A DNA stretch of 64,000 nt from Marinobacter salinisoli (GTDB taxonomy: Bacteria; Pseudomonadota; Gammaproteobacteria; Pseudomonadales; Oleiphilaceae): NCBI RefSeq assembly GCF_017301335.1, contig NZ_CP071247.1, forward strand, positions 1 through 64,000, in the 5' to 3' direction. Every line of letters starts with the position of its first letter. Position 1 is the stretch's first letter. The notes below the pieces were generated by a model. The model did no database searches. It saw only the letters and a program-made list of their open reading frames with translations, and was not told the DNA's origin. The translations under genes were made by a program, and so were the position numbers. Below are positions 1-64,000 of the stretch, piece after piece.

Positions 1-291
1 TCACTTCGCCGCGGAAGCCGTAGATTTCCCGGCCACCGGCGAAAGGAATCAGGGTGACTTCGCGAGTCTGACCGGGTTCGAAGCGAATGGCCGTACGGCT
101 GCGATATCGAGTCGCAGTCCACGTGCCTTGTCACGGTCAAAGTCGAGCGCCGGATTGGCTTCGGCAAAGTGGTAGTGAGAGCCGATCTGCACGGGGCGGT
201 CGCCGGTGTTGGCCACCTCGATGGTGGTACGTTCGCGGCCGGCGCAGAGTTCGATGTCGCCGTCCTGGATCTGGTATTCGCCGGGAATCAT
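1..291 (-). pseudogene. ureB: Urease subunit beta, frameshifted and cut by the window edge
   Basis: UreB is the small beta subunit that packs against UreC in the nickel enzyme converting urea to ammonia and carbamate. The first 65 or so residues ([15 protein letters not shown]..., with [13 protein letters not shown]) are a clear UreB match. Near position 96 the frame breaks. Restoring one G (GCC-GT to GCC-GGT) gives [10 protein letters not shown] followed by [12 protein letters not shown], the normal UreB C-terminus. The ATG at 291 is preferred over a GTG at 300 because GAGGA lies 9 bases before it. It starts 12 bases after the restored ureA stop. The gene runs off the left edge, where ureC would be expected. 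The downstream frame is fully conserved, so the break is either very recent or a sequence error. Confidence 0.85.
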
Positions 292-303
292 CTCAGCCAC
301 TCC

Positions 304-605
<302 letters not shown>

Positions 606-664
606 TGCGCGACTCCGATGTTTGTTCTTTTAAAATGCGAATAACTCAAAGGATCGGGAGAAGT

Positions 665-764
665 GGGCAGGGACGTCCATTCGGGACCATCGGCAGCATG
701 GATGCTGCCGCTGAGCTTACATGGACGTATTCACAGCGTGTCCCGGAGGGACGTACCTGCCCGC
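665..764. repeat. Structured intergenic repeat, copy 1 (long imperfect stem with inner hairpin)
   Basis: Between ureD and ureA, an outer arm at 665-687 pairs imperfectly with 740-764 (shared core GGCAGGnACGTCC, then CGGGAC). Inside is a perfect hairpin: GGCAGC (692-697), loop ATGGAT, GCTGCC (704-709). The inner 3' part reads AGCTTACATGGACGTATTCA. The same arrangement and the motif TACAnGGACGTA recur in copy 2 at 31117-31218, so this is a dispersed element and not part of urease. It lies inside the urease transcription unit, so it could act as an RNA processing or attenuation site. Confidence 0.75.
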
Positions 765-779
765 TTCCCACTCCCAAAT

Positions 780-1684
780 TCACGTCAGCCATATTCTTGG
801 TATGTGTGCCTGCAGCCCGGTCAGGCGCGGGCGCAGGATTTCCCAGGCCTGCTGACACAGGGCCCAGGCTTCGTTTCGTTCGTTGCCGAGGTAGCGCAAC
901 AGCACCACGCCACGGCGCCGGGTGATTGCCCAGCGATGGTTCTCGGGCAATGCCTCGCGCACCGCTTCGATGGCTTCGACTTCGTCTTCCAGCCCTACGG
1001 CCCAAAGCGTGGCCTGAACGGTGGCACCGCCCTGCCCCCATTTGCCGGCAAAGCGCGGGTGGTTGGGGTCCAGGGGTTGTCGTTCGAGCCACAGGGGCTG
1101 GCCGTTCATGGTCAGGCGGAACTGCTGTTCCAGATGGCCGGACACAAACGGCAACCGGCTGGCCGGGCGGCCCAGGGCGAGGATTTCCCAGCCCAGTGTG
1201 CGGGCGCCGGTTTCCAACTCGATGGTGGTGCTTTGCTCGCCCGGGAACCGTCGAAGGCCAGGGTTTCCTGGGGCAGGTATTCGAGAATGGCGTCTTTGCT
1301 CACGGTTAACTTGGTGTGCTGGCCCCAGGCCACACCGTGGCTGTCGGCCTTGTAGAGCTTGGCGGCAGCAGGGGTGGTCAACAGGGCATGGGCGCCCTCG
1401 CCTACCTCGGCCTCGATACGAAGCACATCGCCACTCACCAGCCCACCCGGCGGGTGCAGCAGGTACACGTGGCAACAGCCTTCCGGGCCTTCCGGGTAGA
1501 AAGGCCGCTGAACCCGCAACGGCCCATGATGGTGCCGGCGGGTCAGGCGGGTAACCTGTCGCTCGCCCTCGTTCCGGGCAATAAAGCCCAGGGACAGAGA
1601 CGCGGCCCACTGCCGGTCCGTGTCGAAGCGGTGGCCGGAGTCGTTCGCGGCCTCTTGGTTAACGATGGGTTGAAAAGCCGTCAT
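780..1684 (-). pseudogene. ureD: Urease accessory protein UreD/UreH, single-base frameshift
   Basis: UreD is the scaffold that recruits UreF and UreG for nickel insertion into urease. The first 147 residues (RRHHHGPLRVQRPFYPEG, HPPGGLVSGD, TTPAAAKLYKA, LEYLPQETLAFDGSRA) are canonical. One base is missing near 1239, and adding it continues into STTIELETGARTLGWEI, GRPASRLPF, MNGQPLWLERQ and the C-terminal half to the stop at 780-782. Frame-restored length is about 301 residues, normal for the family. Its ATG overlaps the urtE stop by four bases (ATGA), so it was built as part of the urt operon. This is the third lesion of the same kind in this short urease segment. Confidence 0.85.
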
Positions 1685-2379
1685 ACCGTCAGGTGCTTCT
1701 TGATCAATTCATCGGACAATTCTGCAATTTCACCTTCGGCCACCGGGCGTCCGCGATCGAGAATGGCGAAGCGGTCGGCGTACTTGCGGGCAAACGGCAG
1801 TTTCTGTTCCACCAGCAGCACGGTCAGGCCATCTTCTTCGATCAGTTTGCGGATGACCTCGCCGATCTGGGCCACGATGTTGGGCTGAATGCCTTCACCG
1901 GGTTCATCCAGAATCAGCAGGCGGGGCTCAATCACCAGGGCGCGGCCAATGGCCAGTTGCTGTTGCTGCCCGCCGGACAGGTCGCCGCCGCGGCGGTTTT
2001 TCATTTCCTTGAGCACCGGGAAGAGTTCGTACACCCGCTCCGGGATTTTCCTGCTGCCGTCGGCGCGAACGGCCAGCCCGGTGCGCAGATTTTCTTCCAC
2101 GGTCAGCAGGGGGAATATCTGCCGGCCCTGAGGTACGTAACCGATGCCCAGACGCGGGCGGTCTTCCATCTTGCGAGTGGTGAGTTCCACATCCCGGGCA
2201 AACTCGATGGAGCCGCTTTTCGGGGTTTCCTCGCCCATGATGCACTTCATCAGGGTGGTCTTGCCCACGCCATTGCGGCCCATCACGCAGGTGCACTTGC
2301 CCTGGGGCACATCCAGGTGCAGATCCCACAGGGTGTGGCTCTCGCCATAGAAATGGTTCAGCTGGTCAATCTTCAGCAT
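1681..2379 (-). CDS. urtE: Urea ABC transporter ATPase UrtE
   Basis: One of two ATPases of the UrtABCDE high-affinity urea importer, 232 residues and LivF-like. Walker A is GRNGVGKTT (about residues 34-42), the signature is LSGGQQQQLAIGRAL (about 135-149), and Walker B is LLILDEPGEGIQ. The start ATG touches the last base of the urtD stop, and the urtE stop overlaps the ureD start (ATGA), giving tight translational coupling along the operon. UrtE is told apart from LivF by the urt gene order and by GYVPQGRQIFPLLTVEENL. The frame is intact. Confidence 0.95.
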   Translation of the reverse strand: MLKIDQLNHFYGESHTLWDLHLDVPQGKCTCVMGRNGVGKTTLMKCIMGEETPKSGSIEFARDVELTTRKMEDRPRLGIGYVPQGRQIFPLLTVEENLRTGLAVRADGSRKIPERVYELFPVLKEMKNRRGGDLSGGQQQQLAIGRALVIEPRLLILDEPGEGIQPNIVAQIGEVIRKLIEEDGLTVLLVEQKLPFARKYADRFAILDRGRPVAEGEIAELSDELIKKHLTV

Positions 2380-3203
2380 CAGGCGTCCTCCCCCAGATAC
2401 ACTTTGACAACTTCCGGGTCATTGGAGACCTGATCCATTGAGCCCTCCGCCAGCACACTGCCCTGATGCAACACCGTCACCTTGCGGGCGATGGAGCGAA
2501 CGAAGCCCATATCGTGCTCGACCACCACCACAGACTGCTTGCCCGCGAGGCTGGTCAGCAGCTCGGCGGTGCGTTCCATTTCCTGTTCGGTCATACCCGC
2601 CACCGGCTCATCCACCAGCAACAGTCGGGGCTTCTGCATCAACAGCATACCGATTTCCAGCCACTGTTTCTGACCGTGGGAGAGAATGCCGGCTTCCCGG
2701 TCCTTCAGACGCTTGAGGCCGATCAGAGTCAGCACCTCGTCGATCCGGTCGAGATCTTCCCCGGCGAGTCTGGAAGTGAGCGTCGGCAACACTCGCTTGT
2801 CGGTGGCCATAGCCAGCTCGAGGTTTTCGAACACCGTCAGGGCTTCAAACACGGTGGGCTTCTGGAATTTCCGGCCGATGCCGAGACTGGCGATGTCCGG
2901 CTCGTTCATGGTCAGCAAATTGTGGCGGCTGCCGAACCACACCGAACCGGTGTCGGGGCGGGTTTTGCCGGTGATGATATCCATCATGGTGGTTTTGCCC
3001 GCGCCGTTGGGGCCGATGATGCAGCGCAGTTCGCCATCGTCGATGGTCAGGTTCAGGTTGTTGATGGCCTTGAAGCCATCGAAGCTGACGCTGACGTCCT
3101 CGAGATACAGAATGGAGCCGTGGCGCACATCCACCGGTGACTCGACGGGTGCCAGAAATTCAAACACCCGGTCCCGGTTGGTCAATTCCTGAAACATGCT
3201 CAT
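2379..3203 (-). CDS. urtD: Urea ABC transporter ATPase UrtD
   Basis: The second ATPase of the urea importer, 274 residues, LivG-like. Walker A is GPNGAGKTT (about residues 63-71), the signature is LSHGQKQWLEIGM, Walker B is LLLVDEPVAGM, and EHDMGFVRSIA carries the switch histidine. An N-terminal extension of about 25 residues before the ATPase core is usual for UrtD. The start overlaps the urtC stop by four bases, and the stop abuts the urtE start. The frame is intact. Confidence 0.95.
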   Translation of the reverse strand: MSMFQELTNRDRVFEFLAPVESPVDVRHGSILYLEDVSVSFDGFKAINNLNLTIDDGELRCIIGPNGAGKTTMMDIITGKTRPDTGSVWFGSRHNLLTMNEPDIASLGIGRKFQKPTVFEALTVFENLELAMATDKRVLPTLTSRLAGEDLDRIDEVLTLIGLKRLKDREAGILSHGQKQWLEIGMLLMQKPRLLLVDEPVAGMTEQEMERTAELLTSLAGKQSVVVVEHDMGFVRSIARKVTVLHQGSVLAEGSMDQVSNDPEVVKVYLGEDA

Positions 3204-4327
3204 GCGGCCACCTCCTGTGCATCGGTCAGGTCGTCATCCGACGCCCGGGCTTTCTTGCGTTTGCTGAGCAGGCCGGCAATGCCTTTGGGCAGGAACACGG
3301 TGACGATCACGAACAGCCCGCCCAGGGCGAACAGCCAGGCGTCGGGCATGACGCCGGTGAATACCGTCTTGGCGTAGTTCACCAGCAGCGCGCCAATGAC
3401 CGCACCATACAGTGTAGCCCGGCCACCCAAGGCAACCCACACCACGATCTCGATGGAGAACAGCGGCGAGAATTCACTCGGGTTAATGATGCCGACCTGC
3501 GGCACGTAGAGCGCACCAGCAACACCCGCCAGCATGGCGGAGATGACGAACACAAACAACTGTACCCGTTCCACACGGTAACCGAGGAAGCGGGTTCTGG
3601 CTTCGGCATCGCGGCAGGCAACACTGACCCGCCCCAGCTTGCTGGTAACGATGCCGCGACAGATCACGTAGCCGATGGCCAGTGCGATCCCGCTGGCAAT
3701 GAACAGGCCCAATCGGGTGGCATTGGTGCGCAGATCAAACCCAAGGATGTCCTTGAAGTCGGTCAGGCCGTTGTTGCCGCCAAAGCCCATCTCATTGCGG
3801 AAGAACGCCAGCATCAGCGCGAAGGTCAGCGCCTGGGTGATGATGGAGAGGTACACGCCGGTCACCCGGGACCGGAATGCCAGGAAGCCGAACACCAGCG
3901 CCAGCAGGCCCGGCGCGAGCAGCACCATGATGAAGGCGAACCAGGCCATGTCGAAGCCGAGCCAGTACCAGGGCAGCTCCTGCCAGTTCAGGAACACCAT
4001 GAAGTCCGGCAGGATCGGGTCACCATACACGCCCCGATCGCCAATCTGGCGCATCAGGTACATCCCCATGGCGTAGCCGCCGAGGGCAAAGAAGGCACCG
4101 TGGCCAAGGCTGAGAATGCCCAGATAGCCCCAGACCAGATCCACCGCCACCGCCAGCAGCGCGTAGCACAGATATTTGCCGAGCAGCGTCACGGTGTAGG
4201 AGCTGACGTACAGGGCGCTGTCCTTGGGCATGGTGAGGTGCAGCACCGTCACCACTGCCAGCGCAGTGAATAGCACGCCCAGAAAGATTTGCGTGGAGCG
4301 TTCCTGAAAAGGTCTAGTCAACCACAT
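3200..4327 (-). CDS. urtC: Urea ABC transporter permease UrtC
   Basis: Inner-membrane permease of the LivM type, 375 residues, with about ten hydrophobic segments starting near residue 15. Family motifs include DLVWGYLGILSLGHGAFFALG near residues 63-83 and the cytoplasmic loop GRVSVACRDAEARTRFLGY that contacts the ATPases. It forms the translocation pore with UrtB. It lies three bases after urtB and overlaps urtD, so it is co-transcribed. The charged C-terminal tail is normal for UrtC. Confidence 0.95.
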   Translation of the reverse strand: MWLTRPFQERSTQIFLGVLFTALAVVTVLHLTMPKDSALYVSSYTVTLLGKYLCYALLAVAVDLVWGYLGILSLGHGAFFALGGYAMGMYLMRQIGDRGVYGDPILPDFMVFLNWQELPWYWLGFDMAWFAFIMVLLAPGLLALVFGFLAFRSRVTGVYLSIITQALTFALMLAFFRNEMGFGGNNGLTDFKDILGFDLRTNATRLGLFIASGIALAIGYVICRGIVTSKLGRVSVACRDAEARTRFLGYRVERVQLFVFVISAMLAGVAGALYVPQVGIINPSEFSPLFSIEIVVWVALGGRATLYGAVIGALLVNYAKTVFTGVMPDAWLFALGGLFVIVTVFLPKGIAGLLSKRKKARASDDDLTDAQEVAA

Positions 4328-4330
4328 ACC

Positions 4331-5953
4331 TCAACCCTCCGCCGCACGGCCCTTCTGGGGAAAGAGTCCCCGGGGGCGTTTCTGAATGAACAGGATGATC
4401 AGGACCAGCACCATGATCTTGGCCAGCACGGCGCCCGCCCAGGGTTCCAGTAACTGGTTAATGGTGCCGAGTGAGAGCCCCGCCAGCAGCGTGCCCCAGA
4501 GATTGCCGACGCCGCCGAACACCACCACCATGAACGAGTCGATGATGTAGCTCTGGCCCAGATTCGGGCCCACGTTGGTAATCTGAGACAGGGCCACGCC
4601 CGCCAGCCCGGCCACGCCGGAACCCAGGCCGAAGGTAAGGATGTCCACGCGGGTGGCGCGGATGCCCATGGAGCGTGCCATGGCCCGGTTCTGGGTGACG
4701 GCCCGGACTTCCAGGCCCAGGCGGGTCTTGCGCATGATCAGCATCAGCCCGGCAAACACCACCAGAGCGAAACCGATGACGTACATGCGGTTCAGGGTCA
4801 GGGACAGGGCTTCGTTGATCATCACCGAGCCACTCATCCAGTCCGGGGTGACCACGGTGCGGTTGAGCGGGGAAATCACAGTGCGGACCAGCTGCTGCAG
4901 GATCAGGCTGATGCCAAAGGTCGCCAGCAGGGTTTCCAGTGGCCGGCCTTTCAGGTGCTGAATGACGGAGCGCTCAATGGCGATGCCCGCCAGAGCGGCG
5001 ACCAGAAAGCCCGCCGGAATCGAGAGAATCAGCGCCAGGCCCGGTTGGCCCGGCAGCAATTGCTGCATGCCCCAGGTGGTGTAGGCCCCCAGCATGATAA
5101 GTTCGCCGTGGGCCATGTTAATAACGCCCATCACGCCGAAGGTGATCGCCAGGCCGATAGCGGCCAGCACCAGCACCGAACCCAGTGACAGGCCAAAATA
5201 CAGGGTCTCCGCGGCGCGGTTCATTTTCAGTTTCTGTTCGATGCTTTTCATGGCGGCTTTCGCCGCTGCGGCGAGCTGTGGATCATCGCTGCGCATGGCC
5301 TGCTGAAGCGCCGCGCGGGCTTCGGAGTTGAGGCTGCCAGACAAGGTGGCGACGGCGGCCACATCGCCCAGTTCTTCCACCTGGTAAATGGCCAGGGCCT
5401 CTGCCAGCGCTGCCTGAACCGATCCGCTGTCTTCAGCTTCGATCAGCTCGGGCAGTCGCTCGGCCAGAGTTTCGTCCACGCTGCCTTTCAGGGCGCGGGC
5501 AGCAGAGAGGCGCTTGGCCTTGTCGGGGCTTTTAAGGTCAATGACTGAAAGGATGCCTTCCAGCTCATTACGCAGTGAGTTGTTGACCCGAATGGTGTCG
5601 ATGTCCCGGCGGGACATTTCACCCAGATTCTCGCCGGTCAGGGCGCTGGCGACGGTCCAGTTCCGACCCCGGTTCTTGAGCACGACGATGAATTCACCAC
5701 TTGCGTCGATGCGGCCCAGCTTGTTGGCCGCAAAGGCCTCCAGCCAGCCTCGGGCGCGTTCATCACCACTGCCCGCGATTTGATTGATTACGTCTTTCTT
5801 GGCAGCGAAGGAGGATTCCGCCAGTTGCGTCAGCAGTTGCTGGGCCTCCGAGTCATCCACTTGCGCGGAAACGAGACCGGGGCAAAGTAAAAACCAGACA
5901 AGCAGAAGCTGACTGAGCCATCGCATGATGCCCATGGGTTGCGTCCTGTCCAT
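4331..5953 (-). CDS. urtB: Urea ABC transporter permease UrtB
   Basis: Inner-membrane permease of the LivH type, 540 residues. The UrtB-specific feature is the long N-terminal part: a signal-like segment (residues 10-30, ending VSAQ) and then about 210 residues of soluble, Ala/Glu-rich sequence, before the permease core starts near residue 248 (LYFGLSLGSVLVLAAIGLAI). VINMAHGELIMLGAYTTW is the LivH-type motif. An ATG at 5935 (MGIMRWL) is an alternative start six codons in. Between this gene and urtA lies a perfect stem-loop (5975-6000). Confidence 0.93.
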   Translation of the reverse strand: MDRTQPMGIMRWLSQLLLVWFLLCPGLVSAQVDDSEAQQLLTQLAESSFAAKKDVINQIAGSGDERARGWLEAFAANKLGRIDASGEFIVVLKNRGRNWTVASALTGENLGEMSRRDIDTIRVNNSLRNELEGILSVIDLKSPDKAKRLSAARALKGSVDETLAERLPELIEAEDSGSVQAALAEALAIYQVEELGDVAAVATLSGSLNSEARAALQQAMRSDDPQLAAAAKAAMKSIEQKLKMNRAAETLYFGLSLGSVLVLAAIGLAITFGVMGVINMAHGELIMLGAYTTWGMQQLLPGQPGLALILSIPAGFLVAALAGIAIERSVIQHLKGRPLETLLATFGISLILQQLVRTVISPLNRTVVTPDWMSGSVMINEALSLTLNRMYVIGFALVVFAGLMLIMRKTRLGLEVRAVTQNRAMARSMGIRATRVDILTFGLGSGVAGLAGVALSQITNVGPNLGQSYIIDSFMVVVFGGVGNLWGTLLAGLSLGTINQLLEPWAGAVLAKIMVLVLIILFIQKRPRGLFPQKGRAAEG

Positions 5954-5974
5954 GAAGGTTGGAGGGGCTGAGCG

Positions 5975-6000
5975 GCGAACGGGGCCGACGCCCCGTTCGC
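5975..6000 (-). terminator. Stem-loop between urtA and urtB (attenuator or 3'-end protector)
   Basis: A perfect 11-bp stem (GCGAACGGGGC / GCCCCGTTCGC) with a four-base loop lies 15 bases after the urtA stop. No T-run follows, so it is unlikely to be a full terminator. In ABC operons such a structure after the binding-protein gene usually stabilises the upstream mRNA or causes partial termination, raising binding-protein levels above the permease. Confidence 0.6.
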
Positions 6001-6014
6001 GGTCAGGTCAGATC

Positions 6015-7313
6015 TTAGTTAGAGGCAACGTCGGCCTTACCACCACAGGTGCCGGTAACCACGTTGAAGTTTCCGCACTTGAGCGGCTTGCGCCAGTCGC
6101 TGATGAGGTCCTTGGAGTCTGGCAGGAAGTCAGACCAGGCATCGCCGGCAACGGTGGACGGAGTTTCCCAGACCACGGAGAACTGACCGTTATCCTGGAT
6201 CTCACCAATCAGCACCGGCTTGGTGATGTGGTGGTTCGGCATCATGGTGGCGTAACCACCGGTCAGGTTCGGTACGGCAACACCGATGATGGCGTCTTTA
6301 ACCGCGTCGACATCGGCAGTGCCCGCTTTCTTGACGGCTTCGATGTACATGTTGAAACCGATGTAATGCGCTTCCATCGGGTCATTGGTGACGGCATCTT
6401 CCTTGCCGGTGTAATCAACCCAGGCATCGATGAATTCATAGTTGGCGTCGCTGTCGACACTCATGAAGTAGTTCCAGGCCGCCAGGTGACCAACCAGAGG
6501 ACCGGTATCGATACCAGACAGCTCCTGCTCACCTACGGAGAAGGCAACCACCGGGATGTCGGCGGCGTCGATACCCTGGTTACCCAGTTCGCGGTAGAAA
6601 GGTACGTTGGCGTCACCGTTAATGGTGGACACCACGGCGGTCTTCTTGCCCGCGCTACCGAACTTCTTGATATCGGAAACGATGGACTGCCAGTTGGAGT
6701 GACCGAACGGGGTGTAGTTGATCATGATGTCATCGGCGGCCACACCCTTGTCCTTGAGGTAGGTCTCAAGGATCTTGTTGGTGGTGCGCGGGTAAACGTA
6801 GTCGGTGCCCGCCAGAACCCAGCGCTCAACACCAATGTCGTTCATCAGGTAGTCCACCGCAGGAATGGCCTGCTGGTTGGGCGCCGCGCCGGTGTAGAAC
6901 ACATTTTCAGAGGACTCTTCACCCTCGTACTGGACCGGGTAGAACAGCAGGCCGTTGAGTTCTTCAACGACGGGCAGAACCGATTTACGGGAGACCGATG
7001 TCCAGTTACCGAAGATCACGTCCACTTCTTCTTTTTCCAGAAGCTCACGGGCTTTTTCCGCGAACAGCGGCCAGTTTGAAGCCGGGTCAACAACGACTGG
7101 CTCCAGCTGACGGCCCAGCACACCACCAGCCTCGTTCTGCTTTTCGATCAGCATCAGCATGGTGTCCTTCAGGGTGGACTCACTGATGGCCATGGTGCCG
7201 GACAGGGAATGCAGAATACCTACCTTGATCGGATCTTCAGCAGCTACAGAATGCATGGACACTGACAGCGCCAGTGCCGAGAGACCTAGTTTCACGTGTT
7301 TTTTGATGTTCAT
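6015..7313 (-). CDS. urtA: Urea ABC transporter substrate-binding protein UrtA
   Basis: Periplasmic urea-binding protein, 432 residues, the first gene of the urt-ure unit. The chosen ATG at 7311-7313 gives a normal signal peptide (MNIKKHVKLGLSALALSVSM, ending SVAA) and has AGGAAGG about 9 bases upstream; an in-frame start 27 codons earlier adds a charged non-signal extension. The mature part has the amide/urea-binding fold: KVGILHSLSGTMAISE, FGNWTSVSRKSVLPVVE, FYPVQYEGEE and a C-terminal CGGKADV. Nitrogen control is expected for this operon, but I found no sigma-54 site reading toward it. Confidence 0.95.
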   Translation of the reverse strand: MNIKKHVKLGLSALALSVSMHSVAAEDPIKVGILHSLSGTMAISESTLKDTMLMLIEKQNEAGGVLGRQLEPVVVDPASNWPLFAEKARELLEKEEVDVIFGNWTSVSRKSVLPVVEELNGLLFYPVQYEGEESSENVFYTGAAPNQQAIPAVDYLMNDIGVERWVLAGTDYVYPRTTNKILETYLKDKGVAADDIMINYTPFGHSNWQSIVSDIKKFGSAGKKTAVVSTINGDANVPFYRELGNQGIDAADIPVVAFSVGEQELSGIDTGPLVGHLAAWNYFMSVDSDANYEFIDAWVDYTGKEDAVTNDPMEAHYIGFNMYIEAVKKAGTADVDAVKDAIIGVAVPNLTGGYATMMPNHHITKPVLIGEIQDNGQFSVVWETPSTVAGDAWSDFLPDSKDLISDWRKPLKCGNFNVVTGTCGGKADVASN

Positions 7314-7429
7314 TGTGCGTCGTCCTTCCTGTGGTTGTCGTGAGATTGTTCGTTCTTCTTTAACGCCCTCACGCATCTGCATTAGCTGTTCCATCTCCCA
7401 TCTTTACTCCAACAGTTCAATAACTTAAC

Positions 7430-7439
7430 TGGTATACAA
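7430..7439. promoter_or_regulatory. Candidate GntR/FCD operator upstream of urtA
   Basis: TGGTATACAA (TTGTATACCA on the other strand) is a near-palindrome of the TNGTNNACNA type bound by many FadR/VanR-type GntR regulators. It lies 117 bases upstream of urtA, in the divergent region shared with the GntR gene at 7680. The link to that regulator is inferred from position. Confidence 0.4.
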
Positions 7440-7602
7440 GGCAAGGACCGGCGATCTTTTCAACAGCGCTTGCTCCGGTAACGCACCAAAAGCGGAAGAA
7501 AAACACGCGACGTGCGTCTAACTGGTGCACTCGCCAGGACACTGCGGCACCAGAAAAACCCTAAACCAATGAAATATATACACATTCAATTTATTTTACG
7601 GC

Positions 7603-7617
7603 TGGCACGGGCCTTGC
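7603..7617 (+). promoter_or_regulatory. Sigma-54 promoter reading toward the GntR regulator
   Basis: TGGCACG-GGCC-TTGC matches the RpoN -24/-12 consensus exactly, with GG (7604-7605) and GC (7616-7617) separated by the required ten bases. Start of transcription would be near 7629, leaving a leader of about 50 bases before the ATG at 7680. A strongly AT-rich tract at 7568-7599 directly upstream could take IHF or an enhancer-loop bend. The 366-base region 7314-7679 otherwise shows only the candidate operator at 7430. Confidence 0.75.
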
Positions 7618-7679
7618 GGAGCCGGGGTATAAGAGCCTGACCGGCTCACCACCACCTTCCGCCACGGAGAAACCGTGCA

Positions 7680-8402
7680 ATGCCCAAGGATACTGGCGCC
7701 AGAAAAGGCAGTATGGCGGAGCATGTCTACGAAGGCGTAAAAGCCGACCTGTTCAGTTTTCGGCTGATGCCGGGTGACCGATTCAGTGAAGGTGAAATTG
7801 GCAGCCGATTGCGTGCCAGCCGCACTCCCGTTCGTGAAGCACTGTACCGTTTGCAGCAGGAGGGCTATGTTGAGGTGCTCTTTCGCAGTGGCTGGCGGGT
7901 AAAACCCTTGGACCCGAAACAACTGGACGATCTTTTCGAGCTGCGCCTGACCATTGAGCTGGCGGCGGTCGACAAACTCTGTTCCAGCCCCGAAACAAAC
8001 CTCCAGTTGCGGGCCCTGCTCCGGCTCCAGTCACCTCCCTCCGTGTCAGGCCGGGGTATAACGGGCCCCGACAGGCCGCCGGAAGCCTGCTTTCACCATG
8101 CGCTGGTCAGGGCCGCCGGTAACCAGGAGATGGTTCGAATCCACCGGGAAGTGTCTGAAAGGCTGCGCCTGGCTCTGGCTCTGGGCCTGCACAAGCGCGG
8201 CAAAGCCGGCAAACCGGCCACCCACGGCGAGATTCTGTCGGCGCTGCTGGTGCGCAATATAACCCGGGCCAAATCGTTACTGACCGACCACATTCGCAAC
8301 GCGCAACAGGTGGTCAGCGAGATCACGCGGGAAGACGGCGGCCATTCGCTTACAGAGCCTGCGACCACAACCGAATCGCGCTACAGGGCGCACAAATACT
8401 GA
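7680..8402 (+). CDS. GntR-family (FCD) transcriptional regulator
   Basis: 240 residues. An N-terminal winged helix (YEGVKADLFSFRLMPGDRFS..., SRTPVREALYRLQQEGYVEV at about 42-61) is followed by a C-terminal FCD ligand domain. A metal-ligand histidine pair is visible at FHHALVRAAGN and a further histidine at THGEILSALL. The family often sits divergent from urt operons, so control of urea uptake is the best guess. The middle (residues about 115-135, QSPPSVSGRGITGPDRPPEA) and the stretch LRLALALGLHKRGKAGKP fit the family poorly and could hide small compensating indels. It has a perfect sigma-54 promoter upstream. Confidence 0.85.
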   Translation: MPKDTGARKGSMAEHVYEGVKADLFSFRLMPGDRFSEGEIGSRLRASRTPVREALYRLQQEGYVEVLFRSGWRVKPLDPKQLDDLFELRLTIELAAVDKLCSSPETNLQLRALLRLQSPPSVSGRGITGPDRPPEACFHHALVRAAGNQEMVRIHREVSERLRLALALGLHKRGKAGKPATHGEILSALLVRNITRAKSLLTDHIRNAQQVVSEITREDGGHSLTEPATTTESRYRAHKY

Positions 8403-8512
8403 ACTAAGGTTCACTTTCTGTGCTCTAGATCACCTACATCATCGTGGGATATATCGCACACCCCCCAAAGCGGATATCCGATTCTTCCAGTGCCCGCCAG
8501 GACTAGAATGGA

Positions 8513-8704
8513 GAGTGTCAGGGATGACAGGCCAGCAAGGAACGTTGGCTCACGGATGAGAGTTCCAGGCACTGGAGCCGCCCCACGGATTGGGGTTACA
8601 GGGAAGACAACAGGGATGACGTGCTCAGGATGAGCGCACGCCTGAAGGATCAGGCAGGGGTCAGCCACGGGCGCAGGATCACACGGATGGTGATCCTGCC
8701 CGTG
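8513..8704 (+). ncRNA. csrB: CsrB/RsmZ-type CsrA-sequestering small RNA (boundaries approximate)
   Basis: There are twelve GGA triplets in about 180 bases, and most sit in or beside hairpin loops, the hallmark of RNAs that titrate CsrA/RsmA. The clearest hairpins are TGTCA-GGGA-TGACA (8516-8529), CTCA-CGGA-TGAG (8549-8560, enclosed by GGAAC/GTTCC), CCCCA-CGGAT-TGGGG (8581-8595), GTGCTCA-GGA-TGAGCGCAC (8621-8639), GCCTGA-AGGA-TCAGGC (8640-8655), and a 15-bp bulged stem at 8666-8704 with loop ACGGATG. Several match CAGGATG/CACGGATG. A -10-like TAGAAT (8504-8509) has no good -35, as expected for a GacA/UvrY-activated promoter. No protein fits this 447-base gap (8403-8849). The 3' end is uncertain because no T-run follows the last stem. 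Confidence 0.8.
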
Positions 8705-8849
8705 CACCGTCCCCACCCATCGCTTTCCCTTCACCTCCCCCCTTTGGAACACCAAACCACTGAGTTACTCAACCAGCAGCCGAGTTGATCGACCGGCCGT
8801 GCCTCCTGACGCTTTCATTAACTTAAAACGATGACAGGAACGCCCGATA

Positions 8850-9119
8850 ATGAACCGAACACCCATTCTTGCCACTCTGGTACTGCTGTTTAGTCTGCTG
8901 ACCTCGTTCGCCCACGCCAACCCGGCCGCTATCAACATCAATACCGCCGACGTTGCGACCCTGGCGGAGCTGACCGGCATCGGCCCCAGCAAGGCCGAAG
9001 CCATTGTGGCCTACCGTGAAGCCAACGGCCCATTCGGCACCCCGCAAGAGCTGACCAAGGTCAAGGGCATTGGTGAGCGCACGGTTGAAAAGAACGCGGA
9101 ACGGATCACCGTAGAGTAA
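8850..9119 (+). CDS. ComEA-like helix-hairpin-helix DNA-binding protein
   Basis: 89 residues. A signal peptide (MNRTPILATLVLLFSLLTSF, ending AHA) is followed by two helix-hairpin-helix motifs: LTGIGPSKAEAIVAYRE and VKGIGERTVEKN. The motif pair ININTADVATLAEL...GIG is that of ComEA, a periplasmic dsDNA-binding protein that ratchets DNA inward during natural transformation. Short gammaproteobacterial relatives are common, and not all are shown to act in competence. An AGGA ribosome site lies about 11 bases before the ATG. It stands alone, behind the csrB-like RNA. Confidence 0.88.
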   Translation: MNRTPILATLVLLFSLLTSFAHANPAAININTADVATLAELTGIGPSKAEAIVAYREANGPFGTPQELTKVKGIGERTVEKNAERITVE

Positions 9120-9130
9120 TCCCGCTCCGG

Positions 9131-9157
9131 GGGCAGCACCGCACCCGGCTGCCCTTT
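9131..9157 (+). terminator. Possible terminator after the comEA-like gene
   Basis: A stem GGGCAG/CTGCCC with a 12-base loop starts 11 bases after the stop, followed by only TTT. The position is right, but the stem and T-run are weak. Confidence 0.35.
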
Positions 9158-9285
9158 CCGCTCATCCCCGCCGCGCAAACGTCGACCTCGTCCATTTACC
9201 AGTCCCTAAACAAAAGTCGTCTGGCAACACGCTGTTTGCCCTCCTATCATTGAGCAACACTCTCAATGACTTAAGCGTTTGAGCC

Positions 9286-10065
9286 ATGGCCGATCCCATC
9301 AAGGTTTACCCGTCCAAGCCGGACAAAGTCTACTTCTTCGGAACCTGCCTCATTGACATGTTCTATCCGGACGCTGGCATGGCCGGCATCCAGCTGCTGG
9401 AACGCGAAGGTATCGAGGTGATCTTCCCCCAGGATCAGACCTGCTGTGGCCAGCCCGCGTTCACCTCCGGCTATCATGACGAGGCCCGAAGCGTGGCCCG
9501 CGCTCAACTGGATCTGTTTCCTGAAGACTGGCCGATTGTTGTGCCATCAGGGTCCTGCGGCGGCATGATGCGCAAGCACTACCCGGACCTGTTCAAGGAT
9601 ACTGCAGACGAGGTCAAAGCCGCGGGCGTCGCCGGGCGGGTGTGGGAGCTGACCGATTTCCTGCTGAACGTCTGTCACATCAAGCTCGACGACCTCGGAG
9701 AGCCGACCACCGTGGCCATGCACACCTCCTGCTCGGCCCGTCGCGAAATGGGCGTTGCGGAGGTAGGCCCGAAGCTGCTGGGGCAACTGAACAACGTGAC
9801 GCTGGTGGAGCAGGCACGAGCCGAAGAGTGCTGCGGCTTTGGCGGCACCTTCGCGGTGCGCCATCCGGAGATTTCCGGTGCCATGGTGGAAGAGAAGGTC
9901 GAAACCCTGGTGGATACCGGCGCTCGTGCTTTTGTCACCACCGACTGCGGCTGCCTGATGAACATCAACGGGTTCGCAGAGAAAAACCGACACCCCATAG
10001 CGGGCAGGCACATCCTCAGTTTCCTCTGGGAGCGCACGAACGACGATAAAGGAGATGGGCAATGA
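9286..10065 (+). CDS. lutA: Lactate utilization protein LutA/LldE (CCG-domain subunit)
   Basis: 259 residues with two cysteine-rich CCG domains (QTCCGQPAF at 51-59; HTSCSARREMG at 146-156 paired with EECCGFGGTF at 180-189). These resemble the heterodisulfide reductase/GlpC type that binds Fe-S clusters. With LutB and LutC it forms the flavin-independent complex oxidising L-lactate to pyruvate. The stop overlaps the lutB start by four bases. No lactate permease or LutR regulator is adjacent. The ATG at 9286 has only a weak ribosome site. Confidence 0.93.
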   Translation: MADPIKVYPSKPDKVYFFGTCLIDMFYPDAGMAGIQLLEREGIEVIFPQDQTCCGQPAFTSGYHDEARSVARAQLDLFPEDWPIVVPSGSCGGMMRKHYPDLFKDTADEVKAAGVAGRVWELTDFLLNVCHIKLDDLGEPTTVAMHTSCSARREMGVAEVGPKLLGQLNNVTLVEQARAEECCGFGGTFAVRHPEISGAMVEEKVETLVDTGARAFVTTDCGCLMNINGFAEKNRHPIAGRHILSFLWERTNDDKGDGQ

Positions 10066-11495
10066 GCGCGACCACCCCCCATCCGCACATTGATGTCAAA
10101 GAGTTCCACCCCCGGGCCCACGAAGCGCTGCACAACCCGCAAATTCGCCAGAACTTCCGCAAGGCGATGGACGGGCTGATGTCCAAACGCAAAGCGGCGT
10201 TTGAAGGCTGGGACCTGGAAACCCTGCGGGAACTGGGCGCCAACGTTCGCCTGCGGGCACTGGCCAACCTGCCCGACCTGCTGGAACAGCTGGAACAGAA
10301 ACTGACGGAGAATGGCATCAAGGTGCACTGGGCGCTTGATGGCGACGAGGCTTGCCGGATTGTCCGCGATATCTGTGTCGCCCGAGAAGCCAAGAGCGTC
10401 ATCAAGGGCAAATCCATGGTGTCGGAGGAAATGGAGCTCAACCACTTCCTTGAGGGTGAGGGAATTGAAGCGCTCGAGTCGGATCTGGGGGAATACATTG
10501 TTCAGCTCGCCAACGAGACGCCCTCCCACATCATCATGCCGGCCATCCACAAGAACACCGGCGAAATCTCCGAACTGATGCACGAAAAAACCGGCACCGA
10601 CCTGTCCCACGACGTCGAGTACCTGACGGCCGCCGCCCGCCAGCAGCTGCGGGAAAAATTCATGAACGCCGACGTGGGCGTGTCGGGCGTGAACTTTGCG
10701 GTGGCGGAAACCGGCACCCTGTGCCTGGTGGAAAACGAGGGCAACGGACGGATGACCACCACCGTGCCGCCCTGCCACATCGCAGTCACCGGCATCGAGA
10801 AAGTCGTACCCAATCTGGCGGACGTGTCCGCCCTGCTCGCGCTGCTGACCCGGTCGGCCACCGGGCAACACATCACCACCTACTTCAACATGATTTCCAG
10901 TCCGCGCAAGGCCGACGAACTCGATGGCCCCGAAGAGGTGCACCTGGTGCTGGTGGATAACGGGCGTTCCGTCATCTACCAGGATGACGAACTGCTCGAT
11001 ACCCTGCGCTGCATTCGCTGCGGGGCGTGCATGAACCACTGCCCGGTGTATACCCGGGTTGGCGGCCACACCTACGGCACCACCTATCCGGGTCCTATCG
11101 GCAAGATCCTGATGCCGCACCTGATCGGGCTGGACGAAGGCCGGCATCTGCCCAGTGCATCCAGCCTGTGTGGTGCCTGTGGCGAAGTCTGCCCGGTGAA
11201 AATTCCAATCCCCGATTTGCTGGTGCGCCTGCGCCGGGAATCCGTGGATGGTGACAAGTTGCACCCCGCCAAGGTTCGCGGGCACGGGGCCAAGCGAACA
11301 CCGCTGGAGGCCGCCATCTGGAAATTCTGGAGCTGGATGCACAGCCGCCCGGGCATCTACCGGACCGGAACCCGGTTTGCGTCCCGGTTCCGCAAACTGC
11401 AGCCGGCACGTGCCGGTGCCTGGACGGATTTCCGGACAGCGCCCAAACTGGCCGGCAAAACCCTTCATCAACAGCTCAGGGAGCGCGGCAAGTGA
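10062..11495 (+). CDS. lutB: Lactate utilization iron-sulfur protein LutB/LldF
   Basis: 477 residues. The N-terminal LUD domain covers roughly residues 65-300 (SEEMELNHFLEGEGIEALES, then GVNFAVAETGTLCLVENEGN). It is followed by two 4Fe-4S motifs, CIRCGACMNHCP near 317 and CGACGEVCPVKIP near 369, and a C-terminal DUF3390-type tail. It is the electron-transfer subunit of LutABC. It overlaps its neighbours by four bases on each side, so it is one operon. Confidence 0.94.
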   Translation: MSATTPHPHIDVKEFHPRAHEALHNPQIRQNFRKAMDGLMSKRKAAFEGWDLETLRELGANVRLRALANLPDLLEQLEQKLTENGIKVHWALDGDEACRIVRDICVAREAKSVIKGKSMVSEEMELNHFLEGEGIEALESDLGEYIVQLANETPSHIIMPAIHKNTGEISELMHEKTGTDLSHDVEYLTAAARQQLREKFMNADVGVSGVNFAVAETGTLCLVENEGNGRMTTTVPPCHIAVTGIEKVVPNLADVSALLALLTRSATGQHITTYFNMISSPRKADELDGPEEVHLVLVDNGRSVIYQDDELLDTLRCIRCGACMNHCPVYTRVGGHTYGTTYPGPIGKILMPHLIGLDEGRHLPSASSLCGACGEVCPVKIPIPDLLVRLRRESVDGDKLHPAKVRGHGAKRTPLEAAIWKFWSWMHSRPGIYRTGTRFASRFRKLQPARAGAWTDFRTAPKLAGKTLHQQLRERGK

Positions 11496-12148
11496 GTGCC
11501 CGAGACATCATCCTGCAACGCCTGAGAAACCGCACCGGTGGCGATCTGGTAGCGCCCGCCAGCGACTTTTCCGTGCTTGAGCGGCCCGACTGGAGCACCG
11601 AGGAACGCATCGAGCGGTTCGAGAAGATCATTGAATCGGTGCACGGTGAAGTCCACCGATGCACCCGGGATAACTGGATTGACCACGTCGCCGAGGTGTT
11701 GTCGGCACGCAAAGCGCGCAATCTGCTGATTCCCAGCCAGCACCAGATTGGCCAGGACCTGCGCGCGCACGCAGAGCGGGACGATCTGCCGAATCTGCTG
11801 ATCTACGATGAGCCCATTGAAAGCTGGCAGCCGGCCCTGTTCAACGATGTCGACGCTGGCATCACCTCCACCCGGGGCGGCATTGCCGAGACCGGCTCGC
11901 TGATCCTGTGGCCAACGGCGGACGAGCCCCGGCTGATGAGTCTGGTGCCGCCGATCCACATTGCGGTGCTGGAGGCCAGCCAAATCTATACAACGCTGTA
12001 TGAAGCCCTTGATGCCCAGAACTGGAAAGCGGGCATGCCGACCAACGCTCTGCTAATATCCGGCCCGTCTAAAACGGCGGACATCGAGCAGACGCTCGCT
12101 TACGGTGTTCACGGCCCCAAAGAGCTGATTGTGTTGATTATCGAATGA
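11492..12148 (+). CDS. lutC: Lactate utilization protein LutC/LldG
   Basis: 218 residues, a single LUD domain. The family glycine-rich segment is ITSTRGGIAETGSLILWPTA and the end is [16 protein letters not shown], both typical of LldG. It is the third LutABC subunit. Its start overlaps lutB and its stop overlaps the following permease gene (ATGA at 12145-12148), which ties that exporter to the operon. Confidence 0.93.
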   Translation: MSARDIILQRLRNRTGGDLVAPASDFSVLERPDWSTEERIERFEKIIESVHGEVHRCTRDNWIDHVAEVLSARKARNLLIPSQHQIGQDLRAHAERDDLPNLLIYDEPIESWQPALFNDVDAGITSTRGGIAETGSLILWPTADEPRLMSLVPPIHIAVLEASQIYTTLYEALDAQNWKAGMPTNALLISGPSKTADIEQTLAYGVHGPKELIVLIIE

Positions 12149-13098
12149 TTCAAGGCGCCCTGCTGATTGCCCTGGCAGCCCTGCTCTGGGCAACCACCGG
12201 CATCGTCGCGAAATTCCTGTTTACCGGTACCGAGCTGCAACCCATCACCCTGGGTTTTCTGCGCCTTGTGGTTGCGCTGCCGTTTTTCTGGCTGTTGATG
12301 CGGCGCGAGCGTGAGCGCCTATCCGCCGACGCCGGTACATCCCGTGGCCGGATGACGTTCAAAGCCCTGGTACCACTGGCCGCCCTCGGCTTGTTCCAGG
12401 CCATCTATCAAAGCAGTTATCTGCTCGCCGTTGACCTTACTGGCGCCGGGATTGCCACGCTGATCGCCCTGTGCCTGCCACCGGTGCTGGTCGCCATGTT
12501 GGCCGCCCCGCTGCTGGGCGAGAAACCCGGATTGCTGACCATTCTGGCCCTGATGGCCGCGATTGCCGGTACCGCCATGCTGGTACTCAGTGACATGGAA
12601 ACAACCGGCTCCTTGCGCCTGATGGGCCTTCTGATGGCGCTTCTGGCGGCAGCGGTGTATACCGGATTTACCCTGACCAGCCGCTACAGCGCCGCTGGCA
12701 CACCGGCGTTCACAACCGCTTTTTTCTGTTTTGGCACCGCCGCACTGATCCTTTTACCAGTGGTGTCTGTCACCGGGGGCTTCGATGGCCTGGAGACACT
12801 GACACTTCGCCACTGGCTGATGGTGGGCTACATCGGTATCGTGCCGACCTGCATCGGCTACGTGAGTTTCTTTTCCGGCATGAGAACAACGCCGGCCACG
12901 CTTTCGAGCATCATTGTCACGCTGGAACCGCTGTTCGTGGCGCTGCTGGCCTGGGTTTTCCTCGGGGAAGTACTGGGGCCCACCGGTCTGGCTGGTGCCC
13001 TTATTCTGACGGTGGCAGTGATTGTCGCGTCACGATGGGGAGGCAACCCCGGCACCCGTAAAGTGGCCGATACCGGGGTACAGTCACCGGAGGCTTAG
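12145..13098 (+). CDS. EamA/DMT-family inner-membrane transporter
   Basis: 317 residues with about ten transmembrane helices arranged as two EamA repeats. The first repeat begins [20 protein letters not shown] and the second near residue 160 ([20 protein letters not shown]). This is the drug/metabolite transporter superfamily; the substrate cannot be read from sequence. Translational overlap with lutC suggests it may move a carboxylate or amino acid tied to lactate metabolism, which is inference. Its stop codon overlaps the convergent gloA stop. Confidence 0.88.
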
Positions 13099-13643
13099 CT
13101 ACCCCGGCTCTGCTTCTGCAACATGTTCGGCTGGAGAATTTCGATCCAGTAGCCGTCCGGATCCTTGATGAACGCCAGCCCTTTCATTTTGCCGTCGTCC
13201 GGCTTTTTCACGAACTCGACACCCAGCTCTTCAAACCGTTCACTGGCCGCGTAGACATCGGGTACCGCGATACCGATGTGACCAAAGCCCTGCGGCTCCT
13301 CGTTGCCGTTGTGGTAACCGAAATCGTTGTCGTCCTCGGTGCCCCAGTTATGGGTCAGCTCCAGCATGGCTTCGCGGCCGAAGGTGTAGGTGGTTCGGTA
13401 GTCATCGTCCGTCGGCACCTGCGCGGCCTGTCGGTCATCCAGGTAACCCAGGAAGTAAAGAGAGAACTTCATCTCGGGGAAGTCGAGCTTGCGAACCAGG
13501 CGCATGCCCAGAACCCGCGTGTAGAAATCCATCGAGCGCTCGGGGTCTTTGATGCGCATCATGGTCTGGTTAAATACGTAGCCTTCCGTCTCGGGAACGG
13601 GTTCGTCGTGTAGCCCCGGGGCTTGCTCGAAATGCTTGGGCAT
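13095..13643 (-). CDS. gloA: Lactoylglutathione lyase (glyoxalase I)
   Basis: 182 residues. It isomerises the methylglyoxal-glutathione hemithioacetal to S-lactoylglutathione. The start at 13641-13643 ([15 protein letters not shown]) is chosen because the frame upstream encodes no family sequence. Metal ligands are visible: Gln in FNQTMMR, Glu in MLELTHN, His in GFGHIGIAV and Glu in YWIEIL. The long form with an N-terminal arm is the type usually found to be zinc-dependent, which is family knowledge and not shown here. It overlaps the stop of the converging exporter gene and lies downstream of the alkB terminator. Confidence 0.94.
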
Positions 13644-13710
13644 GGCGTTTTCCCTCTCGAATGAACTTGAGCTGTTATACCTGTGTACGCAGACCACCGA
13701 TTTCAAGGGC

Positions 13711-13749
13711 AAAAAAAGACCCCACGGCCAGAACGGCACCGCTGGGGTC
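13711..13749 (-). terminator. Rho-independent terminator of alkB
   Basis: Read on the minus strand, GACCCCAGCGG pairs with CCGTGGGGTC (one mismatch position) and is followed by seven Ts. It is about 70 bases past the alkB stop and separates alkB from gloA. Confidence 0.85.
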
Positions 13750-13818
13750 GGAGAGCCGGCTGTTACCCCGGCGGCTTCAGAGACGCTCTTCTGAAGTCTG
13801 GAAAGAGGGTGGCAGGGT

Positions 13819-14958
13819 TCAGGACGCCAGCTGATGCTCCTCGCCACGGTAGTAGGCTTCTACCCGGGGATTCATGATGCGCTTCCACAGCGGTGGGATC
13901 ATGGCCACCACGATCATGGCGGCGTAGCCGGCAGGCAGCTGCGGCGCGATGTCGTGATGGCGCAGGACCTGATAACGACGCTTGGCGAAGGCATGGTGAT
14001 CGCTGTGGCGCTGCAGGTGGAACAGGAACACGTTGGTCAGAAAGTAGTTGCTGTTCCAGCTGTGCTCGGGCGTGGTGCGCTCGTAGCGGCCGTTGTCCAG
14101 CTTGCGGCGGTGCAGGCCGTAGTGCTCCAGGTAGTTGACGATCTCCAGCAGGGTGAAGGCAATGAAGCTCTGCCCCAGGAAGAAAACCGCCCCCAGCCAG
14201 CCAAAGGCCAGGGTAAACGCCACGGTGGCCAGCACACTGATGCCGTACCACCAGATCAGTTCGTTGCGCCAGGAAAGCACTTTGTGACCCTTACGCGTCA
14301 GCCGTTCTGCCTCCAGTTTCCAGGCGTTCAGAAAGTTGCGGACATAGGCCCGGGGCAGAAAGTCATACAGCGACTGGTTGTAGCGTGAAGACGAGGCGTC
14401 CTCGGGCGTAGACACGTGCACATGGTGACCCCGGACGTGTTCCACCTTGAAGCCACCGTAACAGACCAGCGACAACAGCAAGCCCCCCATGCGACTTTCC
14501 AGCTTGCTGTCCTTGTGGATCAGCTCGTGGGCCACGTTGATACCCAATCCGCCGACAATCCCGATGGACAACACCCAGCCAACGCCACCTGCCAGGCTGA
14601 AGGTGCCGGAGGCCAGCACCAGCATGCTCCACACCAGTAACACCGCAAACGCCACAACCCACCCCAGAGTAACCAGCCGATAGAACCGCTCGTTGTTCAT
14701 GGACGGGACATCGAGTTCTTCATCCGGGTTCAGGGAATCCTTGCCGAGGAGCATATCCAGCACCGGGATGATGCCGAACACGACAACAGGCACCCCCCAG
14801 GAAAACCAATTGACGAGATCCGTTGCCTGGCCCGCAGCCAGTAACAGCGGCGGCAAGACCAGCGGAACCATGGCAATCAGGTAACTGAACTTCTTCAGGG
14901 TCAGCAGAACCTTCCGGCGGGCAGCTTCGGGACTGGCGGATAGGTGTCGGGTACTCAT
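13819..14958 (-). CDS. alkB: Alkane 1-monooxygenase (alkane hydroxylase)
   Basis: 379 residues. An integral-membrane non-haem di-iron enzyme that hydroxylates the terminal carbon of medium-chain n-alkanes using rubredoxin-delivered electrons. All histidine boxes are present: HELIH (144-148), EHVRGHH (173-179) and LQRHSDHHA (315-323), plus the AlkB signature NYLEHYGL (275-282). Six hydrophobic helices are visible. The start at 14956-14958 (MSTRHLSAS) has AAGGAGAGA upstream; the frame extends 12 codons further without support. No rubredoxin gene is adjacent. A divergent GntR gene and a good terminator flank it. Confidence 0.96.
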
Positions 14959-15019
14959 TACGCTCTCTCCTTGGCAACACGAACGGCGATGCACTCACCG
15001 CCTCTGTCTTTACTGAATT

Positions 15020-15032
15020 ATTGTCCTACAAT
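15020..15032. promoter_or_regulatory. Candidate GntR operator between alkB and its regulator
   Basis: ATTGT-CCT-ACAAT is a perfect interrupted palindrome of the TTGTnnnACAA kind favoured by FCD-type GntR proteins. It lies 61 bases upstream of alkB, a position suited to control of the alkB promoter by the divergent regulator. Confidence 0.5.
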
Positions 15033-15209
15033 ATAGCAGTCGTCAACCAGGCTGGTCAGGTTTTCCGTTTTTTTGAGAACCCGCCTGCAATCCATGCACT
15101 GAGGATTGCCCGTGCAGAGGCTGTGATACACTCGGGCGCATATCCTCAGACGCCGCCTACCCCTGCCTGGCAGTGTGGTTGGCGGGTTACACCTGATCAG
15201 AGAAGGTCT

Positions 15210-15866
15210 ATGGATTTTCAGGTTCCCAACACCCTGGCAGAGCAGATTGCCAACTATCTGGCTGAACGGATCATGACCGGGCAAATCCGGCCCGGTGAGC
15301 GCATTCAGGAGGCGACGCTGGCCGCGAAGCTTAATGTCAGCCGGGCATCGGTCAAAGAAGCGCTGTACACCCTCGAACGCTGGCATCTGGTAGACATCAC
15401 ACCACGAAAAGGTGCCTCGGCTACGCGCCTGGACGCCGAGCACGCGGCAGAGCTTTACGATGTGTATATGCATTTGCTGATGATGCTGGCTGCCCGGCTT
15501 TGCGAACGCTGGCAGGAAGCCGACAAGGCGCTTCTGGTCAATGCCGTGGAAACGGCGCTGGTGAAAATCCGCCAGCCCGACATCCAGACCACCGAAGTCG
15601 TCGAAGCCAGCTTCAGCGTGATGGAAGCCTGTTGCGAGTTGGTCAACAACCCCTACCTCACCGAAGCCCTCTCGAACTTCAAACCGGCTGTGAGCCGGGC
15701 CTATTTCCTTGGCGCCGACCGTTACCGCCAGGACCTGGAGCAAACCGGCACGTTCTTCGATCAATTGCCGCAGGCCATCCTGTCCCGGGATAGCACCAAG
15801 GCTCAGGCGTTAATTCGCGAATTCGCAGAGCACCAGAAAGACCTGATCCGGCACGCACTGGCCTGA
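15210..15866 (+). CDS. GntR-family regulator, probable alkane-response regulator
   Basis: 218 residues. The ATG at 15210 is preceded by AGAAGG and begins exactly where the winged helix starts (LAEQIANYLAERIMTGQIRPGERIQE, NVSRASVKEALYTLERWHLV). The longer frame from 15021 has no family sequence before this. The C-terminal FCD-like ligand domain spans about 80-218. Pseudomonas aeruginosa alkB2 also has a GntR gene next to it, which supports a role in alkane sensing. The operator-like palindrome at 15020 sits in the shared region. Confidence 0.87.
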   Translation: MDFQVPNTLAEQIANYLAERIMTGQIRPGERIQEATLAAKLNVSRASVKEALYTLERWHLVDITPRKGASATRLDAEHAAELYDVYMHLLMMLAARLCERWQEADKALLVNAVETALVKIRQPDIQTTEVVEASFSVMEACCELVNNPYLTEALSNFKPAVSRAYFLGADRYRQDLEQTGTFFDQLPQAILSRDSTKAQALIREFAEHQKDLIRHALA

Positions 15867-15953
15867 TATAACTCCGGTTTCAGGCCGTTCATACGCTGGA
15901 CAGACCTCGCCCCTCTTCCTGTAGACTGCGGGTCTGATCCCTGCAGGCCAGCC

Positions 15954-17012
15954 ATGACCACGCCCAAAGAACACGACGACGCGCAGCAAACCTCCGGCCG
16001 AAGGCTCGTACTCTTCAGCCTCCTGTTCCTTGTGCTCAGCGCCGCAGGGCTGTACACGGTGTTCGACCGGTTTGCCGGCCGATCGGTCAGCTTCGATACC
16101 AGATTGCTGGAACCGACCACCCTGCTGGCCGCAGCCGTGCTGTTGCTGATCTATTTCGTCTCTGATGCCCTGCGCCTGTACTACACACTCCGGGCACTCG
16201 GTCATCGGCTGCCGCTGCCGCGCATGGTGCGCCTGGTCTTCATCAACCTGTTTTTCTCAAACGTCACGCCCATGGCCACGGGCGGCGGATTTGCGCAAAT
16301 CTGGTACCTGACACGGCAGGGCGTGCCGGTGGGCCGGGCAACTGCAGCGACCACCATCCGCACGATCCTGGCGGTTGTATTTATCTTCAGCCTGACCCCG
16401 GTTTTCCTGTTAACCCTGCCGGCGTTGAAAGAGCACACCGTTACCGGCGAGATTGGCGCCGCCCTGGCGGTTCTGATTGCACTGTATCTGGGATTCTTCG
16501 CCATTCTGCTGTTCAGGACCCGCTGGCTGATTGTGCCGCTGAGCCGGCTGCTTGGCGCCCTGCACCGCTGGCACCTGATCGGAGACGAAAAACACCGCCG
16601 ATGGCAATTCAAAGCGCGGCGGGAAATGCTCCGCCTGTCCCAGAGCTTTGGCCACTACCTGCAAGGCCCGCGCCCGTTCGTGCTGCTGTCGCTGTTCTTC
16701 ACCGGCACCTTTCTGCTCAGCCTGTTCAGCTTTCCTGCCCTGCTGATTCACAGTCTCGATTACCAGGTGGATTATCTGATGACACTCGGGTTGCTGGTGG
16801 TCACCACCTTTATCATGTATTTCTCGCCGACACCCGGCGCCTCGGGCATATCCGAGGGCGTCTTCGGCAGTTTTTTCAGCGGCATCGTATCGGGCAACCA
16901 TCTCATTCTGGTTACCGTGTCCTGGCGCTTCCTGACCATCTACCTGGGCATGATCGTGGGTATGTTTGTCATGCACAATGAACTGAACAAAAGCAGAAGG
17001 CATTCCAGATGA
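15954..17012 (+). CDS. YbhN/UPF0104-family (LPG synthase-like) membrane protein
   Basis: 352 residues with about seven or eight transmembrane helices. Motifs of the lysylphosphatidylglycerol synthase/AglD2 membrane family are present: FINLFFSNVTPMATGGGFAQ (residues 95-114) and MYFSPTPGASGISEGVFGSF (about 286-305). Members are thought to flip or transfer lipid-linked groups. It lacks the C-terminal catalytic domain of MprF. Its stop overlaps the start of the glycosyltransferase fusion, so the two are probably one functional unit acting on a lipid-linked sugar. Confidence 0.85.
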   Translation: MTTPKEHDDAQQTSGRRLVLFSLLFLVLSAAGLYTVFDRFAGRSVSFDTRLLEPTTLLAAAVLLLIYFVSDALRLYYTLRALGHRLPLPRMVRLVFINLFFSNVTPMATGGGFAQIWYLTRQGVPVGRATAATTIRTILAVVFIFSLTPVFLLTLPALKEHTVTGEIGAALAVLIALYLGFFAILLFRTRWLIVPLSRLLGALHRWHLIGDEKHRRWQFKARREMLRLSQSFGHYLQGPRPFVLLSLFFTGTFLLSLFSFPALLIHSLDYQVDYLMTLGLLVVTTFIMYFSPTPGASGISEGVFGSFFSGIVSGNHLILVTVSWRFLTIYLGMIVGMFVMHNELNKSRRHSR

Positions 17013-19252
17013 AGGTTCGCAAGCCGCTGAAGCTCCTGTTTTATCTGTGCCTGCTGACGATCACCGTCCTGGTGGGGTACAAGGCCTACCTGAATTATTT
17101 CCTGGAAGACTACCGGGCGCTGCACACCGAACAATTGGACCGGATTCAGCAGAGGGTCGCAGACAAAGAGGCGTTCCGCTTCGCGGTCGTGGGCAACATC
17201 AACAATTCCATCGGGATTTTCGAGAAGCGCATGGTTCCCGTGCTCAACGAGTCCGGTGTGGATTTCCTCATTTCTGCCGGCAATGCCGTCAGTGGCGGGG
17301 GTGCGGACAAGTACCGGGCCCTGCTGGGCAGCCTGTCTCACCTGGATATTCCCTATCTGCTCACGTTCGGCCCGCATGAATACGAGGAATTTGGCAGCTT
17401 TCGGTTCTACGAGCACTTCGGACCTCATTTTTTCAGTGCCCGGGTCGGGAACAGCCGCCTGATTTTCCTGGATTCGACCGGAAAAACCTCCTGGCGCTGG
17501 CAGCTACGCTGGCTGGATGATGTGCTCGCCCGGGACAACTCAAACAGTCGCATCCTGTTTGTTGGACACCCCCCGAAGCCGGCAACGCAGGACCCGCTGT
17601 TCGACGAACAGGAAGATTACCTGCATCCACCGGAATTCCGCGCTGCGCTGCTTGAGACCATCGACAAGCACAAGATTGATCTGGTGTTCTCCGCCAACCT
17701 CTCGCTGTATTCAGAGAGCCCTGCCGGGAACGCAACCTTCATCACAACGGGTGGCGCCGGTGGGCTGGTGCTGAATGACGACACCAGTTTCTATCACTAT
17801 GTCCGTGTCGAGGTGGATAAAAATGGCGACATCAGCCACAGCCTGCAACGCCTGCCCGTTGGCCAGCACCCGATCCTGAAGCGCCTGGAGAGTGCCTGGC
17901 TGTTTCTGTATTCGCTGCTTTACTCCGGCTACCTGAACTTCCTGCTGATTCTGGCGATACTGGTTGCCATCGCCATCAAGCTGTATTCCGCGTTGTTCGT
18001 CAGCAAGAACTTTTACCCCGACTACGATCTGGACCCCTCTGCGTGGCTGAACCGCTCCCTTCGGGTGGCCATGTTCACCAATAACTACCTGCCCTTCATC
18101 GGCGGTGTGCCCATATCCATTGAACGCCTCCGGCGGGGCCTGCAAGAGGGCGGTGACCAGACCCTGATCGTGGCGCCGAGGTACAAAGACCAGCCCGACC
18201 CCGAGGCCGGTGTGCTGCGGGTTCCCGCACTCCTGGCACTGGGTGAAAAAAGAGAATTCCGCATTGCCAACCTTTTCCTGAAGCGAATCCGCAAGGGCGT
18301 CAGGGACTTCCGGCCCGACATAATTCACCTGCACCACCCTTTCTGGCTTGGCTCGCTGGGCTTGTTTCTGGCCCGATCGCTGAAGGTGCCGGCCATCTAT
18401 ACCTATCACACCCGGCTGGAGCACTACGCCCACTTCGTTCCCCTGCCCGGCGCCCTGTTCCGGAATCTGATCTCGCACAGCCTGATCCGCCGCTTCGCCA
18501 ACAAATGCGACGGCATCATCGTGCCAACCCACTCGGCGGAGGAATACCTCCGGATGATCGGCGTCAAGAGCCCGACCTATGTGCAGCCCACCGGCATTGA
18601 GTACCAGCGTTTCCAGGAAGATTGCACCGAGCAGGTGAGCGAGCTCAGGCAGAAACTGCAACTGAGCGATGAGCGGGTGTTGATCAGTGTGTCCCGGCTA
18701 TCCAACGAAAAGAACATCGACTTCATGATCGACGCGATGAGCACCCTGCGCAAGCAGACCGACCGGGCCTTCCGGTTGCTGATCATCGGCGAGGGCCACC
18801 AGCGCGAGCGGTTGCAAAAGAAGATCCGTGATCTGGATCTGGCGGCACAGGTGACGCTCGTCGGGGCTATCCCCCCCGAGCAAATGCCCCACTGGTATCA
18901 CCTCGGCGATGCCTTTGTGTTTGCCTCGAAATCAGAAACCCAGGGCATGGTCATACTGGAGGCCATGGCCGCCGGCTTGCCCGTGGTAGCGGTCAGATCC
19001 AGCGGTATTGATGATGTGGTCAGGCAGGGCGTTAACGGGTTCAAAACGCCTGAGAACCAGGAGCTCTGGATCAAACAGGTACGCCAGCTGCTGGAAGACG
19101 ATGACCTTCGCAACACCCTGTCGGAGCAGGCACTGGCGTTTGCCAAAGACTTCTCCATCGAACAGTTTGCCGCCGATGTGCGCCACATCTACGCCAGTGC
19201 CCTGACCCAGAGAGACAAGTCGCAAGAGGACGATTCGGCGCACGCATCCTGA
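17009..19252 (+). CDS. Fusion of a degenerate metallophosphoesterase and a GT4 glycosyltransferase
   Basis: 747 residues. An N-terminal membrane anchor (about 8-27) precedes a calcineurin-like phosphoesterase domain (55-265), one or two membrane segments (296-330) and a GT-B glycosyltransferase family 4 domain (351-735). The GT half looks active: TNNYLPFIGGVPISIERLRR, HLHHPFWLGSLG, and the EX7E motif in SETQGMVILEAMAAGLPVV; it resembles diacylglycerol glucosyltransferases. The phosphoesterase half has lost metal ligands: D-x-H became NIN (63-65), GDxxD became GNAVS (91-95), GNHE became GPHE (121-124) and GHxH became ANLS (229-232). Only GH at 186-187 survives. It is therefore probably a binding or structural domain facing the periplasm. 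Confidence 0.85.
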   Translation: MKVRKPLKLLFYLCLLTITVLVGYKAYLNYFLEDYRALHTEQLDRIQQRVADKEAFRFAVVGNINNSIGIFEKRMVPVLNESGVDFLISAGNAVSGGGADKYRALLGSLSHLDIPYLLTFGPHEYEEFGSFRFYEHFGPHFFSARVGNSRLIFLDSTGKTSWRWQLRWLDDVLARDNSNSRILFVGHPPKPATQDPLFDEQEDYLHPPEFRAALLETIDKHKIDLVFSANLSLYSESPAGNATFITTGGAGGLVLNDDTSFYHYVRVEVDKNGDISHSLQRLPVGQHPILKRLESAWLFLYSLLYSGYLNFLLILAILVAIAIKLYSALFVSKNFYPDYDLDPSAWLNRSLRVAMFTNNYLPFIGGVPISIERLRRGLQEGGDQTLIVAPRYKDQPDPEAGVLRVPALLALGEKREFRIANLFLKRIRKGVRDFRPDIIHLHHPFWLGSLGLFLARSLKVPAIYTYHTRLEHYAHFVPLPGALFRNLISHSLIRRFANKCDGIIVPTHSAEEYLRMIGVKSPTYVQPTGIEYQRFQEDCTEQVSELRQKLQLSDERVLISVSRLSNEKNIDFMIDAMSTLRKQTDRAFRLLIIGEGHQRERLQKKIRDLDLAAQVTLVGAIPPEQMPHWYHLGDAFVFASKSETQGMVILEAMAAGLPVVAVRSSGIDDVVRQGVNGFKTPENQELWIKQVRQLLEDDDLRNTLSEQALAFAKDFSIEQFAADVRHIYASALTQRDKSQEDDSAHAS

Positions 19253-19332
19253 GCGGTTTCACCTTTGCACCATGATCGGTTTAGACTGAAAACACGTACC
19301 CACAACGCGTCTTTCACGATCGGAGATAAACC

Positions 19333-20280
19333 GTGAGCCAGATCCCCGTTGGAATCAGCACCTGTCTGCTGGGCAAAGAAGTTCGACACGATGGCGGCCA
19401 CAAGCACTCGCGCTACTGCACCCAGGTGTTGTCCAAGCACTTCGAGTTTCGTTCGATCTGCCCCGAGCTGGAAGCGGGCCTGGGTGTGCCTCGCCCGGCC
19501 ATTCACCTGCGGGAATACGACCAGGGCCTGCGGCTGATCGAGAGCAAGGGCACGGCAGACCACACCGACGCCATGAACGGTTTTATCGAGCGCATCCTGC
19601 CCAGCCTGAAAGATCTGCGCGGCTACATCCTGATGGCCAAGTCCCCCAGCTGTGGCATGGAGCGGATCAAGGTTCATAACGAAGATGGCAGGGTGACCCG
19701 AAGGGATGGCCGCGGGCTGTTCGCCGAAGCCCTGATGAAGGCCTACCCCCTGATGCCGGTGGAAGAAGAGGGCCGGCTGCACGATGACATGCTTCGGGAA
19801 AACTTCATCGAGCGGGTGTTTGCCTACGACGACTGGATGCAGAATGTCGCGGGCGAGAACCTGAGCCCCAAGGCGCTGATCGAATTCCACACCCGGCACA
19901 AGTTTCAGCTACTGGCCCACTGCGAAAAGATCTACCGGCAACTCGGCCCGCTGCTGTCTGACCTGAAGTCCGCTCCACTGGAGGAAACGGCCGAGCAGTA
20001 CCTGCACCTGTTCATGGAAGCCATGAGCCAGAGAGTCAGCCGGGGTTCGCACACCAACGCCATGCAACATCTGATGGGTTATCTGCGGGACAGCCTCGGG
20101 GATGAGGAGCGCAAAGTCCTGATCGAGCAGATGGAGGCGTACCGCCGGGGCGAGGTACCGCTGGTCGTGCCCATGACCCTGCTGCGAATGGCGCAACGGC
20201 GGGAGCCGGTGGATTACCTGAGTATTCAGCAATACCTGACCCCCTACCCGGATGAGCTGGGGCTTCGCAACAAGGTCTGA
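19333..20280 (+). CDS. DUF523-DUF1722 fusion protein (YbgA/TudS-like)
   Basis: 315 residues. DUF523 spans about 1-150 with its conserved cysteines ([46 protein letters not shown]), and DUF1722 (YbgA) spans about 190-310. DUF523 proteins include a Fe-S thiouracil desulfurase; the DUF1722 role is unknown, and the pairing is common in gammaproteobacteria, often near photolyase genes. A GGAG ribosome site precedes the ATG. The stop directly abuts the stop of the convergent DUF481 gene, with no space for a terminator. Confidence 0.88.
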
Positions 20281-21012
20281 TCAGTAGGTGTAGAGCACCG
20301 AGAGCGCGGTTTCGGTGTCCGTACGCTCTGCGCCTTCGGGTGGTGCTGAGACATGCTTGACGCGATAGGCAAGCTTCAGCGCCAGATTGCCAATGACCGC
20401 GGCCTGCAATGAGGTTTCAGACTGGGTAATGGTATTGGTTTCTTCCAGACCCACTTCAGAGCTCAGTTTCTGCCGGAACAGCGATCGATCCGATATCTCG
20501 TGCGCCAGTTCGGCGGCAAAACGGGCGATGACAGACTCTTCTTCCCGGGTGCCATCGGCCTGGGGCTCATCCAGTTCGTTGTACCGATAACCCAGACCGG
20601 TGGACACGCTCAGGAAGGACACCTCCCCCTGCTCCCAAATCCGGTTACCATAACCGGCCGTGACCGAGGACTCGAAGGCGTAGCCGGAGAAACGATCGTC
20701 CTCCCAGGCACCACGGAGAAACCAATACTGCTGTTCATCAAACTTGTAATTGGTTTCACCCTCCGCCCGGTATTCTTCGGCGGTCGTTTCGTCATCCGCC
20801 TCGATGTGGCGGGCGTTGAACTCGCCGGTGTTGCGCCAGCGCACATACTCCCGAGCCAGCCCGATCCGGCCACTGATGTTGCGTTCATCGGTATTGCCGG
20901 TGGTCACCAGAAGCCCGAGTTCAAACTCGGCCTGCAAGCCCGGATTTGTCTGGGCTTGCAGCAGCGGGGCCGCGGTCACCAGGACCGCGGCGATTGCCCT
21001 TTGCGATTTCAC
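20281..21012 (-). CDS. DUF481 outer-membrane protein (YdiY family)
   Basis: 243 residues. A signal peptide ends near residue 20 (LLQAQ). The remainder alternates beta strands of outer-membrane style, starting FELGLLVTTGNTDERNISGRIG, with FDEQQYWFLRGAWEDDRFSGYAFESSVTAGYG and a C-terminal aromatic end (LSVLYTY). This is the salt-induced YdiY-like family, presumed a small barrel; no function is established. It is followed by nothing on its strand and is separated from trhO by 26 bases, so it may share trhO's transcript. Confidence 0.85.
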   Translation of the reverse strand: MKSQRAIAAVLVTAAPLLQAQTNPGLQAEFELGLLVTTGNTDERNISGRIGLAREYVRWRNTGEFNARHIEADDETTAEEYRAEGETNYKFDEQQYWFLRGAWEDDRFSGYAFESSVTAGYGNRIWEQGEVSFLSVSTGLGYRYNELDEPQADGTREEESVIARFAAELAHEISDRSLFRQKLSSEVGLEETNTITQSETSLQAAVIGNLALKLAYRVKHVSAPPEGAERTDTETALSVLYTY

Positions 21013-21038
21013 GAAGCCATCTCCCTGGCCGGGCGGTT

Positions 21039-22058
21039 TCAGGCTTCCGCGGTATTACGGGCCTGCTCTCCTGCCTGGCTTTTCTGTGCCTGACGCTCAC
21101 GCTCCGCTTTCTTGCGAGCCTTGCGCTCAGCGATGATATGGGCAGCCTCACCACCGACGTGTGTTTCTCCACGCTGTTCCGCCAGGCGCATCTGGCGCTC
21201 GCGCTCGGCAAAGCGCGCCTTCTGCTCCTCGGTCAGCGAATCAACGCACTGGTGGCAACTGACACCCTGCTGGTACTCCGGACGCGCCTTGTCTTGCTCG
21301 GTAATCGGCCGGCGACACGCGTGGCATTGGTCGAAATCACCGCGCTCAAGCCGGTGATTGACGGTCACCCGGTCATCAAAGACGAAGCACTCACCGTGCC
21401 ACATGGTGTTTTCCTCGGGCACTTCCTCGAGGTACTTCAGAATACCGCCTTTCAGGTGATACACCTCTTCAAACCCTTGCTCCTTGAGGTACGCCGTGGA
21501 TTTTTCGCAGCGGATACCGCCGGTGCAGAACATGGCTACCTTCTTGTGCTTGGCCGGGTCCAGGTTTTCTTTCACGTAGTCCGGGAACTCGCGGAAAGTA
21601 TCGGTCGCCGGATTGACCGCATTTTTGAAAGTACCGATTTCCACTTCGTACTGGTTTCGGGTATCGATCAGAACAACCTCGGGGTCAGAGATCAGGTTGT
21701 TCCAGTCTTTCGGCTCAACATAGGTTCCCACCACGCGCTTGGGGTCGATGCCCTCAACCCCCATGGTGACGATCTCTTTTTTGAGCTTCACTTTGGTGCG
21801 CTTGAACGGCTGGATGTCCACAAACGATTCTTTGTAATCCACACCATTGAAGCGCGCATCGGCGGCCAGCCAGGTTTTTACCGCATCGATACCCTCGCGA
21901 CTGCCGGCGATGGTGCCGTTGATGCCCTCTCGGGCAAGCAGCAGCGTGCCCCGGACATCGTGGTCCAGCATGGTGTCCAGAAGGGACTGGCGGAGGTCGG
22001 AATAGTTATTCAGGTCCACGAACTTATACAGTGCGCAGACAACAACGTCATGGCTCAT
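21039..22058 (-). CDS. trhO: tRNA uridine(34) hydroxylase, rhodanese-like
   Basis: 339 residues, the YceA/TrhO family. It makes 5-hydroxyuridine at tRNA wobble position 34 using O2. An N-terminal ferredoxin-like domain (1-100, [16 protein letters not shown]) is followed by a rhodanese domain with catalytic Cys178 in [14 protein letters not shown]-terminal zinc-ribbon-like stretch ([20 protein letters not shown], then CHQC) and a charged Arg/Glu/Lys/Ala tail end the protein. An AGGAGAA ribosome site lies just before the ATG. Confidence 0.93.
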
Positions 22059-22129
22059 TAACTTCTCCTGCGGGCCGGATCGTAAATCCGGAGCATGGGT
22101 TTTGATTATGGCTCTCTAAAGAGGCTGAG

Positions 22130-22160
22130 AGGGCGCAAATTTTAACCAACTTTGCGCCCT
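22130..22160. terminator. Perfect stem-loop between trhO and the DsbA-like gene
   Basis: AGGGCGCAAA and TTTGCGCCCT form a perfect 10-bp stem with an 11-base loop, 46 bases after the DsbA-like stop on the minus strand. There is no T-run on either strand, so it may be a weak or factor-dependent terminator, or an operator or leader element for trhO. Confidence 0.4.
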
Positions 22161-22206
22161 GTTCAAGTGCGGGGTGTCCGAAGCGCTCAATAAAGAGCGT
22201 CGCACC

Positions 22207-22932
22207 TCAGCGTTTCGCGGCCAGCTCCCGCTCGACAACTGCAGACATCTGCCCCCAACCGGGGCGCGTCAGCAGGATGTTATCGACCAGGACGCTGGGG
22301 GTGCTGGTCAGGCGAAGCTGCATGGCAACGCGCCGGCTCTGCTCGATGTCGTCGAGATGCAAATCGGTGGTCATACAGCGTCTGAAGCGGCGCTCCTCAA
22401 GCCCCAGATCTTCGGCATAGCGTGTAAAGGTCGCCACGGGATCGCCCGAGCCACTCCACTCAGTCTGAGCATCGAACAGCCGATCGTGCATGGCCCAGTA
22501 CGCGTCCTGGTCGCCCGCGCAGCGCGCGGCCATGGCCGCAGGGACCGCATTGGCGTGCTGTTGCAGCGGCAGATCAAAGAACACGAACCGCACCTTGCCG
22601 GCGTCGACGTATTCGTCTTTCAGACGACGGGCAGCCTCGGAAAACCGGCCACAGGCCGGGCACTGGTAATCGGCGAACTCACGCACCACCACGGGGGCAT
22701 CGTCGGGGCCAACCGAGATGCCAAATTGATCCAGTTCCGCAGGAAATGGCTCGGCGTTGGCGCTGGCCACCGGCAGGTCGTCTGATGTTGGTTCCGGCTG
22801 CGCCGTGAGATAAAACAGCCCGAGCACCACGGCCGCCAGAATCAGCAGGCCCACGCCGATGTAAAATGGGCGTTTGCTGGCCTTGCGGGGGGCGGGGGTA
22901 CCGGTTTCCTTGCGACGTTTAGCTTCACCCAT
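22207..22932 (-). CDS. Membrane-anchored DsbA-family thiol:disulfide protein
   Basis: 241 residues. A cytoplasmic basic N-terminus (MGEAKRRKETG, like SEC-C-type tails) is followed by one transmembrane helix (about 23-42) and a periplasmic thioredoxin-fold domain of DsbA/DsbG type. The active site is CPAC at 91-94 in REFADYQCPACGRFSE, and the cis-Pro loop is STPSVLVDN. It resembles the DsbA-like (BdbD) oxidoreductases; the partner substrate is unknown. No dsbB is nearby. Confidence 0.87.
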   Translation of the reverse strand: MGEAKRRKETGTPAPRKASKRPFYIGVGLLILAAVVLGLFYLTAQPEPTSDDLPVASANAEPFPAELDQFGISVGPDDAPVVVREFADYQCPACGRFSEAARRLKDEYVDAGKVRFVFFDLPLQQHANAVPAAMAARCAGDQDAYWAMHDRLFDAQTEWSGSGDPVATFTRYAEDLGLEERRFRRCMTTDLHLDDIEQSRRVAMQLRLTSTPSVLVDNILLTRPGWGQMSAVVERELAAKR

Positions 22933-23023
22933 TGCGGGCTCCTTCTTCTTCAGGATGAATGGAAAATGTCAGCTAAGATCCCTTATATCTTAAAAGAGTT
23001 CCAACAAAAATTAAGGAAAACTC

Positions 23024-23167
23024 ATGGCCTTAGCTGAATCCATCGCCAACCAGGGTGTCAGCCAAATTCATCACACGGTGAACGCGCAAACTCTGGTGAA
23101 TCCACTCAAGATGGAACGCGGCCAGGCCCGAACCAGATTGAGCCCGTGCAATCACGGGCACCGGTGA
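23024..23167 (+). CDS. Putative 47-residue protein
   Basis: I do not recognise it. The ATG at 23024 has TTAAGGA about 8 bases upstream and opens a 47-codon frame (MALAESIANQGVSQIHHTVN, then a basic tail ending CNHGHR). The first 30 residues look protein-like; the last 17 are coded by an inverted-repeat region (GCCCGTG-CAAT-CACGGGC, overlapping GGGCACC-GGTGA-GGTGCCC). It fills the 257-base gap between the DsbA-like gene and the chemoreceptor, facing away from both. It could be a small regulated peptide or a chance frame. Confidence 0.35.
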   Translation: MALAESIANQGVSQIHHTVNAQTLVNPLKMERGQARTRLSPCNHGHR

Positions 23168-23189
23168 GGTGCCCGCGCGGGGAAGTGAG

Positions 23190-25130
23190 TTACACCTTGA
23201 ATTGAGAGGCTTTCGCCTGAAGCGCAGTCAGCAGCTCGCCAATGCGCTGACTGGCGCTATCGGACCGGTGGATGGCCTCCACCGTCGCCTCTGATGAGCG
23301 GGCGATATGCTCGACACTGACGCTGACCTTGCTGGCATGCCGACCTTCTTGTTCGGCCACTGAAGAGATAGACAGCGCCCGCTCCTGCAAGCTGCCGAGC
23401 AATTCGTTGATCTGCTCGAAATGCTCGTCGGCCTTACGGAATTCGGTGGACGAGTCGGCAACCTGGCCCGAAACCTGATCAATCACCGCAACCGCCTCGT
23501 GGCTGCCCCGCTGCAGGCGCTCGATAATGCCCTCGATTTCGGTGGTGCTTTCTTGTGTCCGGCTCGCCAGGGTACGTACCTCATCGGCCACCACGGCAAA
23601 CCCGCGCCCGGACTCGCCAGCCCGGGCCGCCTCGATGGCAGCGTTCAGGGCCAGCAGATTGGTCTGCTCGGCAATGGCACCGATCACCGACAGCACCGAG
23701 GTAATCTCCGTGCTCTGATTGTTCAGCGCGTTTACCGCCTGCACGGCTTCCTCGACCTGACGCACCACCGCGCCCAAGCGCGCCCGCACATCCCGGGAAA
23801 TACTGGCGGTGGCCTCGCTCTCGGCGCCGATGGTCTGCACCGAACCGGCCACTTCCTGGATGCTCCCGGCCACTTCCGAAATACTCTGAGACATGGCCGT
23901 CATGGTTTCAGACACGTCTGCCACTTCCCGCTGCTGGCGATTCACTGCCGCCACCGCGTTTTGGCTGATGTCGCCCTGCTTCCGAGCCTGGCCCGCCGCG
24001 GATTCCGCGGAGGCTTTCACATCCGATACCAGCTCCTGAATCCGGTCGATGAACCGGTTGACGCCCAGGGCCATTTCCGTCAACTCGTCTTTGCCCTTCA
24101 AGGATACCCGGCGGGTCAGGTCGGCTTCGCCATCGGCGATGTCCCAGACCGCGGAGCTCAGGCGGAGCACCCGGGGCAACAGCCCGCCACCGAGCATCAG
24201 CGCCATGAGCAGGACCAGCACGACTACTGAGCCGATGGCCAGCAGGGACAGATTGGCGGCAAGGCTGGACGCCTCGACATTCAGGGCGTCGACCGAGCCC
24301 CGAATTCTGGACCGGGTGTCCGCATCCATTCCGGACAGTTGCTGCTGCAGACGTTGATTGACCTGCTCGGTCTCCGAATCCAACGTGTCGCGCAGCGCAT
24401 CAATACTGCCGGTTATGGTGGCGCTGAATTCTTGTTCGAGAGCGTTCAGATCGCGGTTGATACCCTCCAGCGACAAGCCCAGTTTTAGCTGGCCAATCGA
24501 GGACCCCTGCGGCGCAATGTCGGCAGTGACGATCACGACATTCGGGTCACGGCTTGCCGCATCGAGGACGCGATTTGCCGCGCCACGGCCCTCGCCCTGT
24601 TCCATTAAGGTGCGCACCCGATCGTCAGTCCGGTCGACATAGCGAGTCAGGCGGTCGCCGTACTGGTCGTAGTAGACCGCGAACAGCACCGATTCACGGG
24701 CATCCGCCAGTTCAACCAGATCGGTCAGACGAGGAACGTCGCGGTCCCAGATCAGCGGTGCGGCAACCGCCGCAAGGACATCGGCCAGGCCCTGGGCTTC
24801 CGCCATGACCGCGGTGCGGACATTCTCTGCCACGCGTTCCTGCTGGGTGGTCTGCTGGCGGGTAAGCTCGCCGGAGAGTTCCTCGGTGGTCTTCTGCCGC
24901 ATGGCCTCCAGGCGGGAGCGGACATCCTCGCGGGTTGCGCCAAAGGAGGCACTCACCTGCGCGCTGCTGGCCTCAAGCGCGGTACCGGCGGTGTCGACGA
25001 GGCGCTCCACCTGGTTGGAAATCAGCCATTGGCTGACCATTACCTGAATCAGGCCGGCCACCACCAGCACCATGAATACCGGTCGGAGAAGACGACTTGA
25101 GATCAGCCGTCGTAGGGAAGAAAATGACAT
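23190..25130 (-). CDS. Methyl-accepting chemotaxis protein
   Basis: 646 residues. A first transmembrane helix (about 15-35), a periplasmic sensor of roughly 250 residues rich in coiled-coil-like helices (PilJ/double-Cache-unlike, not recognised), and a second helix (about 296-320, [20 protein letters not shown]) lead to HAMP and then the cytoplasmic signalling rod. The CheA/CheW tip is intact: [20 protein letters not shown] and [15 protein letters not shown]. No C-terminal CheR-binding pentapeptide is seen (ends SQFKV). The ligand is unknown. Confidence 0.93.
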
Positions 25131-25258
25131 ACGGACTCCGCTAGCCTGAGTACTTCATGCATCCTTTGCATCCGATCCAGCGTCCCTGCGAAGCTTGTGT
25201 CGGTATGTTTAGCAAAACCCGGGCCGGTTTGGGCCGTATTTATGTACAGGTTTTGTAG

Positions 25259-26773
25259 TCAGTCGTCATCATTGTCCTCGAGTTCGATTTCGACAGCGGT
25301 GAAGCTATCGCCATCCCGCACGTATTCGACCTTGAGAATCACAACCTCACCATTGCCGAATCGACTCGTTATTTCGGCCTGAGAGTTATCGGCGTAGCTT
25401 GTGGAAGCCGCGTCGATCGTCACACCTAGGATCGTAATGGCGCCTGGGGAGATAGCGGCAAGTTTACCCTCGAGCTTATACTGGATTCGATCTTCGGCAG
25501 CGGCGGCTTCATCGTCCACTTGGACTTTCAATGCCTCAATGAACACGTCTGTGCCCTGTTGCTTCTCAACGCCCTCGACTTCCACGGTCGTGGTGCCGAT
25601 GGGTAGGGTCTCGAACGACATGTCGAAGCCTCCCTCAACGGTAAACGCCGTAGTCGACAGGACCCGAACTTCGACACCACCAATAAGGAAGACGTTGTCC
25701 GCAGCCGAGGTGATCACCCCATCTACCTTGGCGTTGCCGTCCCTGAGCTCGATTTTCTCCGCCTCAATCACGTTATCCGAAAGGAACTCGCCCTCGACCT
25801 GGACCAGAAGCCCTTCGTTCAGATCAGAGACCTCGAGGTCGTCGTCCAGTTCGGTGGCGTCCGTCACCCTGATGGTCTGCTCCCCAATGCGAAACTCTCC
25901 GGGCCGTGCGGCGGTACCGGATGCGGTATAGGAGGCATCGATGGTCGCGGTCAGCTGAATATCTTCGCCGGCATTGCGGCTGAATCGGCGGCCGTCGGCC
26001 CGGTCGATAGTGCTGGCGGTCAACACGTTGCCGGCCAGACTGCCCTCAACTTCGAGGATGGTGGCGGTGCCCAGGGCCGGTTCGGTCAGCCCAGAACCGA
26101 AGCTGACGCTGTCCTCATCGTACTCGACGGTTATCGTGCCAATGGTGAACCGGTTCTGTTCGACATCGACGGCGGACACCTGGCCCTCCAACTCAACATC
26201 GGTGGCATCCACAGCGATGGTTTCAATATAACCCGCCCGGTAGGAGCCATCGGCCTGGCGCCATGCGCTCACGCGCACGTGCTCGGTGATGGCCGCAGCG
26301 CTGAGCAGCGTGGCATAGGTGGTACCGCGGACGAAGGTTTGACGGTTAACGCGCACCGACTGGCCCATGACGGTGAGGGTGGCAAAGTCACCAGCACCGC
26401 TTGGATCGGCCACCACCTGATCCACCGGACCCCGCAGGGTATCGTCGTAGATCAGCTGGTCTGCCGTGCCGGTACCATCGTCGCGCCACTGGCCTTCAAT
26501 TCGGAGGATCATGCCCTTGCGAAGGTCGGTCTCAAACTCGATGCCATCGTCGCTTTCGACCTCCTGATTAGGGATGCTGTCGGTGTTGAACTTCACACCA
26601 TTGACGAACACACTCCCGAATCCCGAAACCGGCCCAACGCTGGAGCCGGTACCCCGAATGCCCCCGTCGGCAATGCCCAGGTCACTGCCACCACCACCGC
26701 AGGCGGAGATCACGCCGAAGGTAACTGTGCCGGCGGCCAGCCCGACAATCCGGTTGCGAAGGTGCCGTTTCAT
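25259..26773 (-). CDS. DUF5666 repeat lipoprotein A
   Basis: 504 residues. The start at 26771-26773 gives a lipoprotein signal with lipobox ISAC (Cys25) followed by GGGGSD; the frame extends 38 codons upstream without family sequence. After the linker SVGPVSGFGSVFVNG come about six DUF5666-like beta repeats of 60-80 residues. Each has a pattern like FxIGxxxVxVxxxTxF...LxxGxxVxVEGxxxxxxxAxxIE. The protein is very acidic and ends in EDNDDD. No enzyme motif is visible; it is probably exposed at the outer membrane. It is paralogous to the gene at 27780, and a DUF6502 gene lies between them. Confidence 0.8.
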   Translation of the reverse strand: MKRHLRNRIVGLAAGTVTFGVISACGGGGSDLGIADGGIRGTGSSVGPVSGFGSVFVNGVKFNTDSIPNQEVESDDGIEFETDLRKGMILRIEGQWRDDGTGTADQLIYDDTLRGPVDQVVADPSGAGDFATLTVMGQSVRVNRQTFVRGTTYATLLSAAAITEHVRVSAWRQADGSYRAGYIETIAVDATDVELEGQVSAVDVEQNRFTIGTITVEYDEDSVSFGSGLTEPALGTATILEVEGSLAGNVLTASTIDRADGRRFSRNAGEDIQLTATIDASYTASGTAARPGEFRIGEQTIRVTDATELDDDLEVSDLNEGLLVQVEGEFLSDNVIEAEKIELRDGNAKVDGVITSAADNVFLIGGVEVRVLSTTAFTVEGGFDMSFETLPIGTTTVEVEGVEKQQGTDVFIEALKVQVDDEAAAAEDRIQYKLEGKLAAISPGAITILGVTIDAASTSYADNSQAEITSRFGNGEVVILKVEYVRDGDSFTAVEIELEDNDDD

Positions 26774-26849
26774 ACCTGTACTCTCCCGTACCGGCGCTGC
26801 TGGCCGGTATCTGTTCATCGGCGCCACCCAGCTGTCTGGGGAGAGGCCG

Positions 26850-27698
26850 CTATGGTTGGGGTTCGGCTTTGTCGGTGCGCTCTTCAAAGTAGAAAATGCT
26901 CACACCGGTGCGGACAGAGTCAACGGGCTCGCCATCAGGCCCTTGCCGGGCAATATCCCGATCGTGAGGACCCAGCCATTGGTCCAGCCGCTCCAACAAA
27001 GCCTGCGACTGGGCCGCGGCGTGCGTGCGCCAGCGCTCCATCACTTCCGGCGGAATGTTGTTGTAGGTCAGGGTGCGCTGAAACAGCGGCGGCTGACCGG
27101 ATTCGTCGCGCACCAGGTTGTGATCAATGGTCGCGATCAAGTCCGAAACGTCGTCGCCAAAAATCTGCAGCATCTCCTCGCTGTCTCCCGTCGGGACATA
27201 AGCCCGTTGCTGCAACACCAGCTGGCCCGATTCCGCATCCACCGAAACCACGCCGACCCGCAACAGCTCATCGAGCACAGCCCGGGGCGGCATGTCACCG
27301 CTGTAGCGTTTGACCAGGTCGCTGAAGCTCAGCTTACCGTCAAATGACAGCATAGCGGGCTCACCGCCTTTGGCTTGGAAAGCCGCATCGTGCACCCAGC
27401 CGGACACCACCCGCGATGCCCGGTTGGCATGCAGCGCAGCGCCACTCTCCAAGGTCTGACCTGCCAGAAATTCCCGTTGGCGCTTGACTTCCTTGCGGGT
27501 CAATCCGGTCATCACGGCGGCGCGGGAATCCGAGGGTTTGCGCCGGCCGTCGTCAAAATCCTTCAAGGCCGCCTCCACATAGGCGCGTTTGACCAGCTCG
27601 GAGAACTCACCGTAAGGAATGCCGTTCCTGAGCAGTAACCTCGCTAAGGGACGCAGAATGCGGTACAGCGCTTGATTCAGGGGGGTGGTCTTTTTCAT
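26850..27698 (-). CDS. DUF6502 protein, candidate regulator of the DUF5666 lipoproteins
   Basis: 282 residues, soluble, with no signal peptide. The N-terminus (NQALYRILRPLARLLLRNGI, PYGEFSELVKRAYVEAALKD, VMTGLTRKEVKRQREFL) reads like a helix-turn-helix/winged-helix module. The rest is the DUF6502 body of unknown function. The ATG at 27696-27698 is preferred as the family N-terminus begins there. It sits three bases after an 18-base palindrome (27701-27718) that also contains the best -10 (TACAAT), which points to a leaderless transcript. It lies between two DUF5666 genes, a recurrent association. Confidence 0.75.
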   Translation of the reverse strand: MKKTTPLNQALYRILRPLARLLLRNGIPYGEFSELVKRAYVEAALKDFDDGRRKPSDSRAAVMTGLTRKEVKRQREFLAGQTLESGAALHANRASRVVSGWVHDAAFQAKGGEPAMLSFDGKLSFSDLVKRYSGDMPPRAVLDELLRVGVVSVDAESGQLVLQQRAYVPTGDSEEMLQIFGDDVSDLIATIDHNLVRDESGQPPLFQRTLTYNNIPPEVMERWRTHAAAQSQALLERLDQWLGPHDRDIARQGPDGEPVDSVRTGVSIFYFEERTDKAEPQP

Positions 27699-27700
27699 GT

Positions 27701-27718
27701 TTGGGATTGTATTCCCAT
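27701..27718 (-). promoter_or_regulatory. Palindromic operator over the DUF6502 -10 region
   Basis: TTGGGA-TTGTAT-TCCCAT (plus strand) matches the site at 29292-29309 in 15 of 18 positions with the same six-base spacer. On the minus strand it contains TACAAT, seven bases before the ATG. Confidence 0.65.
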
Positions 27719-27779
27719 AGCGATTTGAAAAGCCAGACATCCTGGCCGGCACAAACCGGCCAGAACTGGCACTCGCTAC

Positions 27780-29234
27780 TTAATCCTCAGAGCTGTCGCC
27801 ACTGCCCTCGACTTCGACGTTGCCGGTCAGTTCGTACTGACCACCGGTGGTTTGGCGATAGTCAATTTCCACTTCATCACCCACCTGAGCCCCGGACAGG
27901 CTGAAGTTGTTGCTGAGTACCTCAAGGTTCATGATCGTGATGGAATCAGCGCCGATGGCAGATATTCGTGCATCAAGCTCGAAATCGTCATCCTCGTCGC
28001 TGTCTTCCCGCTCGATGCTGATGGCCTCGAGGAAACCACCCTCTTCGCTGCGCTGCCGACCCTCAATCTCGAGAAAGTCACCCAGTTGCAGGCTCTCGAG
28101 GTCCCGGGCACGACTGCGGCGGCCATCCTCACCACTGTCGTCGTCATCGATCAGGGTATTGCCCGTCAATTGGACGCGAACTCCGCTAACAACCATGGTT
28201 TCGTTGTTCAGATCGATGGACTCAATTCGGCCATCCAGCTCCGCATCCGACTCCCGGCCCTCGATCTCTTCGGCGACCAGCACGCCATTGACCGCCTCGC
28301 CTTCCACTTTCACGAATAGCCCGTTCGCGAGGCTGTCTTCGTCGAGATCGTCGAATTCCGTGTCGCTATTGATCTGTACCCTGATCCCGTCCAGGGAGAA
28401 CTGGCCGCTGGCGACGTCGAAGTCGTAGATGCTTCCGGAGATCTCGACGTCGTCGTCGTTGTTGAACAGTTCATCCTCATCGTCGATTTCCTCGGCCATG
28501 ATGGTGGTGCCGTCTAGGAAACCTTCGACCTCCACGACAATACCGTCGGCCAGGTCGTCCAGGGCGAAATCGTCATCGCCGGTCGCGCTGGTGTAGTTGA
28601 TCAGTGCGCCATTGATGGTGAACGTCTGGGCGCTGGTGTCCAGATCGGCGACCACGCCTTGGATCTCGACCTCATTGGCGTCGTCGAAGTCGTCACCGAT
28701 GATTTGGGCACCGACATAACTTGCCTGAACGCTGCCATCCGCCATCCGCCAGCCACTGACTCTTACGCGGTAGCCTGTGGCGTTGCCAGCAATGTCTGTT
28801 GGAGTCGCGCCACGGAACACCGTTTTGCTATCCAGTAAGACGCTTTGACCCAGCAGGGTCAGGGTTCCGGTGCCGGAGACCTCGTCCCAGGTCATGGCTG
28901 AGACGGGGCCCCGGAGCGTGTCGTCGTACGTGACCTGATCGGCACGGCCCTCGCCCTGATCGCTCCAGTCGCCGTCGATCTTGAGAATCATGCCTTTCTC
29001 GAGCTGATCTTCGCGGCTCAGCCCGTCATTGCTTACAACACTGCCGTCGGTTTCAAAACGGGTACCGTTGACATAGACACTGCCAAACCCTGAAACCGCA
29101 CCGACACTGGAGCCAGAGGAGCTGCCATTGCTTGCGGAATCTCCGGACCCACCGCCGCCACAGGCGGCAAGGGCACCCACCAGGGAGCCGGTCATGATCA
29201 GCTTGACTGCGATTGCTATCGGCTTGCGCTTCAT
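27780..29234 (-). CDS. DUF5666 repeat lipoprotein B
   Basis: 484 residues, a paralogue of the gene at 25259. The lipoprotein signal has lipobox LAAC (Cys25), then GGGGSGDSASNGSSSGSSVG and the shared start SGFGSVYVNGTRFETDG. Both share KGMILKIDG/KGMILRIEG and YDDTLRGPV. About six DUF5666-like repeats follow (for example FTINGALINYTSA, FSLDGIRVQINSDTEFDDLD, MVVSGVRVQLTGNTLID), strongly acidic. The start at 29232-29234 has GGAGAACAACG before it. The function is unknown; duplication of an ancestral gene around DUF6502 is likely. Confidence 0.8.
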   Translation of the reverse strand: MKRKPIAIAVKLIMTGSLVGALAACGGGGSGDSASNGSSSGSSVGAVSGFGSVYVNGTRFETDGSVVSNDGLSREDQLEKGMILKIDGDWSDQGEGRADQVTYDDTLRGPVSAMTWDEVSGTGTLTLLGQSVLLDSKTVFRGATPTDIAGNATGYRVRVSGWRMADGSVQASYVGAQIIGDDFDDANEVEIQGVVADLDTSAQTFTINGALINYTSATGDDDFALDDLADGIVVEVEGFLDGTTIMAEEIDDEDELFNNDDDVEISGSIYDFDVASGQFSLDGIRVQINSDTEFDDLDEDSLANGLFVKVEGEAVNGVLVAEEIEGRESDAELDGRIESIDLNNETMVVSGVRVQLTGNTLIDDDDSGEDGRRSRARDLESLQLGDFLEIEGRQRSEEGGFLEAISIEREDSDEDDDFELDARISAIGADSITIMNLEVLSNNFSLSGAQVGDEVEIDYRQTTGGQYELTGNVEVEGSGDSSED

Positions 29235-29289
29235 CGTTGTTCTCCAGTTTTCTGAGCGAAACAAAGCGGTTTTGATACTCAAACCGCCA

Positions 29290-29311
29290 AATTGGGATTA
29301 TTTTCCCAATT
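29290..29311 (-). promoter_or_regulatory. Palindromic operator upstream of DUF5666 lipoprotein B
   Basis: AATTGGGA-TTATTT-TCCCAATT is a perfect 22-base palindrome 56 bases before the gene start. On the minus strand it contains AATAAT at the place where the DUF6502 copy has TACAAT, so both palindromes straddle the likely -10 element. Confidence 0.65.
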
Positions 29312-29434
29312 AATGATTCAGGAATTTAGTTCCGTTTTTAATTGGTGTCCAGCTCGTGGTCATGAAAGTTTTGTGATCTTTCCGGCCGAGCAGTCGTAAG
29401 TGTGGGAGTACTCTGACAAAACGGACAAAGAACC

Positions 29435-29608
29435 ATGCTGGGATTTTTGAAAGGCGACCCGAAGAAAAAATTACAAAAGGCGTATGAGGATAAGCTGGCA
29501 AAGGCGCTTCATGCCCAGCGCAATGGGGACTTGCGAACCCACGGCACGCTCATGGAAGAAGCCGAAAAGATATATGAGGAAATCAAGAAACTTGACGGCG
29601 CGAACTAG
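29435..29608 (+). CDS. DUF6435 small protein
   Basis: 57 residues (MLGFLKGDPKKKLQKAYEDK, then LAKALHAQRNGDLRTHGTLM, ending KKLDGAN). Basic N-terminus and a helical hairpin body; it matches the small DUF6435 (Lacal_2735-like) family of unknown function found in many marine bacteria. The ATG at 29435 lies after ACAAAGAACC, with only a weak ribosome site. The strong family-like sequence supports a real gene despite its size. It converges with cbpM, with a 9-base gap between stops. Confidence 0.75.
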   Translation: MLGFLKGDPKKKLQKAYEDKLAKALHAQRNGDLRTHGTLMEEAEKIYEEIKKLDGAN

Positions 29609-29617
29609 CCGGGAGCG

Positions 29618-29977
29618 TCAGTTGCTGTCGTGCTCGCCCGAGAGATGGCGCAGCTGATGGCGAAGCGCCGCGATTTCCCGGCGCATCGCGTCCACCTCAT
29701 CCAGCAGATCCAACGACATTGCCAGCCCTGGCAGATTCATTTTCAAATCCCGCTCCAGGCGAACCGCTTTCCGGAGCCGCATCAAGGCCGCCAGGTCAAA
29801 CCGCCAGCTGGCTATCTGCGCCCCCTGCACAGGCCCGACCGGCTCGATGATGCCGTGGCTTACCATTTTCAGAACCATCTCTGCATGGCATTCACCCTGC
29901 TCGCAAATCTCCCGAAACGTCAACCGAACCTGCGGATCGGTAATCTCCACCACCAGCACTTCGTCGTCTCTGCTCAT
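29618..29977 (-). CDS. cbpM: Chaperone modulator CbpM
   Basis: 119 residues. A MerR-like helical protein that binds and inhibits the CbpA J-domain co-chaperone. It shows the typical ITDPQVRLTFREICEQGECH start and the C-terminal LRKAVRLERDLKMNLPGLAM helix, ending in a coiled coil (MRREIAALRHQLRHL). It follows cbpA by 15 bases on the same strand, the standard cbpAM arrangement. Confidence 0.93.
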   Translation of the reverse strand: MSRDDEVLVVEITDPQVRLTFREICEQGECHAEMVLKMVSHGIIEPVGPVQGAQIASWRFDLAALMRLRKAVRLERDLKMNLPGLAMSLDLLDEVDAMRREIAALRHQLRHLSGEHDSN

Positions 29978-29992
29978 GCCATTGCTCCCTGC

Positions 29993-30958
29993 TTACACGT
30001 GCAGCTTGCTGCGTGGATTGAACGCTTTTTCGGATTCGGCCAACTGCTCATACAGTTTTTCGGCCTCGGGATTGTGCTGCTCGGGCATAACAATTTGCAG
30101 AACCACGATCTGATCCCCCGGGTGTTTGCCCGGAAAGCCCTTACCCTTCAATCGTAATTTACGGCCACTGGAGGAGCCCTTGGGCACCTTGAGGTTGACC
30201 TTGCCGCCTACGGTCGGGACCGTGACAGAGGCACCAAGCGCCGCCTCCCAGGGGGTGACCGGCACGGTCACCAGCAGATCACGGCCCTCGACAGCAAAGG
30301 TCGGATGCGGCGCCAGCTCGATCTCCAGCAACAAATCGCCGGCTGCGCCGCCGCCAATGCCCGGCGAACCCTGCCCTTTCAGCCGGAGATGCTGACCTTC
30401 CCGCATACCGGCCGGGATTTTCACATTCAGGGTTTTCTGTCGTGGCATCAGGCGGCCATGCTCGTCCGGTTCGTGCACGGTAAACGACACCTGTTTCTCG
30501 CAGCCGTTGAACACTTCCTCCAGAAACAGCGCCAGCCGGGCATGAACATCTTCACCCCGCATGCGCACGGACTGCCGGAAACCATGGCCGCCACCAAAGC
30601 CCCCACCGTGGCGGCCACCACCGAAGATTTCTTCAAAGAAATCGCTGAACTGACGGGCGTCGGCGTCGGTATAACCGCCGCCGCCGAAGCCGGACGCACT
30701 CTGCCAGCCAGGCGGTGGCTGGAATGAACCGTCTGGCCGGGCACCATACTTTCGCAGTTGGTCGTATTCCGCCCGCTTTTCCGGATCTTTCAGCACCTCA
30801 TAGGCTTCGCCGAGATCCTTGAACTTGTCGTCGGCGCCCGCTTCCTTGCTGACATCCGGATGAAATTTCCGGGCCAGCTTCCGATAGGCTTTTTTGATCT
30901 CCTCGGCAGAGGCGGACTCGCTCACACCGAGCACGGCGTAATAGTCTTTAAAGTCCAT
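29993..30958 (-). CDS. cbpA: Curved DNA-binding protein / DnaJ-type co-chaperone CbpA
   Basis: 321 residues. The J domain spans 1-70 with HPD at 33-35 (KFHPDVS). It is followed by a Gly/Phe-rich linker containing [20 protein letters not shown] and [13 protein letters not shown], and two DnaJ C-terminal substrate-binding domains ([35 protein letters not shown]). There is no zinc-finger domain, which separates it from DnaJ. The start at 30956-30958 ([11 protein letters not shown]) is the family N-terminus. It works with DnaK and is modulated by CbpM downstream. Confidence 0.94.
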
Positions 30959-31116
30959 TCGGGCCCTCAACACTGATCAACCGTTGAGCATTTTGCTCAG
31001 CTACTAACCACTATATTTGATGAGGTTCGGGAAATTACAAGGGTGGGTATGTGCGGAATTGAGGCAGGTCAGGGTTGAGTGTTTTTAACGAGCCTTCACA
31101 GCCCGGAGAGTGTGTC

Positions 31117-31218
31117 GGGGCGCAAGCCCGGTTCAAAACTGTCCGTGGCCAGGGATGGCCAGAGCCAAGCCCTACAAGGACGTACTTGCGGGGGTGTTTT
31201 GAACCGGGCTTGCGCCCC
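31117..31218. repeat. Structured intergenic repeat, copy 2 (perfect 23-bp inverted repeat)
   Basis: Arms at 31117-31139 and 31196-31218 are perfect reverse complements over 23 bases. The 56-base interior holds a small hairpin (TGGCC-AGGGAT-GGCCA, 31146-31161) followed by CCCTACAAGGACGTACTTGC. Layout and interior motif match copy 1 at 665-764 (TACAnGGACGTA after a GGAT-loop hairpin), though the arm sequences differ. It fills the 310-base gap (30959-31268) between cbpA and fba; downstream of fba it could end or protect that operon's transcript. No gene is seen in the gap. Confidence 0.85.
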
Positions 31219-31268
31219 ACTGCGCCCCAGCAACCCTCAGGCTACTGAAGCAACAGCTCTACCGAAAC

Positions 31269-32333
31269 TTACTTGACCTTCGGGTCCAGCTCGCCAGCAG
31301 CATAACGCTCGAACATCTGGTCCAGATTCATCGGCTTGATCTTGCTGGCATTACCGGCGGTACCGAAGGCTTCATAACGAGCCACACAGATCTCCGTCAT
31401 GGCCTTCATGGTTTCCTTGAGGAATTTGCGCGGGTCAAACTCGGACGGCTTCTCGCTCAGGAAGCGACGCACCGCACCGGTGCTGGCCAGACGCAGGTCG
31501 GTGTCGATGTTGACCTTGCGCACGCCGTGCTTGATGCCTTCGACGATTTCCTCAACCGGCACACCGTAGGTTTCCGGAATTTCACCACCGTATTCGTTGA
31601 TGATCTTCAGCCACTCCTGGGGTACAGAGCTGGAGCCGTGCATCACCAGGTGGGTGTCCGGAATCCGGGCGTGGATGGCCTTGATCTGATCGATGGCCAG
31701 GATGTCACCGGTGGGCGGTCGGGTAAACTTGTAGGCGCCGTGGCTGGTACCGATCGCGATGGCCAGGGCGTCAACGTGAGTCTTTTTCACGAAGTCGGCG
31801 GCTTCTTCCGGATCGGTCAGCATCTGGCTGTGATCCAGCGTGCCTTCCGCGCCAATACCGTCCTCTTCACCGGCCTGACCGGTTTCCAGAGACCCCAGAC
31901 AGCCCAGCTCGCCCTCAACGGAGACGCCACAAGCGTGCGCCATCTCGACGGTGCGACGGGTGACGTCAACGTTGTATTCGTAATCGGTCGGGGTCTTGCC
32001 GTCTTCGCCCAGAGAACCGTCCATCATGACCGAGCTGAAGCCCAGCTGAATAGAACGCTGGCACACCGCCGGGCTGGTGCCGTGGTCCTGATGCATCACC
32101 ACCGGAATGTGAGGAAACTCTTCGATGGCAGCAAGAATCAGGTGGCGCAGGAACGGCGCACCGGCATACTTACGGGCACCGGCGGAGGCCTGGACAATCA
32201 CCGGGGAATCGGTCTTGTCCGCAGCTTCCATGATGGCGCGCATCTGCTCCAGGTTATTGACGTTAAAGGCTGGCACACCGTAACCGTGCTCGGCGGCGTG
32301 ATCCAGAAGTTGCCGCATCGAAATCAGGGCCAT
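31269..32333 (-). CDS. fba: Fructose-1,6-bisphosphate aldolase, class II
   Basis: 354 residues, the zinc-dependent aldolase of the Calvin-cycle/long subtype, interconverting fructose bisphosphate with two triose phosphates. The N-terminus is [20 protein letters not shown]. Zinc-site and family segments include [33 protein letters not shown] and [11 protein letters not shown], with the late [13 protein letters not shown]. It is the last gene of tkt-epd-pgk-fba. The structured repeat copy 2 lies just beyond its stop. Confidence 0.95.
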
Positions 32334-32408
32334 GGGTCGTCTCCTTCGTTTTAAAGTGTATGAGTCAGTCGAATTCTGTGTCAGACCAGGGCATCTTCTG
32401 CCCCAGTC

Positions 32409-33569
32409 TTACGCGCCGCGTTCTTCCAGTACCGCTACAGCCGGCAGGGTTTTACCCTCCACGAACTCCAGGAACGCACCGCCACCGGTTGAGATGTAGG
32501 AAATTTTGTCAGCCACACCGTACTTGTCAACGGCCGCCACGGTATCGCCGCCGCCGGCCAGCGAGAAGGCATCGCTCTCGGCGATCGCCGCGGCCAGCGC
32601 TTTGGTGCCATTACCGAACTGGTCAAATTCGAACACGCCCACTGGGCCATTCCACAGAATGGTCTTGGCATTTTTCAGCAGATCGGCGAATTGGCCAGCA
32701 GTCTCCGGCCCGACATCCAGAATCATGTCATTGTCGGTGACGTCGGTAATGTTTTTCGTGGTGGCGGTGGCAGTCTCGGCAAATTCACTTGCCACAACCA
32801 CATCGACCGGCAGCGGAATCTCAACGCGACCGGCGATGTCTTTCGCGGTATCCACCAGATCGTGTTCACACAGGGACTTGCCTACCGGGTGACCGGCCGC
32901 GGCGAGGAAGGTATTGGCGATACCACCGCCCACGATGATCTGGTCACAGACCTTCTCGAGCGCGTTGAGTACGTCCAGTTTGGTGGACACTTTGGAGCCG
33001 CCAACAATCGCAACCACTGGCTTGGCCGGGTTATCCAGCGCCTTGCCCAGGGCGTCCAGCTCGGCCGCCAGCAGAGGGCCAGCGCAGGCTTCGGGCGCGA
33101 AACGAGCGACGCCGTGGGTCGAGGCCTGGGCGCGGTGCGCGGTTCCAAAGGCGTCCATGACGTAGACGTCGCACAGGGCCGCATACTGTTTGGCCAGTGC
33201 TTCGTCGTCTTTCTTTTCACCTTTGTTGAAGCGAACGTTCTCGAACAGCACCACCTCGCCGTCGGCAACCTCGACCCCGTCCAGATAATCCTGGATCAGA
33301 CGAACCTCCTGCCCCAGAACGCTGGAAAGATGCTCGGCTACCGGCTTCATGGACGACGCCTCGTCGTAAACGCCTTCTTCCGGGCGCCCCAGATGTGACA
33401 TCAGCATGACCTTGGCGCCAGCATCCCTTGCCGCCTTGATGGTCGGCAGTGACGCGCGGATACGGGCATCGCTGCTTACCTTGCCACCCTTTACCGGCAC
33501 GTTCAGGTCTTCGCGGATCAGCACTCGCTTGCCGGCGAGGTTCAGGTCGGTCATTTTCTTAATGGCCAT
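32409..33569 (-). CDS. pgk: Phosphoglycerate kinase
   Basis: 386 residues, the usual bacterial length. It transfers phosphate between 1,3-bisphosphoglycerate and ADP. Motifs: [13 protein letters not shown] near the start, [42 protein letters not shown] (nucleotide side) and the C-terminal [20 protein letters not shown]. It lies between epd and fba with 29- and 75-base gaps, in the same transcription unit. Confidence 0.96.
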
Positions 33570-33598
33570 AACGTTCGTCCCTTCAACTAATAGTCAGA

Positions 33599-34630
33599 TT
33601 AAGCATGGTGCTTCAGCCAGCTGCAGCTGACATCCAGCATTCGGTTGGCAAATCCCCACTCATTATCAAACCAGCACAACACCTTGACCATGGTGCCGCC
33701 GGTAACCCGGGTCTGGCCGCCATCCACAATGCCGGAGTGGGCATCGTGATTGAAATCGGAACTGGCGAGCAGCTCATCGGTAAAGCCGAGGATGCCTTTC
33801 AGCGGGCCGTTCGCCGCTGATTGAAGAACTTCATTCACTGTGTCCACATCGGTTGGCTGCCGGACATTAACCACCATATCAATCGCCGACACGTTCAGCG
33901 TCGGCACCCGCATGGCCACGGAGCTGAATCGATCCTTCATGTGTGGCAACAGCCGTTCGATACCAACGGCGAGGCCGGTATCGACCGGTACAATATTATG
34001 CAGCGCGCTTCTCGTGCGCCGCAGGTCCTGATGGTGGTAGGCATCGATGACCGGCTGGTCATTCATTGCCGCGTGGATCGTCGTGGTGCTGCCCTGCTCT
34101 ACGCCAAACGCGTCGTCCAGTACCTGGATCACCGGCACCAGGCAGTTGGTGGTGCAGGAGCCCGCCGCCACGATGCGATCTTCAGCGCTCAGCTGGTCAT
34201 CGTTGATGCCAAAGACCACGGTCCGGTCGACATCCGATTCGGCGGGCTGGGAGAACAGCAGTCGCTTGGCGCCGGCGTCCAGGTGCCGCTGGGCGGTTTG
34301 TCGATCCGAGTAGGCCCCGGAGCATTCCAGCACCACATCAACCTTGAGCAGATCCCAGGGCAACTCAGCCGGTTCGCTGTGACGCAGGACGTGGATCTGG
34401 TCGCCGTTGACCACCAGATCCCGTCCCTGGACCGCGACCTCGCCCTGAAACCGACCGTGGGTGGAGTCGTAACGGGTCAGGTGGGCGATGGTGTCCAGGT
34501 CCGACAGCTCATTGATCGCGACCACCTGCAGGTGGTCGCGAAAGCCGTTTTCGTAGAGCGCCCGCAACACGCACTGGCCAATACGGCCGTAGCCGTTGAT
34601 GGCAATCCGAAAAGGCGCAGCGTCGGTCAT
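33599..34630 (-). CDS. epd: D-erythrose-4-phosphate dehydrogenase
   Basis: 343 residues with the GAPDH fold: NAD site INGYGRIGQCVLRALYE and catalytic Cys in AAGSCTTNCLVP. AAMNDQPVIDAYHHQDLRRT is the Epd-type segment rather than the GAPDH one, and the tkt-epd-pgk order agrees. It oxidises erythrose-4-phosphate to 4-phosphoerythronate on the way to pyridoxal phosphate. Its ATG overlaps the tkt stop by one base (TGATG), so the two are translationally coupled. Confidence 0.92.
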   Translation of the reverse strand: MTDAAPFRIAINGYGRIGQCVLRALYENGFRDHLQVVAINELSDLDTIAHLTRYDSTHGRFQGEVAVQGRDLVVNGDQIHVLRHSEPAELPWDLLKVDVVLECSGAYSDRQTAQRHLDAGAKRLLFSQPAESDVDRTVVFGINDDQLSAEDRIVAAGSCTTNCLVPVIQVLDDAFGVEQGSTTTIHAAMNDQPVIDAYHHQDLRRTRSALHNIVPVDTGLAVGIERLLPHMKDRFSSVAMRVPTLNVSAIDMVVNVRQPTDVDTVNEVLQSAANGPLKGILGFTDELLASSDFNHDAHSGIVDGGQTRVTGGTMVKVLCWFDNEWGFANRMLDVSCSWLKHHA

Positions 34631-36630
34631 CAGGCGTCCAGCAGTTCAGAGGCCACTTCCAGGAGGTTTTCGACGGTGAAGCCAAACTCCTTGAACAGCT
34701 CACCCGCCGGCGCAGACTCACCGAAGCTCGTCATGCCAACCACCCGGCCATCCAGGCCAACGTACTTGTACCAGTAATCGGCCATCCCAGCCTCGATCGC
34801 CACACGGTTGGTAACCTCCAGCGGCAGAACCTGTTGCTTGTACTCGGGGCTCTGGGCGTCAAACGCGTCGGTAGACGGCATGGACACCACGCGAACCTTG
34901 GTACCGGCTTCGCGCAGCTTGGCGGCTGCGTCCTGGGCCAGCGACACTTCGGAGCCGGTGGCGATCAGGATCAGCTCCGGGGTGCCATCGCTGTCGGACA
35001 GGATGTAACCACCCTTGGCCACGTTCGCCAACTGCTCATCGGTACGCGCCTGATGCGGCAGCCCCTGACGCGAGAACACCATGGCGGTCGGGCCATCATT
35101 ACGCTCCAGCGCATACTTCCAGGCCACGGCAGATTCGACCGTATCGGCCGGGCGCCAGGTGCTCATGTTCGGCGTGGTGCGCAGGCTCGCCAGCTGCTCG
35201 ATCGGCTGGTGGGTCGGGCCGTCTTCACCCAGACCGATGGAATCGTGAGTGAACACAAAGATGGAACGCTGTTTCATCAGTGCGGCCATGCGCACGGCGT
35301 TACGGCAGTACTCCATGAAGATCAGGAAGGTGGCGCCGTAGGGCACGAATCCGCCGTGCAGGGCAATGCCGTTCATGATCGCGGCCATGCCGAACTCACG
35401 CACACCGTAGAAGATGTAGTTGCCGCTGGCGTCTTCTCTGGTCAGGCCCTTGGTGCCCCCCCAGATGGTGAGGTTGGAACCGGCCAGGTCGGCAGAACCG
35501 CCCATCAGTTCCGGCAGCAGGGGTCCGTAGGCGTTCAGGGTGTTCTGGGACGCCTTACGGCTGGCGATGGTTTCGCCCTTGTCCTGACACTCCTGAATGT
35601 AAGCCTGGGCCTTCTCGGCAAAGTCGGCAGGCAGGTCGCCGGCCATACGGCGCCTGAACTCGGCCGCCAGCTCAGGCTCGGCTTTTTCGTACTCGGCAAA
35701 CGTCGCTTCCCACTCGCTCTGGGCAGCCGCACCCCGGTCACGGGCACTCCAGGCCTCGTAGATGTCTTCCGGCACCTCGAACGGGCCATGGTTCCAGCCC
35801 AGCTGCTCCCGTGTCAGAGCGATTTCGTCATCCCCCAGCGGGGCGCCGTGGCAGCTTTCTTTACCCTGCTTGTTGGGCGAACCGAAGCCGATGATGGTCT
35901 TGCAGCAGATCAGCGTGGGCTGACTGGTGTTGGCACGGGCGGCCTCAATCGCGGCGCGAATCGCCTCCGCATCGTGGCCGTCAACAGCAGGAATCACCTG
36001 CCACCCGTACGACTCGAAGCGCTGCGGCGTGTTGTCGGTGAACCAGCCTTCCACCTCGCCGTCGATGGAGATGCCGTTGTCGTCGTAGAAGAAGATCAGC
36101 TTGCCGAGGCCGAGGGTACCGGCCAGGGAGGCTACCTCGTGGGAGATGCCTTCCATCAGGCAGCCGTCGCCCAGGAAGGCGTAGGTGTGGTGGTCAACGA
36201 TATCGTGACCGGGGCGGTTGAACTGGGCCGCCATGGCCTTTTCAGCGATCGCGAAGCCAACCGCGTTGGCAATGCCCTGGCCCAACGGGCCGGTGGTGGT
36301 CTCCACGCCCGGCGTGTAGCCGTACTCCGGGTGACCCGGGGTCTTGGAGTGCAGCTGACGGAAATTCTTCAGGTCATCCACGGAAACGTCATAGCCGCTC
36401 AGGTGCAGCAGAGCGTACTGAAGCATGGAGCCGTGGCCGTTGGACAGCACAAAGCGGTCTCGGTTGGACCACTTGGGATCGGCAGGGTTGTGGCTCAGGT
36501 AATCGTTCCACAGCACCTCGGCGATATCCGCCATACCCATGGGCGCTCCCGGGTGGCCGGATTTGGCTTTCTGAACCGCATCCATGCTCAGCGCGCGAAT
36601 GGCGTTGGCGAGATCTTTACGAGACGGCAT
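34630..36630 (-). CDS. tkt: Transketolase
   Basis: 666 residues, a full-length thiamine diphosphate enzyme of the pentose phosphate pathway. The start at 36628-36630 ([20 protein letters not shown]) is the family N-terminus; the open frame upstream is unrelated. Motifs: [39 protein letters not shown] (diphosphate-binding), [19 protein letters not shown] and [16 protein letters not shown] near the end. First gene of tkt-epd-pgk-fba, divergent from sahR. Confidence 0.96.
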
Positions 36631-36792
36631 TGACGTTTCTCCAGTTTGGTCGGGGAAAGAATTCGGACTGCAAAAAAAGAGGCGCGTATTTTCGCCGATT
36701 ACGGTATGCCGGGGCAAATCGGCGTACCGCCAATGCGACAATCCCTGCCTGTGGATTCCCGAAACATGACACCGGCGGCCGAAATAAAACCT

Positions 36793-36812
36793 ATATCAAA
36801 TTTTTTTGATAT
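36793..36812. promoter_or_regulatory. SahR-type operator upstream of sahR (also near tkt)
   Basis: ATATCAAATTTTTTTGATAT is a perfect palindrome with arms ATATCAAA/TTTGATAT and a four-base centre, 43 bases upstream of the sahR ATG in the divergent tkt-sahR region. A closely related site precedes metK. Confidence 0.75.
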
Positions 36813-36854
36813 GGCTATTGCCTGACCAGCAAAAGCCTCCTACACTGCGCAACC

Positions 36855-37856
36855 ATGACATCCATGAATGCACACGCAGATCAGCTTGTTTCCGTCACCT
36901 CCCTGGCACCGATATTCAAGGCCAGCGGCGACCCTATGCGGCTGGAAATCCTGCGCGTGCTGCGGCGGGACACCTTTGGCGTACTGGAACTGAGCCAGCT
37001 GTTTGATATGCGTCAGTCGGGCATGAGCCACCACCTCAAGGTGCTGCACAAGGCCGGGTTGCTGGAGCCCCAGCGCGAAGGCAACGCGATTTTTTATCGC
37101 CGCCCACTGCACTTGGACAGCGACAAGCTGACCGACCAGATCATCCGGCAGATCTTTGAAACCGTGGACCAGATCGCTCTGCCAGAAAGCCTGCAGGAAA
37201 GAATTAACGCGATCCGGACTCAACGGGCGGACCAGTCGCAGGCCTTCTTCGCCCGTCACGCGGAACAATTCCGCGAACAACAGGAATTGATTGCCTCGTT
37301 CGAACTGTATGCGGAGCCGGTCGCACAGCTGCTCAGGCAACGTGCCACCAAGCAGAACTGGCAGACCGCCCTGGAGATCGGCCCCGGCGAAGGCGCCTTC
37401 CTGCACGTGCTGTCCGGACTGGCCAGTCACGTCGTAGCGCTGGACAACAGCAAGGACATGCTGGCGAAGGCGACCCGCACCTGCATCGATGAGCGCCTGC
37501 ACAATGTGGATCTCATCGAGGGGGTCACCGACACGCTGCTGGGCCGGGGCGACAACTTTGATCTGGTGGTGGCAAACATGGTGCTGCACCACGTTCCGAG
37601 CCCGGCCGATATCTTTCTGGACGCGGCCGCGCTGATGAACAGCGAAGGTTGCCTGGTGATCAGCGAACTGTGCAGCCACGACCAGGACTGGGCCAAGCAG
37701 AACTGCGGCGACCTGTGGCTGGGCTTCGAGCCTGAGGAATTGACGGCTTGGGCGGCAGACGCCGGCCTCGCCGCTGGCGAACAACTGTTTATCGGCCTGC
37801 GCAACGGCTTCCAGATTCAGGTTCGAGAGTTCTGGAAGGCCTCAACCCTTGCGTAA
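36855..37856 (+). CDS. sahR: ArsR-family regulator fused to a SAM methyltransferase domain (SahR-like)
   Basis: 333 residues. An ArsR winged helix (about 15-85, with VLELSQLFDMRQSGMSHHLK) is joined to a Rossmann methyltransferase domain with the SAM/SAH-binding loop ALEIGPGEG (172-180) and LVVANMVLHHVPSP. It lacks the CxC metal site of arsenic-sensing ArsR. SahR proteins repress S-adenosylhomocysteine recycling genes and respond to SAH; here the next genes are metK, ahcY and metF. Two shared palindromes (36793, 37875) support autoregulation and control of metK-ahcY-metF. The methyltransferase domain may serve as a ligand sensor. Confidence 0.88.
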   Translation: MTSMNAHADQLVSVTSLAPIFKASGDPMRLEILRVLRRDTFGVLELSQLFDMRQSGMSHHLKVLHKAGLLEPQREGNAIFYRRPLHLDSDKLTDQIIRQIFETVDQIALPESLQERINAIRTQRADQSQAFFARHAEQFREQQELIASFELYAEPVAQLLRQRATKQNWQTALEIGPGEGAFLHVLSGLASHVVALDNSKDMLAKATRTCIDERLHNVDLIEGVTDTLLGRGDNFDLVVANMVLHHVPSPADIFLDAAALMNSEGCLVISELCSHDQDWAKQNCGDLWLGFEPEELTAWAADAGLAAGEQLFIGLRNGFQIQVREFWKASTLA

Positions 37857-37874
37857 GCCCATGTACCTGAAGGC

Positions 37875-37894
37875 ATATCAAAAACCTTTGATAC
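37875..37894. promoter_or_regulatory. SahR-type operator upstream of metK
   Basis: ATATCAAAAACCTTTGATAC repeats the arms of the sahR box with one mismatch at the last base, 112 bases before the metK ATG. Just downstream is a tandem pair TACGTACAA (37899-37907 and 37909-37917), ten bases apart, whose role is unknown. Confidence 0.75.
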
Positions 37895-38005
37895 ACCGTA
37901 CGTACAAATACGTACAACCGAACGACACAAACAACAAGGACGCCGGCATCTGTGCCTAAAAACAGACCCGGCACGATCGTGAATCGCTCAACGAGGAGCA
38001 ACACT

Positions 38006-39196
38006 ATGTCTGACTACAGCATCTTCACTTCCGAGTCTGTTTCTGAGGGCCATCCGGACAAACTCGCCGACCAGATTTCTGACGCCGTTCTGGATGCCAT
38101 CCTGACCGATGACCCGCACGCCCGGGTTGCCTGTGAAACCATGGTGAAGACCGGTGTGGCCATCGTTGGCGGCGAGATCACCACCAGTGCCTGGGTGGAT
38201 CTGGAAGACCTGGTACGCGGCGTTATTAAAGACATCGGCTACACATCCTCCAACGTTGGCTATGACGGCGATACCTGTGGTGTGATCAACATCATCGGCA
38301 AGCAGTCTGTCGACATTGCCCAGGGCGTAGACCGCCAGAAGCCGGAAGACCAGGGCGCGGGCGACCAGGGCCTGATGTTCGGCTTCGCCAGCAACGAAAC
38401 CGACGTGCTGATGCCGGCGCCTATCACCTTTGCCCACCGTCTGGTGGAGCGTCAGGCCGAGGCCCGCAAGAGCGGCCTGTTGCCCTGGCTGCGCCCAGAT
38501 GCCAAGAGCCAGGTAACCTGTCGCTACGAGAACGGCAAGGTTGTCGGCATCGACGCCATCGTTCTTTCCACCCAGCACGACGAAGATGTGACCCAGGCGG
38601 ACCTGAAAGAAGCGGTGATGGAGCTGATCGTCAAGAACGTGTTGCCGGCCGAGCTGCTGCACAGCGGCACCCAGTTCCACATCAACCCGACCGGCAAGTT
38701 CGTTATCGGCGGCCCGGTGGGCGACTGTGGCCTGACCGGCCGGAAGATCATCGTCGACACCTACGGCGGCATGGCCCGTCATGGCGGCGGTGCCTTCTCT
38801 GGCAAGGACCCGTCCAAGGTGGACCGTTCCGCAGCCTACGCCGGTCGCTACGTGGCCAAGAACATTGTCGCCGCCGGTCTGGCCGATAAGTGCGAAATCC
38901 AGGTGTCCTACGCGATCGGTGTCGCGCAGCCGACTTCGATTTCCCTGAACACCTTCGGCACCGGCAAGATCAGCGACGACAAGATCATCCAACTGGTGCG
39001 CGAGCACTTTGACCTGCGCCCGTACGCCATCACCAACATGCTCGACCTGCTGCACCCGATGTATCGGGCAACCGCAGCCTACGGGCATTTTGGTCGGAAC
39101 CCGTATGAGATGACCGTTGGCGGCAAGACCTTCACCGCCTTCCCGTGGGAAAAGACCGATCGTGCCGACGCACTGAAGGACGCCGCAGGTATCTAA
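38006..39196 (+). CDS. metK: S-adenosylmethionine synthetase
   Basis: 396 residues. It makes SAM from methionine and ATP. The ATG at 38006 follows CGAGGAGCAACACT and gives the family N-terminus ([20 protein letters not shown]). Other signatures: [30 protein letters not shown] with the conserved loop, and the C-terminal [14 protein letters not shown]. First gene of metK-ahcY-metF. A stem-loop follows the stop. Confidence 0.97.
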
Positions 39197-39206
39197 ATCA
39201 CGTTTA

Positions 39207-39234
39207 CGGGCGTATCCCTCATGGCATACGCCCG
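39207..39234 (+). terminator. Stem-loop between metK and ahcY
   Basis: CGGGCGTAT and ATACGCCCG form a perfect 9-bp stem with a ten-base loop, 11 bases after the metK stop, followed by ACAACTTTT. A weak T-run suggests partial termination between metK and ahcY. Confidence 0.5.
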
Positions 39235-39303
39235 ACAACTTTTCCATTTAAGGCCCGGCGGGCAACAGCCCCCCAGAGGCCTAGAGCGAACAGGAGAACA
39301 CCC

Positions 39304-40698
39304 ATGAGCACTCCGGCAGAACAACTGAACAGCTTCAGCGACTACAAAGTCCGCGACATTTCCCTGGCCGACTGGGGGCGCAAGGAAATCAACATCGCCG
39401 AAGGCGAAATGCCGGCGCTGATGAAACTGCGCGAAAAGTACAAGGCCGAGCAGCCGTTGAAAGGCGCCAACATCATGGGCTGCATCCACATGACGGTGCA
39501 GACTGCGGTACTGATCGAAACCCTGGTGGAACTGGGCGCCGACGTTCGCTGGTCTTCCTGCAACATCTTCTCCACTCAGGACCACGCGGCTGCGGCCATC
39601 GCGGCTCAGGGCATTCCGGTGTTCGCCTGGAAAGGCGAAACCGAGGAAGAATACGAGTGGTGCCTGGAACGCACGGTGGGCGCCGATGTCAGCGGCTGGG
39701 AGCCAAACATGATCCTGGACGATGGCGGCGACCTGACGGCACTGTTGCACGACACCTACCCGGAAGTGATCGCCAAGTGTCACGGCGTGACGGAAGAGAC
39801 CACCACCGGCGTGCATCGTCTGCAGGAAATGCTGCGCGACGGCACCCTGAAGGTACCGGCCATCAACGTGAACGACGCGGTGACCAAATCCAAGAACGAC
39901 AACAAATACGGTTGTCGTCACAGCCTGAACGATGCCATCAAGCGCGCCACCGACCACCTGCTGGCCGGTAAGAAAGCCCTGGTCATCGGCTACGGCGATG
40001 TGGGTAAAGGCTCTGCCGCTTCCCTGCGCCAGGAAGGCATGATCGTGAAGGTCACCGAGGCCGACCCGATCTGCGCCATGCAAGCGTGCATGGACGGGTT
40101 TGAAGTGGTTTCCCCGTACCTCGACGGCGTGAACAGCGGCACCGAAGCGAGCATCAACACCGACCTGCTGCAGAACACGGACCTGCTGGTGACCACCACC
40201 GGTAACGTCAACGTGTGCGACGCCAATATGCTCAAGGCCCTGAAGACCGGCGCCGTGGTGTGCAACATCGGTCACTTCGACAACGAGATCGACACCGCCT
40301 ACATGCGCAAGAACTGGGAATGGGACGAGGTCAAGCCGCAGGTCCACGTGATCTACCGCGACAAGGCCACCAACGATCACCTGATCCTGCTGTCTGAAGG
40401 CCGTCTGGTGAATCTGGGCAACGCCACCGGCCACCCGTCGCGGATCATGGACGGCTCCTTCGCCAACCAGGTGCTGGCCCAGATGTACCTGTTCGAACGC
40501 AAATTTGCCGACCTGCCGGAAGACGGCAAGGCCAAGGGCGTGTACGTGCAGGTTCTGCCCAAGCAACTCGACGAGGAAGTTGCCCGCGCCATGGTGGAAG
40601 GCTTTGGTGGCGTAATCACCAAGCTGACGCCGGACCAGGCAAAATACATCGGTGTACCGGTTGAAGGCCCGTACAAGCCGGAAAGTTACAAGTACTGA
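39304..40698 (+). CDS. ahcY: Adenosylhomocysteinase
   Basis: 464 residues. It reversibly splits S-adenosylhomocysteine into adenosine and homocysteine with bound NAD. The ATG at 39304 follows AACAGGAGAACACCC. Family segments: [17 protein letters not shown] start, [47 protein letters not shown], the NAD loop [15 protein letters not shown] and the C-terminal [10 protein letters not shown]. The approximately 40-residue insertion typical of many bacterial enzymes is present. Followed 12 bases later by metF. Confidence 0.97.
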
Positions 40699-40710
40699 TC
40701 GGACAGACAC

Positions 40711-41580
40711 ATGGATAGCCAACAACAATTCAAGCGCCGCTTTAGCTTCGAGTTTTTCCCGCCCAAAACCGAACAGGGCAAGGAAAAACTGCAAGCTGTG
40801 CGCGACCAGCTGGCCGAGGTGACCCCTGATTTCTTCTCGGTCACCTTTGGCGCCGGCGGTTCGACACGTGACCGTACCATTGACACCGTGCTCAGCTTGC
40901 AGCAGCAGGGCATTTCCACGGCGCCGCACCTGTCCTGCGTCGGGGGCACCCGCGAGGAGATCGGCGAACTGCTGGATCTTTACAAGCAGCACGGCATCAA
41001 CCGCATCGTCGCCCTCCGGGGCGACCTGCCCTCCGGCATGGGAGCATCCGGAGAGCTGCGCTACGCCAACGAACTGGTGGAATTCATTCGTGAACACAGC
41101 GGAGACACCTTCAACCTGGAAGTGGCGGCCTACCCGGAGTTCCATCCCCAGGCCCGCAGTGCGGAAGAGGATCTGCAAAACTTCGCCCGCAAGGTGAAGG
41201 CTGGCGCCAACAGCGCGATCACGCAGTACTTCTTCAACGCGGACAGCTACTTCTATTTCATCGACCGTCTGGAGAAGATGGATGTCACCGTACCGGTGGT
41301 GCCCGGCATCATGCCGATCGTCAACTTCTCCAGTCTGGTTCGGTTCTCCGACATGTGCGGAGCGGAAATCCCGCGCTGGATCCGCAAGCAGCTGGAGGCA
41401 TACGGTGACGATACCGACAGCATCCGCAAGTTCGGCGAAGAGGTCGTCACGGACATGTGTGAAAAGTTGCTGAAAGCCGGCGCTCCCGGCCTGCACTTCT
41501 ACACCCTGAACCAGGCCCAGCCCAGCCTGAACATCTGGAAAAACCTGGGTATCAACGAGAACGAACGGATTTCGTTCTGA
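40711..41580 (+). CDS. metF: 5,10-methylenetetrahydrofolate reductase
   Basis: 289 residues with a TIM-barrel FAD enzyme making 5-methyl-THF for homocysteine methylation. Recognisable segments: RFSFEFFPPKTEQGKEKL, SVTFGAGGSTRDRT, PHLSCVGGTREEI, RIVALRGDLPSG, AVAAYPEFHPQA-like EVAAYPEFHPQARS and ITQYFFNADSYFYF. It closes the operon metK-ahcY-metF, which together cover SAM synthesis, SAH removal and homocysteine remethylation. Confidence 0.96.
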   Translation: MDSQQQFKRRFSFEFFPPKTEQGKEKLQAVRDQLAEVTPDFFSVTFGAGGSTRDRTIDTVLSLQQQGISTAPHLSCVGGTREEIGELLDLYKQHGINRIVALRGDLPSGMGASGELRYANELVEFIREHSGDTFNLEVAAYPEFHPQARSAEEDLQNFARKVKAGANSAITQYFFNADSYFYFIDRLEKMDVTVPVVPGIMPIVNFSSLVRFSDMCGAEIPRWIRKQLEAYGDDTDSIRKFGEEVVTDMCEKLLKAGAPGLHFYTLNQAQPSLNIWKNLGINENERISF

Positions 41581-41587
41581 TCCTCCG

Positions 41588-41618
41588 AGGCATGGTCCGG
41601 ATGGCCCTGGCCATGCCT
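41588..41618 (+). terminator. Possible terminator after metF
   Basis: AGGCATGG/CCATGCCT form a perfect 8-bp stem eight bases after the metF stop, with a 15-base interior. No T-run follows, so termination is uncertain. Confidence 0.4.
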
Positions 41619-41809
41619 ATCTCACTTCAATAGCCAGTCTCTTAGCGGCACAAACACCCGTGCCAACATCTGCACACTCCGCTTTCCTGAACTAAACTCG
41701 CCCCGAGCATTTCTATTCACGCGCCCCCGACATTCGCAGTCAGACGCGGTGGTTGTCGGACAGCCTTACCGGGCAACAGGGGCATAGCGAGAAGCGAGAG
41801 GAGAAAAGC

Positions 41810-42568
41810 ATGAGCACGACTTGGCTTAAAAAGATTGGCGCCACTGTGGCACTGACCCTTGCCGCAGGCGCAGCGAGCGCAGAAACCCTGCGCGTGGTCA
41901 CTGATCCGAGCTTCGTTCCGTTTGAGATGATGGACCAGGAAACCGGTGAAATGGTCGGCTTCGACATGGAGATCATCGCGGAAGTGGCCGAACGTGCCGG
42001 CTTCGATTACGACCTGAACACCATGGACTTCAACGGCATCATTCCGGCACTCCAGACCGGTAACGTCGACATCGCCATTGCCGGTATCACCATTACTGAA
42101 GAGCGCTCGCAGATCGTCGATTTTTCTGACCCATACTACGATTCCGGGCTGCGAATTCTGGTGCGCAACGGCGAGGATGGCGTGAGCACCCTGGAGGATC
42201 TCGAAGGCAAAAAAATCGGCACCAAAATCGGCTCCACCAGTTACGACTACCTGATGGCCAACATCGACGAGGATGACGGAGTAACCCCCTATCCGGGCAG
42301 CTCCGACATGTACATGGCACTGATGTCCCGGGCGGTGGACGCGGTTTTCTATGATGCGCCAAACGTGGGCTACTTTGCGCGCACCAGAGGCGACGGCAAG
42401 GTCACCACCGTCGGCCCGCTCTACGAAGGGCAGCAATACGGCATCGCACTCAAAAAGGGAAGTGAGTGGGTTGATGATGTCAACGAGGCCCTTGCCGCCA
42501 TGAAGGAAGACGGTACCTACAAAGCCATCTATGAGAAATGGTTTGGCGAGATGCCGGAAGACATGTGA
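41810..42568 (+). CDS. Polar amino-acid ABC transporter, periplasmic binding protein
   Basis: 252 residues, solute-binding family 3. The ATG at 41810 follows GAGAGGAGAAAAGC and gives a clear signal peptide (MSTTWLKKIGATVALTLAAG, ending ASA). The mature domain shows LRVVTDPSFVPFEMMDQETG, MVGFDMEIIAEVAERAGFDY, AIAGITITEERSQIVDFSDP and the hinge LEGKKIGTKIGSTSYDYL. Closest in style to glutamine/histidine binders (GlnH/HisJ); the exact ligand is not readable. Operon with permease and ATPase genes downstream. Confidence 0.93.
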   Translation: MSTTWLKKIGATVALTLAAGAASAETLRVVTDPSFVPFEMMDQETGEMVGFDMEIIAEVAERAGFDYDLNTMDFNGIIPALQTGNVDIAIAGITITEERSQIVDFSDPYYDSGLRILVRNGEDGVSTLEDLEGKKIGTKIGSTSYDYLMANIDEDDGVTPYPGSSDMYMALMSRAVDAVFYDAPNVGYFARTRGDGKVTTVGPLYEGQQYGIALKKGSEWVDDVNEALAAMKEDGTYKAIYEKWFGEMPEDM

Positions 42569-42596
42569 GGTAGCCCCCCGGGTCTATTAACCTCTC

Positions 42597-42618
42597 GCCG
42601 GGGCTGCGATGCCCCGGC
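42597..42618 (+). terminator. Stem-loop between binding protein and permease genes
   Basis: GCCGGGGC and GCCCCGGC form a perfect 8-bp stem with loop TGCGAT, 28 bases after the binding-protein stop, with no T-run. It has the same placement and style as the urtA-urtB stem-loop at 5975-6000. Confidence 0.6.
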
Positions 42619-42655
42619 CACATCGCACTGACGCCATCCTTCGGAGATTGCCACC

Positions 42656-43327
42656 GTGGAATTCCAGTTTCAGTTCGACTGGCAAGCCGCCATCGACTCC
42701 ATTCCTTTCCTGCTCAAGGGTATTCCCTATACCCTGCTGATTTCCTTCGCGGGTCTGGTTATTGGTTTTGCGCTGGGCATTATTTTCGGCCTGCTCAGTA
42801 TCAATAAAAAGTGGTTCCTGCGCTGGCCAGCGACCGCTTACATCGAGATCTTCCGGGGCACCCCCATTCTGGTGCAGGTACTGTTTATCTTTTACGGCTT
42901 GCCCGACCTGATCGGTGACCCCATTGAACCTCTGACCGCCGGCATCGCCGCCATTGCCCTCAACTCCGGCGCCTATATTTCCGAGGTGGTACGCGGTGGC
43001 GTGCAATCCATCGACAAGGGCCAGACCGAAGCCGGCCTGTCGCTTGGGCTGTCCCGTACCCAGACCTTCTGGTCCATCGTCTGGCCGCAGGCCTTCCGCC
43101 GCATGATTCCGCCACTGGGCAACCAGGCGATTGTCAGCATCAAGGACACCTCCCTGTTCTCGGTGATTGGCGTTGGCGAACTGGTCCGACAGGGCCAGAT
43201 CTACATCGCCAACACCTTTACGGCCTTCGAGGTGTACTTTGTTGTAGCGATCCTTTACCTCGCGATCACGCTCACCCTCTCCACCATACTGCGCATACTC
43301 GAGCGGCGCGGTGTCGCCTCTGTCTGA
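42656..43327 (+). CDS. Polar amino-acid ABC transporter permease
   Basis: 223 residues with about five transmembrane helices of the HisM/GlnP type. The EAA loop is visible: [20 protein letters not shown] followed by [13 protein letters not shown], which contacts the ATPase. The start is GTG at 42656 after TTCGGAGATTGCCACC. A single permease gene means the pore is probably a homodimer. It is followed by the ATPase gene, whose ATG lies 13 bases past the stop. Confidence 0.93.
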
Positions 43328-43340
43328 TGGGAAGGATGTC

Positions 43341-44087
43341 ATGACTCATATCGTAGAAATGAAGGACATGAACAAATACTTCGGCGAGCTGCATGTCCTG
43401 AAAAACATCGACCTCACCGTGGAGCCCGGTGAAGTGGTGGTTATCATCGGTGCCAGTGGTTCCGGCAAGTCGACCCTGATCCGGTGCGTTAACGGCCTTG
43501 AAGAGTATGAATCCGGCCAGCTGATCGTCGACGGCCATCCGCTCGCCCCGAAAGGCGGCAACCAGAAATCCCTGAACGCGATCCGCAAGGAAGTGGGCAT
43601 GGTGTTCCAGCAGTTCAACCTGTTTCCACACCTGACCGTGCGCAAGAACATCATGCTGGCGCCCCAGAAGGTCAAAGATACGTCGGACACGGTGGCACGG
43701 GCGACCGCTGAACGCCTGCTGGATCGCGTGGGCATCGGCAACCAGGCCGACAAATATCCCTCTCAGTTATCCGGTGGTCAGCAGCAACGGGTGGCCATTG
43801 CCCGAGCACTGGCTATGGAACCCCGGCTGATGCTGTTCGACGAACCCACCTCTGCGCTGGATCCGGAAATGATCGGTGAGGTGCTGGATGTCATGCGTGA
43901 ACTGGCCAAAGAAGGCATGACCATGATGGTGGTCACGCACGAGATGGGCTTCGCCCGGGAAGTAGCCGACCGTGTGATCTACATACACCAGGGCCAGATC
44001 GTGGAACAGGGCAAGCCAGAGGAGGTATTCGATAATCCGCAGAACGAACGCACCCAGGCGTTTCTGTCACGGGTTCTCGCTCACTGA
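43341..44087 (+). CDS. Polar amino-acid ABC transporter ATPase (GlnQ type)
   Basis: 248 residues. The ATG at 43341 has GGAAGGA upstream; a GTG ten codons earlier would overlap the permease. Walker A is GASGSGKST, the Q-loop is [15 protein letters not shown], the signature is [15 protein letters not shown], Walker B is [15 protein letters not shown] and the switch is [12 protein letters not shown]. It energises the importer encoded by the two preceding genes. No terminator is seen after it; the decayed GNAT gene converges here. Confidence 0.95.
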
Positions 44088-44131
44088 ATTCGTCCAGGTC
44101 ATGATTGGAACGAGCGGGAGGGCGGCAATTG

Positions 44132-44374
44132 TTATAGGCACCCCGGCGCCCGAATCGAGAGAAAGCCAGCGGGTTCCGAGTCGACTTCGGCAAGGTAGGT
44201 TGTCAGTTCATCAAGCCTGGTCCTCCAGGACCCAATATCAGGCACCTTCGGTGCCCAGGCTTCCCGTTGGGCCAAGGTGTAACTGTCGGCGGCGAGTTCA
44301 TGAACTGCGCGGGTAAACAGGGCCATCAGGACGGGGACATCTGGCTCGATGGTCCTTCGGATGGAGAGAGTCAT
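44132..44374 (-). pseudogene. GNAT acetyltransferase remnant, C-terminus lost
   Basis: An 80-codon frame (MTLSIRRTIEPDVPVLMALF, TRAVHELAADSYTLAQREAW, then DELTTYLAEVDSEPAGFL) matches the first half of a GNAT N-acetyltransferase. It stops before the acetyl-CoA-binding motif A, so no active enzyme can be made. The missing half is not found in the remaining 44 bases before the ABC ATPase stop. Its ATG overlaps the stop of the decayed paiB-like frame (ATGA), so the two were once coupled. Confidence 0.7.
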
Positions 44375-44650
44375 GAACCCGGCACGAGATCGGATATCGT
44401 TCTTTTGCCACCCAAAAGGTCTTCCGCGCTCTCACGCCCTGCCTTAACACCGACACGGTTGTGCTGCGGCTGATTCTGGCCCGCTTTTACCTTTCCAGTG
44501 AGCGATTCCATCGAAATCTCAATGCCAACCATCGCCTTCGCCCTCAATGCCGTCCTCATCAGCGACGATCAGCAGCCCGAAGCCGTATTCTCGAATGAGC
44601 TGTTGCAGAGTTTCGCGCTTATCCTCCCCGAAATGCGTGAGAACATACAT
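44371..44650 (-). pseudogene. PaiB-like FMN-binding negative regulator remnant, internally deleted
   Basis: Minus-strand ATG at 44650 opens MYVLTHFGEDKRETLQQLIR, then EYGFGLLIVADEDGIEG, which resembles the PaiB N-terminus (MYxPxHF). It stops after 43 codons. A second frame (44371-44559) resumes at ISMESLTGKVKAGQNQPQHN and RVGVKAG, the PaiB C-terminal motif (LxGKxKxSQNxPxxNRxGV). About 120 central residues are missing and the frame is shifted, so this is a pseudogene. Gene order paiB-GNAT recalls paiA/paiB pairs. Confidence 0.6.
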
Positions 44651-44699
44651 GCGCCAAAACTCCGATGGGGACAATGGATGAAGCCCGATTAAGTCACAG

Positions 44700-44723
44700 A
44701 AAAAAAGCCCGGTTCCACCGGGC
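44700..44723 (-). terminator. Rho-independent terminator of the mddA-like gene
   Basis: On the minus strand GCCCGGT-GGA...ACCGGGC form a 7-bp stem with a three-base loop followed by seven Ts, 34 bases past the stop of the methyltransferase gene. Confidence 0.85.
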
Positions 44724-44756
44724 CGTTCTATTTCTGAAACCAACATGCATCGCAAC

Positions 44757-45521
44757 TTATAACTTCTTCCGTCCAAACGGCAGGAGCTGAGGCACCCTAT
44801 CCATATAGTCCCGATACTCCTGACCAAACTGGCGCAGCAGATCTCGCTCTTCGTAGCCAATGCCGATGAAAATGTAGATCGACAACAAAGAGGCAATCAG
44901 CATATGGCCCACGGTCATTGAAGGGGTAGCCCACAGCACAATCAGCAAGCCAAGATAGAGCGGGTGACGGGTGTACTTGTAGGCAGCCGGCTCAATAAAG
45001 GGCTGCCCCTGTGGCTCAATGCCCCGGAATTCCTGCCACGCCTGCGCGAGTCCGAACAGCTGCCAATGACTGATCATGAAGGTTGACCACAAGACCAGTC
45101 CCGCCCCCATCAGAAACAGCAGGAAGATCGGATAAACCACGCCTCCCTCAACCTGCCAAACCACGGTGGGCATCGGCTGCCAGGCCAGATACAGCCAAGC
45201 CAGTACCAGGCAGGTAGCCAGCACATACGTACTGCGTTCGGCACTTTCCGGAACCAAGCGGGTAATCAACCGCTTGAATCCCAGTCTGGCCATAATGCTG
45301 TGCTGCAGGGAAAAGACCAGCAAGAGCACAACATTGCTGAGCCCAGCCGGCAGGCCCGGTATCACCAATGCCACGATACCGCTGTCGACGGATTTGAGCC
45401 CCGCCAGGCCCGGCACGAGAATCGCCAGCGCATCACCGGCCATAAACACAATGAAGTAGGTAAAGACGCCCAGAAACAACAGATAGCTCACCAGGCTGTA
45501 GCTGAGTTTGAACAGTTTCAT
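44757..45521 (-). CDS. mddA: Methanethiol S-methyltransferase-like membrane protein (MddA family)
   Basis: 254 residues with about six transmembrane helices. The C-terminal SAM-binding region of isoprenylcysteine-methyltransferase-like proteins is present: YKYTRHPLYLGLLIVLWATP and EERDLLRQFGQEYRDYMDRV. The N-terminal FSLQHSIMAR motif and overall length fit MddA, which methylates methanethiol to dimethyl sulfide. A related NnrU-type role cannot be excluded. It has its own terminator. It follows the alpha/beta hydrolase gene by 35 bases on the same strand. Confidence 0.75.
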   Translation of the reverse strand: MKLFKLSYSLVSYLLFLGVFTYFIVFMAGDALAILVPGLAGLKSVDSGIVALVIPGLPAGLSNVVLLLVFSLQHSIMARLGFKRLITRLVPESAERSTYVLATCLVLAWLYLAWQPMPTVVWQVEGGVVYPIFLLFLMGAGLVLWSTFMISHWQLFGLAQAWQEFRGIEPQGQPFIEPAAYKYTRHPLYLGLLIVLWATPSMTVGHMLIASLLSIYIFIGIGYEERDLLRQFGQEYRDYMDRVPQLLPFGRKKL

Positions 45522-45556
45522 AACGTGTCTCCGATTATCGAGAGGTCAAAGCCTGG

Positions 45557-46336
45557 TTACGCCGCCATCGCACGGGTTTCACTTTCCTGTACGTGACGAA
45601 GGATGGCTCCGTTTATGGTTTGCGTGTGGGTAGCAGGCCCCATGTGCCCCATCCCATCCATGATGGTGAGTTCACCATGGGGAATAGCCGTTTGCAGTAG
45701 CAGGTCCGCCATACGCCTGGCATGAGGCTGAGTGGTCTGCCCGACAAAGATCTGAGTCGGCAGTCGGCACTCGATGGTTTCGTAAATGCCCTCGGGCTGA
45801 CTGATGGCCTCCTGGAAGTCCCGGTAAACCATGGGCGCGGCCCTTAACAGCTTGTTTCTGCCGATCTCCGGCAGGTCATTCCAGGCACCCTGCCGGTCCC
45901 AGAAATTGATGAAGGACTCCATTCCAACACTCGGGGAGGCCCCGGACACAAGACGGGAAAGGTCCACGAAATCCCCAAGGAACTTCATATCCTGCTCTTC
46001 CTGTCCGCCTTTGAAGATGGCGGGCAAGACAGGCTCGTAAAACGTGAGGCTCAAAATGCAGTGGGGAATCGTTCTTAGAATCTCCAGTGCTACGGAGCTG
46101 CCGAAGGAATGCGCGACCAGGTGTACGGGACCATGTCGTCTGATGCCCTTAACCAAAGGACTGGCCCGATACGCCAAACTGGGACGTTCCGGTAAGGCAA
46201 CCGACGCCGCCTTGCCGTAGCCCATAAGGTCGGGCGTGAATACCGTTCTCTGCCCGGCGCATTGTTCTTTAAGAGAGCGCCAGATAGCGCCGGAACTGGC
46301 AGAGCCATGAATGGCCATAATGGGAAAGCGTTGCAT
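45557..46336 (-). CDS. Alpha/beta-fold hydrolase
   Basis: 259 residues. Oxyanion segment HGSASSGAIW (10-19), nucleophile Ser77 in AHSFGSS (a variant of GxSxG with Ala first) and the C-terminal His in GMGHMGP. A cap domain lies between. The substrate is unknown; similar proteins hydrolyse small esters or act as haloperoxidase-like enzymes. It lies between the CadC-like regulator and the MddA-like gene, all on one strand, so its role may connect to thiol or sulfide metabolism, which is inference. Confidence 0.82.
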   Translation of the reverse strand: MQRFPIMAIHGSASSGAIWRSLKEQCAGQRTVFTPDLMGYGKAASVALPERPSLAYRASPLVKGIRRHGPVHLVAHSFGSSVALEILRTIPHCILSLTFYEPVLPAIFKGGQEEQDMKFLGDFVDLSRLVSGASPSVGMESFINFWDRQGAWNDLPEIGRNKLLRAAPMVYRDFQEAISQPEGIYETIECRLPTQIFVGQTTQPHARRMADLLLQTAIPHGELTIMDGMGHMGPATHTQTINGAILRHVQESETRAMAA

Positions 46337-46445
46337 AAATCACCTCGTGCTTTGCGTGTTGCCGGAGAGGTTATTTAGGCAAATGGCCAAAACAGCCGCT
46401 TGAAGATTTCCTGGGGAATTCTGGAGAAGTCGTGGAAATGGAGAT

Positions 46446-47984
46446 TCAAAGCCCCAGACGGCTGAATGCCGCCTGAATTCGCTGGCGAACAACACCCGGA
46501 CTGAACTGCAGTGCCCGGAAAAAATAATCACTATCAATATCGGGTTTTCGCCCCCTGGCCTTTCTCAGCCAAGTTTCCGCCTGATCACTGGCGCCGTCCA
46601 TGGCGCACGTGGCAGCCGCCAGCAAATCCATGACCGGTATAGCCCCTGGCTGGCACGCGGCCTTCACGGCCCATAGGCGAGCATTGGCCACATCGCCATC
46701 GGCGATGTAAGAGAAGGCCCGAATGCCGTAGAACCCATAAAGGAACGGGTCCAGTGGGCTCAGTGATACGGCCTGTTCGGAATCCTGGTAACCCCTGAGT
46801 TCCTCACTGGCCATCAGGGACGCCAAGCCATGGGCATAATAGCCCTGAGCGTAGTTCGGATTGAGGGCCACCGCCCGTTCCAGCCAAGGTAAGCTGGCCG
46901 TGGGATCACCAGATAGCCAGTGCGTTCGCCCCATCACGAAATTCGCCATGGGGTCCAGGCTATCCAGCTCGATACTGCGCTCGGCACTTTCCCTGGCGAT
47001 GCGCACCGAGGTATCCCGATCCACCCCCTTGTATGCGTTAAAGGCATTTTGAAATTCCGCTGCCGACAGGCCGGCATGAGCTCGGGCAAAACCGGGTTCC
47101 AGCTCGACGGCCCGGCGAAATAACGTGGTGGCTGCCTGATTATCTTTTTCAGTAAAACGAAACAGGTGCGAGATACCGAGATGGTAGCTCTCCCAAGTGT
47201 CCAGGTTATCGGGAGATTTGAGTTTGGCGCGCTGCACTTCGTGGGCCGAGATCTGCAGTTCAAAAGCAGCAATGGTTCGGGTAACGATATCCGAGCGCAC
47301 TTCGTGCACATCGTCCAGCGAACCGGTTATTCGCTCGGCCCAGAGTACCGACTCAGCGGCCATATCAATAAGTTCAAAATTGATGGCAAGCTCTTTGCCG
47401 TCTATTTCCAGACAGCCAGCCAGGCAATAGCGGGCATGGGTTAACCGGTGCATCTCGGCATAGGACATACCAGCTGCCGTTAACCGGAAAGCACTGGCCC
47501 GGGCAATGACCTTCAGCCAGCGCAACCGCGACAATCCGGTGATGATGTCGTGGGCCAGGCCCTGCGACAACACCGCCTGTTTGACATCGTTGCCCAGCAG
47601 AGTAAAAGGCAGAACCACTATGGAAGGTCGCTGATCTGCGCAGCCACCGGTGGAAGGCCGAACATCATCCTCGACGACCTCGCCCACAAACCGGAAGCCA
47701 AAACCGTGAATGGTTTTTATCAGCGCCTGAGCTTTGCCATCATCGCCGATGGCGTGGCGGGCGCTCTTGATACGGCTGGATAACGCCGAGTCCGACACCA
47801 CTCGCCCCGGCCAGACCATCGCCATGAGGTCGTCCTTAGCAACCGTCCGCTCCCGGTTTTCGATCAGGGCCTTGAGGACGGAAAAAACCTGGGGCTCAAC
47901 CGCGACGGGCCGGTTGTCGCACAGCAGTTCGTGCCGGGCAAGGTCCAAGCGAAAGTTGCCAAAACGATAAACCGAGGCGGGCAC
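46446..47984 (-). CDS. CadC/HilA-like regulator with TPR region
   Basis: 512 residues. An OmpR/PhoB-type winged helix (about 5-100: YRFGNFRLDLARHELLCDNR, VWPGRVVSDSALSSRIKSAR, IHGFGFRFVGEV) is followed by a TolB/FlgO-like domain (RPSIVVLPFTLLGNDVKQAV) and tetratricopeptide-type helices (ELEPGFARAHAGLSAAEFQN; VALNPNYAQGYYAHGLA). No receiver domain and no transmembrane helix are visible, so it is soluble. Probably controls the adjacent hydrolase and mddA-like genes. Confidence 0.85.
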   Translation of the reverse strand: MPASVYRFGNFRLDLARHELLCDNRPVAVEPQVFSVLKALIENRERTVAKDDLMAMVWPGRVVSDSALSSRIKSARHAIGDDGKAQALIKTIHGFGFRFVGEVVEDDVRPSTGGCADQRPSIVVLPFTLLGNDVKQAVLSQGLAHDIITGLSRLRWLKVIARASAFRLTAAGMSYAEMHRLTHARYCLAGCLEIDGKELAINFELIDMAAESVLWAERITGSLDDVHEVRSDIVTRTIAAFELQISAHEVQRAKLKSPDNLDTWESYHLGISHLFRFTEKDNQAATTLFRRAVELEPGFARAHAGLSAAEFQNAFNAYKGVDRDTSVRIARESAERSIELDSLDPMANFVMGRTHWLSGDPTASLPWLERAVALNPNYAQGYYAHGLASLMASEELRGYQDSEQAVSLSPLDPFLYGFYGIRAFSYIADGDVANARLWAVKAACQPGAIPVMDLLAAATCAMDGASDQAETWLRKARGRKPDIDSDYFFRALQFSPGVVRQRIQAAFSRLGL

Positions 47985-48253
47985 CTAAGAGCCTCCTTGA
48001 GCGACTGGCGTTTGCTTTTCAAACAAACCTAGTCCAGAAAGCGATTAAGCGCCCCAAGCGCTCGTTCTTCTCAAGAATATGCGCTTCACTGAAAAAGGCG
48101 CAAAGCACGATCTCGAGGCTCACGCCCCAAGGGTGTCTCAGTGCCAGCTCCATAGCTATACCCTTATCCAACTTTTCCGGCATTCCGGGGCGCTCATACC
48201 GGAGCGACATTGGTCGACGGGGCATGCGCCTTTGGCAGGGTGGCCTGCCCCCG
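47985..48253. other. Intergenic region between the regulator and bioA
   Basis: This non-coding stretch of about 270 bases has no supported gene. A minus-strand frame at 48019-48288 (89 codons, with LDKGIAMELALRHPWGVSLE) has some protein-like composition but no recognisable family or ribosome site. It may be a fragment of an old gene. Confidence 0.4.
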
Positions 48254-48285
48254 CTGTTAACTGTATTATCCGCCGAGGTTAACAG
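48254..48285 (+). promoter_or_regulatory. BirA-type operator upstream of bioA
   Basis: CTGTTAAC and GTTAACAG are perfect inverted arms separated by 16 bases, ending 39 bases before the bioA ATG. Long-spaced GTTAAC/GTTTAC palindromes are the form of biotin-repressor (BirA) operators. A -10-like TATTAT (48264-48269) sits inside the spacer, ideal for repression. Confidence 0.65.
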
Positions 48286-48324
48286 CACTCATTCAGTAAC
48301 TCTCAGCGTCACCGGAGACCACAC

Positions 48325-49674
48325 ATGCGCAACGCCGATCTCGTCGCTCGCGATCTCAAAGCCGTATGGCATCCCTGCACCCAGATGAAAGATCACGAAA
48401 GCCTGCCACTGGTGCCTATCAAAAAAGGCAGCGGTGTCTGGCTGGAAGACTTTGATGGCAACCGCTATATCGACGCAGTCAGCTCCTGGTGGGTGAATCT
48501 GTTTGGCCACGCCAATCCGCGCATCAACGCCGCTATTCAGGAGCAGATCGGACAGCTGGAACACGTGATTCTGGCCGGTTTCAGCCACGAACCGGTGGTC
48601 AATCTTTCCGAGCGTCTGATTGAGGTGACGCCGGCAGGGTTAAACAAATGCTTCTATGCCGACAATGGTTCCTCGGCCATCGAAGCCGCGCTCAAGATGA
48701 GTTACCACTACTGGAAGAACCACGGCAAACCGTCCAAGAAAAACTTCGTCAACCTGAGCAACAGTTACCATGGCGAAACCCTGGGCGCCCTGGCGCTGGG
48801 GGATGTGGCGCTCTACAAGGACACCTACCAGCCCTTGCTGATGGAAGTGCTCACCGCGCCGTCACCTGACGCCTACAACAAAGAACCGGGCGAGACCGAC
48901 GAAGCCTACGCCTTGCGCCAGTTTGAAGCCATGGAGCAACTGCTGGCCGAAAAGCACGAGGAAATCTGCGCCGTCGTCGTGGAACCGCTGGTACAGTGCG
49001 CCGGCAGCATGCGCATGCACCACCCGATCTATCACACCAAACTCCGCGAGGCCTGCAACCGCTATGGCGTGCACCTGATCGCGGATGAGATTGCCGTGGG
49101 CTTTGGCCGGACCGGTACCCTGTTCGCCTGCGAGCAGGCTGGTATCACTCCCGACTTCATGTGTCTGTCCAAAGGCCTGACCGCCGGCTACCTGCCCCTG
49201 TCGGTGGTACTGACAACCAACGACGTTTACGATGCGTTCTACGACGATTACGAAACCCTGCGGGCTTTCCTGCATTCCCACAGCTACACCGGCAACCCGA
49301 TTGGCTGCGCTGTGGCGCTGGCCACGCTGGATATCTTCCGGGACGACAACGTGATCGAGAACAACCGCCGGTTGTCGGCATGCATGGCGGAGAGTGTTGC
49401 CCACCTCGCAGATCATCCCCACGTCGGGGATATTCGCCAGCACGGCATGACCCTGGCGGTGGAAATGGTGAAGGACAAAGCCTCGAAAACCCCGTTCCCC
49501 TGGCAGGAACGTCGCGGTATCCGGGTGTACCAGCACGCACTGACGCGGGAGTCCTTGCTCCGCCCCCTGGGTAATGTGGTTTACTTCATGCCGCCGTACG
49601 TCATCACCGAGGATCAGATCCGGCATCTGGCCCAGGTGGCGACCGAAGGTATTGATATCGCCGTTCGAGACTGA
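48325..49674 (+). CDS. bioA: Adenosylmethionine-8-amino-7-oxononanoate aminotransferase
   Basis: 449 residues, a class III PLP aminotransferase making diaminopelargonate for biotin, with SAM as amino donor. The N-terminus is DLKAVWHPCTQMKDHESLPL, the BioA signature. PLP-binding elements: SSWWVNLFGHANPRIN, NGSSAIEAALKM, ADEIAVGFGRTG and the Schiff-base lysine in CLSKGLTAGYLP near residue 282. Under a BirA-like operator; rsmE follows after 17 bases. SAM use links it to the metK cluster only by metabolism. Confidence 0.95.
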   Translation: MRNADLVARDLKAVWHPCTQMKDHESLPLVPIKKGSGVWLEDFDGNRYIDAVSSWWVNLFGHANPRINAAIQEQIGQLEHVILAGFSHEPVVNLSERLIEVTPAGLNKCFYADNGSSAIEAALKMSYHYWKNHGKPSKKNFVNLSNSYHGETLGALALGDVALYKDTYQPLLMEVLTAPSPDAYNKEPGETDEAYALRQFEAMEQLLAEKHEEICAVVVEPLVQCAGSMRMHHPIYHTKLREACNRYGVHLIADEIAVGFGRTGTLFACEQAGITPDFMCLSKGLTAGYLPLSVVLTTNDVYDAFYDDYETLRAFLHSHSYTGNPIGCAVALATLDIFRDDNVIENNRRLSACMAESVAHLADHPHVGDIRQHGMTLAVEMVKDKASKTPFPWQERRGIRVYQHALTRESLLRPLGNVVYFMPPYVITEDQIRHLAQVATEGIDIAVRD

Positions 49675-49691
49675 CACAGGACCCACACACC

Positions 49692-50432
49692 ATGCGCATC
49701 CCCCGCATCTACACCGACGCCCCTCTGGGCCAGGGTGCCACAACGGAACTGGATGAAAACGCCGCCCAACATGTGGGCCGGGTGCTGCGCATGCAACCGG
49801 GCCAGGAATTGCTCCTGTTCAATGGCGATGGCAAGGACTACCCGGCCACCATCACCGAATCCGGTAAGAAGCGGGTTGAGGTTGCGGTGGGCACACCGGC
49901 CGACAATCCGACCGAATCCGGATTGCAGATCGTTCTCGGGCAAACCCTGTCCAAGGGTGACCGCATGGATTACGCGGTTCAGAAAGCGGTTGAAATGGGG
50001 GTGACCCAGATTGTGCCGCTCACCACCGAGCGCTGCGACGTCCGACTCAAAGGCGACCGGGAAGAAAAACGCCTGCGCCACTGGCAGTCCGTAGCCGTCA
50101 GTGCCGCTGAACAGTGTGGCCGCGCCCGGGTCCCTGACATCCACCCGGTGATGACAGTCGACCAGTGGCTGGAATTCAGCCGCGAGTGCGATCTGCGTCT
50201 GGTTCTGCACCACCGAACGGAACAATCCCTGCAATCCATGACTCCTCCCTCGCAGGTCGCGCTGATGATCGGACCGGAAGGCGGGCTGAGTGCCGAGGAG
50301 ATTACCCGGGCCGAAGCGGCCGGATTTCTGCCCGTCGCCCTTGGCCCGAGGGTGCTGCGTACCGAAACCGCGCCCGTGGCCGCCATCGCCCTCTGCCAGT
50401 GGCTGTGGGGCGACTTTGGCGACAGCGCCTGA
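49692..50432 (+). CDS. rsmE: 16S rRNA (uracil1498-N3)-methyltransferase
   Basis: 246 residues, a SPOUT-knot methyltransferase with an N-terminal PUA-like domain (RIPRIYTDAPLGQGATTELD, HVGRVLRMQPGQELLLFNGD). The knot motifs are visible: VQKAVEMGVTQIVPLTTERC, LMIGPEGGLSAEEITRAEA and LGPRVLRTETAPVAAIALCQ. It modifies U1498 of 16S rRNA. Probably co-transcribed with bioA, 17 bases upstream, an arrangement common in gammaproteobacteria. Confidence 0.95.
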   Translation: MRIPRIYTDAPLGQGATTELDENAAQHVGRVLRMQPGQELLLFNGDGKDYPATITESGKKRVEVAVGTPADNPTESGLQIVLGQTLSKGDRMDYAVQKAVEMGVTQIVPLTTERCDVRLKGDREEKRLRHWQSVAVSAAEQCGRARVPDIHPVMTVDQWLEFSRECDLRLVLHHRTEQSLQSMTPPSQVALMIGPEGGLSAEEITRAEAAGFLPVALGPRVLRTETAPVAAIALCQWLWGDFGDSA

Positions 50433-50582
50433 ACAAGGCCGTACCGCCGTCTCAGACTGGCATCCAAGTCATTGACAGTACTCGCACCGATCCACATGAT
50501 GCTGGGTCAATGCCCGTAGTTTCGAGCGCCTGCCCCACAGGTCAAAAAACGATACTAAAGAATCACCTAGCGCGAGTTCCGG

Positions 50583-51812
50583 ATGACGAGTTTGCTCACC
50601 AACCCTGAGTTCTGGCAATACCTCAGTATCCCCGTTATTGCCGCCCTGATCGGTTGGACCACCAACTGGCTGGCGATAAAAATGACGTTTTACCCGCTCG
50701 AATTCATCGGCAAACCACCGATTTTCGGCTGGCAGGGGATCATTCCCTCCAAGGCCCGGAAAATGGCGGCCATAAGCGTGGATGCCACCATCGCCAAGAT
50801 CGGCACGGTGGATGAAATCTTCCAGCAGATCGACCCCAAGGTACTGGCGACCCACATTATCAGTTCAGTGGATCCCCGCATTGAGGAATACGTGGATGAG
50901 ATGATGGCCAGGGAGCACCCCACCTTCTGGGAGAACCTGCCCTCCTCGGCCCGCAAGATGGTGTACGAGCGGGTGCGCAAGTCCACTCCGCAACTGGTCG
51001 ATAACCTGGTGGGCGATATCTCGGACAACATCGAGGACCTGCTGGACATCAAGGGTATGGTGATCGACCGCCTCGCCCGGGACAAACGTCTGTTGAACCG
51101 GATTTTCCTGGAGTGTGGCGAGGTGGAGTTCCGCTTCATCATCAACTCCGGCCTGTACTTCGGTTTTTTGTTTGGTCTCATTCAAATGGCCGTTTGGTAC
51201 GTTTATCCGGCCTGGTGGGTATTGCCCTTCTTCGGACTGCTGGTGGGCTGGGCCACCAACTGGATCGCGCTGAATGTTATCTTCCGTCCGCTGCACGCCA
51301 AAAAGGTGGGGCCGTTCAAGGTTCAGGGGCTGTTCCTGAAGCGCCAGCCCGAAGTGGCCGAGTCGTTCTGCCATATCGTGACCCACGAAATCCTCACGGT
51401 GGGCAACATCATCCGGGCGATTATGGATGGCCCCAAGGGCGACCGGGCCCGCAACATGGTCAAAAAGCACATCAAACCGCTGGTGGATGAAACCGCAGGC
51501 ATGGGCAAGGCCCTGACCCAGGTTGCTTTCGGCCCCACCGGCTTTGCCACCCTGAAGAATCAGGTCGGTGAAAAAGCCATCGAGATCTCGAAAACCTCTT
51601 TCACTAACCCGGTGTTCGAACAGGACCGGGCACGGGCGGTGGAATCGATTATGGTGGAGCGCATGACGGCGCTGTCTTCAGAGGAGTTTCAGGATCTGCT
51701 GAGGCCCTGCTTCCAGGAAGATGAGATCAAGCTGATACTGGTCGGTGCCTTCCTGGGGATGACCGCCGGTATCTGCCAACTGGTCTTCGTATTCGGGCAC
51801 GCCGCGCTGTAA
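50583..51812 (+). CDS. DUF445 membrane protein
   Basis: 409 residues. A first membrane segment (about 10-30, IPVIAALIGWTTNWLAIKMT), a long soluble helical part, and a second membrane pair (about 190-225, GLYFGFLFGLIQMAVWYVYP) with the repeat motif GWATNWIALNVIFRPL, then a last helix near the C-terminus (VGAFLGMTAGICQLVFVFGH). Two copies of GW(T/A)TNW mark the internal duplication. The function of this family is unknown; it is an inner-membrane protein. Confidence 0.85.
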   Translation: MTSLLTNPEFWQYLSIPVIAALIGWTTNWLAIKMTFYPLEFIGKPPIFGWQGIIPSKARKMAAISVDATIAKIGTVDEIFQQIDPKVLATHIISSVDPRIEEYVDEMMAREHPTFWENLPSSARKMVYERVRKSTPQLVDNLVGDISDNIEDLLDIKGMVIDRLARDKRLLNRIFLECGEVEFRFIINSGLYFGFLFGLIQMAVWYVYPAWWVLPFFGLLVGWATNWIALNVIFRPLHAKKVGPFKVQGLFLKRQPEVAESFCHIVTHEILTVGNIIRAIMDGPKGDRARNMVKKHIKPLVDETAGMGKALTQVAFGPTGFATLKNQVGEKAIEISKTSFTNPVFEQDRARAVESIMVERMTALSSEEFQDLLRPCFQEDEIKLILVGAFLGMTAGICQLVFVFGHAAL

Positions 51813-51841
51813 CGGCGCACCGGGCTCAGGCGGCCGCGATT

Positions 51842-53257
51842 TTATTCAGGCCGGGCCGCCTCTTCATCCCGTTTGGCTCGCGTTTCAACTTGCTGAGCCT
51901 TGTTGCCATCCTGCTCAGCAATCTCAATTCCCTCTTTCACGGCGCGGTCGACCTGGTCCGGGTCCTTGGCAAGTTCGGCAAAGGTCTTATCAAACAGGTC
52001 GTGTTCACCCCGGATCTCCCGCAGTGGTATTGGAAACGGCAACCGGTCCACCACCCCATCCTCATCCTGGCGGACTGCGGTCAGCACATCGTCAATGGTT
52101 ATGCGGTCCAGAACCCGGCCGGGCACCAGTTGATCGCCCTGACGCCCGGCCAGCGACAGCAACCCTGCCCGAATCAGTTTGTCACTCACGCCCCGGGTCA
52201 CTTCACCGGGCACGCGCAGCCGCTGCTCCAGCGCCTCCTGCTGGGGAGCGGGCTCTCCCTTACTGAACGGCACGGATACCAGCCACATGAGCGAGAGCGC
52301 CACTTTCTCCTGCAACTCCGGCGCGAGTTGCACCTGCCGGCGCTTGGCCACCGACCCCGGATTCTGCAGATAGAAAGTCAGGCTGGCGCCAAGCAGCAGG
52401 ATCATCCAGTTCAGGTAGGTCCAGATCAGCAGGATGATGCCGATGGCAAAGCTGGAATAAATGGCCGCGTATTTCGCAGAGCCGGCAACGAAGGAAGCGA
52501 ACAGCATGCCCCCCGCCTGCCAGGACACCCCGGCAACCAGCCCGCCGATAAAGGCATACCGGAGTTTGACCCGGGTATTGGGCATGAAGATGTAGACGAA
52601 GGTGAAAGCACCAACCACCAGCAGGAACGGGGTTAACCGGCTCACCATCAGGATGGCCGAACCGAACGGTTCAATAGCGAGCAGCTTCTGAACCAGCTCC
52701 GAAGAGAAGATGGTGGCGCTCACGCCAATGGCCGAAACCATGAGCAAAGGCCCCACCATGATCACACTCAGGTAATTACTGAAGCGCTGGGCCAGCGAGC
52801 GCATGTCCGGCACGCGCCAGATCATGTTGAAGGAGCGCTCGATCTTCTGCAGCAGGGATACAACGGTATACACCAGAAGCGCCAGACCAAGAGAGCCGAG
52901 AACCCCGACCTTCATGTTATCCACAAAACCGAGAATCTGCTCGGCGATCTGCACCCCCTGGGGGCCCATGGGCTCGAAAAACTGGAACAGGAAGGGCTCC
53001 ATCCGCTGATGCACGCCCATCGCTTTCAGCACCGAAAAACTCAATGCCAGCAGGGGCACAATGCTCAGCAGGGTGGTGTAAACCAGGCCCATGGCGTGGA
53101 GGGTCAGGAGCCCGCTGACCAGATCCCGGATCAGCGCATAGGAGGTGCGACCGATCTTGTACAGCCAGGTCCAGGGCCACTGGGTTGGTGGCGTGGGGTT
53201 GGCAAGAATCCAGTTTTCAGCGGCCTTGAGCCGATCTCTCATTTGGGAAGAAGCCAC
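51842..53257 (-). CDS. YihY/UPF0761 family inner-membrane protein
   Basis: 471 residues. Six transmembrane helices (about 45-330), with FSVLKAMGVHQRMEPFLFQF, IERSFNMIWRVPDMRSLAQR and the conserved GGLVAGVSWQAGGMLFASFV, followed by a cytoplasmic C-terminal domain (330-471) ending in a charged Lys/Glu/Arg tail. Despite the old ribonuclease BN label, the family has no proven enzyme activity. The start is GTG at 53257 with AGGATGG upstream; an internal ATG at 53242 has no ribosome site. Confidence 0.87.
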   Translation of the reverse strand: MASSQMRDRLKAAENWILANPTPPTQWPWTWLYKIGRTSYALIRDLVSGLLTLHAMGLVYTTLLSIVPLLALSFSVLKAMGVHQRMEPFLFQFFEPMGPQGVQIAEQILGFVDNMKVGVLGSLGLALLVYTVVSLLQKIERSFNMIWRVPDMRSLAQRFSNYLSVIMVGPLLMVSAIGVSATIFSSELVQKLLAIEPFGSAILMVSRLTPFLLVVGAFTFVYIFMPNTRVKLRYAFIGGLVAGVSWQAGGMLFASFVAGSAKYAAIYSSFAIGIILLIWTYLNWMILLLGASLTFYLQNPGSVAKRRQVQLAPELQEKVALSLMWLVSVPFSKGEPAPQQEALEQRLRVPGEVTRGVSDKLIRAGLLSLAGRQGDQLVPGRVLDRITIDDVLTAVRQDEDGVVDRLPFPIPLREIRGEHDLFDKTFAELAKDPDQVDRAVKEGIEIAEQDGNKAQQVETRAKRDEEAARPE

Positions 53258-53321
53258 TCACCATCCTGTTGTCCGGGGGTTTTGTACAGGATATCAGTCA
53301 GATACCCAACTCAACAGAGTA

Positions 53322-53338
53322 TGGTCAATTCCAGACCA
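53322..53338. promoter_or_regulatory. Inverted repeat upstream of the FadL/OmpP1 gene
   Basis: TGGTC-N7-GACCA lies 116 bases before the porin gene, in the divergent yihY-fadL region (53258-53453). Arms are short, so this is only a candidate operator. Confidence 0.3.
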
Positions 53339-53453
53339 AATGCGAACCAAACCCAAAAGCATAACTATATCTCAGCTTTTCACTTCCGGTTATAAATCAT
53401 TTCCTGTAAAACCGTCGCCGAAATTGACGATTTTTCCGAACAGGTGTTCATTT

Positions 53454-54707
53454 ATGCGTCTGCAGTATTCGCTGGCCCTCGTTGCGGCCACCACCATGAT
53501 TCCGGGAGCCGCGCTGGCAACCAACGGATATTTTGCCCACGGCTATGGCACCATCAATAAAGGCATGGCCGGTGCAGGCGTCGCGCTGTCCCAGGACAGC
53601 ATTGCCTCCGCCACCAATCCGGCCGGCATGGCCTTTGTCGGGAACCGGATCGACGGCGGCCTGGAAGTGTTTTCCCCACGTCGCCAGTACGAAGTGGAAG
53701 GCGACGTTCTGCCGCAGCCGGCGTTTTCACTGCAGCCGGGCACCTATGACAGCAGCCGTAATGGCTTTGTTATTCCTCACCTGGGCTTTAACCGCCAGCT
53801 CAACGAAAATCACGCTCTCGGCCTGTCGGTCTTTGCCAACGGTGGCATGAACACCTCCTACCCTGGCACAAACGGCGGACCGTTCTACGGCGGCCACACG
53901 GGCGTGGATCTGAAGCAGGTGTTCATCGCTCCGACCTGGTCCTGGGAATTCACCGACAATCAAGCCTTCGGGATTTCCCCGCTGTTTGCCTACCAGCAGT
54001 TCGAGGCCAAAGGGCTCGGTGCGTTTTCGAACTTTTCATCCGATCCCGCTGCCGTCACCAATAACGGCACCGACGACGCCTGGGGTTATGGTTTCCAGGT
54101 TGGCTGGCAGGGGCAAATCACCGACACCCTGCGCGGCGGCGTCAGCTGGCGCAATATCCTGCACATGAACGAATTCGACAAGTATCGGGGCCTGTTCGCC
54201 GAGCAGGGTGACTTTGATATTCCACAGATGTTCAAGGCCGGGATTGCCTGGTCCGGGCTTCAGGACCACTGGTTCCTGCTGGACCTGCAGCACATCCGCT
54301 ACAGCGAAATCGACAGCGTCGGTAACCCGTTGCTGCCGAATCTGCAGACCGCCCAGCTCGGCGATGACGATGGAGCCGGTTTTGGCTGGGACGACATGAC
54401 CGTCTTCAAACTGGGCTGGCAATGGCAGCAGACGCCCGAGCATGCCTGGCGCGCCGGTGTCAGCTATGGAGAAAACCCAATCTCCGACGAAGACGTGCTG
54501 TTCAACATCCTCGCTCCGGGCGTACAGGAATGGCACCTCACAGGCGGCTTTACTCACCACCTTGCCGCCGACCTCCAGCTCTCCGGCATGGTGTTTTACT
54601 CGCCGGCGAAAGAGGTATCCGGACCCAATCCGCTGTCGCCCAACCAGACCATCGCCCTGGAGATGTATCAGTTTGGTGCCTCTGCCAGCGTTGGCTGGAC
54701 CTTCTGA
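53454..54707 (+). CDS. FadL/OmpP1-family outer-membrane transporter
   Basis: 417 residues. The ATG at 53454 gives a signal peptide (MRLQYSLALVAATTMIPGAA, ending ALA), followed by TNGYFAHGYGTINKGMAGAG and ALSQDSIASATNPAGMAFVG, the hatch-domain signature of the OmpP1/FadL/TodX family. The rest is a beta barrel ending in an aromatic residue (ASVGWTF). Members let long-chain fatty acids or hydrocarbons cross the outer membrane, which suits an alkane degrader. The longer frame from 53145 is not coding before the signal. A strong terminator follows. Confidence 0.92.
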   Translation: MRLQYSLALVAATTMIPGAALATNGYFAHGYGTINKGMAGAGVALSQDSIASATNPAGMAFVGNRIDGGLEVFSPRRQYEVEGDVLPQPAFSLQPGTYDSSRNGFVIPHLGFNRQLNENHALGLSVFANGGMNTSYPGTNGGPFYGGHTGVDLKQVFIAPTWSWEFTDNQAFGISPLFAYQQFEAKGLGAFSNFSSDPAAVTNNGTDDAWGYGFQVGWQGQITDTLRGGVSWRNILHMNEFDKYRGLFAEQGDFDIPQMFKAGIAWSGLQDHWFLLDLQHIRYSEIDSVGNPLLPNLQTAQLGDDDGAGFGWDDMTVFKLGWQWQQTPEHAWRAGVSYGENPISDEDVLFNILAPGVQEWHLTGGFTHHLAADLQLSGMVFYSPAKEVSGPNPLSPNQTIALEMYQFGASASVGWTF

Positions 54708-54731
54708 GAAAAACACCGGACGATTTCATTT

Positions 54732-54758
54732 GCCCCGACTCTGCCGGGGCTTTTTTTT
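54732..54758 (+). terminator. Rho-independent terminator of the FadL/OmpP1 gene
   Basis: GCCCCG and CGGGGC form a 6-bp stem with a seven-base loop, followed by eight Ts, 25 bases after the stop. Confidence 0.9.
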
Positions 54759-54767
54759 GCCATCCAA

Positions 54768-55703
54768 CTAGGCGAGGGATTCCAGATTGTTCGCGGTGAT
54801 ATTCACGATCCGCTGCCTCGCCTCGCGACTCGCCCAGGCCGAATGAGGCGTGATAATCACGTTGGGAATGTCCTCGGCCAGCAGCGGGTTCCCGTTTCGA
54901 GGCGGCTCCTCAGTCAGTACGTCAAAGCCTGCGCCGCCAATCTGCCCCGTCCGAAGCGCATCGGCCAGGGCCGCTTCATCCACCAGACCACCACGGCTGG
55001 TATTGATCAGCAGGGCGTCTTTTTTCATCAGGCCCAGCTCACGGGCCCCGATGAGGTTGCGGGTCTCGTCGGTCAGCAGGCAATGCAACGACAGCACGTC
55101 CACCTTTGGCAGCAGCTCGTCCAGCGGTAAGCGGGACAAACCATCCACCTCCCCGGCTTCCTGGCCCGGCCGTGCTCCCAGCAGGATGTTCATGCCAAAC
55201 GCCCGCGCCCGCTCGACCACACCCTGACCGAGATCACCGTAACCAACGATACCCAGCGTGCGGCCCTCCAGCTCGAGAATCGGGTGATCCATCAGGCAGA
55301 ACATATCGCTTCTGGCCCAGCGGCCAGCCCGAACGTCCCGGTCGTAATCCAGCAAGCGGGTGGCCAGCGCGAGCATGAGCGCCATGGTGTGCTGGGCAAC
55401 CGTCGAGCGGCCGTAGTTGGTCACGTTCATCACACGAATGCCGTGTGCCCGGGCGGCCTCCTGATCGATGTTATTCAGACCCGTGGCCACAACCGCAATG
55501 TGTTTCAGCTCCGGGCACGCTTCAAAATGAGACCGGCCGAGCACCACCTTGTTGGTGATGATGGTATCGAAGCCCCGGATACGTTCCAGCACCTGCTCCG
55601 GCGTCGTTCGCCCGTGCTGCTGGATCGAACCGGCGGCCCGCTCGAGGGGAGACAGGTCGACATCGCTTCCCAGCGTATCGGCATCGAGAAAGACTGCTTT
55701 CAT
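54768..55703 (-). CDS. D-2-hydroxyacid dehydrogenase (glycerate dehydrogenase-like)
   Basis: 311 residues. NAD loop LGIVGYGDLGQGVVERARAF (about 148-167), catalytic Arg in LLTDETRNLIGA, Glu in the GGLVDEAALADALRTG region and His in ITPHSAWASREA. The order and spacing fit HprA/GhrB-like reductases that interconvert hydroxypyruvate or glyoxylate with the D-hydroxyacid; the exact substrate is not readable. It ends 10 bases from the FadL terminator and is divergent from tpm. Confidence 0.88.
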   Translation of the reverse strand: MKAVFLDADTLGSDVDLSPLERAAGSIQQHGRTTPEQVLERIRGFDTIITNKVVLGRSHFEACPELKHIAVVATGLNNIDQEAARAHGIRVMNVTNYGRSTVAQHTMALMLALATRLLDYDRDVRAGRWARSDMFCLMDHPILELEGRTLGIVGYGDLGQGVVERARAFGMNILLGARPGQEAGEVDGLSRLPLDELLPKVDVLSLHCLLTDETRNLIGARELGLMKKDALLINTSRGGLVDEAALADALRTGQIGGAGFDVLTEEPPRNGNPLLAEDIPNVIITPHSAWASREARQRIVNITANNLESLA

Positions 55704-55775
55704 ACTTCGCTCCTGAATTCAGACAGGCACAGATTAGGTTAGACTGAAGCAAACGCGCAAACGAGGGCCGCTATC

Positions 55776-56429
55776 ATGGAACATGCATTCTGGCATGAGC
55801 GCTGGGCAAAAAAAGAAATCGGCTTCCACGAAGGCACGGTGAATCAGTACCTTCACGACCACTGGCCCGATCTGGCCGGCAAGTCCGCCGATGCGGTTTT
55901 CGTCCCGCTGTGTGGCAAGGCCCACGACATGTGGTGGCTGCACGACCGCGGCCATCCGGTCATCGGGGTGGAGCTGAGCCAGGTGGCCTGCAAGGACTTC
56001 TTCGAGGAAGGCCAGGAGAAAGCCAAGGTTCATCCGGGCGAACCCTTCACCACCTTCAAACACGGCAACCTGGAGCTCTGGTGCGGTGATTTCTTCCAGC
56101 TGGTCCCGGAGGACCTCAAACACATTCGCCTGGTTTACGACCGCGCCGCGCTGATTGCCCTGCCCCCGAGAATGCGCCGCGGCTACGTTGAACATTTGAC
56201 GGCGATCATCCCGGACGGCACCCGCATACTGCTGATCACCCTTGACTACGAGGGCAACCTCCAGGGGCCACCGTTCAATGTAAGCGACGATGAAGTCCGG
56301 GAACTGTACGCCGACGACTACGACATCGAACACCTGCGCACCAATACGCTGGCACGGGACCATCCCTTCGCCAAGCGTAAGGGTCTGGATGGCGCCACGG
56401 AAAGCGTCTTTCGCCTGATCAAGCAGTAA
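55776..56429 (+). CDS. tpm: Thiopurine S-methyltransferase
   Basis: 217 residues, the bacterial TPMT family. Signatures: MEHAFWHERWAKKEIGFHEG, VFVPLCGKAHDMWWLHDRGH, VIGVELSQVACKDFF, YDRAALIALPPRMR and the late RDHPFAKRKGLDGATESVFR. Bacterial Tpm methylates thiopurines and also selenium or tellurium oxyanions in some species. No adjacent metalloid genes are present. The ATG lies shortly downstream of the divergent dehydrogenase gene (72-base gap). Confidence 0.94.
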   Translation: MEHAFWHERWAKKEIGFHEGTVNQYLHDHWPDLAGKSADAVFVPLCGKAHDMWWLHDRGHPVIGVELSQVACKDFFEEGQEKAKVHPGEPFTTFKHGNLELWCGDFFQLVPEDLKHIRLVYDRAALIALPPRMRRGYVEHLTAIIPDGTRILLITLDYEGNLQGPPFNVSDDEVRELYADDYDIEHLRTNTLARDHPFAKRKGLDGATESVFRLIKQ

Positions 56430-56743
56430 ATCCCCGTTCTGCGAAACCGGTTTTACGGGCGTGCGGCTCAGCTGTCGTGCGCCCCGGTTCACAGCGCTAC
56501 AAAAAGGCGCTGGCGATAACATATTTTAATGAACCTTAACCACTTCCCTGCTGTCCTATTTTTCGAGCGTGAACTAAGCTCAGAATAAATAGCCGCCACA
56601 AGAGCAATAACGCCGGGCAGCTCGTAATCACCTTCCTTTCCACCCATAACGAACCAGACCGCCCTGAACGGCGGAACCGATGCAACGGGGATATTGCGTG
56701 AACTGAGTACTGACTTTTTCAGATAGCAAGCGAGGCGCCATCT
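56430..56743. other. Intergenic leader region of the prkA cluster
   Basis: This region of 314 bases between tpm and prkA holds no gene I can support. It is AT-rich around 56518-56590 (for example CATATTTTAATGAACC and CAGAATAAATAGCC), which suggests a promoter, but no -35/-10 pair is convincing. A short inverted repeat AGCGC/GCGCT flanks TACAAAAAG near 56493. Confidence 0.4.
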
Positions 56744-58666
56744 ATGACCATCATGCAGCACTTCAAGGACCGGTATGCCAGTACCCAGGAAGAGGAATTC
56801 ACCCTGGAGGAATACCTGGAAATCTGCAAAAAGGACCCAACGGCCTATGCCACGGCCGCTGAACGAATGCTGATAGCCATCGGCGAACCCGAACTGATCG
56901 ACACCTCCCGTGACTCCCGTCTGTCGCGCATCTTTTCCAACAAAGTCATCAAGCGCTACCCGGAGTTTTCTGAGTTCTACGGCATGGAAGACGCGGTCGA
57001 GAACATCGTGTCCTTCTTCCGCCATGCCGCTCAGGGTCTGGAAGAGAAGAAGCAGATCCTGTACCTGCTGGGCCCGGTTGGTGGCGGTAAATCGTCCCTC
57101 GCTGAGAAACTCAAGGTCCTGATGCAGAAGGTGCCCTTCTACGCCATCAAAGACTCACCCGTGAACGAATCTCCCCTCGGCCTGTTCGACCCGGCCGAAG
57201 ATGCGCATATTCTGGAAGAGGAATACGGCATCCCGTCCCGCTATCTGAATTCCATCATGTCGCCCTGGGCGGTCAAACGACTGCACGAGTACGGCGGCGA
57301 TATCAGCAAATTCCGGGTGGTGAAGCGCTATCCCTCGGTGCTGGATCAGGTCGGCGTATCCAAGACAGAACCGGGCGATGACAACAACCAGGACATCTCC
57401 GCCCTGGTGGGCAAGGTCAACATCCGCATGCTGGAGGATTACTCCCAGGACGATCCGGATGCCTACAGCTTCAGCGGCGGGCTGTGCAAGGCCAACCAGG
57501 GGCTGCTGGAATTTGTCGAGATGTTCAAGGCGCCCATCAAAGTCCTGCACCCACTGCTGACCGCCACCCAGGAAGGCAACTACAACACCACCGAAGGCAT
57601 GGGCTCTGTGCCCTTCGATGGTGTGATCCTCGCCCACTCCAACGAATCCGAGTGGCAGACCTTCCGAAACAACAAACACAACGAAGCCTTCCTGGACCGG
57701 GTATACATCGTCAAAGTGCCCTACTGTGTGCGCGTCACGGAAGAGATCGAGATATATAAGAAGCTGCTCAAGCACAGCTCACTGTCTGGCGCACCCTGTG
57801 CCCCGGACACCCTGGACATGCTGGCGCAGTTTTCCGTGCTCTCACGCATCAAGGAACCCGAGAACTCCAGCATCTTCTCCAAGATGCGGGTGTACGACGG
57901 CCAGAACATCAAGGACACCGATCCCAAGGCCAAGTCGATTCAGGAGTACCGGGATTCGGCGGGCGTGAACGAAGGAATGGACGGCCTGTCTACCCGCTTC
58001 GCCTTCAAGATCCTGTCCAAGGTGTTCAACTTCGACACCACGGAGGTGGCGGCGAACCCGGTACACCTGCTGTACGTGCTCGAGAAACAGATCGAGCAGG
58101 AGCAGTTCCCCACCGAAACCCAGGAACGCTACCTTCGGTTCATCAAGGAATTCCTCGCGCCGCACTACGTGGAATTCATCGGCAAGGAAATCCAGACCGC
58201 GTACCTGGAAAGCTACAGCGAGTATGGCCAGAACCTGTTTGACCGCTACGTGACCTACGCCGACTTCTGGATTCAAGACCAGGAATACCGGGATCCGGAA
58301 ACCGGCGAAATTCTTGATCGCTCGTCCATCAACGACGAACTGGAAAAAATCGAGAAGCCGGCCGGCATCAGTAATCCGAAGGACTTCCGCAACGAAGTGG
58401 TTAACTTTGTGCTTCGGGCACGGGCCAACAATCAGGGCCGCAACCCATCCTGGCTCAGCTACGAAAAACTGCGTGCGGTGATCGAGAAGAAGATGTTCTC
58501 CAACACCGAAGATCTGCTGCCGGTGATTTCATTCAACCCGAAAGCCAGCCAGGAAGATCAGAAGAAGCACAAGCAATTCGTGGAGCGCATGGTCGACCGG
58601 GGTTACACCGAGAAGCAGGTACGCCTGCTCGCAGAATGGTACCTCAGGGTGCGTAAATCTCACTGA
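56744..58666 (+). CDS. prkA: PrkA family serine protein kinase / AAA+ protease-like protein (YeaG)
   Basis: 640 residues, the usual YeaG/PrkA length. An AAA-type N-terminal domain carries Walker A GPVGGGKSS (110-118), and the C-terminal PrkA domain starts near residue 390. Family segments include EDNNQDISALVGKVNIR-like GDDNNQDISALVGKVNIRML and SEWQTFRNNKHNEAFLDRVY. PrkA from Bacillus was described as a kinase and later as a protease; YeaG acts in stress and nitrogen-starvation survival in enterics. First gene of prkA-yeaH-spoVR. Confidence 0.93.
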   Translation: MTIMQHFKDRYASTQEEEFTLEEYLEICKKDPTAYATAAERMLIAIGEPELIDTSRDSRLSRIFSNKVIKRYPEFSEFYGMEDAVENIVSFFRHAAQGLEEKKQILYLLGPVGGGKSSLAEKLKVLMQKVPFYAIKDSPVNESPLGLFDPAEDAHILEEEYGIPSRYLNSIMSPWAVKRLHEYGGDISKFRVVKRYPSVLDQVGVSKTEPGDDNNQDISALVGKVNIRMLEDYSQDDPDAYSFSGGLCKANQGLLEFVEMFKAPIKVLHPLLTATQEGNYNTTEGMGSVPFDGVILAHSNESEWQTFRNNKHNEAFLDRVYIVKVPYCVRVTEEIEIYKKLLKHSSLSGAPCAPDTLDMLAQFSVLSRIKEPENSSIFSKMRVYDGQNIKDTDPKAKSIQEYRDSAGVNEGMDGLSTRFAFKILSKVFNFDTTEVAANPVHLLYVLEKQIEQEQFPTETQERYLRFIKEFLAPHYVEFIGKEIQTAYLESYSEYGQNLFDRYVTYADFWIQDQEYRDPETGEILDRSSINDELEKIEKPAGISNPKDFRNEVVNFVLRARANNQGRNPSWLSYEKLRAVIEKKMFSNTEDLLPVISFNPKASQEDQKKHKQFVERMVDRGYTEKQVRLLAEWYLRVRKSH

Positions 58667-58699
58667 GCCTGCGACTGAGCGCTGAACGGGAGTAACGCT

Positions 58700-59995
58700 A
58701 TGGGTATGACCCACGTCGTCGACCGGCGACTGAACGGCAAAAACAAGAGCGCAGTGAACCGGGAACGGTTCCTGCGCAGGTATCGGCATCACATCAAGAA
58801 AGCGGTGTCGGATGCGGTGCAGCGTCGATCCATCACCGACATTGAACGGGGCGAACACGTCAGCATTCCCACCCGGGATATCGAGGAACCGATCTTCCAC
58901 CACGGCCAGGGCGGCAGCCGCGAAGTGGTGCACCCCGGCAATCAGGAATTTGTTGCCGGCGACACCATTCCGAAACCCGCCGGCGGCGGGGGCAAGGGCC
59001 AGGGACAGGGCAACGCAAGCCCGGACGGCGAGGGCATGGATGAATTCGCCTTCCAGATCACCCAGGACGAGTTCCTGGATTTCTTGTTCGATGATCTGGA
59101 ACTGCCCAATCTGGCCCGCAAGAAACTCCGCGACACCGAATCGTTCAAGTACGTGCGTTCGGGCTTCACCACCCAGGGTGTTCCGGCCAAGCTGGACGTA
59201 GTGCGCTCACTTCGGGGCGCCCATGCCCGGCGCCTCGGCCTTGGCGGCGCCAGAAAGAAGAAAATCCGCGAGATGCAAGCGCAGCTCGAAGCGCTGAAAT
59301 CCGCGCCGGCGGAGCTTGATCCGGCCTTCAGTCATGAAGACCAGGTTCAGGCACTGGAAGAGGAAATCGCCCGCCTGAAAGCCAATGTCCGGCGCATTCC
59401 CTTCATTGACGAAATCGACCTGCGCTACCGCCAGCACCTGAAGCAGCCCAAGCCGGCCACCAGTGCCGTGATGTTCTGCCTGATGGACGTGTCCGGTTCC
59501 ATGACCCAGATGCACAAGGACATTGCCAAGCGGTTCTTCATTCTGCTGTACCTGTTTCTCAAGAAGAACTACAAGAAGATCGATGTCGTCTTCATTCGCC
59601 ATCACACCAGCGCCAAGGAAGTGGATGAGGAGGAATTCTTCTATTCCCGGGAAACCGGCGGCACCATCGTCTCAAGCGCGCTGAAGCTGATGAAGAAGAT
59701 CGTCGATGCCCGTTATCCGCCCTCTGAATGGAACATCTACGCGGCCCAGGCGTCGGACGGTGACAACTGGAACGACGATTCCCCGGTGTGCAGCAAGATC
59801 CTCGCAGACAGCCTGCTGCCGCTGGTGCAGTACTATGCCTACATCGAGATCACGCCGCAGGATCATCAGATGCTCTGGTACGAGTACGAAAAGATCATGC
59901 AGCAGTTCCCCCAGAGCTTTGCCATGCAGCAGATAGCCGACCCGGGCGAGATTTACCCGGTGTTCCGCCAGTTGTTCGAGAGGAAAGCCGCATGA
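58700..59995 (+). CDS. yeaH: YeaH/YhbH family (DUF444) protein
   Basis: 431 residues. Basic N-terminus ([35 protein letters not shown]), a Gly-rich linker near 95-112, and a von Willebrand A-like C-terminal half with a MIDAS-like motif ([20 protein letters not shown] at about 262-281) and [23 protein letters not shown] sequence. It always travels with prkA and spoVR; its molecular role is unknown. It starts 33 bases after prkA, and its stop overlaps the spoVR start. Confidence 0.93.
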
Positions 59996-61551
59996 CCGAT
60001 TTCATGGATCGCCCCAACGTTCCCGAGGAACAGGGGCAACCCAGAGCCGAGGAACCGATTTCCACCAGCTCCGAATGGACTTTCGATCTCATCTGCGAGT
60101 ACGACGAGGAAATCGCCAAGTGTGCACAGGAATTCGGACTGGACACCTACCCGAACCAGATTGAGGTCATCAGTGCCGAGCAGATGATGGACGCCTACAG
60201 CTCCGTGGGCATGCCCGTGGGTTACCATCACTGGTCCTTCGGCAAGCAGTTTTTAAGCACGTCGAAGAGTTACCAGCGCGGACAAATGGGGCTGGCCTAC
60301 GAGATCGTGATCAACTCCAACCCGTGCATCGCCTACCTGATGGAAGAAAACACCCTGCCGATGCAGGCGCTGGTGATTGCCCACGCGTGCTACGGCCACA
60401 ACTCCTTCTTCAAAGGCAACTATCTGTTTCGCACCTGGACCGACGCCAGCGCCATCATCGACTACCTGGTGTTCGCCCGGAACTTTGTCGCCGAGTGCGA
60501 AGAGCGCCACGGTGTCGAAGCGGTGGAAGAAATCCTCGATTCCTGTCACGCACTGATGAACTATGGTGTCGATCGCTACAAACGCCCGGCACCCATTTCG
60601 GCGGTGGAAGAACAGCGCCGCCAGCAAGAGCGGGAAGAATACCAGCAGCGCAGGATCAATGACCTCTGGCGCACCATTCCCCGTCCTGACGACATCGATA
60701 CGATCGAGCAGAAAAAGCGGTTCCCGGAAGAGCCCCACGAGAACATTCTGTATTTCATTGAAAAGAACGCGCCCCTGCTGGAAACCTGGCAGCGGGAGAT
60801 CGTTCGCATCGTTCGAAAACTGGGGCAGTATTTCTATCCCCAGCGCCAGACCCAGGTCATGAACGAGGGCTGGGCGACCTTCTGGCACTATACCCTGACC
60901 CACCGGATGTATGAGAAAGGCCTGGTCAACGACGGCTTCATGATGGAGTTCCTGCAAAGTCACACCGCCGTGGTGTATCAGCCTCCGTTCAACAGCCCGT
61001 GGTACTCCGGTATCAATCCGTACACGCTGGGTTTTTCCATCTTCACTGACCTGCGGCGGATCTGCGAAGACCCGACCGAAGAGGACCGGGAATGGTTCCC
61101 GGACATCGCCGGTTCAAACTGGCTGGAAACCCTGCATTTCGCCATGAAGAACTTCAAGGACGAGAGCTTTATCCAGCAGTTCCTGTCACCCAAGGTGATG
61201 CGGGACCTGAAACTGTTTGCCGTGCAGAACGACGATCAGGAAGACGTCTATCGGGTCACCGCCATCCATGACGACCCTGGCTATCGGCCACTGCGGGAAA
61301 AACTCGCCCGCCAATATAACCTCAGCTATCGGGAACCCAACATCCAGGTCTGGAACGTGGATGTGCGCGGCGATCGCTCACTCACCCTGCGCCATGTTCC
61401 GGTTGACCGGGTGCCACTTGGGGACGACACCGAGGAAGTGCTGCGTCACGTTCACCGGCTGTGGGGCTTCGACGTGCACCTTGAAAGTTTTGATGACGAC
61501 ATGGTGGTCGAGGAATTTCACTGTCCGACCAAAGGGCTCGCTGAGGATTAG
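59992..61551 (+). CDS. spoVR: SpoVR family protein (YcgB)
   Basis: 519 residues. The ATG at 59992 overlaps the yeaH stop (ATGA). Family landmarks: [90 protein letters not shown] and [20 protein letters not shown]. The HExxH-like His/Glu clusters ([18 protein letters not shown]) suggest a metal site, which is inference. It is the third gene of the conserved stress cluster prkA-yeaH-spoVR; its function is not established. Confidence 0.94.
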
Positions 61552-61611
61552 GCCGGTAACCCGATGCTGACCGGCAAACCGGCAACCTGGCACCCGTGAA
61601 GATTGGGCGGG

Positions 61612-63561
61612 ATGACTCACCTTGACGACACACATTCTGCAATGAAAGCAACAGCGCCGGGCCCGGTTCTGGCCGGTCCGGTCCTGCGTCATGCGGCACC
61701 GGACTCACTGGTCTTTTGGCTGGTAACCAGCGGAGAGGTCGCCGTCACCGTTCAGGTATTCCACGGCACAGACAGCCTGCTGGATCGTCCGCTGGCCGAA
61801 GCCGAGCTTATCCGCCTCAGAGTTGGCACCCGGGCCTGGCTGAACCTGCTGACCATCACTCCGGAACACGCCCTGCCCCGCGATACCCGTCTGGACTATG
61901 ACCTGGGCCTAACAACAGACGAATCAGACGCACCGCAATGGATACGCAGCTGGGCACCCCATCTTTGCCCCGACGGCCGCGAGCGCCCGGGATTCACCCT
62001 GAAATCAAAACTGGACCGCATCTTCCATGGTTCCTGCCGGAAGCCTCACCACCCGACAGGCGACGGACTTGTCCGAGTGGACGGGGAATTGCACAAGGCC
62101 GAGCGGCTGGAAGATACGCCGTCGCTGCTCCTGCTGACCGGTGACCAGATCTATACCGATGATGTGGCTGGCCCCATGCTGCACGCCATCCAGTGCGTTA
62201 TTCAGCAACTGGGCCTGTACCAGGAAACGCTGGAAGGCGCCTCACTCGGCCACAGTAAAGAACTTGTCTCGGTCGCCCACGCCTATTACCACCGAGATGA
62301 ACTGCTGCCGGAATCCGAATTCAACGAGGACCTGATCGAGCGCTTCTTTGGTGGCGTCCGCAAGCCGGTGTTCACTACCGCGCACGCTGGCAATCATCTG
62401 ATTTCCTTTGCCGAAGTCATGGCCATGTACCTGCTGGTCTGGTCACCGCAACCCTGGGCGTTGGTGACCAGCACTGAGCCTGTCGATGACCCGGAGGAAC
62501 TTGCGCGCTACCGGAAAGAGCAGGCCATTATCGACGACTTCCGCTCGAACCTTCCGCGCGCCGCGCGCGCCCTGGCCAACGTGCCTGTGTATATGATTTT
62601 TGACGACCATGATGTTACCGACGACTGGAACCTCTCAGCCCTCTGGGAGACCACCGCCTACGAACATCCCTTCTCCCGGCGCATCATCGGCAACGCTCTG
62701 CTGGGTTATCTTTTGTGTCAGGGCTGGGGCAATCAGCCGCAGAATTTCGCCGAACTGATCGACCATTGCCAGCAGCTGTTCAACTCCAGCGACCCACGGA
62801 ACGAACTGGATAAGGCGATACAGGACCAACTGATCGACGCACTCTTTGACTTTCAACGCTGGCATTACAGCCTGCTCACCTCCCCCCGACTGGTGGTGCT
62901 GGATACCCGCACCCATCGCTGGCGCAGCGAACTCCGCCGCAGTCACCCGTCCGGGCTGATGGACTGGGAAGCACTGACCGACTTCCAGCACGAAATCATG
63001 GGCGAAGACGCGGTGGTGGTGGTGTCAGCCGCCCCCATGTTCGGCGTGAAACTGATTGAGATGATCCAGCGGGTGTTTACCTTTTTCGGCAAGCCGCTGT
63101 TGGTGGACGCCGAAAACTGGATGGCCCATCGCGGTGCCGCCAGTGTGTTGCTCAATATTTTCGGGCACCCGCGAACCCCCAGACACTTCGTAATTCTGTC
63201 CGGGGATGTCCACTACTCTTTTGCCTACGATGTTCGGTTGCGCCATATGGAGAACGGCCCTCATGTCTGGCAGATCACCAGCAGCGGCATCAAGAACGAA
63301 TTTCCCAATACCCTGCTTGAGTGGCTGGACCGTCTCAATCGGTGGCTGTTCGCTCCCTGGTCCCCTCTGAACTGGTTCACCAAGCGCCGGCGCATGTGGA
63401 TTTCCCCCAGACTGCCCAGGGGGCGGGAAGCGGGAGAACGGCTCTGGAATGGTTCGGGCATTGGGGATGTGCGCCTGGATAACGAAGGTGCCCCAACCAG
63501 CATCCGGCAACTGAATGCCGGTGGCGGCGGCACCGTGTTCCAACGGCGCCGGGATGCCTGA
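61612..63561 (+). CDS. PhoD-like metallophosphatase
   Basis: About 649 residues. Metal-binding motifs of the alkaline phosphatase D/metallophosphatase type are visible: LLTGDQIYTDD (about 176-186), MIFDDHDVTDDWNLSALWET near 325-344 and ILSGDVHYSFAYD near 523-535. There is no signal peptide, unlike secreted PhoD, so it is probably cytoplasmic. The start is uncertain: ATG at 61612, TTG at 61603 or ATG at 61642 are all in frame, and none has a strong ribosome site. It is 60 bases beyond spoVR, possibly separately transcribed. Confidence 0.82.
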   Translation: MTHLDDTHSAMKATAPGPVLAGPVLRHAAPDSLVFWLVTSGEVAVTVQVFHGTDSLLDRPLAEAELIRLRVGTRAWLNLLTITPEHALPRDTRLDYDLGLTTDESDAPQWIRSWAPHLCPDGRERPGFTLKSKLDRIFHGSCRKPHHPTGDGLVRVDGELHKAERLEDTPSLLLLTGDQIYTDDVAGPMLHAIQCVIQQLGLYQETLEGASLGHSKELVSVAHAYYHRDELLPESEFNEDLIERFFGGVRKPVFTTAHAGNHLISFAEVMAMYLLVWSPQPWALVTSTEPVDDPEELARYRKEQAIIDDFRSNLPRAARALANVPVYMIFDDHDVTDDWNLSALWETTAYEHPFSRRIIGNALLGYLLCQGWGNQPQNFAELIDHCQQLFNSSDPRNELDKAIQDQLIDALFDFQRWHYSLLTSPRLVVLDTRTHRWRSELRRSHPSGLMDWEALTDFQHEIMGEDAVVVVSAAPMFGVKLIEMIQRVFTFFGKPLLVDAENWMAHRGAASVLLNIFGHPRTPRHFVILSGDVHYSFAYDVRLRHMENGPHVWQITSSGIKNEFPNTLLEWLDRLNRWLFAPWSPLNWFTKRRRMWISPRLPRGREAGERLWNGSGIGDVRLDNEGAPTSIRQLNAGGGGTVFQRRRDA

Positions 63562-64000
63562 TCAGACCAGAGCCTGCAGCCAATCCACCAGCCAGGGCAC
63601 AATCAAGGCGGTGGCGAAAGCCGACAACGCCATCGCCAGGCCCGAAAAGGCGCCCATCTGGGAGCTGACCTGAAACGCCCTTGCAGTGCCAATGCCATGA
63701 GCCGCCACTCCCATGGCGATGCCCTTGGCGGTGTCGTCCTTGATCCGCAACCACTCGAACAGCTTCGTGCCGAGCACCGCGCCGGTGATGCCAGTGATGA
63801 CCACCAGCACCGCCGTCAGTGAGGGCAAGCCGCCAATTTTTTCGGAAATTCCCATGGCAACGGGTGCCGTGGCCGACTTGGGTGCCAGCGACATCTGGAT
63901 TTCCGTCGAGCCGCCCAGCAACCAGGCCAGGCCAATGGAACTGCCTGCCGCAATCACCACCCCGCACACCAGCGAAATACTCACCGGCAGCCATAACTGC
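63562..64000 (-). CDS. lrgB: LrgB family membrane protein, 5' end cut by the window edge
   Basis: The C-terminal 145 or so residues are present: NPxLxLP-like start missing, then VCGVVIAAGSSIGLAWLLGG, MSLAPKSATAPVAMGISEKI, ITGITGAVLGTKLFEWLRIK and GVAAHGIGTARAFQVSSQMG, the LrgB/CidB hallmark. LrgB works with LrgA in holin-like control of autolysis, or in pyruvate/glycolate transport in some bacteria. The frame is open through the edge, so the true start and any lrgA lie to the right. Confidence 0.9.
   Translation of the reverse strand, partial: QLWLPVSISLVCGVVIAAGSSIGLAWLLGGSTEIQMSLAPKSATAPVAMGISEKIGGLPSLTAVLVVITGITGAVLGTKLFEWLRIKDDTAKGIAMGVAAHGIGTARAFQVSSQMGAFSGLAMALSAFATALIVPWLVDWLQALV

Follow-up and report, generated by a model that had tools for sequence, protein, structure and literature searches.

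The window analysed here, a stretch of 64,000 nucleotides from Marinobacter salinisoli, carries two overlapping forward-strand genes, the first encoding a UPF0104 flippase-like protein and the second a fusion of a phosphoesterase-fold domain to a GT4 glycosyltransferase. The flippase-like protein is the sole PF03706 match in the genome at an E value of 0.001. In the fusion, the membrane segment between the two halves is made up of two helices (residues 288–305 and 308–331), of which the second is the likely spanning one according to the model and Kyte-Doolittle hydropathy. An earlier note on this DNA, made from the letters and reading frames alone, had placed the two halves on opposite sides of the membrane, and the signal anchor and membrane segment seen in the models, in hydropathy and in charge bias bear this out. 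A cytoplasmic glycosyltransferase half with a dead phosphoesterase half outside the cytoplasm, beyond the inner membrane, is thus a well supported layout.

Features of the fusion gene and its upstream neighbour (coordinates within the window; residues of the fusion protein)
Feature	Residues	Coordinates	Strand	Support
UPF0104/LPG_synthase_TM flippase-like protein, 4-base overlap with fusion start		15954..17012	+	PF03706 131 bits, TIGR00374 84.4 bits
Fusion: signal anchor, pseudo-metallophosphoesterase, membrane segment, GT4 glycosyltransferase	747 aa	17009..19252	+	two AlphaFold models
Membrane helix 1, N-terminus inside	6–30	17024..17098	+	AlphaFold helix; Kyte-Doolittle peak, charge bias
Pseudo-metallophosphoesterase domain, purple acid phosphatase/GpdQ fold	52–285	17162..17863	+	
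Former motif I, G-N-I-N-N-S; Asp ligand replaced by N63	62–67	17192..17209	+	
Former motif II; bridging Asp replaced by N92	90–97	17276..17299	+	
Former motif III, G-P-H-E; Asn ligand replaced by P122	121–124	17369..17380	+	
Former motif IV, G-H-P; His ligand replaced by G186	186–188	17564..17572	+	
Former motif V, S-A-N-L-S; two His ligands replaced by N230 and S232	228–232	17690..17704	+	
T-G-G-A-G-G loop, near-invariant	247–252	17747..17764	+	
Membrane segment 2	288–331	17870..18001	+	model and hydropathy
GT4 (GT-B) glycosyltransferase half	352–734	18062..19210	+	
H-T-R-L-E-H-Y-A-H, N-lobe, probable acceptor side	467–475	18407..18433	+	
EX7E motif, E643...E651	643–651	18935..18961	+	88/88 rows

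The calcineurin-like fold that the earlier note had recognised from its pattern is recovered by both the AlphaFold models and structure matches, which give a metallophosphoesterase fold. Residues ~52–285 adopt the fold of the PF00149 phosphoesterases, with none of the six di-metal ligands (Asp, Asp, Asn, His, His, His) of that family in the window protein. The loss of metal ligands thus goes beyond the four motifs first named, since every ligand position is substituted, the motif I/II ligand included. Aligned with it, 11 canonical phosphoesterase rows (seven chosen by motif and four from search matches) possess 5–6 of the 6 ligands, and purple acid phosphatases and GpdQ, whose fold it shares, likewise keep theirs. 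Other fusions have suffered the same losses: 102 of 111 fusion rows retain 0/6 ligands, nine retain 1/6 and none retains more, some of these rows being fragments with gaps at certain columns (four begin after motif I, and P0211 lacks the region covering motifs IV and V). Column 92 is Asn in 109 of the 111 and Asp in two, while column 186, fixed as the ligand column of motif IV by HMMER alignment to 6hwr and 2qfp, is Gly in 86 fusion rows and His in one, as against His in 11/11 canonical rows. No fusion with an intact metal site was found among the relatives searched, and we regard the N-domain as a pseudo-enzyme without the residues for a di-metal centre, a status that these alignments support well.

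The old active site has been remodelled and then held constant, not eroded. N63, N66-S67, G91-N92, E124 and the GGxGG loop are near-frozen in the family; E124 is invariant (111/111 rows) and P122 variable. N66 and S67, near-invariant in the fusions, vary in the 11 canonical rows, where the loop alignment is gapped. Across 44 representatives of less than 75% identity, mean conservation was 3.31 bits at 35 pocket-loop positions vs 2.54 at 198 others, a level reached by 0 of 20,000 random sets but by 4 of 232 circular shifts, by which measure the conservation of the pocket is only moderate. The dead domain, with a median dN/dS of 0.085 (0.068 in the glycosyltransferase, both over 45 non-independent pairs), is by this estimate under purifying selection. 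Among 37 proteins, distances in the N-terminal half track those in the C-terminal half with a correlation of r = 0.93, a value that none of 2000 permutations reached, and the two halves are, by this comparison, co-inherited.

Conservation of this kind bears on whether the domain might be what is left, in decay and with no present function, of a fused phosphoesterase that was once active. All ligands are indeed gone, columns 122, 123, 187 and 232 vary among family members, and some members of the glycosyltransferase clade begin at the glycosyltransferase and do without the phosphoesterase domain (e.g. P0242, P0270 and P0271); the dN/dS of the domain, the specific replacement residues common across phyla and the lack of any intact-site fusion in our searches make such decay extremely improbable, and we have rejected it. 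That distant bacteria share the design, with the altered pocket preserved, rather suggests a new job for the dead domain. This job might be a metal-free reaction on a glycolipid head group (e.g. hydrolysis or transfer) carried out by Glu124 and the Asn/Ser cluster, for E124, N66, S67 and N92 are as constant as the residues of a catalytic site, and H136 (39/44 representatives) and H263 (39/43) are conserved as well. We nevertheless hold catalysis to be very unlikely, given that no catalytic arrangement is recognisable and that His123, which occupies the catalytic His position, is kept in just 54 of the 111 rows; to our knowledge, no metal-free enzyme of the metallophosphoesterase fold has been described. 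As for what the pocket might bind, its fixed loop positions are Asn, Ser, Gly, Thr and one Glu, none of them basic, which leans towards a neutral-sugar ligand. The argument is weakened by the conserved K101 and R103 just after the motif II loop, which could line the pocket.

The C-terminal half has the GT-B fold and the EX7E motif of GT4 enzymes (PF00534, 142 bits), and the motif, which had been noticed in the sequence from the start, is kept in all 88 rows aligned. Residues 467–475, probably on the acceptor side, are conserved in 83–88 of 88 rows per position. For the glycosyltransferase half, the nearest curated family is alpha-monoglucosyldiacylglycerol synthase (NF049988), whose known members are single-domain enzymes, unlike the fusion. 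The alignment to this model is near full-length (positions 2–390 of 398) and scores 199.2 bits against a cut-off of 400, so that the substrate assignment is not settled. The same family came out best in all six other proteins scanned, the scores of the seven ranging from 143 to 199 bits, all below 400; the GlcNAc-phosphatidylglycerol synthase GpgS (NF053787) scored 131 bits on the window protein, under its 480-bit cut-off. We consider that this half probably glycosylates a lipid. GT4 families do overlap, the BshA, MshA, TuaC and EpsE models also scoring 85–105 bits, and among the structure matches in the PDB (MshA, BshA, PimA) it is MshA and BshA that lead, so the enzyme might instead act on a polyprenyl-linked or wall glycan precursor, with the dead domain binding that periplasmic glycan. 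This is distinctly unlikely, since the window protein and six others all have a diacylglycerol glucosyltransferase as their top curated family, UPF0104 is encoded next door, and inspection by eye of the ORFs of the window and of seven other loci showed no glycan cluster around the gene.

In 78 of 89 fusion loci (mostly Marinobacter), a UPF0104 gene directly precedes the fusion gene at a distance of no more than 80 bases, and in two Desulfobacterota loci the flippase-like gene overlaps the fusion gene. P0262, a partial metagenome protein, has a UPF0104-type flippase fused to the same glycosyltransferase clade. The other 11 loci have no adjacent flippase, and every one of the six Pseudomonas loci in the set of 89 belongs to this group; moreover, PF03706 finds no match in three of the nine fusion genomes examined for it (G352, G560 and G561, the completeness of the last two not being stated), which counts against an obligate or simple flippase partnership. 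The frozen pocket residues are retained in all 11 flippase-less loci, so the pocket is independent of the flippase neighbour. This matters for another possible role of the dead domain, that of a protein-docking platform or membrane anchor which sets the glycosyltransferase beside the UPF0104 protein or some other partner in the envelope and engages no small molecule. Metallophosphoesterase-fold pseudo-enzymes are known mainly as eukaryotic scaffolds, and the fold matches of the N-domain include two such proteins, VPS29, a scaffold, and GAP50, an anchor according to its entry title. VPS29 in retromer and GAP50 in the Plasmodium inner membrane complex could serve as models, although both are eukaryotic and neither is known to be fused to a glycosyltransferase. 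A scaffold is rather less likely than not, for the loops of the former active site show higher conservation than the remainder of the domain and stay frozen where the flippase is missing.

The fusion rows come from Pseudomonadota, Desulfobacterota, a Bacillota MAG and a spirochaete MAG, and the layout is thus no oddity of Marinobacter only. To judge by record names, the family may lean towards marine and saline species. Of 369 class-level genomes, 31 had matches; in seven of these the match was a long one to the fusion, and in the remaining 24 it was not. Three matches for which there was no locus were left out of the reading. The 23 non-fusion loci read comprised 21 canonical phosphoesterase frames, a 316-aa standalone phosphoesterase (L116) and a 146-aa frame (L130). 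Six of the larger frames combine PF00149 with a purple-acid-phosphatase N-domain and have no glycosyltransferase as far as the loci reach, and the remaining ones were judged by eye on their first 400 residues. In the glycosyltransferase tree, whose root and outgroup-row joins are unsure, O_L149 and O_L160 are the same gene, nine rows were skipped and L150 has no row. Many of its short rows are contig-edge fragments (S_P0213 retains part of the dead domain), and F_P0202, labelled as a fusion, has a different domain at its N-terminus. The VIA-align 2 rows only re-examine what Foldseek had matched. Pieces of the fusion are named metallophosphoesterase in public records (P0121 and P0141), and such names call for caution.

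The pairing of a GT4 enzyme with UPF0104 has a precedent in gpgSDF, responsible for glucosaminyl phosphatidylglycerol synthesis in Pseudomonas aeruginosa, where the GT4 gene is also encoded with a UPF0104 (YbhN-type) flippase-like protein and the acceptor is a lipid (PMC12713373). Unlike the fusion, GpgS is predicted to be cytoplasmic, and the available part of that paper mentions no phosphoesterase half (PMC12713373). The trio also includes a deacetylase, GpgD, whereas the best PF10096 match genome-wide in M. salinisoli, at 2.34 Mb, reaches 21 bits, below the cut-off of 26. In Clostridioides difficile, HexSDF similarly encodes a lipid glycosyltransferase, a deacetylase and an MprF-like flippase together; HexS is annotated as a monogalactosyldiacylglycerol synthase, and the strings 'metallophos' and 'phosphoesterase' occur 0 times in the available text (PMC10128005). 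With modules of these two types our locus shares the UPF0104 gene beside the glycosyltransferase gene. PlcP-Agt lipid remodelling (PMC9239053, and the topic also of PMC8528852 and PMC8231724, as far as their available parts go) resembles it in that a metallophosphoesterase and a GT4 glycolipid synthase are encoded together, but PlcP, which is phospholipase C-type, and Agt are separate genes, often adjacent (PMC9239053). Identity with PlcP-Agt is unsupported, as the metal site of an active PlcP phosphoesterase is absent.

The earlier note knew of no described system with this layout, and we too found no description of it in the open-access literature searched, which included Marinobacter glycolipids and glucosyl-phosphatidylglycerol in halophiles. 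Work of the 1970s is said to have found glucosyl-phosphatidylglycerol in halophilic Gammaproteobacteria. For one Marinobacter species, the available part of a description gives phosphatidylethanolamine, phosphatidylglycerol, diphosphatidylglycerol and an aminolipid as polar lipids and does not name a glycolipid (PMC11371751).

We tentatively favour, with rather less than even confidence, a two-sided synthase of a membrane glycolipid, in which the pseudo-phosphoesterase outside the cytoplasm would bind the head group of the flipped lipid for hand-off or feedback. The cytoplasmic GT4 half would probably take a hexose from a nucleotide sugar and attach it to a glycerolipid, either diacylglycerol or phosphatidylglycerol, and the UPF0104 protein from the overlapping upstream gene would probably carry the product to the outer leaflet. 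There the mouth of the old active site, now formed by Asn, Ser, Glu and Gly, would bind the sugar head group and so serve product hand-off or feedback across the membrane; in a variant, the pseudo-phosphoesterase would bind or monitor the flipped lipid or its exporter. The earlier suggestion that the N-domain senses or holds a lipid-linked product fits this picture. In a bolder version, which we think unlikely, the pocket would act as a transmembrane gauge that reads the amount of outer-leaflet glycolipid and sets the activity of the inner-leaflet synthase via the connecting membrane helix. If true, membrane composition would be under the control of a pseudo-enzyme thermostat that Pseudomonadota, Desulfobacterota and Bacillota inherit as a unit.

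Members of this family occur in several bacterial phyla, and in them a probable lipid glycosyltransferase is tied across the membrane to a dead phosphatase pocket that has been remade and maintained. The family offers a testable candidate for the coupling of glycolipid synthesis to outer-leaflet content and, for Marinobacter and its relatives, names a candidate synthase of a membrane glycolipid together with a candidate exporter.

Asparagine, proline, glycine and serine residues (N63, N92, P122, G186, N230 and S232) occupy six metal-ligand columns of the phosphoesterase domain in the Marinobacter salinisoli fusion protein, a loss that the earlier note had described for four motifs, and N65 takes the position of the motif I His of the phosphoesterase family. 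The columns were defined from 11 standalone phosphoesterases (four search matches and seven frames from class-search loci), and since those seven frames were chosen by their G[NE]H[DE] and GHxH motifs, the agreement at these motifs is partly built in. Independently of this reference, a HMMER alignment using a family profile (33 rows, four of them active-type phosphoesterases) set G186, N230 and S232 opposite the His of the H-x-P and GHxH motifs of kidney bean purple acid phosphatase. The claim also holds for other fusions: none of the six ligands is kept in 102 of 111 aligned rows and one in the other nine. A separate per-position count over 88 rows leaves out L042 and L058 (two of the 89 loci examined, frames of ≤650 residues). 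All 120 listed homologues (query counted in) share N63, N66, S67 and N92; those with names are mostly Marinobacter, and many are near-identical. Despite the loss of all ligands, PF00149 still scores over its cut-off on the M. salinisoli protein (24.9 vs 21.5 bits), and two dead-domain fragments (P0121, P0141) are publicly named 'metallophosphoesterase'.

The fusion is a family that extends beyond Marinobacter. Long fusion matches were found in 14 of 194 genomes of the order (the query's own counted), 7/369 of the class and 5/198 of the phylum of a Desulfobacterales MAG. A species-genome scan gave 210 relatives, the best 80 of which were kept, including Idiomarina, six Pseudomonas records and Fodinicurvata. 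The glycosyltransferase (GT) half alone had 1233 matches, and record names among the 120 listed include Thermodesulfobacteriota, Desulfobacterium, Desulfohalobiaceae, Vreelandella, Peptostreptococcaceae and Spirochaetaceae. From these listed matches 26 proteins were inspected; the dead domain, whole or in part, precedes the GT in 23, and is absent there from P0182, P0202 and P0262. A Halanaerobium-named fragment (P0229) has the end of the domain. A Marinobacter-only quirk is ruled out by the fusions across the order, the class, Desulfobacterota and the records of other phyla.

Distances of the N- and C-terminal halves correlate at 0.93 (n = 37 proteins), and in a GT tree the first split within a 61-row clade (support 91/94) has fusion rows in either branch, a reading that depends on the root; several 'short' rows are fragments. 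On these grounds the simplest, root-dependent history would be one old fusion with later losses. In Nitrincola sp. A-D6 the gene looks split, since dead domain (P0141) and GT (P0182) are separate proteins on equally sized contigs (both 26,554). In P0202, a GT of this clade that may come from a chimeric contig, a CoA-binding-type domain (PF02629, PF13380) precedes the membrane segment in the pseudo-phosphoesterase's place.

In 78 of 89 loci a same-strand UPF0104/LPG_synthase_TM (flippase-like) match has its end no more than 80 bases from the fusion match. The 89 comprise the best 80 species-scan relatives, mostly Marinobacter, and nine chosen from the order and class searches; one, L068, is cut by a contig edge. 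The upstream UPF0104 gene is the sole PF03706 match in the M. salinisoli genome. Among four Desulfobacterota loci with flanks, UPF0104 overlaps the fusion frame in L152 and L153, is oppositely oriented in L154, and in the genome of L155 PF03706 matches are located away from the fusion. Against an obligate link stand the 11 loci in which no flippase neighbour was found, including all six of Pseudomonas, and the three of nine scanned fusion genomes in which no PF03706 match was found. The Fodinicurvata pair, in an alphaproteobacterial record at ~63% identity, suggests horizontal movement as a unit, and the L153 neighbourhood resembles a cluster of lipid transport and phosphatase genes. In P0262, a 460-aa partial metagenome protein (2.2-kb contig), the C-terminal end of UPF0104 is joined to GT4 and stands where other fusions have the pseudo-phosphoesterase. 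Its PF03706 match covers the last 46 positions and falls under the cut-off (25.6 vs 33.4 bits) because the protein is cut there; its GT4 is nested in the GT clade of the fusion family.

Coordinates of the fusion gene and of features in its window and in related loci
Locus	Coordinates	Strand	Feature
Window	9286-12148		Three consecutive ORFs, LutABC-type lactate utilisation operon by the look of the sequence
Window	15954-17012	+	UPF0104 flippase-like gene
Window	17009-19252	+	Fusion gene, 747 aa
Window	19333-20280		Downstream gene, 2-thiouracil desulfurase (PF04463) + DUF1722; no obvious connection with the fusion
L042 (Marinobacter similis)	from 6001		Fusion ORF of only 471 aa, hence apparently interrupted gene or erroneous sequence
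L066 (Marinobacter sp. HL-58)	4750-8214		344-aa ORF in the flippase's place, no flippase match adjoining the fusion; another PF03706 protein elsewhere in the genome
L102 (Fodinicurvata fenggangensis)	4947-8208		Flippase-fusion pair
L153 (G751)	1036-7663		VTT/DedA gene, PAP2 gene, VTT-PAP2-LssY fusion, then flippase and fusion genes
L160 (G596)	4222-7232		gpgSDF-like trio of consecutive genes (DUF2334 deacetylase-like, GT4, UPF0104); a gene resembling VTT/DedA nearby

The best curated families for the GT half are alpha-monoglucosyldiacylglycerol synthase (199 bits, under the cut-off of 400) and GlcNAc-phosphatidylglycerol synthase (131 bits, under 480). The former model gave 156–193 bits in five of six other proteins scanned and 143 bits in the sixth, the GT of the gpgSDF-like cluster L160. 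GpgSDF of Pseudomonas aeruginosa (PMC12713373) is the nearest experimental analogue found for a GT4/UPF0104 pair; according to that paper, proof that GpgF acts as a flippase is itself lacking.

The old pocket is rebuilt rather than eroded. In 44 representatives of <75% identity, the former active-site loops average 3.31 bits (35 positions) vs 2.54 at 198 other positions. No random set out of 20,000 attains the loop mean; 4/232 circular shifts do. Near-fixed are N63, N66 and S67 of motif I, G91 and N92 of motif II, E124 and a GGxGG loop; columns 122, 123, 187 and 232 drift. N66 and S67 look acquired in the fusion family because their columns vary among active enzymes, where this loop is aligned with gaps. 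Median dN/dS is 0.085 for the dead domain and 0.068 for the GT (45 pairs from 71 of 80 loci, overall dS 0.15–0.8), and the frozen pocket residues are the same in all 11 loci without a flippase neighbour. The fixed loop residues (Asn, Ser, Glu, Gly, Thr) lean towards a neutral sugar as ligand, but the ligand may be charged, given conserved K101 and R103 just after the motif II loop. The main rival is that the dead domain may be a scaffold, by analogy with VPS29 (PMC9636581). Glycolipid modules of the GT4/UPF0104 kind are already known, and so are scaffolds built from pseudo-phosphoesterases; no description of the two joined in one transmembrane protein was found in the open-access literature searched. 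In the reading we prefer, the fusion would synthesise a glycolipid, and its extracytoplasmic pseudo-phosphoesterase may bind the head group of that product or meet the product's exporter.
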